Shown: positions 1-32,102, counted from the first letter of the stretch. The stretch is 32,102 nt of DNA from Holophagaceae bacterium (GCA_017859955.1 JAFNAB010000065.1:1-32102), one strand, 5' to 3'. Program-made: numbers and translations. Notes: a model not told the origin generated them from the sequence alone.

Positions 1-287
1 CGGTCCTGGGCCCGCTCCCAGCCATAGCTTCCGGGCCGGGGCACCTTGCCCCGCGCTTCGGCGCAGGCCTCCCATAAAGCCGCCTGGAAGCCATGCATAT
101 CGCTGCCCGCCTGGGCCAGGAGTGCAGCACGGGATGGCGTTTCATCCGGAAGCCCCGCGGCCCAGGCCAGGATCGCCTCGGGGCTGAGGAATCCCAGGTC
201 ATGGCCTACGATCACATCCTCCCATCCAGAGCCCTTCGCCTCAGGGCTATGGCGTTGAAGGAGTTCCAACCAGTGATCACCGTTCAT
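1..287 (-). CDS. Unknown protein, C-terminus cut by window edge
   Basis: An open frame runs leftward from ATG at 287 to the window edge, giving at least 95 residues (begins MNGDHWLELLQRHSPEAKG). A strong ribosome binding site (GAGGTGA, 3 bases before the ATG) supports this start. The gene begins 14 bases after the ureohydrolase stop, so it is probably the last visible member of the minus-strand operon. The visible part is soluble and rich in Ala, Glu and Trp, with no signal peptide or membrane segment and no motif I recognise. I do not assign a function. Confidence 0.55.
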   Translation of the reverse strand, partial: MNGDHWLELLQRHSPEAKGSGWEDVIVGHDLGFLSPEAILAWAAGLPDETPSRAALLAQAGSDMHGFQAALWEACAEARGKVPRPGSYGWERAQD

Positions 288-301
288 GGTTCACCTCGGG
301 G

Positions 302-1240
302 TCAGGAAAGGAGGTGGAGGGCGAGCTGGGCGCCGACCCGGGCGCTGGTTTCCCCCCCCTCAAGGGTGGGTGCCAGCTCCATGAGGTCCGCCCCCACCCA
401 GGGAGATGCCCACTGATGGGCCATGTAAAGCAGAGGAATGAGCTCCGAGACGGAGAGGCCTCCGACCACCGGTTCGGCCACCGCTGGGCAGCAGGAGGGG
501 TCCAGGACATCCAGATCCAGGCTCAAATAGGCAGCCCCCTGCCCCACCCGGGCGATGTCCCCTTTCAACTGGGCAGCGAGGTGGGGGTCCCGGATGTCCC
601 AGGGAGTCCAGAGCCTGAATCCGGCGTCCAGCAGGAAAGCGAGTTCGTCACTATCGAAGCGCGGCGCCCGCAGGCCGATCTGGACACAACGCTTCCCATC
701 CAGCACCCCTTCCTCGAGGGCACGCCTCACCCAGGTGCCGTGATGGAAGGCCGTTCCCCAAGGATCGCCTTCAGCGGCGTCGGGATGGGCGTCGAAGTGG
801 AGCAGCCCCAGGGGCCCATGGACCCGGGCCAGGGCCCGGAGCGCCCCCAGGGTCACGAGGTGGTCCCCCCCCAGCAACAGGGTGCGGGCCCCTAGGGCGG
901 CCCAGGCACTCACCCATTGCGCCACGGCACCCAGGGCCTCCTCCGCCGAGAAGGGGCGCGTGGGGATATTGCCACCATCAACCCAGTCCACGGCGGACCA
1001 TCCACGGGCACCTTCCTCCCGGCCCTGAAGACGCATGGGCATTGGCAGACGCCCCATTCCCAGGCTCGCGTTCCGCAACGCCCAGGGACCCATGCGAGCG
1101 CCGGGCCGGTGGATCACTCCGCCATCGAAGGGAGCCCCCAGCACCACGCCCGCGGCGGGGCTGGGCTCCGGGGCCAGGGGTAGCCCAAGAAAGGAGGTCA
1201 CTCCAGAAAGGAAGGGCTGGAGGGGATTCTCAAGGCTCAA
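302..1240 (-). CDS. Ureohydrolase (arginase/agmatinase/formiminoglutamase family)
   Basis: A 312-residue manganese hydrolase of the arginase superfamily, which removes urea or formamide from guanidino or formimino substrates. The metal-binding motifs are present: GGDH at 124-127, FDAHPDA at 149-155 (Asp150, His152, Asp154) and SLDLDVLDP at 240-248 (Asp242, Asp244). A late ADLMELAP segment (284-291) fits the usual conserved region. Length is normal for the family. The start is TTG, overlapping the TGA of the upstream acyltransferase gene (TTGA), with a GGGAG site 7 bases upstream, so translation is probably coupled. Motifs alone do not separate agmatinase from arginase or formimidoylglutamase. 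No polyamine or histidine-degradation gene lies nearby to decide it. Confidence 0.88.
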   Translation of the reverse strand: MSLENPLQPFLSGVTSFLGLPLAPEPSPAAGVVLGAPFDGGVIHRPGARMGPWALRNASLGMGRLPMPMRLQGREEGARGWSAVDWVDGGNIPTRPFSAEEALGAVAQWVSAWAALGARTLLLGGDHLVTLGALRALARVHGPLGLLHFDAHPDAAEGDPWGTAFHHGTWVRRALEEGVLDGKRCVQIGLRAPRFDSDELAFLLDAGFRLWTPWDIRDPHLAAQLKGDIARVGQGAAYLSLDLDVLDPSCCPAVAEPVVGGLSVSELIPLLYMAHQWASPWVGADLMELAPTLEGGETSARVGAQLALHLLS

Positions 1241-1962
1241 TTCATATCTCCCAAGGAATGCCGGATGGCATCGAGCCAGGCGCCCTCGTCCGGGAAGTCG
1301 CCGGGGTTCAGCACGGGGCCAGGCCGCAGGAACACCCGCGTGGACCCAACCTGGGCCAGAGTCTTCAGGTGCGGCAGCAAGGCGGCATCGCCGACCCAGG
1401 GGTACCAGGGGTCAGGGCTCGCGAGGCGGACCGGAAGCAAGGGCACCCCCTTCCGAAATGCGGCACAGATGCCACCCCGATACAGGGGTGCCAGGCGAGA
1501 ACCCCGGGTCGTGGTGCCCTCTGGGAAGAGCAACAGGGACTCCCGGACATCCATGGCCGACATGAGTCCCCGAAGGGCCACTGAACGGCTGGCAAGGCTC
1601 TCCCGACGAACGAAGCGCAGGCCATGGCGCCTCGCCAGGGATCCGATCAGGGGGTAGTCCCCCACTTCGGCCTTGGCCAGCACCTGGGCCGGACGCAGGC
1701 TCAACAATACGAGAGGGTCCAGCCAGCTGAGGTGGTTGGCGACCCAGATCGGGGCCTCCGTCGGGAGAGCGCCCTCGTGAATGACTTTGACATCCAGGAT
1801 GTACAGCACTTCCCTGGCCCATCGGCTCAGATCATCCGGCGAAGGCTCCCGAAGAAGACTGCCCAGACCGCGACCCAAGGTGAGTCCCCACACGCGAGCC
1901 AGGCGCCACAGGGCTTCACTTTCGGGCACGGCCCCTTCGATGACTGGCAGAAGGGCACTCAT
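1237..1962 (-). CDS. 1-acyl-sn-glycerol-3-phosphate acyltransferase-like (PlsC family)
   Basis: A 241-residue member of the PlsC/LPLAT family, which transfers acyl chains to lysophosphatidic acid or related lipids at the inner membrane. Block I is NHLSWLD at 76-82 (His77 and Asp82, the HX4D catalytic motif). The RFVRR segment at 116-120 and FPEGT at 146-150 match blocks II and III. There is no long hydrophobic anchor at the N-terminus. The gene overlaps its neighbours by 4 bases on both sides (ATGA with the GNAT gene, TTGA with the ureohydrolase gene), so it sits in the middle of a translationally coupled operon. It could instead be an ornithine-lipid or other lysophospholipid acyltransferase. 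Confidence 0.85.
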   Translation of the reverse strand: MSALLPVIEGAVPESEALWRLARVWGLTLGRGLGSLLREPSPDDLSRWAREVLYILDVKVIHEGALPTEAPIWVANHLSWLDPLVLLSLRPAQVLAKAEVGDYPLIGSLARRHGLRFVRRESLASRSVALRGLMSAMDVRESLLLFPEGTTTRGSRLAPLYRGGICAAFRKGVPLLPVRLASPDPWYPWVGDAALLPHLKTLAQVGSTRVFLRPGPVLNPGDFPDEGAWLDAIRHSLGDMN

Positions 1963-2483
1963 GAGACCAGCCGAAGGCGGCTGTAGCGGGCCCGGATGCG
2001 CTCCATGTCCTCACGGTTGATCACGGACCAGAGCCGCTTGTCCCCCTTGCGATAGTAGTCGTCCACCTCGGCCACGACCCGGGCGCCCAGGGACTGATGG
2101 ACGCTGCGGGCATCCGCGTTGTCCGGCTCCACCAGAAAGCGGCACTCCTCCATGCCTTCGGCCACCAACTTGGAGACCATGGCCCGGATCAGGAGGTAGT
2201 TGGCCCGCCCCTTCTGATAGTCGGGGTGCACCGCCAGGGTGGCGCAATAAGCCGTCTTTCCGCTGGGGAAGTTGAGGACGTAGCCGACCGGCCGCTCGCC
2301 ATCGAGGGCAAGGAAGCACCACTCGGGATAGAGCTCGGTGCAGAGCCGGAGGTAGTGAGGGCAGAGTTCTCCCGTGGCATCCCCGCCCCAGACCTCGTGC
2401 TCCAGACGCCGCAGATGCCAGAAGTCGGAGGACTGAAGGGAACGGACCTGCAAACCGGGGCTTTGGATCTGGATCGGGCTCAT
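1959..2483 (-). CDS. GNAT family N-acetyltransferase
   Basis: A 174-residue protein of the GNAT fold, which transfers an acetyl group from acetyl-CoA to an amine. The central strand and acetyl-CoA loop are visible as LAVHPDYQKGRANYLLIRAM (about residues 81-100). A downstream segment with NADARSVHQSLGARVV matches the end of the domain, where the acceptor-side Asn and the LGF/LGA turn usually lie. The ATG has an excellent AGGAGGT site 5 bases upstream. Its stop overlaps the start of the acyltransferase gene (ATGA). The substrate cannot be told from sequence. Confidence 0.82.
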   Translation of the reverse strand: MSPIQIQSPGLQVRSLQSSDFWHLRRLEHEVWGGDATGELCPHYLRLCTELYPEWCFLALDGERPVGYVLNFPSGKTAYCATLAVHPDYQKGRANYLLIRAMVSKLVAEGMEECRFLVEPDNADARSVHQSLGARVVAEVDDYYRKGDKRLWSVINREDMERIRARYSRLRLVS

Positions 2484-2574
2484 GGGCCACCTCCTGGAAA
2501 CCAGGGTGGCCTCGGCCTGTTACCAGGAAGTTAAAGCTCCGTCGTGATGCTGGATCATCAACGTAAAATGGGAG

Positions 2575-3093
2575 TTACACCAGACCATGAGCCGCGTAAA
2601 GCGCCGGGTAGCTCCGGGTCTCCACCGGGGCATCCTCAAGGCCAAGCTCCACCAGGGCCACTTGAATGGCATCGGCGCTACCCTCCAGCTCCAGGTAGGT
2701 CCCGAAGGGGGCCTCGTCGAGGCATGCAGCGAGTCCAGGCCTTTCCAGCAGCTCCCGTCGCTTTTCCATGGAAAGCACCGGGGCAAAACCCAGTTCCCGC
2801 AGGATGCCCTCCAAGGCCTGCCCGTCCCCGACCCCAGTCTCCAGTTCAGGCCGGATCTTCAGCTTGGCATCGGCCACCTTGGGGCCTTTCCAGGTCAGGC
2901 GGGTGGCTGAACCATAGCGCCGCAGCCGGAGGGCGCAACCCTTACCCAGCAGCTCCCCCTGGCGATCCCAGAGCACGCTCGTCTCGTCCTGAAAGGGCAC
3001 CACGGATCGGAAGCCCAGGGCCAGGAGGCGGGTCCGGAGGGCCGAAAGGTCGGCGACAGGGACTTTCACTTCAGTTTCAAGCGGATGGGGCAT
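2575..3093 (-). CDS. CYTH domain protein (class IV adenylate cyclase / triphosphatase family)
   Basis: A 172-residue CYTH (triphosphate tunnel) protein. This family includes CyaB-type adenylate cyclases and thiamine- or inorganic-triphosphatases. The diagnostic ExExK signature is ETEVK at residues 6-10. Basic residues lining the tunnel follow (RLRR at 55-58, TWKGP at 67-71, MEKRRE near 110), then an acidic YLELEG strand. I place the start at ATG 3093 (MPHPLETEVKV) because CYTH proteins begin a few residues before ExExK; an upstream in-frame ATG at 3138 would overrun the divergent promoter region. The gene is first in the minus-strand run, 91 bases before the GNAT gene. Enzyme activity is uncertain. 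Confidence 0.82.
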   Translation of the reverse strand: MPHPLETEVKVPVADLSALRTRLLALGFRSVVPFQDETSVLWDRQGELLGKGCALRLRRYGSATRLTWKGPKVADAKLKIRPELETGVGDGQALEGILRELGFAPVLSMEKRRELLERPGLAACLDEAPFGTYLELEGSADAIQVALVELGLEDAPVETRSYPALYAAHGLV

Positions 3094-3140
3094 GGCGGAT
3101 CCTGGGGTTCTGATCGCATGATGAAAGGTATGGAGCACCC

Positions 3141-4445
3141 TTGATCCCTAAACGGTACCTCATTGCGACCCTTTTCATCGCAGCCATGCTCCTGATCATG
3201 GCGGTGGTGAGGGGGCCTGAGGCTGCGCGCACCGGGGGAAAGACTCCGGAGGTGGTGAACACCCCCCTCGGGCTGGACTCCTTTGAAAAGATCACGGAAA
3301 TGAAGCTTCAGGAGGGTTGGGTCCCCCGCTTCCAGGGGGCCGTGGATCCCGACCAGTGGGAGGCCTGGCCCTTCGGCGGTGCCTTCGGGACCCCCTGGGA
3401 ACCGGCTTCCGCCTACCTTGGCGACCAGGGCGTGGCCCTCAACGGCCCCAAGGGGCAGAGCGAGGTAGCCCTCTGGAAGGGCCTGGAATGGCGTCGCTAC
3501 CGATTCGACGCGCCCATCGCCAGTGCCCGCCTGGATCCGGACAAGGGCACCCGGCTGCTGGTGACCCTGGTGCTGGGGGCAGATCGCTATCGGACCCAAC
3601 TCCTGGAAGTGCCCGAAGGAAGGGTGATCTGGTCCGTTGAAAGCGGCCCCTGGAGCCGTTTCAGCTGGGATGGGGAGGCCGTGCTCCTGGGCAGGCTCCA
3701 CCCCGATGGTGGACTGCTTCTGAGCTCCCTGCCCCTCGATGAAGAGCCGACGGAGCCCACCCTGGCCCCCTGGGACGAGAAAGGTCTCCCCCCGGCACCC
3801 AAGGGCATTGCCACCCGAGAAGATCAGCTCTGGGACGCAGGCCGGGACCTGGGCGGATTCCGCCTCATGACCCCCTGGGGCAAGGACGCTCACCTGTGGT
3901 TCCCACGCAAGGACCGACTCTGGATCTGCGCGGGAGAGCGTTGGTCCTCCTGGCGACTGGAAGATCATGTCTGGCGCCGCATGGATAGCGGAGAGGGGCG
4001 CCTGGGCGCTCTTCCGCCCCTGGCCATCACGCGGATCAGCAAGCCCAAGACCGGACCGGCCCTCCGATTCACGACCCCCCCGGCTGGCGGCGAATGGACG
4101 GAAGTGCTGGGGGATACCCAGGCCTGGCCGCCCTACGACCCGGCCTGGACATGGATGACCCTCGGGGGAGGTCTCACCGCCTGGGACACCCGCTGGGGCA
4201 AAGGCATGGAGGGATTGCCTCCGGAACGTCAGAGGGCTGCCCTGGAGCGGGCCTTCCGCTCGGACTGGCGCACCGCCTCCAATCTGCGAGCTTCGGTCCG
4301 CGGATGGCTCAAGGAAGGACCAGAAGTCGCCCTGAGGGAGCCCCAGGGGGTGGCTTGGGTCTGGACCGGTGACCGCTTGCTCCTGGTGCGCCTCCCCCCC
4401 CTGGAAAGGAGCCGCTGGATGCGGAAAAATCTGAAGTGGAAATGA
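3141..4445 (+). CDS. Membrane-anchored protein of unknown function
   Basis: A 434-residue protein I cannot assign. It starts with a short basic stretch and one hydrophobic helix (about residues 5-24, LIATLFIAAMLLIMAVV), so it is probably anchored in the inner membrane with the rest in the periplasm. The body has many Trp-rich, beta-strand-like segments separated by Gly/Asp/Pro turns, which could form a beta-propeller or similar sheet structure; this is inference. I use the TTG start at 3141 because a GGAG site lies 5 bases upstream and the hydrophobic helix begins just after it. It is divergent from the CYTH gene with only 47 bases between the two starts. Confidence 0.6.
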   Translation: MIPKRYLIATLFIAAMLLIMAVVRGPEAARTGGKTPEVVNTPLGLDSFEKITEMKLQEGWVPRFQGAVDPDQWEAWPFGGAFGTPWEPASAYLGDQGVALNGPKGQSEVALWKGLEWRRYRFDAPIASARLDPDKGTRLLVTLVLGADRYRTQLLEVPEGRVIWSVESGPWSRFSWDGEAVLLGRLHPDGGLLLSSLPLDEEPTEPTLAPWDEKGLPPAPKGIATREDQLWDAGRDLGGFRLMTPWGKDAHLWFPRKDRLWICAGERWSSWRLEDHVWRRMDSGEGRLGALPPLAITRISKPKTGPALRFTTPPAGGEWTEVLGDTQAWPPYDPAWTWMTLGGGLTAWDTRWGKGMEGLPPERQRAALERAFRSDWRTASNLRASVRGWLKEGPEVALREPQGVAWVWTGDRLLLVRLPPLERSRWMRKNLKWK

Positions 4446-4544
4446 AGGGAACCTGAGGGCATCGTTTTCAAGCGCGAGTTCTTGGTGGATTTCTGATAGC
4501 TTAAGCGCAGCATTCTCATCGCCACACGGCATCCCGAGGTTCCT

Positions 4545-5666
4545 ATGCCACGTCTTCTCCTCGTGGACGACAATCCCAGCATCCACAAGATTGCCGAATC
4601 CCTCTTGGCCCAATCCCAGATCGAACTGGCCTGCGCCGAGAGCGGTCCTTTGGCCCTGGGGCTCGTCGAATCTTCAGCACCATTCGATGTGGCCTTGATT
4701 GATATCTCCATGGTCGGCATGGATGGATGGGAATTGTTGGACAAACTGCGTTCCACGCCAGCCACCGCCCGGCTGCCCATCGCCCTGATGGCTGGGGTCC
4801 TGGACACGGTGGATCCTGACCGTCTGGCGAAAGCCCCCATCCAGGGTTTCCTCAAGAAGCCCGTGGAGCTCCGGGATCTGGCTGACCGTATCCAGGTGCT
4901 CCTGGACACCCCCGTTCCAGAGCCCGCCCCTGAACCGATTCCGGAGCCGATTCCCGAACCGGCGCCGGAGAGCCCTGAGGTATCGCCCTTCGAGACCCTC
5001 CCCGCCGCCAGCCTCACGGAGCTCCAGGCGCGCCTGAACATGGAGGATGTCCTCGAGCTCACCGAAGAGGATCTCTACCCCGAGGAAGAGGCTCCGGAAG
5101 CCAGCCTCCCCGTCGAGGAGCCCCTGGAAGAAGAGCTTGACCTCGAAGAGCTGGACCTGGACAGCCTCAAGGACCTCAGTTCCCCCGAGGCCATTGAGGA
5201 GCCTGTTTCCTTCGATCCCCTGACCCTTCCGGAGCTTCCCCAAGGCAACGATGTCATCACCGTCGATGACCTGCCAGACCTTGAGGAGGAAGACGCAAGG
5301 ATCACCCAGGAGACTCCGGTTTTCAGTCTCGCCCCAGAGGAGGAACTGATCCCCGAACCAGAGGAGGAACCGGAAGCGGCCCTTCAGGCGGAAGAGCCCG
5401 TGGCCATCCCTCTGACGGAGGAACCCGAGGCTGCTCCCCCGGTGGAGGCCCCCGCAGCTATCAGTGAAGCAACCCCCGTCGAGCCTGCACCGGTGTCTGT
5501 CCAGGAAAACCCCACGGCCCAGGCCATCCTCGCGGCCCTTCTGGCCGACCCCGCCCTGATGAGCACCCTGACCCAGGCGGTGGCGGCCCAGCTTTCGGAA
5601 AAGGTCCTGCGCGAAGTCGCATGGGAGATCATGCCGGAGATCGCTGAACGCCAGAAACTCCTCTAG
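4545..5666 (+). CDS. Receiver-domain protein with long acidic Pro/Glu linker
   Basis: A 373-residue protein with a CheY-like receiver domain (1-120), a long Pro/Glu-rich acidic region (about 121-320) and a short helical C-terminus. The acidic pocket (Asp8, Asp9), phospho-acceptor (Asp53 in LIDISM) and Lys105 (KKP) are present. The switch Thr/Ser is replaced by Ala83 (PIALMAG), so signal output may be unusual. The linker begins with repeated EPxPEP units. The C-terminal helix, ending REVAWEIMPEIAERQKLL, resembles tails I recall on receiver proteins from Myxococcales and Geobacter-like bacteria. There is no DNA-binding or enzyme domain. The ATG follows a GAGG site by 5 bases. The next gene starts 6 bases after the stop, so a shared transcript is likely. 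Confidence 0.8.
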   Translation: MPRLLLVDDNPSIHKIAESLLAQSQIELACAESGPLALGLVESSAPFDVALIDISMVGMDGWELLDKLRSTPATARLPIALMAGVLDTVDPDRLAKAPIQGFLKKPVELRDLADRIQVLLDTPVPEPAPEPIPEPIPEPAPESPEVSPFETLPAASLTELQARLNMEDVLELTEEDLYPEEEAPEASLPVEEPLEEELDLEELDLDSLKDLSSPEAIEEPVSFDPLTLPELPQGNDVITVDDLPDLEEEDARITQETPVFSLAPEEELIPEPEEEPEAALQAEEPVAIPLTEEPEAAPPVEAPAAISEATPVEPAPVSVQENPTAQAILAALLADPALMSTLTQAVAAQLSEKVLREVAWEIMPEIAERQKLL

Positions 5667-5672
5667 GACGGA

Positions 5673-6329
5673 ATGGACATGATCACTGGATACAATACCG
5701 ATGTCCGTCATGGAAGCCGGGTCTACCATGTCCAGACCGAGGACAAGGGACTGGCCAACCCCCGCATCGAGACCCTGATCTACGTCGGGGGCGAGATCCT
5801 GGACAGCTACCGCAGCTCCTATGAGGATCTGGCATCCACACCGCCGATTTCCGAGGCCGCCATCCAGGTCCGCATGGATGAGCAGCACAAGACCATTATC
5901 AAAGACATCAAGAACGGCAAGTACGACACCACCCCATCGGACCTCGAGTCAGAGGAAAGGCGTGTATTCAACGACCGCCCTCTGGACCAGGCCATCCTGG
6001 AATACCTCCAGCACGAAGGGGATGTCGACACCCTGGAACTGGTCCTGGATACTCCTATGCGTCCCACCTTTGGAACGCTCTTCCAGGTCAAGCTCCGGGC
6101 CCGCCTGTGCGTCAGCCAGAACCCGGTTCCGGACGCGGAAGTGTCCGTGCGACTCGTCTCCAGCCTCAAAAAGGCCACCAATCTCCTGGTGGGACGGACA
6201 GATGCAGAAGGCGTCTTCATCGGCCAGGTGGAGTTGCCCATGAGTCAGCCCGGCCATTGCGCGGTGGCCATCACCTGCGTAAGCCCCGTGGGTACGGACG
6301 AACTGCGGTCCCTCATCTCTGCGGCCTGA
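5673..6329 (+). CDS. Conserved unknown protein between receiver and outer-membrane receptor genes
   Basis: A 218-residue soluble protein without a signal peptide. The N-terminal part (about 8-45) contains RHGSRVYHVQTEDKG and a TLIYVGGEILDSY strand. The middle is charged and helical. The C-terminal part (about 128-210) looks like a small beta-sandwich, with VPDAEVSVRLVSS followed by GRTDAEGVFIGQVELP, the pattern of carboxypeptidase-regulatory-like or Ig-like folds. It lies 6 bases after the receiver gene and 3 bases before the receptor gene, so the three are probably co-transcribed. Its function is unknown; a role linking the receiver protein to the envelope is only a guess. Confidence 0.65.
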   Translation: MDMITGYNTDVRHGSRVYHVQTEDKGLANPRIETLIYVGGEILDSYRSSYEDLASTPPISEAAIQVRMDEQHKTIIKDIKNGKYDTTPSDLESEERRVFNDRPLDQAILEYLQHEGDVDTLELVLDTPMRPTFGTLFQVKLRARLCVSQNPVPDAEVSVRLVSSLKKATNLLVGRTDAEGVFIGQVELPMSQPGHCAVAITCVSPVGTDELRSLISAA

Positions 6330-6332
6330 GCG

Positions 6333-9191
6333 ATGGCCTCCGTTCGATTGAACCGGGCGCTGCTGGGCTTTCTTTCTGGTGCGGCCCTGTGTGCGCAGAG
6401 CACCGGCCCCACGACCGCCGACCTGCGCGGCAGTCTACGGGGGATCCAGCCCTCATCTTTGACCGAGATCCGACTCCGATCCAAGACCCATAGCACCCGG
6501 TGGATGCTGCGGCCAGATCCCCGGGGAGTCTTCACCTTCCACCTCCTTCCCCCAGGCGCTTACGAACTGGAGGTTTGGAGCGAGGGAGGCGTACACCTGC
6601 GTTTGCCGGATCTCCAACTCCACGCTGGCACCACCCATGAAATTACCCTGGTGGCCCCGCCGCCCGCCCAGGCCCAGGTGGGAGTAGAGGATTCCCTGGA
6701 ATCCTCTGGAGAAACCCGCACCCAGGCGGCCTGGGTGGTCGATTCCCAACTCATGGCAGCTTTGCCCATCAATCGCCGGAACTATGCCGACCTCAGCCTG
6801 GTGACCCCCTTGGCGGCCACGGGGCGGGGCCCCATCAATGCCGGCGCCCCGGACTCCGGACTGAGCTTCGCTGGGGCCGGCCCCCGGCAGAACAATTTCA
6901 TGGTGGATGGGCTGGACAACAACGACCTGGGAAACGGCAACAGTCGACTCCTGATGAGCCAGGAGGCCATCCAGGAGTTCCAGGTCATCACCAACGGCTA
7001 TGCCGCCGAATTCGGCCGGGCCACGGGCGGGGTGGTCAACGCGGTGACCAAAAGCGGGAGCAACCGGACCGAAGGCAACCTGTTCTACTACCTCCGTCCG
7101 GGTACCCTCGATGCCAAATCCCCCTTGGCGGAAGGCCGTTCCCACTTCCAGATGCAGCAGTACGGAGGCTCAGTCTCCGGCCCCATCGTGAAGGACCGCC
7201 TTTTTTATTACGCCTGTGCTGAACGCCTGGTTCGCTCAGACGAGAACCAGATCGTCATCGATCCCTCGGCGGCGGCCATCATCGGGAACAGCGGGTTCAA
7301 TCTGGCCACGGGAGCCCAGGCTGTCTCGGAAACAGCATTCTCCATCCTCACCAAGCTGGACTATCTGGAAAGCCCTGAGAGCCGATGGGGTCTGCGCCTT
7401 TTGCACAGCAGTCAGCACAGCGATGATCTCATCCCCTGGGGAGGACTGAAGGCCCGCAGTGTCGGGGGACATCAGGATCTCCGGGATACGGCGCTGACCC
7501 TCACCCGGCAGTGGATCCCCAGCGCCAGTCTTATCCGGGAAAGCAAGCTCATGTACACCACCCGGAGCAACCGTCTCCGGGCCCTGGATGATGACCGGAC
7601 GGTCCAAGTGGATATCCAGGGGGTCGCCAGCTTCGGCACCCAGCGACTGACCCCCCAATCCACGCATACCACCTACCTTCAGCTCGCGGATTCCACCACA
7701 TGGATCATGGGGGAACACACCTTCAAGGCCGGAGTCGACTGGCTCAACACCCATAACCGCGGTTCCGTGGAAAACAACTACGCCGGGTACTACCTCTTCC
7801 AGGCGTTACCCAGCGCAGGCCTCACCAGCCTCGCCGCGTATTACTACGGTTTCCCGGTGGCCTTCGTCCAGTCCTTCGGCGACCCCTCCACCAGTTTCAG
7901 CACGGACTATCAGAGTGCCTTCCTACAGGACGAGTGGCGCCCCCGCCAGGAACTCCTGCTCCGCTTCGGCCTCCGCTATGACCGGGAGCGCATCCCCACC
8001 TTCGAGGACACTTCCGATTACCGGGCCCTTGGGGGTGCCAGTCAAACCCGTCTGCCGGACGGGGATATCGCCTATTCCGATCTGTTCAAGGCTCAACGGG
8101 ACTGGACCTCGGCCCGCTGGTCTCCCCGTTTCTCCTTCAGCTGGCAGGCAAGCCCGGCCTGGCGCGCCTTCGGCGGCTTTGGCACCTTCATGGGCCAGAC
8201 CAACCTGAGCCCCATATTCGGCATGAGGGCAACCAATGGTGCCCATGGCTATGGCATCATCCTGACGGCCCTCGACGCCAGCCCCCTGGACCCCACGAGC
8301 ATCGGAATGAACCCCGCCATGGCCTGGGCCTTGGCCAACCACCGATTTGCCAGTGACCCTGGGATCTTCCCCATCACCCTGGTCATCCCCGGCTCTCACG
8401 AGGCCCCGGTGAGCCACCAGCAGAACCTGGGGCTGGAATGGAAGGCCAGCCCGGGTCTGACCTTGACCCTGGATCTCCTGCGATCCAGGGGCAGCCATCT
8501 GCTGAACATGCGGGACGTGAATGCCTATGTCCCCTACGAGGGATGGTTCCGCCGTGTCGACACCCGGTATTCCAGCATCTACCGGGTGGACGATTCCGGT
8601 GCCAGCCGATACTCGGCCCAGAGCATTACCCTTGACTGGCGTCCCTCCGGGAAACTCCGCTTCCAGGGCTCTTACTGCCACAGCAAGGCTGAAGACAACT
8701 ACTCGGATTGGACTGGTTCGCTCCCTCCCCAGAATTCCTTCGATCCCTCCACCGAATGGGGCCCGAGCTCCCAGGACCAACGGCACAGGGTGCTCCTGAG
8801 CGCCCTGATGACCAGCGGAGATTCCGGCCCTTCCTGGCGGAACAGCTGGACACTGGGCCTGCAAGCCACCATGGGCAGCGGGCGGCCCTATACGAAGCTC
8901 GCCGGTGTGGACCTCAACTACAACGGGGATGGCTCTTCGGATCGCCCGGAGGGGGTGGGCCGCAATTCGGAGAATCTCCCATGGACCCGACGCATTGACC
9001 TGAGATTGTCCAAGGCCTTCGCCTGGGCCACCCTACGGGGGGAAGCCTCGCTGGATGTCTTCAACCTCTTCAATCACGCCAATGTGACGGAAGTGCAGAA
9101 TGTCCTGGACGCCCAGACCCCTGCCTACGGCACCCCCATCGGCTATGAAGCCATGCGGCAACTGCAGGTGGGCCTACGCCTGAAATACTAA
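6333..9191 (+). CDS. TonB-dependent receptor, Oar-like, with N-terminal carboxypeptidase-regulatory-like domain
   Basis: A 952-residue outer-membrane protein. It opens with a signal peptide (basic start, then ALLGFLSGAALCAQ). A carboxypeptidase-regulatory-like domain follows (about 28-110, with the typical GVFTFHLLPPGAYELEV strand). The plug domain carries ALPINRRNYADLSLVTP and NFMVDGLDNND, then EFQVITNGYAAEFGRATGG. The rest alternates as beta-barrel strands and ends in LQVGLRLKY, whose terminal aromatic fits the outer-membrane assembly signal. This architecture matches the Oar-like receptors expanded in Acidobacteriota. The ligand is unknown; such proteins may take up peptides or glycans or have adhesive roles. 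I see no clear TonB box. It is the last gene of a three-gene run. Confidence 0.88.
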   Translation: MASVRLNRALLGFLSGAALCAQSTGPTTADLRGSLRGIQPSSLTEIRLRSKTHSTRWMLRPDPRGVFTFHLLPPGAYELEVWSEGGVHLRLPDLQLHAGTTHEITLVAPPPAQAQVGVEDSLESSGETRTQAAWVVDSQLMAALPINRRNYADLSLVTPLAATGRGPINAGAPDSGLSFAGAGPRQNNFMVDGLDNNDLGNGNSRLLMSQEAIQEFQVITNGYAAEFGRATGGVVNAVTKSGSNRTEGNLFYYLRPGTLDAKSPLAEGRSHFQMQQYGGSVSGPIVKDRLFYYACAERLVRSDENQIVIDPSAAAIIGNSGFNLATGAQAVSETAFSILTKLDYLESPESRWGLRLLHSSQHSDDLIPWGGLKARSVGGHQDLRDTALTLTRQWIPSASLIRESKLMYTTRSNRLRALDDDRTVQVDIQGVASFGTQRLTPQSTHTTYLQLADSTTWIMGEHTFKAGVDWLNTHNRGSVENNYAGYYLFQALPSAGLTSLAAYYYGFPVAFVQSFGDPSTSFSTDYQSAFLQDEWRPRQELLLRFGLRYDRERIPTFEDTSDYRALGGASQTRLPDGDIAYSDLFKAQRDWTSARWSPRFSFSWQASPAWRAFGGFGTFMGQTNLSPIFGMRATNGAHGYGIILTALDASPLDPTSIGMNPAMAWALANHRFASDPGIFPITLVIPGSHEAPVSHQQNLGLEWKASPGLTLTLDLLRSRGSHLLNMRDVNAYVPYEGWFRRVDTRYSSIYRVDDSGASRYSAQSITLDWRPSGKLRFQGSYCHSKAEDNYSDWTGSLPPQNSFDPSTEWGPSSQDQRHRVLLSALMTSGDSGPSWRNSWTLGLQATMGSGRPYTKLAGVDLNYNGDGSSDRPEGVGRNSENLPWTRRIDLRLSKAFAWATLRGEASLDVFNLFNHANVTEVQNVLDAQTPAYGTPIGYEAMRQLQVGLRLKY

Positions 9192-9227
9192 TAATTTATA
9201 CCAAACTACCCTCTCGGCTTTTGCCGC

Positions 9228-12200
9228 TCATAGGGGCAGGTGCATCGCTGCAAAGCGCTCCGGGTTCAGGATACCCCGTTGCCGCATGTCCGATTCGGCG
9301 CCTGCCAGGAGCTCTCTGCCAGGCTCTCCCTGGAGACGAGCCCGACAATAGCGTGCGATGACTGCATGCAGGAGCATGTCACAGGCTTCAAAGGCCACTT
9401 CGGCCTGGAGGAGGAAGCCCTGGGCCTCCCCGTTCCGTTGCTGAACCAGGGCGCCGAGGGCCCTCAAACGCAGGGCCAGGGCATGTCCGTAGGGCGTGCC
9501 TTCCTGTTCGATGGCCCGGATGTCAGCCTTGGCCCGTTTCCATTGTCCGTGGGACAGATTTTTCTTCGAGGCCAGTGCCAACCCGAAAATACTGCGGGCG
9601 CGCAACTCCCAGCAAGTGATGGCAATGGCCTGGACTCGCAGCAGCATGGACCGTTTCAGATCGTTCCAGGAGGCATCCAGGTAGTCCAGGGCCTCCTGAT
9701 GGGCACCGGCGTAGAGTTCAATACTCACCCTGGAGACGAATTCATTATAGTGCTGGGCATGGAAGGCCAGGTTGGACCAGAAGGCCATGGAGTCCTGAAG
9801 GTCGGCCCGGGCACGGTCGGGATCGTCCTGGGCCAGGTGCAACAGATAGGCATATCCCGTCTTCAGATTGGTGAGGGCCAGCAGATCGCCCTGCCCCTTG
9901 GCCACCTGTAGGAGTTCCGGGAGTCGCCGGGCCACCTCCGGCAGATCCCCCATGACGCTGTAACCCACCAAAGCCTGGAACTGGGCGATGTGAATCTCGT
10001 AATCCAGGCCCGAACAGTGATCCTTGAGGAGGTGTTCTGCCTTGTCCAGGAGTTCGGCTCCGGCCCTCCAGCGGCCCTGCATGATGGCGGCGATGCCCGC
10101 GCCGATCAGGGCCCTTCCCATGGGGTTCGGATGCCCCATCCGTTCCGCAAGGGAGAGGGCCTGGGCCAGCGCGCGCCCGGTCTCCTCCTCGGATCGCAGG
10201 CCACCATGGGCCAGAAAGACCGCCTCATGAGCCAAAGCCCGAACTAAGCGAAAGGGTTCCCCTGCCTGCAAGGTCAGGAGGAGCTGGCGTGCCTGGAAGC
10301 CAGCTCCCCGGATGGGATCCACAGGGCCGAAACCCATGGCAGCGGCCCAGAGGACGTCGATGCGGTCGAGGCGTTCATCCGGGATCTCCTCCTTGGCCGT
10401 CACCCGGAAGGAAAGGCCCCGGAACCTCAGCCGAATCCGCCAATACAGCACCGAAAGCAGTGCCCGCAGGGGTGTGCGGGGAAGATTGGCCCCTGCGTGG
10501 GGTAGCAGGCTGGCCAGGATGGCCACCCCTCGGTCCATGTGGCCGCTCTTCATGAATTCTTCGGAAGCGCGCCGCTTGAGGAACAGGGACTCAGGGCCTT
10601 TGGCATCCGGGAGGAGGCGAAGATAGGCCTCGGCGGCCTCCGCACTCCGTCCGGCATTGCAGAGAACCCCCGCATAGCGCAGGGCCAGATCGCGATGGTC
10701 CCGATAGGGCTCCGGGAGCAGTTCCAGGGCCTGACCAAGCAGGGTCGCGGCCTGATCGAAGGCAAGGGAAGCTTCGGCCTGTTCCCCGGCAATCCGGAAA
10801 TAGCGGGCTGCCTTTCCGCGGGCACCACCAGCCTTGAAGTGCGAAGCCAGCAGAACAGTGTCCGTCTCCCCCCGCCCTTCCATGGCCTCGGCCAGATGGA
10901 GATTCACCTGGACAGCACGTTCCGCGTCCATCCCCCCGACCACCGTTTTCCGGACGCGCTCATGGTAGGGCTCGAGGACCTTCTCTTCATGGGCCCCCCT
11001 CACCCGGATGAGCCTGAAAGCCCTCAACTGGGAGAAGCCATGGTAGCCACCGCCATGGCGCCCCATGGCTTCCCGGGCCAGGGCCCAGGAGACGGGGCAC
11101 CCTGCCATCGAAACCGTTTCCAGGAGTTCCCGGGCATCCTCCGGCAGGGCACGGATACGATCCTGGATATAGCAATCCAACCCAGTCTCAGGACCAGAGA
11201 GGAGGCCCCGCCCACCTCCGAAAAAGTAGGCCAGCTCCCGGATGAAGAAGGGGTTCCCGCCGGACTCCCGGGCGATCCGTTCCGCCATCAGCTCCCGTCC
11301 CTCCCCGGGGCCACCCAGGAATTCGAGGGCGAAAGCGCGGGAATCGGACAGGCTCAGACGGTGGAGTTCAACCTCGGTAACAGCCCCGAAGACCTCCGTC
11401 TGGGAGGAACAGAGCTGACGAAGAATGGGCGAAGTCTGGAGTTCATCACTCCTGAAGGTGAGGACCAGCATCAGCCCCGGGGCCTCTGGGAGACGAAAAA
11501 GTTCCGCCAGTAGGGCTGCGCTATCCAGATCCCCCCAATGGAGATCTTCAATGATCATGACCAGAGGGTAGAGCTTGGCGAGGCGCGCCAGCAGTTCCCG
11601 GAAGGCCGAGAAGGCCCTTCTCCTCAGCTCAACGGCATCCGGGAGAGCCGTCAAGGCCGGCAGTTCCGCCAGACCTGGAATCTGACCCAGCACCGGAAAA
11701 AGTCGGACCAGAGCCTGCATGTGCCGGGGGAGGAGGGCCTTGCAGGTCAGGGGAGGAAGGACCTTGAGTCGCGCACTGAGAGCGTCCACCAGGCTGTCCA
11801 GAGCCTTGAACGGCACCGTTTCCTGCTCGTAACAGCGGCCGGAGAGGGTCTGTACCCGAGGCTCCCGCCGCCCCACCTCCTTCAGGAATCTCCGGATGAG
11901 CGCACTTTTCCCGGATCCGGATTCTCCGTGCAGCCAGACCGTACGGAAAGTGCCTTCCTGAAGGCGCTGGAATTCGCGAAGCAAGAGCCCCAGCTCCTTC
12001 TCGCGCCCAGGGACCTCCCGGACCGGAAGGTGCCGAGCCATCGGGTTGGCCCCAGGAGCCATGGAATCATCGAGCCTGGCGAGGATGTCCTGGGCGGAGG
12101 GCCGAAGCATGGGATCCCGCTCCAGCAACGCCATGCAGAGCCCCTCCAGATCCTCCGGAAGGCCCTCCACAAGCAGGGATGGAGGACAGGGATCCATCTC

Positions 12201-13049
12201 GGCCTTCGCCCTGACAATGTCCAGGTAGTTGCCAATATAGGGAGGTTGCCCCGTCAGGACCTGATAGAGCATGATCCCCAGGCTGTACCAGTCGCTGGCC
12301 GGGGAGCATTCGGCTCCTGCGAGCAGTTCCGGAGCAATGAAGGCCGGAGTACCGGCGGGACCGCCGGTCTCCTGGTTTTCGGCCACCAGTTGAGTCGCCA
12401 GGCCGAAGTCCAGGATCACCACCCGCCCGAGGGGGCTGATAAGCACATTGCTCGGTTTCAAATCCCGGTGAACGATGCCGGCCTCATGGAGGGCAGCAAG
12501 ACCGTGGACCAGATCCACCAGAGCCTTGCGGATGATGCCGAAGTCCCTGGGGGGAGAACAGGGGTAGGTCGTGAGCACAAGGGGGGCGCCTCCGGCGAAG
12601 GAAGCCCTCTCGGGTACATCATCCGAAGGCAGGGGATGGAGGGTCGCTTGCGAGCGGATAGAGGTCTCGGTACATCCTTCCGGATGCCGGGTGGGACCGG
12701 AGTCCACAACCTCGGCACAGTCCCCCCGCAGGGCCAAAAAAAAGTCTTTGCCCTCCACCAGCTCCATCGTAAAAAACCAGCGATCTTCTTCGGTCCACAG
12801 TTCATGCAAGGTCGCGAGATTGGGGTGGCTGACGTCAGCCAGGGACCGGAATTCCTGCTTGAGCCGAAGGAGGTCCGCCGCCTTGAATGCATGGGGAACC
12901 TTCAAGGCAATGGAGACTTTACGCTCGCCATCGAAGGCCTCGTAGACCTTGCCAAACGAGCCCGACCCGAGACACCTTCGCAGGGTGAAACGCTCCGTTC
13001 CCCAAAAATTTTCCGTGGCGACCATTTGCCTAGTATCCCGGGCTTCCAC
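9228..13049 (-). CDS. Ser/Thr protein kinase fused to AAA-type ATPase and TPR-like region
   Basis: A 1273-residue multidomain signalling protein. The kinase domain (about 20-325) has the Gly-rich loop GSGSFGKV (28-35), Lys50, HRDLKPSN (194-201), DFG (214-216) and APE (239-241), so it should be active. The ATPase follows with Walker A GESGSGKS (375-382) and Walker B VMIIEDLHW (497-505). The remaining 700 or so residues are helical, Leu/Ala-rich TPR-like repeats with no DNA-binding domain that I can see. The kinase lobe carries an unusual insertion of about 60 residues (108-168). The first possible start is GTG 13049, 6 bases after the upstream gene; ATG 13025 is equally credible. Related kinase-ATPase-TPR proteins are common in Myxococcales and Acidobacteriota. 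Confidence 0.88.
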   Translation of the reverse strand: MEARDTRQMVATENFWGTERFTLRRCLGSGSFGKVYEAFDGERKVSIALKVPHAFKAADLLRLKQEFRSLADVSHPNLATLHELWTEEDRWFFTMELVEGKDFFLALRGDCAEVVDSGPTRHPEGCTETSIRSQATLHPLPSDDVPERASFAGGAPLVLTTYPCSPPRDFGIIRKALVDLVHGLAALHEAGIVHRDLKPSNVLISPLGRVVILDFGLATQLVAENQETGGPAGTPAFIAPELLAGAECSPASDWYSLGIMLYQVLTGQPPYIGNYLDIVRAKAEMDPCPPSLLVEGLPEDLEGLCMALLERDPMLRPSAQDILARLDDSMAPGANPMARHLPVREVPGREKELGLLLREFQRLQEGTFRTVWLHGESGSGKSALIRRFLKEVGRREPRVQTLSGRCYEQETVPFKALDSLVDALSARLKVLPPLTCKALLPRHMQALVRLFPVLGQIPGLAELPALTALPDAVELRRRAFSAFRELLARLAKLYPLVMIIEDLHWGDLDSAALLAELFRLPEAPGLMLVLTFRSDELQTSPILRQLCSSQTEVFGAVTEVELHRLSLSDSRAFALEFLGGPGEGRELMAERIARESGGNPFFIRELAYFFGGGRGLLSGPETGLDCYIQDRIRALPEDARELLETVSMAGCPVSWALAREAMGRHGGGYHGFSQLRAFRLIRVRGAHEEKVLEPYHERVRKTVVGGMDAERAVQVNLHLAEAMEGRGETDTVLLASHFKAGGARGKAARYFRIAGEQAEASLAFDQAATLLGQALELLPEPYRDHRDLALRYAGVLCNAGRSAEAAEAYLRLLPDAKGPESLFLKRRASEEFMKSGHMDRGVAILASLLPHAGANLPRTPLRALLSVLYWRIRLRFRGLSFRVTAKEEIPDERLDRIDVLWAAAMGFGPVDPIRGAGFQARQLLLTLQAGEPFRLVRALAHEAVFLAHGGLRSEEETGRALAQALSLAERMGHPNPMGRALIGAGIAAIMQGRWRAGAELLDKAEHLLKDHCSGLDYEIHIAQFQALVGYSVMGDLPEVARRLPELLQVAKGQGDLLALTNLKTGYAYLLHLAQDDPDRARADLQDSMAFWSNLAFHAQHYNEFVSRVSIELYAGAHQEALDYLDASWNDLKRSMLLRVQAIAITCWELRARSIFGLALASKKNLSHGQWKRAKADIRAIEQEGTPYGHALALRLRALGALVQQRNGEAQGFLLQAEVAFEACDMLLHAVIARYCRARLQGEPGRELLAGAESDMRQRGILNPERFAAMHLPL

Positions 13050-13055
13050 CAGGAT

Positions 13056-13616
13056 TCAACCCTGGAGATGGGGGAGAATTGAGGCCAATTCGAGAACAGC
13101 CCCGAAGGTTCCGTGGAGTTCAGCCAGAACTACCCGATGGATCTCGTCAGGAGACATCACTTTCCCCTCGGCATCCTCCAACTCGAAGGACACAACGGCA
13201 TCCCGCACCAGGAGCACCTTGAAGCCCAGGTCCGCAGCCATACGCACCGTTGAAGAGACATGGTGAGCCGCGGAAAAGCCCACGATCACAAGGCGATCCA
13301 GGCCTCGGTGCCTCAGGAACTGCTCCAGTTCGGTACCGGAAAAGGCGCAGTAGACCGAAGCCCCCAGCACAGCCTCCCCCGTGAGTGGTTCAAATCCAGA
13401 CTTGAAGGCATGTCCAGGCTCGGCGGGATGGAGGGGGGAATGGGGGTCTGGGGAATCCTGCCGGACATGGATCACCGGCCGCCCGGAGCGGCGGAAGGCC
13501 GCGAGGAGCTCCTGGATCCGCGATTCAGCCTCCGGGTGGTTGCGGGAACCCCAGTGAGGCTCATCCCAGGCCTTCTGGAGGTTCAGGAGCAGCAGGGCAG
13601 TAGAGAGAGGTAGCAT
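13056..13616 (-). CDS. Isochorismatase-fold protein lacking the catalytic triad
   Basis: A 186-residue protein with the full isochorismatase/cysteine-hydrolase fold: HWGSRNHPEAE (21-31), PVIHVRQDS (47-55), AFSGTELEQFL (91-101) and HHVSSTVRMAADLGF (118-132). Relatives use an Asp-Lys-Cys triad. Here the Asp of the first strand is Asn12 (LLLNLQ), the Lys before the SAF-type motif is Ala86, and the Cys of the HCVSTT-type motif is His119. All three are changed while the framework is kept, so it is probably a binding or regulatory protein and not a hydrolase. There is no ribosome binding site before ATG 13616 and an in-frame TAA lies 12 bases upstream, so the message may be leaderless. It directly precedes the giant kinase gene. 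Confidence 0.78.
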   Translation of the reverse strand: MLPLSTALLLLNLQKAWDEPHWGSRNHPEAESRIQELLAAFRRSGRPVIHVRQDSPDPHSPLHPAEPGHAFKSGFEPLTGEAVLGASVYCAFSGTELEQFLRHRGLDRLVIVGFSAAHHVSSTVRMAADLGFKVLLVRDAVVSFELEDAEGKVMSPDEIHRVVLAELHGTFGAVLELASILPHLQG

Positions 13617-13654
13617 GGGGATGTTTTACCCCATCAGCGACAAGGAGGCCAAGG

Positions 13655-14080
13655 ATGTTTCCCGGACACAGAACCCTCGCGGCCCTCTTCCTCCTGGCTG
13701 CGGTGGCCTGCACGACCGACTCCCCAGAGGAGCAGGTGAAGCAGGCTTTTGCCGCCTGCGTTCAGGATCTGGAAAAGGGCGATGGGACATCAGCCCTGGA
13801 AAAACTGAGCCCCGGCTTCGAAGGCCCTGACGGTATGGACCGGGGCGCAGCCAGCCTGTTCCTTCGAGCCATCCTGAAACAGGGCCGCCTCGGCATCACC
13901 GTGCTCCACAGCCGGGTCAAGGCCCACCCCCAGGAGGCAACACAAGAGATCTCGGTGGTAGTAACCCAGCGCGGCGGGCAGTCCCTGCTTCCCGACGAAA
14001 GCTCCCGGCAGGACTTTCTGATCACCTGGGAGCGCCGCAAGGGGGTCTGGCGGGTCAAGGCCCTTCGGCCAGTGCGATAG
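13655..14080 (+). CDS. Small predicted lipoprotein, unknown function
   Basis: A 141-residue protein with a lipoprotein-type signal (TLAALFLLAAVAC, lipid-attachment Cys19). The mature part begins with a helix (EEQVKQAFAACVQDLEKGD) and continues with beta strands such as ISVVVTQRGG and a final GVWRVKALRPV. That layout resembles small NTF2-like or DUF4878-like lipoproteins, but the match is loose. The ATG has a strong AGGAGG site 6 bases upstream. It is divergent from the isochorismatase-like gene, and its stop directly abuts the stop of the convergent DinB-like gene. Confidence 0.68.
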   Translation: MFPGHRTLAALFLLAAVACTTDSPEEQVKQAFAACVQDLEKGDGTSALEKLSPGFEGPDGMDRGAASLFLRAILKQGRLGITVLHSRVKAHPQEATQEISVVVTQRGGQSLLPDESSRQDFLITWERRKGVWRVKALRPVR

Positions 14081-14596
14081 TCAGACCCTGGGCGGCTTCA
14101 TGCCGAAATGCGCCCAACCCTCCCTGGTAGGCCCGTAAAGATCAGGAAGCGGAAGACCGGCCTGACGCATGAGCACGGTCATCTGCCCGCGGTGGTGGGT
14201 CTGATGGGTGATGAGCACCAGCAGGGAGAGGCCCCTCGCCCAGGCCTCACCGTACATATCGTCCTTCTTGTCCAGATCAGCGTCAGACCACCCTCCGAGG
14301 CATTCCACCAGGGAAAGGCTCGCCCGGGAATAAGCCTGACGGATTTCCTCCATGGTGGCGGGAGGATCACAGATGAAGCCCCCCTGGATAAGGTCAGCGC
14401 CATCCACGTGCAGCCCCATCCGCCCCGGCATCTCGACGAGGCACTCGACGAGATGCCAGGCCAGGCGGCGCAGATCCCGGTAATCCAGGGCCACAGCCTG
14501 GGACATCGCCCCGTCGGGTATGCCCTGGAATAGGGTCAGGCACCCCCGGGACTCCTGGTCCCAGCAGGATAGAAAGTCCTCGATACGGCGAAACAT
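14081..14596 (-). CDS. DinB-like putative metal-dependent protein
   Basis: A 171-residue four-helix-bundle protein of the DinB/YfiT-like superfamily. Three His residues in the expected places could bind a metal: His48 (LAWHLVE) and His131/His135 (HQTHHRGQ). Members include thiol-dependent S-transferases and many proteins of unknown role. The start at ATG 14596 has an AGGAGG site 4 bases upstream; an open frame reaching further upstream to 14776 would overlap the divergent gene and is unlikely. Its stop abuts that of the convergent lipoprotein gene. The substrate is unknown. Confidence 0.78.
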   Translation of the reverse strand: MFRRIEDFLSCWDQESRGCLTLFQGIPDGAMSQAVALDYRDLRRLAWHLVECLVEMPGRMGLHVDGADLIQGGFICDPPATMEEIRQAYSRASLSLVECLGGWSDADLDKKDDMYGEAWARGLSLLVLITHQTHHRGQMTVLMRQAGLPLPDLYGPTREGWAHFGMKPPRV

Positions 14597-14654
14597 GGGA
14601 CCTCCTGCGAATGGAGTCCCATCATACGCTAAGCTACGGAAACAGGGGGGCCCG

Positions 14655-15035
14655 GTGACACAGGGAGAGATGGAAAACGGAACGAGCCGCACGGGCCTCT
14701 GGACCCGGTCCTCCGGACGCTTGACGGTGGAACTCCGGGCACAACGGATAGGCCGGGACCTCCTGGTGCAGATCACGGGCGGTGAGGCTCACATCGGGGC
14801 GGTGGGGGCGGGATGCCCCCTGGGAGTCCGGGCCAGCGCCTCGGTCATCGCCCTGCCGGAGCACCGGGACGATCGCATGGCCCACAAGGCGGCTGAGCGC
14901 ATCTCCGCCACCTTCGGCTGCAATTGTGCGGTGGTGGCCGGAGTCCATTTCGACGACATCACACCGGAGGAGATCGGGGAGACCATGAGGCTTTTCGAAG
15001 AGGTGCTGAAAGCCTTCCTGGAGGCCGGGGCATAG
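14655..15035 (+). CDS. LpdD-like protein (gallate decarboxylase subunit D / prenyl-flavin chaperone-like)
   Basis: A protein of about 126 residues. The GGEAHIGAVGAG segment, an SVIALPEHRDD segment and the C-terminal VVAGVHFDDITPEEI resemble the small LpdD family, proposed to help load prenylated FMN onto UbiD-type decarboxylases. No UbiD or UbiX gene is visible here, so the role is open. I choose GTG 14655, with a G-rich stretch 4 bases upstream; ATG 14670 is an alternative, but its GGGAG site is only 2 bases away. It is divergent from the DinB-like gene and convergent with tkt across a large inverted repeat. Confidence 0.55.
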   Translation: MTQGEMENGTSRTGLWTRSSGRLTVELRAQRIGRDLLVQITGGEAHIGAVGAGCPLGVRASASVIALPEHRDDRMAHKAAERISATFGCNCAVVAGVHFDDITPEEIGETMRLFEEVLKAFLEAGA

Positions 15036-15077
15036 ACCTCGGCTCAAGCTCGGGCAGCAACCGCGACCATACCTTTT

Positions 15078-15141
15078 CCGTGTGCTTCGTGTGTTCCGTG
15101 GTTCTTTCTTTGTTCAACCACGGATCACACGAAACACACGG
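15078..15141. repeat. Large inverted repeat / stem-loop between convergent genes
   Basis: Two 26-base arms (15078-15103 and 15116-15141) match at 24 of 26 positions when one is reversed and complemented, with a 12-base pyrimidine-rich loop between. The arms contain CCGTGTG, TTCGTGTG and CCGTGGTT. It lies between the convergent LpdD-like and tkt genes, so it could act as a two-way terminator, although there is no clean T-run after the stem. Similar GTGTTCCGTGGTT-type palindromes occur as dispersed repeats in several bacterial phyla (from memory, not checked). Confidence 0.8.
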
Positions 15142-15165
15142 ACCAAGCACAGCCCGAATAGGTTT

Positions 15166-17157
15166 CTACAGGCAGGCCTTGGCAGTCTTCACCAGGTTCT
15201 CGGCGGTGAGGCCGAACTGCTCGTAGAGGATCTCCGCAGGGGCGCTGGCGCCGAAGTGGTCCAGGCCGATGTTGGCACCCTCCAGGCCGGTGTATCGCTG
15301 CCAGCCGGTGGTGACACCCGCCTCGATGGAGACCCTGGCCGTCACAGCCTTGGGCAGCACCTGCTCGCGGTAGGCCTTGTCCTGGGCCTCGAAGAGCTCC
15401 CAGCAGGGCATGGACACCACGCGGGTGGGAATGCCCTCGGCCTCCAGGGCCTTGCGGGCCTCAAGGGCGATGTGGACCTCGGAACCGGAGCCCATGAGGA
15501 TGACCTTGGGGGCGGCACTGGCCTCCTCCAGGATGTAGGCACCCTTGGTGGCGCCCTTGGCCTTCTCGGGGTCCAGCACCGGCAGCTTCTGGCGGGTGAG
15601 GGCCAGGGCGGTGGGGGTCTTGGTACTGGCGGCGGCGATCTTCCAGGCCTCGGCGGTCTCATTGGCATCCGCGGGGCGGAAGACCTGGAGGCCAGGGATC
15701 AGGCGCAGGGCCATGACGTGCTCAATGGGCTGGTGGGTGGGGCCGTCCTCGCCCACGCCGATGGAGTCGTGCGTCCAGACGTAGGTGACGGGCAGGCCCA
15801 TCAGAGCCGCCAGGCGCACGCTGGGGCGCATGTAGTCCGCGAACACGAGGAAGGTGGCACCGAAGACCTTGAGGCCGCCGTGGAGGGCCATGCCGTTCAT
15901 GACGGCGCCCATGGCGTGTTCACGGATGCCGAAATGGAAATTCCGGCCGCTGGTCTTGGGGGTGAAGTCCCCGCCATCCTTGAGGTTGGTGTTGTTGGAA
16001 GGGGCCAGATCAGCGCTGCCGCCCACCAGGTTGGGGAGCTTGGCGGCGATGGCATTGAGGACCTTGCCGCTGGCTTCGCGGGTGGCGGCCTTCTCGGTGA
16101 CGGCGAAGGAGGGCACAGCGCCTTCCCAACCCGCGGGGAGCTCGCCCTTGAGGAAGCTCTCGCACTCGGCGGCCAGCTCGGGGAAGGCCGTGCGATAGGC
16201 CTCGAAGCGTCCCTTCCACTCGGCCTCGAGCTTCTGACCCCGGTCCTGGCAGTTCCGCCAATGGCTCAGGGCCTCGGCGGGCACAGCGAAGTGGGCCTCG
16301 GGGTCCACACCCAGGATCTGCTTGGTGGCCCGAATTTCCTCCTCACCCAGGGGGGCCCCGTGGGCATTATGGGAGTTTTGCTTGGTGGGGGCGGGCCACC
16401 CGATAATGGTCTTGCACTCGATGAGGGTGGGCTTGCCACAGGGCTCCTGGGCTTTCTTGTAGGCCCGGTGGAGGGCCGTCAGATCCTCGCCGTCCTCAAC
16501 CTTCAGGTAGCGCCAGCCCATGGCCTCGAAGCGGCCCTGGATGTCCTCGCTGAAGGTCAGATCCGTGTGCCCCTCGATGGTGATGGTGTTGCTGTCGTAG
16601 AGCACGACCAGCTTCTCCAGGCCCAGGTGGCCCGCCAGGCTGGCGGCCTCGTAGCTGATGCCCTCCATGAGGCAGCCGTCGCCCACGAAGGAGAAGGTGC
16701 GGTGGTTCACCACCTGGTGGCCGGGGCGATTGAAACGGTCAGCCATCCAGCGCTCGGCGATGGCCATGCCCACAGCGTTGGCAATGCCCTGGCCCAGGGG
16801 ACCCGTCGTGGTCTCGACGCCGACGGTGTGGCCGAATTCGGGGTGGCCCGGGGTCTTGGAGCCCCACTGCCGGAAGTTCTTGAGGTCCTCCAGCTCCAGG
16901 CCATAGCCCGAGAGATGGAGCAGGCTGTAGATCAGCATGGAGGCATGGCCGCAGGAGAGCACGAAGCGGTCCCGGTCCGCCCACAGAGGGTTGACGGGGT
17001 TGTGCTTCAGGAACTGAGTCCACAGCACGTACGCGGCAGGGGCCTGGGCCATGGGAGCACCGGGGTGGCCGCTGTTGGCCTTCTGGATGGCGTCCATGGA
17101 CAGGCAGCGGATGGAATCGACACAGAGCTTGTCGATGTTGGTGGCGGAAAAAGTCAT
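15166..17157 (-). CDS. tkt: Transketolase
   Basis: A 663-residue thiamine-diphosphate enzyme that moves two-carbon units between sugar phosphates in the non-oxidative pentose phosphate pathway. The N-terminal substrate motif SGHPGAPM (29-36), the cofactor motif GDG (159-161) ending in Asn190 ([11 protein letters not shown]), the DLAPSNNT segment and the catalytic Glu in GIREHAMG are all present. Length is typical. I place the start at ATG 17157 ([11 protein letters not shown]), preceded by a GAGGGG site 7 bases upstream. A longer in-frame opening to 17313 would run into the IS remnant and has no family similarity. It is transcribed alone; its upstream flank is formed by the broken IS200-type element. 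Confidence 0.96.
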
Positions 17158-17227
17158 GGCGAGGCCCCTCAAGCGAACCGCCCATTTTCCCATGGAGGGG
17201 ATAGAAGTCCATACGAGAGATCGGCCA

Positions 17228-17353
17228 TCATCCATCCCATCCAAAGAACTGGTCGTGGTACACGCAGAGCGCCTTCCTACGACACTTCGGGATGAAGAGC
17301 ACGTGATACTCACACTCCCGTCTTGAGTGGCTTAGACTTTCTGCAGAGTCCAT
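17228..17353 (-). pseudogene. tnpA: IS200/IS605-family transposase (TnpA), N-terminal fragment
   Basis: A 41-codon remnant from ATG 17353 to TGA 17228. It starts [20 protein letters not shown] and continues [19 protein letters not shown]. The S-L-S-H-x-x-x-x-C-x-Y-H-V-x-F-I-P-K-x-R-R-K pattern is the highly conserved start of IS200-type Y1 transposases (normally about 130-150 residues). The HUH motif and catalytic Tyr are missing, so it cannot be active. An AAGGAG site lies 7 bases before the ATG, so the original translation signal is intact. The break falls about 70 bases upstream of the tkt start codon. Confidence 0.8.
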
Positions 17354-17460
17354 CGTGGTTCTCCTTTTCGTGTGCTTGGCGGCTCACGAAGGAATTCACC
17401 GATGGACTTCTGTATATGTCAAACACCTACTATTCCTCCGGCAGAGCCGGGGGGTTCCCC
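17228..17460 (-). mobile_element. IS200/IS605-type element remnant (one end plus start of tnpA)
   Basis: Upstream of the tnpA fragment (to its right on this strand) is a hairpin with 8-base arms, CCTCCGGC (17435-17442) and GCCGGGGG (17446-17453), around an AGA loop with one G-T pair. Subterminal hairpins of this kind mark the ends of IS200/IS605 elements, which have no terminal inverted repeats. Hairpin, spacer, ribosome binding site and first 41 codons of tnpA are in the expected order; the rest of the element is gone. The exact right boundary is uncertain. The region up to 17525 is more AT-rich than its neighbours, and I see no gene in it. Confidence 0.6.
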
Positions 17461-17525
17461 AAAAGTTGATAAAACAACTCCACAGGAATCAATAATTACC
17501 AGGTTCGGCGCGGAGTCAAATCGAG

Positions 17526-18428
17526 ATGTTGCATTACTGCCGAATGGAACCGGGCAATTTCGGAGACGACCTGAATCCTTGGCTCTGGTCCAGACTGGCC
17601 CCGGAATTAATGGCTGAACAGGATCCACGCCAATTTATCGCCATTGGAACCATCCTCGGCCACAGCCTCCCCAAGGATTCCGAAAAGTACATCTTCGGCG
17701 CCGGGTGTGGCTATGGCCGCATCCCACGCCTGGATTCGAGCTACAGGTTCTATGGCGTCCGAGGCCCCCTCACTGCCGCTAGGCTGAAACTCCCCCCCAG
17801 CATGGCCATCGGTGACCCAGCGGTCCTGCTAAGGCAAGTAGCCCTCGCCACCCCCACCAAGCGCTACAAGGTTTCCTTCATGCCCCACCACCGGAGCATG
17901 GATTGCGCGGATTGGGCAGCCTTGTGCCAAAACACATCCATCCACCTCATCGACCCCTGCGGATCGGTTGAAACAACCCTTGCCGCCATCCAGGAGAGTG
18001 AACTGGTGTTGGCGGAGGCCATGCATGGGGCCATCGTCGCAGACGCCTTGCGGGTGCCATGGATACCCATCCGCCTGTACAGCCACATCCTGAAGTTCAA
18101 GTGGATGGACTGGGCACGTTCGCTCGATCTGGAGGCCCCCCTGATCGACATCCCTCCCATATTCCAGACCCCCCTGACTGGGAAGAAACTGATCCGGAAT
18201 TCCATAAAAAGGGCCTTTGGAGAGATGCGATTGGGCAAAGAGAAGTGGCGCCGACTTCAGCTGGGCCTCAGCAGCGAGGGCACCATCGACAGTACCTTGC
18301 GTGCCTTGGAAGCCCTCGCGGTGACGCACCACCCCCTCCTGAGCTCAGACCTCGCCATCCAATCCTGCGAAGAAAGGCTCCAGGAACGCCTGTACGCCCT
18401 CCGCAGGGATTGGAACAAACTCCGCTAA
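17526..18428 (+). CDS. Polysaccharide pyruvyl transferase family protein
   Basis: A 300-residue protein of the polysaccharide pyruvyltransferase family (ExoV/WcaK/CsaB type), which adds ketal pyruvate to sugars of exopolysaccharides or other envelope glycans. Conserved features are NFGDDLNPWLW (11-21), the FYGVRGPLTA segment (75-84), IGDPAVLL (95-102), PHHRS (120-124) and EAMHGAIVADALRVPWI (164-180), the usual C-terminal nucleotide-sugar-like motif. The start is ATG 17526; its ribosome binding site is weak. It is followed by a GT9 glycosyltransferase gene, which fits an LPS or polysaccharide role. It could have another glycan-related activity. Confidence 0.82.
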   Translation: MLHYCRMEPGNFGDDLNPWLWSRLAPELMAEQDPRQFIAIGTILGHSLPKDSEKYIFGAGCGYGRIPRLDSSYRFYGVRGPLTAARLKLPPSMAIGDPAVLLRQVALATPTKRYKVSFMPHHRSMDCADWAALCQNTSIHLIDPCGSVETTLAAIQESELVLAEAMHGAIVADALRVPWIPIRLYSHILKFKWMDWARSLDLEAPLIDIPPIFQTPLTGKKLIRNSIKRAFGEMRLGKEKWRRLQLGLSSEGTIDSTLRALEALAVTHHPLLSSDLAIQSCEERLQERLYALRRDWNKLR

Positions 18429-18467
18429 CATGGCTTGGAGTCCACACCACCAGCTTCACAGGTGACC

Positions 18468-19496
18468 ATGTCTTCCCGTATCTCTGCACAGCGAATCCTG
18501 ATCGTCCAGTTGCGCCAAGTGGGTGACGTGCTGCTCACCACGCCCGCACTGAAGGCTCTCCGGGACTTCTACCCCAAGGCCCAGATCGACTACCTGACGG
18601 AGCCAGGTCCGGCCGGCATTCTGCAGAACAATCCTCACCTGAACACGGTGATCATCCGCAAGCGGAAGGCCACCCTGCGAGAAGACCTTGCCCTGATCGG
18701 AAACCTGCGCCGCCAGCATTACGACCTGATCCTCGACTTCATGAGCAATCCTCGCAGTGCCATCCTGACCCGGCTCGCGGGGGCTCCGTGCCGCGTAGCC
18801 CGGAACAGGTTCGGACGGAACTTCTACTACACCCACACCCCCAGAGTGGAATCCAACCATCTGGCCTATTCTCCGACCCACAAGCTGGCTCTCCTGGAGG
18901 CGGTTGGCATTCCGGCCCCCCTCTCGCCACCGGTGATCCGGGTGCCCGAGGAGGCCCAACGGAAAATCCAGGACTTCCGGATAGAGGCTGGATGGGATCC
19001 GACCGCCTTGGTCGTGACCATGGATGCCACCAGCCGCATACCGCACAAGAAGTGGCCCGGCGAGCGGTTCGTGGAAGTGGCGGATTGGCTCAAGGAACAG
19101 CACAATTGTCAGGTCATCTTCATCTGGGGCCCTGGCGAACGCGAAGAGGTCCAGGCGCTGATCGCGAGTGCCCGCCATCCCCACATCCTGGCATGCCCCA
19201 CCAACCTGATGGAACTGGCGGCCCTCATCGAGCAGAGCCACCTGCATATCGGCAACTGCTCGGGACCCCGACACATCGCCGTTGCCGTAGGCACCCCTTC
19301 CATGACGGTCATGGGCCCCACCTTCCCCGCCAATTGGACCTACCCCTCCCCTGCCCACCTTGCTGTGCAGGGAGAGGCAAGCTGCCCCGATTGCCAGGCG
19401 GGCACCTGCATCCTCCACCGAGACATCAGGCTTGTCAGCGTGGAGGACGTCCAGAAGGCCCTGGATGGGATGTTCCGGGATGGGGTTATCGGCTAG
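18468..19496 (+). CDS. Glycosyltransferase family 9 (heptosyltransferase-like)
   Basis: A 342-residue GT9 protein. This family includes ADP-heptose:LPS heptosyltransferases (WaaC, WaaF, WaaQ) that build the inner core on the cytoplasmic face of the inner membrane. The N-terminal acceptor domain begins ILIVQLRQVGDVLLTTPAL, the standard GDVLLTTP signature. The C-terminal donor domain carries a TSRIPHKKWP segment and NCSGPRHIAVAVGTPSMTV, the usual GPxHxAxAxGTP motif. I use ATG 18468, with AGGTGA just upstream; a TTG at 18435 is a less likely start. It is 39 bases after the pyruvyltransferase-like gene on the same strand. Confidence 0.88.
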   Translation: MSSRISAQRILIVQLRQVGDVLLTTPALKALRDFYPKAQIDYLTEPGPAGILQNNPHLNTVIIRKRKATLREDLALIGNLRRQHYDLILDFMSNPRSAILTRLAGAPCRVARNRFGRNFYYTHTPRVESNHLAYSPTHKLALLEAVGIPAPLSPPVIRVPEEAQRKIQDFRIEAGWDPTALVVTMDATSRIPHKKWPGERFVEVADWLKEQHNCQVIFIWGPGEREEVQALIASARHPHILACPTNLMELAALIEQSHLHIGNCSGPRHIAVAVGTPSMTVMGPTFPANWTYPSPAHLAVQGEASCPDCQAGTCILHRDIRLVSVEDVQKALDGMFRDGVIG

Positions 19497-19545
19497 TGTG
19501 GTGGGCCGAAATTACTGGATCCTGTTCCAAGACGGGCCGCCAGAC

Positions 19546-20586
19546 CTAGGAGCCCAGCAGTTCCGAGACCACCGCCGCCACCCGTTCCGGCTCCAGAAGC
19601 CTCAAACAGGACAGGTGGTCGCACTTCCGATTGCGACATGGGGAGCAGTCAATCCCCGTCCGGACGATCCGGAATGGCGTTTTCCGCCAGGGCTCGTTCA
19701 GCACCGGGTCCGAAGGGCCATAGATGGCCAGGGCCGGGGTGTGCACCAGGGAGGCGATATGGAGGGGACCGGTGTCGCCGCCGATGTAGATACGGGCCTG
19801 CTCAAGGACAGCCGCCATCTCCTTCATGGAGGTCAGGGGCAGGACATGGACCGGATGCTTGGCGGCCTTCACCAGGCGTTCCACCATCTCCTCCTCGCCG
19901 GGGCCCCAGCCGATGACCGCCGGGACGCCGAAGCGCTCCCATACCAGATCTGCCACCCGCCCGAAGGATTCCGCAGGCCAGCGTTTGTAGGCCCCCACCT
20001 TGCTGGTACCCGGGTAGAGGAAGGCATAGCCCTTGGGCACCAGCCCATGCTCCGCCAGGAAGCCCAGGGCCATAGAGCGGTCCCCTTCCCCGATGGGGAG
20101 GGTCGGCTCTGGCTCGGCCACCGCAGGGTCAAAATAACGGGGCAGCAGGAAATTGCGGTCGTAGCGGGAGAGCCTACCCGCCACCAGGGGCACCCGTTCC
20201 GTCAGGAAGATATGGGCCCCTTCCTTGGCGATCCCCTTGGGATAGCCGACCCGCCGGGGGCTCCGGGTCAGGAAGGCCAGGAAACCGCTCTTGGCCACCC
20301 CATGGAAGTCCACCACCAGATCATAGCCTTCAGCCTTCAGTTCGCGACCGAAGGCCAGCATGGCCCGGAATCGCGCCAGCCCCTTGAGCTTGTTCCATGC
20401 GCGACGGGGGGCGATCCTGAGACCGTCGATGCCTTCGAGACCCGTGATGATCTCGGCGCAGCGGTCCTCCACCAGCCAGTGGATGGTCGCTTGCGGGTAG
20501 AGGCTCCGCAGGGCCAGGACCGACGGCACGGTGCGCACCACGTCCCCGATCGCCGAAAGGCGGATCACCAGGATCTTCTTGGGCAT
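19546..20586 (-). CDS. Glycosyltransferase family 9 (heptosyltransferase I/II-like)
   Basis: A 346-residue GT9 protein beginning MPKKILVIRLSAIGDVVRTV, the classic WaaC/WaaF opening. The donor domain has YPGTSKVGAYKRWPAESF, where Lys and Trp typically contact ADP-heptose, and YIGGDTGPLHIASLVHTP. A C-terminal Cys-rich piece (DCSPCRNRKCDHLSCL) is common in LPS heptosyltransferases. It is convergent with the other GT9 gene (49-base gap) and follows the DUF6165 gene closely. ATG 20586 is favoured because GGGA lies 6 bases before it; ATG 20592 is an alternative. Whether it adds heptose I or II cannot be read from sequence. Confidence 0.88.
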   Translation of the reverse strand: MPKKILVIRLSAIGDVVRTVPSVLALRSLYPQATIHWLVEDRCAEIITGLEGIDGLRIAPRRAWNKLKGLARFRAMLAFGRELKAEGYDLVVDFHGVAKSGFLAFLTRSPRRVGYPKGIAKEGAHIFLTERVPLVAGRLSRYDRNFLLPRYFDPAVAEPEPTLPIGEGDRSMALGFLAEHGLVPKGYAFLYPGTSKVGAYKRWPAESFGRVADLVWERFGVPAVIGWGPGEEEMVERLVKAAKHPVHVLPLTSMKEMAAVLEQARIYIGGDTGPLHIASLVHTPALAIYGPSDPVLNEPWRKTPFRIVRTGIDCSPCRNRKCDHLSCLRLLEPERVAAVVSELLGS

Positions 20587-20599
20587 GGACATTCCCGGT

Positions 20600-20986
20600 T
20601 CAGTAGGGCTTGTAGGACTTTTCTTCCACGAGCTCCGAACCCAGCAGCTCGTTGATCTGGCGTTTCACGGCGGCCCGCTTGTCGTTCTCGTGGTAGACGG
20701 CCCGGGCCAGTTCTACGAAGCGGGCTCCGAAATCCTTACGGCGCTCCCAGTCGCGGATCTCGTCCTCGATCTCCCAAAGCCCCTCGTTCACGACCTTCAG
20801 GTCCGCCTCCAGTTGGGCGAGCCCGGCCTGGGCCTCCCGGGCCTGGTTGCGCAGGGGAGCCAGGGCCTCCATCTCCTTGCGGACATTGGCCACCTTGGCG
20901 GGGTCATCGATGCGCTCGGTCTTGATCACAAGGATCGTGTACTTGTCGATCAGTTCGCCCCAGGAGACGGGAGTGAGGACGGCCAT
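20600..20986 (-). CDS. DUF6165 family protein
   Basis: A 128-residue protein beginning MAVLTPVSWGELIDKYTILV, with the conserved GELIDKxTIL...KxERI start that I associate with DUF6165. The rest is strongly helical and charged, with a probable coiled coil (about 35-80), and ends KSYKPY. No signal peptide is present. Such proteins often sit beside heptosyltransferase genes; here the GT9 gene follows within about 7-13 bases, so co-transcription is likely. Its function is unknown. The ATG has GGAAGGG 5 bases upstream. Confidence 0.68.
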   Translation of the reverse strand: MAVLTPVSWGELIDKYTILVIKTERIDDPAKVANVRKEMEALAPLRNQAREAQAGLAQLEADLKVVNEGLWEIEDEIRDWERRKDFGARFVELARAVYHENDKRAAVKRQINELLGSELVEEKSYKPY

Positions 20987-21059
20987 GGATACCCTTCCGA
21001 AATGAAGTCCCAGGATACCTCGTCCCCCAGGGCCGGGCTAGGGCCGCCCGGATCCCTTC

Positions 21060-21087
21060 TTGAAAATTGAATTTTGCACAATACAAT
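21060..21087 (+). promoter_or_regulatory. Promoter of the gpx-ohrR operon
   Basis: A -35 TTGAAA (21060-21065) and -10 TACAAT (21082-21087) are separated by 16 bases, close to the sigma-70 pattern. The spacer and -10 coincide with a long near-palindrome, so a bound repressor would block polymerase. The start codon of the peroxidase gene lies about 35 bases downstream. Confidence 0.6.
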
Positions 21088-21088
21088 T
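21065..21088. promoter_or_regulatory. Candidate OhrR operator (24-base near-palindrome)
   Basis: The 24 bases match their own reverse complement at 20 of 24 positions, with outer half-sites AATTG and CAATT and a TGCA centre. OhrR and other MarR proteins bind AT-rich palindromes of this type, often with ACAATT/AATTGT half-sites. It overlaps the promoter of the operon that encodes an OhrR protein, so negative autoregulation is the simplest reading (inference). Confidence 0.6.
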
Positions 21089-21122
21089 AGATGCGGGACC
21101 CACTTCCAACAAAGGAAACCCC

Positions 21123-21601
<479 letters not shown>

Positions 21602-21605
<4 letters not shown>

Positions 21606-22042
21606 GCTCCGATGGCATGCGCCTGGACGAACAGCTCTGCTTCGCCCTCTACGCCGCTTCCCGGGCCATGACCCAGGCCTACCAGCCCTTCCTGGCCCCC
21701 CTGCGCCTGACCTATCCCCAGTACGTGGTCATGCTGGTGTTATGGGAGGGCGATGGCCTCACCGTGAGCGAGATCGGCGAGCGCCTCAGGCTGGACTCGG
21801 GAACCCTGACGCCCCTGCTCAAGCGCCTGGAGGGCCTGGGTTACGTCACCCGCCGCCGCAGCCTTGAGGACGAGCGCAGGGTGCTGGTCAGCCTCACAGA
21901 CCAGGGCCGGGAACTGCGGAAAGAGGCCGTGGCCATGAGGCAGAACATGGTGTGCAGCCTTCAGGGACGCATGGACCTCCAGACGGGTGAACAACTGCGA
22001 GAGGCCCTGAAGGGCCTGATGGTGGTTCTGGGACCGAGCTGA
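21602..22042 (+). CDS. ohrR: MarR-family organic peroxide sensor, OhrR type
   Basis: A 146-residue winged-helix repressor that responds to organic hydroperoxides. The sensing Cys13 lies in the hallmark [11 protein letters not shown]; Tyr27 and Tyr38 sit exactly 14 and 25 residues later, as the tyrosines around the reactive Cys do in Bacillus OhrR. A second Cys118, 105 residues after the first, matches the spacing of Cys22 and Cys127 in the 2-Cys Xanthomonas OhrR. The wing is [16 protein letters not shown]. The start is GTG 21602, sharing bases with the TGA of the peroxidase gene (GTGA), so translation is coupled; ATG 21617 is possible. It probably represses its own operon through the palindrome at 21065-21088. 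Confidence 0.88.
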
Positions 22043-22166
22043 ACATATCCCCGAAGCATCCATCCCTCCAAATCTGGGGCCGCAACAGTCCGAGCATCCA
22101 CATTGCTCCAGTGACATAGCGCCCATGACAGCAACCCCAATGCACCTCAATTTCTGACGCCCAAAG

Positions 22167-22196
22167 TACGATATTTTTCGTAGATTATTTTTCGTA
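22167..22196. promoter_or_regulatory. Candidate BlaI-type operator, two overlapping repeats
   Basis: Two 16-base units, TACGATATTTTTCGTA (22167-22182) and TAGATTATTTTTCGTA (22181-22196), follow each other with a 14-base period. The first is a palindrome at its ends (TACGA...TCGTA). They lie in an AT-rich patch 35 bases before the BlaI-like start codon. BlaI/MecI repressors bind short palindromes with TACA/TGTA-like ends at their own promoters, so this is the likely autoregulatory site. Confidence 0.5.
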
Positions 22197-22230
22197 TGAA
22201 TATTACTCTAGACAAAACCGGGGAGTTCTC

Positions 22231-22608
22231 ATGCCGCCTATCCCACCTCGCCCCACCGAAGCCGAGCTAGGTATCCTTAGTGTCCTTTGGCAGCTCGGCC
22301 CATGCACTGTGAAGCAGGCTCATCAGGCCATCGCCAAAGATCGGGAATTCACCTACACCGGTGCCCTGAAGCTCATGCAGATCATGCGGGATAAGGGTCT
22401 GCTCTTGCGTGATGAGAGCAACCGATCCCATGTCTACTGGCCAGCCCACAGCCAAGAGGAGATGCAGGGTAGCCTCCTGGGGGATTTCATGGACAGAGCC
22501 TTCGCGGGTTCCGGGCGGGATCTCGTCCTAGCCGCCCTGAGGGCGGGCCGGGTCAGCCCCGAAGAGAAGGCCGATATCCGCAGGCTACTGGGGGAGGAGG
22601 AAGCATGA
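22231..22608 (+). CDS. BlaI/MecI/CopY family transcriptional repressor
   Basis: A 125-residue winged-helix repressor. The DNA-binding part (about 8-75) has TEAELGILSVLWQLGPCTVK, then the recognition helix and wing (TYTGALKLMQIMRDKGLLLR, then SHVYWPA). A helical C-terminus (80-125) should form the dimer and carry the protease-sensitive site. In the family, the partner M56 protease triggers cleavage of the repressor when an inducer is sensed. The ATG has GGGGAG 5 bases upstream, and the stop overlaps the next start (ATGA). No beta-lactamase or PBP2a gene is present, so the regulon is unknown. Confidence 0.88.
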   Translation: MPPIPPRPTEAELGILSVLWQLGPCTVKQAHQAIAKDREFTYTGALKLMQIMRDKGLLLRDESNRSHVYWPAHSQEEMQGSLLGDFMDRAFAGSGRDLVLAALRAGRVSPEEKADIRRLLGEEEA

Positions 22609-24320
22609 ATCCCTGGCTGCAGGACCCGCGACTCCTGGCCCTGGGCTGGACCCTCGCCCACTCCCTTTGGGAAGGGGCCGCCGTGGGCCTGGTGTCGGCA
22701 GCGGCCCTGGCCTCCTTCAGGGGTAGCTATACGCGTTACCTGATCGCGGGGCTGGGACTTGCGACCTGCTTGGCGCTGCCCCTGGCCACCTTGATGTTGC
22801 TATGGCCCGGGAACCAGGCCTCCCTTGTCCACCTTCCTCCGACCTGGCCGAGCATCGCCCAGGCAGGGTTGGCCAGCGGAGGAGCCGCCTTGCAGCCCAC
22901 CTTCCACCTATCCCCTTTTCTGGCCCGGTGTCTACCCTGGGCAGCGCTGTTTTGGGCAGTGGGCGTGGCCCTCGGCGGAGTTCGACTCGCGGGAGCCTGG
23001 TGGTGGCTCCAACGCCGAGCGGCCATGGCGTCGGCCCGGGTTCCTGTGGCCATCACAGACCGGGTCCATGAGATGGCTCGAAGCCTGGGCGTGCGACGCA
23101 GGCTGACCCTCAGAGCCTCGTCCACCTTGGATGGACCGGTCACCCATGGCTGTTGGAGACCGGTCATCCTGGTGCCCACAGCCCTCCTAACGGGCTTTCC
23201 CCCCGCCTACCTTGAGGCGCTGCTGGCCCATGAAGTAGCCCATATTACCCGCCATGATTTCCTGGTGAATCTCCTGCAGAGCCTTGTCGAGGTCGTGCTC
23301 TTCTATCACCCCGTAGCGTGGTGGCTTTCCCGCCGGATCCGGACCGAGCGCGAACACCTGTGTGACAGCCTTGCGGCGAAGGTCCTGGAGGATCCCCTCC
23401 GCTTGGCCCGAGCCCTTAACGCCCTGGATGACGCCCAAGCACGTCATCAGGCCATGGCCCTGGCGGCCCGTGGAGGACATCTCGTGAATCGAATCCGCAA
23501 TCTCGTCTCACCCATGTCAGTGAGGGCTCCTCACCCCTGGGCGATGACCGCCTTCCTCCTCCTGCCCACCATGGCCCTGGCGGGGGTTTCCCTGGGGCGC
23601 ACGGCAAAAACCCTTCCCGCCGCTGGGTCCATCCACGCCCAGGGCCATCTCAGCCCCAATGGTGCCGGGAAATGGACTCTGGAGATGACGACCGAACATC
23701 CCGATTCCCACGGCAAGCTGAACGTTTTCGTGGAGCCAATCCTGCCTGGAAAGGCTTCAGAGCCGACCGCCGACTGGTCCTGGTTTGCCTCTGGAGAACC
23801 GAAGGCATCGAGCAGGCCTTCGACAGTCCGCGTCAAGTGCGGGCTGGATCTGGCTCCCGCCATGACGAGCCTGCGGGTCACCCTCCAGACCACCACTGGC
23901 GAACTGGGACAGGTTGTCGTTCCCGTCGTTGAAGGGGATTTCCAGGTGGATCTCCACGCCCAGAATCTCGCCCGTGAAAACGGTTGGGCGGAGGGGACTC
24001 TTGTGAAGATCCCGGGAAACCCAGACCAGCTTCGCTTGGGCATGAAGCTATTCCTGTCGGGGGTCGACCTGGCCATCACGACCGTGGATGGACAGTCCCT
24101 TGGCCGTCTTCGGGCCGGGCGGAAGCCGGGCGCAGCCACCCCCCGGCTCCTCGCAAATCCGGTGATGCTCACGCGCTGCCCTGCGGGAACCGACCGGGTG
24201 GTCCTGACCTTCCGGGAGCCATCCAGCGGCCGTACGTCCAGGATAGAGGTGCCCGTAAATCAGGATACAGTGACCTTCCACACGGATCTGGTGGCCTCGG
24301 GCCCGGTTACTCCCCAATAA
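22605..24320 (+). CDS. M56 family metalloprotease, BlaR1-like, with novel C-terminal domain
   Basis: A 571-residue membrane protein. Hydrophobic helices are visible near 25-37, 45-67, 110-131 and 310-325. The M56 zinc-protease signature is LLAHEVAHITRHD (HEVAH at 209-213), with the third-ligand region EREHLCDSLA (Glu250, Asp254) 40 residues later. In BlaR1/MecR1 a C-terminal penicillin-binding sensor follows the last helix. Here the 240 or so residues after it are beta-rich, and I see no SxxK-type sensor motif, so the inducer is probably not a beta-lactam. It overlaps the BlaI-like gene by 4 bases and should be the protease that releases repression. Confidence 0.85.
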   Translation: MNPWLQDPRLLALGWTLAHSLWEGAAVGLVSAAALASFRGSYTRYLIAGLGLATCLALPLATLMLLWPGNQASLVHLPPTWPSIAQAGLASGGAALQPTFHLSPFLARCLPWAALFWAVGVALGGVRLAGAWWWLQRRAAMASARVPVAITDRVHEMARSLGVRRRLTLRASSTLDGPVTHGCWRPVILVPTALLTGFPPAYLEALLAHEVAHITRHDFLVNLLQSLVEVVLFYHPVAWWLSRRIRTEREHLCDSLAAKVLEDPLRLARALNALDDAQARHQAMALAARGGHLVNRIRNLVSPMSVRAPHPWAMTAFLLLPTMALAGVSLGRTAKTLPAAGSIHAQGHLSPNGAGKWTLEMTTEHPDSHGKLNVFVEPILPGKASEPTADWSWFASGEPKASSRPSTVRVKCGLDLAPAMTSLRVTLQTTTGELGQVVVPVVEGDFQVDLHAQNLARENGWAEGTLVKIPGNPDQLRLGMKLFLSGVDLAITTVDGQSLGRLRAGRKPGAATPRLLANPVMLTRCPAGTDRVVLTFREPSSGRTSRIEVPVNQDTVTFHTDLVASGPVTPQ

Positions 24321-24362
24321 TCCCGATCAGCACCCACTTGTCCTGAAGCCCTCCACCGCCAC

Positions 24363-24386
24363 CCCAGAATGCCTAGCAGGCCTGGG
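24363..24386. terminator. Possible hairpin terminator after the M56 gene
   Basis: Arms CCCAG (24363-24367) plus GCC (24371-24373) can pair with GGC plus CTGGG (24379-24386), with a 3-base bulge and a TAGCA loop, about 40 bases after the M56 stop. No T-run follows, so the terminator call is weak. Confidence 0.25.
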
Positions 24387-24478
24387 AAGGCGGCGAGGGT
24401 AATCATCTATCTCAGCCAACGGGATCTTTCAGGATCCGGCCCCACAAAGGGCTGTAGCGATAGGACAAGAAAAGAGCT

Positions 24479-24507
24479 TTGACAACAGACCGTCTGGTCG
24501 GTATGTT
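24479..24507 (+). promoter_or_regulatory. Promoter of the tetR-efflux operon
   Basis: A perfect -35 TTGACA (24479-24484) and a -10-like TATGTT (24502-24507) are separated by 17 bases. The spacer is filled by the left arm of a perfect inverted repeat, as expected for a repressed promoter. About 50 bases of leader follow before the tetR start. Confidence 0.65.
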
Positions 24508-24533
24508 TCTTAAAAGACCGACCAGACGGTCTG
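24486..24533. promoter_or_regulatory. Perfect 17-base inverted repeat, likely TetR operator
   Basis: CAGACCGTCTGGTCGGT (24486-24502) and ACCGACCAGACGGTCTG (24517-24533) are exact reverse complements, separated by 14 AT-rich bases. Each arm also has ACCG...CGGT ends, so the pair may be two separate dimer sites. ACCGACC/GGTCGGT-type sequences are common TetR-family operators. The left arm lies between the -35 and -10 of the tetR promoter. Confidence 0.75.
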
Positions 24534-24558
24534 CCTTCTATCATGGGATACTGCAGTC

Positions 24559-25119
24559 ATGACGACTCGAAGCTCTGACACACGCAACCTCCTGCTCCAC
24601 TCAGCGCTTGCCATCCTGATGGAGGGGCGGGATCTGCTGACCCTGGATGCCGTGGTCAAGCGCTCCGGGGTCAGCAAGGGTGGGCTCACCCATCACTTCC
24701 CCACCAAGGAGGCCCTCATCGAAGGGGTCATCGAGGAAATGATCAGCCAGTTCATGGATGTCGCGAACCGCTTGGGCGATAGCGCAGCGCCCGGAACTGC
24801 CGCGGGGGTGAAGGCCTATATGGATGCGAGCCTGGACCCGGCCCTGCGCCGGGCCAGCGCCGATCTTGCCAAAGGGGTAATCCGGCTCTACGGTTCGGAT
24901 CTCCGCGAGAATTCCCCTTTTCTGGATCCTTGGCGGAAGCTCTTCGCCAGCCGACTGGATCGGTTCCGCCAGGCGGGTGATGCGGAAGGATTCGCCAAGG
25001 CCGCGATCATCACCCTGGTCATCGAGAGCTTTGTCATGATCGATGTTTTCAATCTGTACCGGTTCAGCGCGCAGGAAATGGACGCTATCAAGCGCGAAAT
25101 GCTGAATATCACGAAATAA
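24559..25119 (+). CDS. TetR/AcrR family transcriptional repressor
   Basis: A 186-residue regulator with an N-terminal helix-turn-helix (about 25-52: LTLDAVVKRSGVSKGGLTHH, then FPTKEALIEGV) and an all-helical ligand-binding C-terminus. The recognition helix, SKGGLTHHFPTKEAL, is typical of the family. It is the first gene of the operon, followed after 60 bases by a membrane-fusion protein gene, so it is very likely the local efflux repressor. A strong promoter and a perfect inverted repeat lie just upstream. The ATG at 24559 has only a weak ribosome binding site. Confidence 0.92.
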   Translation: MTTRSSDTRNLLLHSALAILMEGRDLLTLDAVVKRSGVSKGGLTHHFPTKEALIEGVIEEMISQFMDVANRLGDSAAPGTAAGVKAYMDASLDPALRRASADLAKGVIRLYGSDLRENSPFLDPWRKLFASRLDRFRQAGDAEGFAKAAIITLVIESFVMIDVFNLYRFSAQEMDAIKREMLNITK

Positions 25120-25179
25120 CATCGCCTGAGGCTCAATTCAAGTTTCATACATCCCTTTTCAATAAGGGTAGGGAGTGTT

Positions 25180-26283
25180 ATGCCCACACGTTTGTGTATA
25201 TCCCTTGCCATCCTGGCTTCCCTCATCGGATGCGGTTCCAGCCAGAAGTCCCAGGCCGAGGTTCCGCAATGGGTCCGGGTCGCCCTGCCGGAAGTCAGTG
25301 ACCAGCCGGAAGGCTTTGCGCTGAGTGGCACAGTGATGACCCAGGGTGCTCCTCAAACCCTATCCTTCCAGGTACCTGGCCGGGTCGTAACCGTCGGCCC
25401 ACGGGAGGGAGAACTGGCCAGGAAAGGCCAGGTGCTCGCCTCCCTCGAGAACTCCAGCTATGCCGCAGCCCTCGCCACCGCCAGCTCCCAGAAGAGGGCG
25501 GCCCAGGCCGCACTTTCCCGCGCCCAGGACGAGCTACAGCGGATGAAGCTCATCTACGAGAGGCAGAGCCTGGCCGAGAACGACTTCCTTAAGTTCAAAC
25601 TGGCGGAGCAGACGGCCCGGGAACAACTCCTTCAGGCGGAGGCCCAGGAAAAGGTGGCCCGTAAAGCCCTCGGCGATACCCACCTGAGCGCTCTGGTGGG
25701 GGGCGTCGTCACTCGTCGGTCGGTGGAGCCTGGCGTCATGGTAGCAGCCGGGCAGCCCGCCTTCGAAATTGCCCAGGTGGATCCGGTGGAAATCCAGATC
25801 GGTATCCCCGAGAACCTCGCGGGGTCCCTGAAGATCGGCCAGACCGCCGTAGTGACCCTGCCGAGCCTGCCGGGTACCCGGTTCGAAGGGACGCTGCGGG
25901 TGATCAACGCGACCGCCGACCCCGCCAGCCGAACTTACATGGCCCGCGTCGCCCTGAAGAACCCCAAGGGAGTGCTGCGCCTCGGCATGGTCGCCGAGGC
26001 GAGAATCCGGGGCGAGCGCAGAGAGCGCATGCTTCTGGTGCCCTGCGAAGCCATCGTGAAGGATCTCCACGGCGCCTCGGTGGTGTATGAATTCCGGGCA
26101 GGCGAGAACCGGGTCCTGGCTCGCCGCGTGACCCTGGGTGCCCTCGAAGGAAACCGGATCCAGGTGCTGAGCGGCATCGATGCGTCGACCCGGATCGTGG
26201 TGGCGGGCCAGAACTTCCTCCGGGACGGATCTCCAGCCCAGGTCGAGGGCGAAAAGTCCCAGTCCCTTTCGGGAGGGCACTGA
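25180..26283 (+). CDS. RND efflux periplasmic adaptor (membrane fusion protein), lipoprotein
   Basis: A 367-residue HlyD/AcrA-type adaptor that bridges the inner-membrane pump and the outer-membrane channel. The signal peptide ends in a clear lipobox, LIGC (15-18), so it is anchored by lipid at Cys18. The lipoyl-like half-motif (FQVPGRVVTVGPREGELARKG) is followed by an alpha-helical hairpin (about 90-155, Ala/Gln/Glu-rich), the second lipoyl half (ALVGGVVTRRSVEPGVMVAA) and the beta-barrel and membrane-proximal domains. The ATG has a GGGAG site 4 bases upstream. The pump gene starts 3 bases after the stop. Confidence 0.93.
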   Translation: MPTRLCISLAILASLIGCGSSQKSQAEVPQWVRVALPEVSDQPEGFALSGTVMTQGAPQTLSFQVPGRVVTVGPREGELARKGQVLASLENSSYAAALATASSQKRAAQAALSRAQDELQRMKLIYERQSLAENDFLKFKLAEQTAREQLLQAEAQEKVARKALGDTHLSALVGGVVTRRSVEPGVMVAAGQPAFEIAQVDPVEIQIGIPENLAGSLKIGQTAVVTLPSLPGTRFEGTLRVINATADPASRTYMARVALKNPKGVLRLGMVAEARIRGERRERMLLVPCEAIVKDLHGASVVYEFRAGENRVLARRVTLGALEGNRIQVLSGIDASTRIVVAGQNFLRDGSPAQVEGEKSQSLSGGH

Positions 26284-26286
26284 GCC

Positions 26287-29200
26287 ATGAAGCGCATGAT
26301 CCAATTCTTCCTCAGGTACCCCGTGGTCACCCTGGTGGTGGCCGCTCTGGTCGCCATGGTCGGCCTCCAGGCCCTGTGGGGCATGCCCCGGACCGAGGAT
26401 CCCAGCATCACGATCCGCACCGGTCTGGTCATTGCGGCCTATCCGGGGGCGACCACCCAGCAAGTCGAACAACAGGTCACCCGCCCCATCGAGTCCCACC
26501 TCTTCAAGTGCCCCGAGATCCGGAAGAGCAAGACCTTCACCACCACCCGTCCCGGCCTGGTCATCTTCAACGTCGAGCTGGAAGACCACGTAAATCAAGC
26601 CGACACCTTCTGGGCCAAGCTCAGAGCGGAACTCGAACTGACGAGGGCAACCGAGCTGCCCCAGGGCGTCATGGGCCCGATCGTGGATGCCGACTTCGGG
26701 GAAACGGTCGCCATGCTCATCGCGATCCGGGGGGAACGTTACGGCTACCGCGAACTCCGGGACTACGCCGACCTAGTCAAGGACGAGCTGAGGACCATCC
26801 GGGAGGTTGGCCGCCTGGCCACCTATGGACAGCAAGAAGAGCAGATCTGGGTCACGGGCAACCTGGGCCGCCTGTCCCAGTACTCGGGGGATCCTTCCCG
26901 CATCGTCGCAGCCCTGAACCAGAGGAACGCCATCTCGCCCTCCGGAAGCCTGCTCACCGAGTCGGCCAAGATCCCCTTCAACACCCCTGGCCTGTTCAAC
27001 ACTGAGGAGCAACTCCGGAAGCTGATCATCGATGTCTCCCCCACCGGACAGCCCGTCTACCTGGGAGACCTGGCGCAGATCGAGCGCCGCTACAAAGACC
27101 CGGAGTACCTGGTCCGCTTCGATGGCCAACCCGCCCTGCTCCTCTCGGTGGAGATGCAGAAGGGCAAGAACATCGTGGATATGGGGGACAAGATCTCCGA
27201 AGCCCTCACGCGGTTGAAGCAACGCATGCCCTCGGACGTGAAGCTGGATTTCATCGCCAACCAGCCCCAGGTCGTGTCCTCCCGGATGCACCACCTCGGC
27301 GTGGAGTTCCTACTGGCCATCGGCGCCGTGATCCTGGTGGCGGTCATCCTCCTGCCGATCCGGGTCGCGGTCATCGCGGCCCTGGCCATCCCTCTGACCA
27401 TGCTCGGCACTCTGGGCATCCTCAGCGCCATCGGCATCGAGCTGCACCAGGTTTCCATCGCCGCCCTCATCGTCGTGCTCGGCATTGTCGTGGATGACGC
27501 CATTGTCATCGCCGACAACTATCTCGAACTGCTCGACCATGGGGTGCCGCTCATCCGGGCGGCCTGGCGGTCGGCAACCGAGGTGTTCGTGCCCGTCCTG
27601 ACCGCCACGCTCACCATCATCGCCTCCTTCCTGCCCCTCCTGATCCTCAAGGGCAGCGTCGGGGAATTCATCATGGCCCTGCCCATCACCGTGGCCCTGG
27701 CCCTGAGCGTCTCCTTCCTGGTCGCGATCTTCATCACCCCGCTGCTGTGCCGGAAGTTCATCACCCAGGGCATCCACGCCTCCGCCGCCGGTCGGCAAGG
27801 CCCTCGGAGCTTCAATCTCCTGGACTGGATCCAGACCCAGTACACCAAGGCCATCCGGTTCATGATGATGCGGAAAGGCCTGTCCCTGGGCTTCGGGGCC
27901 CTCAGCATCGCCCTCGGCGCCATGCTCTACACCCTCGTTCCCGAGCAATTCTTCCCCAGCGCCGAGCGCAACCAGTTCGTCGTCGACCTCTGGATGCCCC
28001 AGGGCACCCGGATCGAGGCGACCCAGGCCACCCTCCAGCGAATCGAAGGTCATCTCAGCGGCATCAAGGAGGTCGAGCATTTTGCGACCTTCGTGGGCGA
28101 GAGCGCCCCCCGCTTCTATTACAACGTCAATCCCCAGCAGCCGGATGCCGCCTATGGGCAGATGGTCGTCAACACCAGGAACATGAAGAAGACGGAGGCC
28201 TTGGTGCAGCAGCTCCAGGTTGAATTGGCCCAGGTCGCACCCGAAGGCATGGTGATCGTCAAGGAGCTCCAGCAGGGTGACTCCATGGAGGCCCCGGTGG
28301 AGTTCAGGATCATCGGCGAGGATACCGAACGCGTGAAGGCCGTCGGCGCCCAGGTGGAGAACATCCTACGGGGCCTTCCCGAATCCCGGTTCGTGCACAC
28401 GGACCACTTCAACGACTCCCCCCTCGTGAACGTCAACATCCATCCCGAACTCGCGAACCGCCTGGGCCTCAGCCACATGGGCATCGCCCAGATCCTGGCA
28501 GGCGGCCTCGATGGAGCGCCGGTCAGCACCTTCTGGGAGGGAGATCGCGCGGTGCCGGTGATTCTGAGGTTGGACGCCAGCCATCGGAGCAGCTTCGGTA
28601 CGGTCCAGGGCACGCCCATGACCTCCCCCTTGTCGCAAGGCAGTCTCCCCCTCGGGGCCATCGCCAACCTGAAACCCGAATGGCAACCCAGCCGCCTCGT
28701 CCGCAGGAACGGCCTGCCGACCCTCACGGTACGGAGCTTCATGAAGCCCGGACACTACGCCTCCACCCTTCAGGGCAAGGCTGAGCTGCAGGTCGCCAAA
28801 CTGGCCCTGCCTCCGGGGGTCCGCATCGAACCCGGGGGCGAGGTCGAGAACCAGGGGGAGACCTTCCCCATGATGGTCCTCGCCCTTGGCATCAGCCTTC
28901 TGGCCATCTTCCTCGTGCTGCTGGTGCAGTTCCGGAACCTCAAAGAACCGCTGGTCATCATGGCCTCCATCCCGCTATCCCTCTTCGGGGCCATGCTGGG
29001 ACTGGTGATCACGGCCAACCCCTTCGGCTTCACGGCGTTCATGGGGATGATCAGCCTGTGCGGCATCGTCGTCAGGAATGCCATCATCCTGGTGGAATAC
29101 ACCAAGGAACGCCGTCATGCCGGCGCTTCCCTCACGGAAGCGGCCATGGAAGCCGGATCCCGGAGGCTTCGCCCGATCTTCCTGACCACCGTGGCCGCAG

Positions 29201-30684
29201 CGGTGGGCGTGCTGCCCATGATCCTCTCCGGCTCGAAGCTGTGGAGCCCGCTGGCCAGTGTCATCGCGGTAGGCCTGCTGCTGTCGATGGTCTTCACACT
29301 GCTGGTGGTCCCGGTCCTCTATGTCGTCGTCATGGAGGGGAGGTGGCGGCGGATCCGCCCTGTCCTGGTCATCCTGTGCCTCGCGGCGGCCCCCAAGGTC
29401 TGGGGCGCGGCCCCGGAGACGCTCACGCTCCAGCAGTGCCTCCAACTGGCCCAGGCCCGGAGTTCCGCCATCAGGATCGCCAAGGCCCGGGTGGAGGAGA
29501 ATCGACAGAAGGCGAAGGCCGTCCGAACGGACTATCTGCCCCAGCTCACCGGTGACTGGAACTGGAGCCGGATGACCACCGAAAGTCTGGTGACCATCCC
29601 GGCGGGAGGCTTGGGGACCTTGCCGGATGTCGGCGCCTTCCCCTCCCAGGCGGTCACCCTAAGCCAGGGCTCGCGGAACCTGTCCATCGCGAATCTCACG
29701 CTGGGACAGCCGTTGACCCAGCTGCTCAAGATCCGCCAGGCCGACCTGGCCGCCGCGAAGGACCTGGAAGCGGCGCAGGCGGACCTCAGCAAGGCCGAGA
29801 GCGAGACCCGCCTCGCGGTGCACCAGGTCTATCTGGGCATCCTTATCGCCCAGAAGCAGCAGGCTGCCGCCGACGCGGAACTTGCGGCCGTGGAAGCGGG
29901 ATGCGAGGAAAGCCGTGCCGCGGTTAAGGCCGGCAACGCCCTGAAGGTCCTCAACCTGGGCGCTGGCGCGTCGATTCTCCAGGCCCGCCAGAAGCAGATC
30001 GCGGCCCGGCACCAGGAGGAGGATCTCGTCGGCGAACTGAAAGACCTGATCGGCTTCCCGCCAGAGGGACGGATGGCCCTCACCGCGCAGGACCTCCAAC
30101 CCATAGCCCCTCCTCCCCTGAGTGCGGTGCTCAGCTCCATGCGCCAGGACAACGCCGACATCCGCTCAGCACGAGCCCTTCACGAAAAATCCATCAGCGG
30201 GATACGCCTGGCCAAGCTGGATTACGTTCCGGACCTCAGTGCCTTCGTGAAATACACCAACCAGAGCGGAGTCCCCTTCCTGAAGAACGACTTGGTCAGC
30301 GCAGGCGTGCAGGTGTCCTGGAACATCTTCGATTGGGGGAAGCGCAACCATGTCATCAGTCAGCGCATGGCCGAGTCCGCCCAGGCCCGGGAGAATTTAG
30401 TGCGGATCGAGAACCGGGTCCGTCTGGATCTGGAGAAGGCCTACCGAAAACTCGAGGACGCCAAGCTCCTGCAGGAAGCCGCCGACCAGGCCCAGGCCTT
30501 CCAGTCGGAGACCCTGAGAATCGCCCGGGACCAGCGGGAGGCAGGCCTCATCCCCCAGGTCCGGCTCGAAGAGGCCAAGCGGGCGGCCGCCTCAATGGAT
30601 TTGAGCGCCCTCCAGGCCCGGATGGGAGTGTGCCTGGCGGGAGCAGAGATCGAGCGGATTCTCGGGAAAGAATCCACCCATTGA
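26287..30684 (+). CDS. RND efflux permease fused in frame to a TolC-like outer-membrane factor
   Basis: A 1465-codon frame encoding two normally separate proteins. Residues 1-1015 are a complete AcrB-like RND pump: TM1 near 12-30, porter segments, TM2-6 about 335-490 with the proton-relay pair Asp403-Asp404 (VVDDAIVIADN), and TM7-12 ending LLVVPVLYVVVM. Arg replaces the AcrB Lys940 equivalent (GIVVRNAIILVEY). Residues 1016-1041 (MEGRWRRIRP, then VLVILCLAAAPKVWGA) look like a full signal peptide with a likely cut after Ala1041. Residues 1042-1465 are a TolC/OprM-type factor (TLTLQQCLQLAQARS, two helical repeats, VSWNIFDWGKR). There is no separate TolC gene at the locus. Whether it works as one chain or is cleaved is unknown. 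Confidence 0.9.
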   Translation: MKRMIQFFLRYPVVTLVVAALVAMVGLQALWGMPRTEDPSITIRTGLVIAAYPGATTQQVEQQVTRPIESHLFKCPEIRKSKTFTTTRPGLVIFNVELEDHVNQADTFWAKLRAELELTRATELPQGVMGPIVDADFGETVAMLIAIRGERYGYRELRDYADLVKDELRTIREVGRLATYGQQEEQIWVTGNLGRLSQYSGDPSRIVAALNQRNAISPSGSLLTESAKIPFNTPGLFNTEEQLRKLIIDVSPTGQPVYLGDLAQIERRYKDPEYLVRFDGQPALLLSVEMQKGKNIVDMGDKISEALTRLKQRMPSDVKLDFIANQPQVVSSRMHHLGVEFLLAIGAVILVAVILLPIRVAVIAALAIPLTMLGTLGILSAIGIELHQVSIAALIVVLGIVVDDAIVIADNYLELLDHGVPLIRAAWRSATEVFVPVLTATLTIIASFLPLLILKGSVGEFIMALPITVALALSVSFLVAIFITPLLCRKFITQGIHASAAGRQGPRSFNLLDWIQTQYTKAIRFMMMRKGLSLGFGALSIALGAMLYTLVPEQFFPSAERNQFVVDLWMPQGTRIEATQATLQRIEGHLSGIKEVEHFATFVGESAPRFYYNVNPQQPDAAYGQMVVNTRNMKKTEALVQQLQVELAQVAPEGMVIVKELQQGDSMEAPVEFRIIGEDTERVKAVGAQVENILRGLPESRFVHTDHFNDSPLVNVNIHPELANRLGLSHMGIAQILAGGLDGAPVSTFWEGDRAVPVILRLDASHRSSFGTVQGTPMTSPLSQGSLPLGAIANLKPEWQPSRLVRRNGLPTLTVRSFMKPGHYASTLQGKAELQVAKLALPPGVRIEPGGEVENQGETFPMMVLALGISLLAIFLVLLVQFRNLKEPLVIMASIPLSLFGAMLGLVITANPFGFTAFMGMISLCGIVVRNAIILVEYTKERRHAGASLTEAAMEAGSRRLRPIFLTTVAAAVGVLPMILSGSKLWSPLASVIAVGLLLSMVFTLLVVPVLYVVVMEGRWRRIRPVLVILCLAAAPKVWGAAPETLTLQQCLQLAQARSSAIRIAKARVEENRQKAKAVRTDYLPQLTGDWNWSRMTTESLVTIPAGGLGTLPDVGAFPSQAVTLSQGSRNLSIANLTLGQPLTQLLKIRQADLAAAKDLEAAQADLSKAESETRLAVHQVYLGILIAQKQQAAADAELAAVEAGCEESRAAVKAGNALKVLNLGAGASILQARQKQIAARHQEEDLVGELKDLIGFPPEGRMALTAQDLQPIAPPPLSAVLSSMRQDNADIRSARALHEKSISGIRLAKLDYVPDLSAFVKYTNQSGVPFLKNDLVSAGVQVSWNIFDWGKRNHVISQRMAESAQARENLVRIENRVRLDLEKAYRKLEDAKLLQEAADQAQAFQSETLRIARDQREAGLIPQVRLEEAKRAAASMDLSALQARMGVCLAGAEIERILGKESTH

Positions 30685-30859
30685 GGTCCACCCTGGAAGT
30701 CGGCTCGCTTGAGAAAGCAGAACCAGCCGCAGATAACCTGACGCCATGAAACCCTACAAGAGGGATAAAACAGTCGGAACCCGTTGAACCCCTTGCCAAC
30801 CCAAGCTTGAAGGGGGAGAGTTACCGCTAGGATGGCGGCGAGATCCTTTCGGAGGAAAC

Positions 30860-31471
30860 ATGGGTATGGCCAGCAAGATTGCCCTGGGATGCGGCGGAGT
30901 CGTGGTCCTGATTTTGGTGGTCCTGGGACTTGCCGGGGTGGGCTCGTACAACTCCCTCAACAGCCTCAACCAGGCGGTGGAGGCCCAGTGGGGCCAGGTG
31001 GAGAATGTCTACCAGCGGCGGGCCGACCTGGTACCCAACCTAGTCGAAACGGTCAAGGGCGCGGCGGCCTTTGAGAAGGAGACCTTCATGGCCGTCACGG
31101 AGGCCCGCGCCAAGGTGGGCCAGGTGTCCGCAGGAAAGGCACCTTCCGATGCAGCCTCCCTGGCCCGCTTCCAGCAGGCCCAGGAGGGCCTGGGATCGGC
31201 CCTCTCCCGCCTCCTTGTGGTGGTCGAAAAATATCCCGACCTGAAGGCCACCCAGAACTTCCGGGACCTCCAGGCCCAGCTGGAGGGAACCGAGAACCGC
31301 ATCGCCGTGGAGCGCATGCGCTTCAACCAGGCGGCCCAGGCCTTCAATACCAAGCGGAACAGCTTCCCGACGCTGATCGTGGCGGGCTTCCTGGGTGACC
31401 GATTCCGGGACAAGGCCTATTTCAAAGCCCAGGCCGGGGCCGAGACGGCTCCGAAGGTCTCCTTCCAGTAA
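30860..31471 (+). CDS. lemA: LemA family protein
   Basis: A 203-residue protein with an N-terminal membrane helix (about 10-28, GCGGVVVLILVVLGLAGVG) and the conserved LemA core: YNSLNSLNQAVEAQWGQVEN, then YQRRADLVPNLVETVKG, and later ENRIAVERMRFNQAAQAFN. The family is membrane-anchored with a helical-bundle domain; its exact role is poorly known. It starts at ATG 30860 with GGAGG 4 bases upstream. The TPM-domain gene begins one base after its stop, a common pairing. The 175 bases before it hold no clear promoter or terminator. Confidence 0.93.
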   Translation: MGMASKIALGCGGVVVLILVVLGLAGVGSYNSLNSLNQAVEAQWGQVENVYQRRADLVPNLVETVKGAAAFEKETFMAVTEARAKVGQVSAGKAPSDAASLARFQQAQEGLGSALSRLLVVVEKYPDLKATQNFRDLQAQLEGTENRIAVERMRFNQAAQAFNTKRNSFPTLIVAGFLGDRFRDKAYFKAQAGAETAPKVSFQ

Positions 31472-31472
31472 C

Positions 31473-32102
31473 ATGCACAGGCTCCTATCCCTGTTTCTGC
31501 CCCTGCTGCTCCTCTGGGGCAGCCTGGGGCTGGGTGCCCAGGAGCCCCTTCCGCCAGCCCCCAGACAGTGGGTGACCGATACCCAGGGAGTGCTCTCTCC
31601 CACGAAACGGTCCGCCCTGAACCGGCGCTTGGCCCAATACGAAAAGGCCACCGGACACCAAGTCCTGGTGTGGATCGGGGGAAGCACCGGAGGCGGTGCC
31701 CTGGAGGACTGGTCGGCCCGCACCTTTGAGTCCTGGAAGGCCGGACGCAGCGGAAAGGATGATGGGCTCGTCCTTTTCATCCTGGCCCGGGACCGCAAGC
31801 TCCGCATCGAAGTAGGCTACGGACTGGAGGGCCAGGTGCCCGATGCCGTGGCCTCCCGGATCATCCGGGAGGCCATCACGCCCAGGCTTGCAGCGGGGGA
31901 CTGGGATGGGGCTGTGGAAGCGGGGGTCGACGGACTCCTGACCAGGCTGGGAGGCGAAACCCGGGAGGGAGCGCGCGCCGAAGGTGCCCGGCAAAATAGC
32001 GTGCGAAGCCTCAGTCTTGGCCAGATCCTCCTGTTGGTCATCCTGGGACTGGGCTTCCTGGTCCTCCTGGTGACCCATCCCAGCCTGGCCATCGGGCTCA
32101 TC
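31473..32102 (+). CDS. TPM domain protein (YgcG-like), C-terminus cut by window edge
   Basis: An open frame from ATG 31473 to the window end, giving 210 visible codons. It begins with a signal peptide (MHRLLSLFLPLLLLWGSLGL, then GA|QEP). The TPM domain follows (about 32-155: VTDTQGVLSPTKRSALNRRL, GHQVLVWIGGSTGG, DDGLVLFILARDRKLRIEVG, YGLEGQVPDAVASRIIRE). A hydrophobic helix (QILLLVILGLGFLVLLV) then anchors it. TPM proteins are thought to be envelope-associated and often sit beside LemA, as here (one-base gap). The C-terminal part lies outside the window. Confidence 0.88.
   Translation, partial: MHRLLSLFLPLLLLWGSLGLGAQEPLPPAPRQWVTDTQGVLSPTKRSALNRRLAQYEKATGHQVLVWIGGSTGGGALEDWSARTFESWKAGRSGKDDGLVLFILARDRKLRIEVGYGLEGQVPDAVASRIIREAITPRLAAGDWDGAVEAGVDGLLTRLGGETREGARAEGARQNSVRSLSLGQILLLVILGLGFLVLLVTHPSLAIGLI

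Follow-up and report, generated by a model that had tools for sequence, protein, structure and literature searches.

In a Holophagaceae bacterium, the inner-membrane pump and the outer-membrane channel of a drug efflux system are encoded by one reading frame. This raises the questions of whether the frame is genuine and of how two proteins of different membranes could be obtained from a single chain. The window analyzed here is the whole 32,102-nucleotide stretch of DNA (GCA_017859955.1, JAFNAB010000065.1:1-32102). An earlier note on this DNA had described an unbroken frame of 1465 codons, and translation confirmed it, from an ATG to a TGA codon at positions 26287-30684 (+).

Composition of the fused gene and its operon

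The earlier note had divided the product into a full RND pump (residues 1–1015) and a full TolC-like factor, a division that agrees with the Pfam assignments, ACR_tran followed by two OEP repeats. The permease part (26287..29331, plus strand) spans TM1 to TM12, and its residues 4–1015 cover ACR_tran over the full length of the domain (8.7e-186). The Asp pair of the proton relay in TM4 is present (GIVVDDA, aligned with LGLLVDDA of MexK) and is shared with the TriC, MexK and AcrB systems, and the position of AcrB Lys940, in TM10, is occupied by Arg, as in MexK (GIVVRNA, aligned with GMIMRNS). The nearest solved permeases were MexK (20yy, 4.5e-141) and TriC (6vej), followed by AcrB, and TriC 6vej was also the top Foldseek match of an AF2 model of residues 505–1465. 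The permease did not reach the curated cut-off of any named NCBIfam subfamily. On TIGR00914 (CusA/CzcA, HME) its score was 354 against a cut-off of 701, which places it outside the HME subfamily.

The channel part corresponds to residues ~1042–1465 and the stop codon (29410..30684, plus strand). Its two OEP repeats extend up to residue 1460 (Pfam, 1.2e-41), and a profile search with this part reached TolC at 1.7e-14. When the part was modelled alone with AF2, the model had a mean pLDDT of 84, contained four helices of 36–72 residues together with strands, and matched TolC in Foldseek (7.5e-19, TM 0.72). The two repeats and the modelled helices and strands indicate that the channel part is predicted to have the TolC fold. 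A lipoprotein-type channel was considered on account of a Cys at the joint (LVILC) and rejected; this Cys is not conserved and is not part of a lipobox, there being no small residue before it.

Two genes in the same direction precede the fusion. A TetR-family gene (24559..25119, plus strand; Pfam TetR_N and TetR_C_28) is, judging from its position and direction, likely to encode the repressor of the operon. It is followed by the gene for an RND periplasmic adaptor, or membrane fusion protein (25180..26283, plus strand), whose match to NCBIfam TIGR01730 RND_mfp (1.7e-66) exceeds that model's own cut-off. An LIGC lipobox near residue 18 suggests that the adaptor is probably a lipoprotein. The adaptor stop codon and the fusion ATG are separated by a gap of 3 nt, and the adaptor gene likewise lies upstream of the fusion in most of the related loci inspected. 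Together, regulator, adaptor and fusion form a complete drug-type efflux operon.

Directly upstream of this operon (22231-24320, plus strand), a penicillinase-repressor (BlaI/MecI) gene overlaps a BlaR1-type M56 peptidase gene by 4 nt, and a MarR-like gene is found at 21497-22042. Right behind the fusion gene (30860-32102, plus strand) lies a LemA-family gene, and next to it a gene whose product, judged by eye, resembles TPM-domain (YgcG-like) proteins. Farther away, the minus strand encodes a protein of 1273 aa (9228-13049) that combines a Ser/Thr kinase domain at its N-terminus with an AAA_16 ATPase domain, and the opposite strand encodes a 952-aa TonB-dependent-receptor-like protein (6333-9191, plus strand). 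No match to a defence system was found.

Distribution and translation of the fused frame

The earlier note had proposed a search for the same fusion in related genomes, and this search yielded 41 other distinct loci with the same unbroken fusion, from Acidobacteriota, Geobacter-type isolates, other deltaproteobacterial groups and Nitrospirae. After removal of duplicates, the 41 sequences were aligned, giving 42 distinct members including that of the window. In the family of the window, 15 of 77 genomes had a strong match, nearly all of them as a single frame open over 1463 to 1612 codons; shorter matches lay at contig ends or, in one case, carried a frameshift inside the channel part with the joint still fused. 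A scan of GTDB genomes detected the fusion in Geobacter-type bacteria, among them isolates of Geomonas paludis, Trichlorobacter thiogenes and Oryzomonas japonica, in further deltaproteobacterial groups, in Bryobacterales, in MAGs of Nitrospirae, and in the complete genome of Candidatus Manganitrophus (G087, CP114561), where several RND permease genes are broken by frameshifts and stops and the fused gene is intact. Fused members were also found in Gemmatimonadota (Gemmatirosa) and Bacteroidota (Persicobacter, RefSeq WP_338399011.1). The pump–channel fusion occurs in five phyla or more.

In samples of the Geomonas class (18 of 146 genomes) and of the window's phylum (10 of 297 genomes), every member was fused except a 567-aa fragment, and the searches at family, class and phylum level revealed no channel encoded by a gene of its own among close orthologs. 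Three candidate split members were discarded: L040 is fused at the joint and has its frameshift later in the channel, L154 (G009) is a 567-aa open frame that retains joint and channel, and Gemmatirosa (L185), unfused according to its BLAST range, has a single 1612-codon frame. L154 is a decayed copy in which the pump lacks its first two thirds.

Two rival explanations concern the frame itself. One is that an assembly or sequencing error joined two genes in the MAG, whose 224 contigs could be taken to favor it. The earlier note had set as a test whether relatives have separate genes and this genome alone is fused, and the opposite was found: close orthologs in the searches are fused and none is split. 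The 41 further loci include isolates and single-contig genomes, and the RefSeq entry from Persicobacter is fused as well, leaving such an error a negligible chance. The note had also pointed to the two other forward frames, which are indeed open at the joint (frame +1 for 303 nt, 29270-29573; frame +2 for 771 nt, 28782-29553), but this says little, because long open frames are expected in a region of 68% GC. The other explanation is that ribosomes also enter at the joint and make the channel with its own N-terminal signal peptide, in which case the long frame would be a side effect of losing a stop codon. A candidate ATG, in frame at 29332 (residue 1016), lies exactly where a signal peptide would be expected to start, and a GGAGG-like stretch occurs just past it. 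However, this ATG is the sole in-frame ATG at the joint of the window and lacks Shine-Dalgarno pairing (+1.2 kcal/mol); the GGAGG is downstream of it, with only an ATC codon at the right distance after. The family alignment shows no conserved ATG, GTG or TTG at the joint. Pairing of -6 kcal/mol or stronger was obtained in the 41 relatives for 62% of the pump starts, but for only 10% of the joint candidates and 8% of random interior ATG, GTG or TTG codons. Since the candidate starts at the joint pair no better than interior codons, the whole chain is most likely made by one ribosome, and we regard an internal start as unlikely.

Properties of the joint and fate of the chain

The joint (residues 1016 to ~1042; 29332..29411, plus strand) was delimited from the alignment of the 42 distinct members and from cleavage-site scores. 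In the window it consists of a basic stretch (MEGRWRRIR), a hydrophobic core (PVLVILCLAAAP) and a weak cut region (KVWGA/AP, the slash marking the putative cut), and AF2 models placed a short helix there with low confidence. All members have the same layout, namely TM12 (LLVVPVxYV), a positive stretch, a hydrophobic core and the channel motif LTLxxAVxLAL, which in the alignment follows the core after about 4 to 11 residues. The letters of the joint drift among members and its properties are kept. Across the 42 members, the net charge ahead of the core had a median of +3 and was at least +2 in 93%, and the best 12-residue core had a median Kyte-Doolittle mean of 2.8. Between close relatives, dN/dS at the joint was mostly 0.2–0.5 (near 1 in one pair) and gaps comprised whole codons only, indicating that the joint is translated and, like signal peptides, under loose constraint.

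An A-x-A motif without a following Pro occurred in 30 of the 42 joints, compared with 15.9 expected by shuffling. Cleavage sites were scored with a matrix derived from 27 signal peptides of E. coli, a rough tool. Of 43 rows, 21 had the highest score among their ~1460 positions at the joint, and in 35 the joint ranked in the top three. The joints had a median score of 6.4, close to the 6.1 of OEP genes that stand alone in these genomes, whereas the tails of 22 unfused RND pumps had a median of -6.1 (maximum, 2.9). The signal-like joint with a VWGA/AP cut site described in the earlier note was therefore upheld as regards its signal-peptide properties, which extend throughout the family, but the site in the window is weaker than the note implied: VWGA/AP has W at -3, scored 0.4 and ranked 15th among 1450 positions of the protein. 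A cut after Gly (KVWG/AA) would fit the -3,-1 rule better, and the exact putative site is uncertain. A-x-A is also absent from a 74% relative of the window's fusion (L028/L072).

The weak site of the window bears on the suggestion, made in the earlier note, that an uncleaved chain would be a tethered pump. The core would then be retained as a thirteenth transmembrane helix, with the pump covalently bound to the channel. The enrichment of A-x-A sites across the family argues against such a tether. In the assembled AcrAB–TolC complex, the channel N-terminus lies more than 100 Å from the inner membrane; at that distance, an uncleaved chain would forbid the usual assembly, and normal tripartite assembly would require release. 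Because only about ten residues separate the core from the first channel helix, as in mature TolC, we consider a tethered pump very unlikely. There is also a slim chance that some members, that of the window for example, partly escape cleavage, so that the pump would be transiently tied to the channel N-terminus during assembly. If so, pump and channel trimers of the same chains would meet before release.

The fusion is probably a polyprotein with an internal signal peptide that signal peptidase I would cleave, supplying pump and channel 1:1. This reading of the earlier note is supported by the conservation of the fusion, by the signal-peptide-like joint and by the want of support for internal starts; family-wide, the joint presents an n-region, an h-region and a putative cut site, the last being weak in this member. 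The C-termini of RND pumps are cytoplasmic, as established for AcrB, and pump and channel assemble 3:3. A HAE1/TriC-like pump and a TolC-like channel would accordingly be translated as a single polyprotein whose chain is cytoplasmic past TM12. The basic stretch and the short core would then engage the Sec pathway again as an N-in helix, the thirteenth of the chain, by which the channel part would emerge in the periplasm, and signal peptidase I would cut behind the small residue at the end of this core. The freed channel would proceed to the outer membrane and the pump would stay in the inner membrane, with the lipoprotein adaptor bridging both, and the outcome would be strict 1:1 synthesis. 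The argument from a stoichiometric advantage is post hoc, since pump and channel are separate in most genomes.

Known counterparts and origin of the fusion

The closest known systems are tripartite HAE1 pumps, first TriABC (TriC, 6vej) and that of MexK (20yy), both from Pseudomonas, followed by AcrAB–TolC, which share the permease and adaptor families, a TolC-type channel and the order of the operon. In these systems pump and channel are separate genes, whereas here they form one ORF with an internal signal-like segment. A precedent for parting a chain in this way is fbcH of Bradyrhizobium japonicum, a cytochrome b/c1 polyprotein that signal peptidase cuts at an internal signal sequence. As proposed here, a membrane protein and an exported protein arise from one chain; unlike here, the products belong to a respiratory complex, and both reside in the inner membrane and none in the outer.

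No description of an RND–TolC fusion was found in a limited literature search, and the passages found of a 2021 review of tripartite systems (PMC8277102) do not mention an RND–channel fusion. The architecture itself is already in the databases: both domains are known and a fused RefSeq entry exists, WP_338399011.1 of Persicobacter, named "RND transporter permease subunit", so that its channel is invisible in gene lists. The parts themselves are ordinary, but how they are made is unusual and recurrent. How the numbers of pump and channel are matched in tripartite efflux, and how the partners meet, is still an open point, one that a gene family of several phyla and an independent heavy-metal counterpart would solve by means of a single chain. 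They provide natural systems in which stoichiometry, co-assembly and the way signal peptidase uses internal signal peptides can be studied on a single chain.

The heavy-metal counterpart comprises CusA/CzcA–OEP fusions of Flavobacteriia (L116, L117, L124–L128 and L130; 1445–1474 aa), in which the joint again consists of a basic stretch, a hydrophobic core and an AQ-type cut-like site. L116 scored 1214 on TIGR00914 (cut-off, 701). These proteins, L116 and L124 among them, have the same permease–joint–channel layout and differ in their HME permease. Because they fall in a separate clade of the RND tree, the fusion arose at least twice.

The main fused group forms one clade in the permease-domain tree, and its closest unfused kin are two Bacteroidota pumps, L073 and L076 (39% identical). 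In support of the polyprotein reading, in both of them a separate OEP gene begins shortly after the pump stop and encodes an ordinary N-terminal signal peptide: in L076 the OEP ATG lies 2 nt past that stop and the signal peptide is MKFILFSLAALSLFTANGRAQ/T, and in L073 the OEP gene follows closely with the plain signal peptide MARYILLLFICAYSFQGSAQ. The structure of the joint would be explained by such an arrangement, because the loss of the stop in an operon of this kind would at once make the N-terminal signal peptide an internal one. The fused protein of Persicobacter sits beside L073 and L076 in the permease tree, and may represent a third fusion event, or L073 and L076 may have split again.
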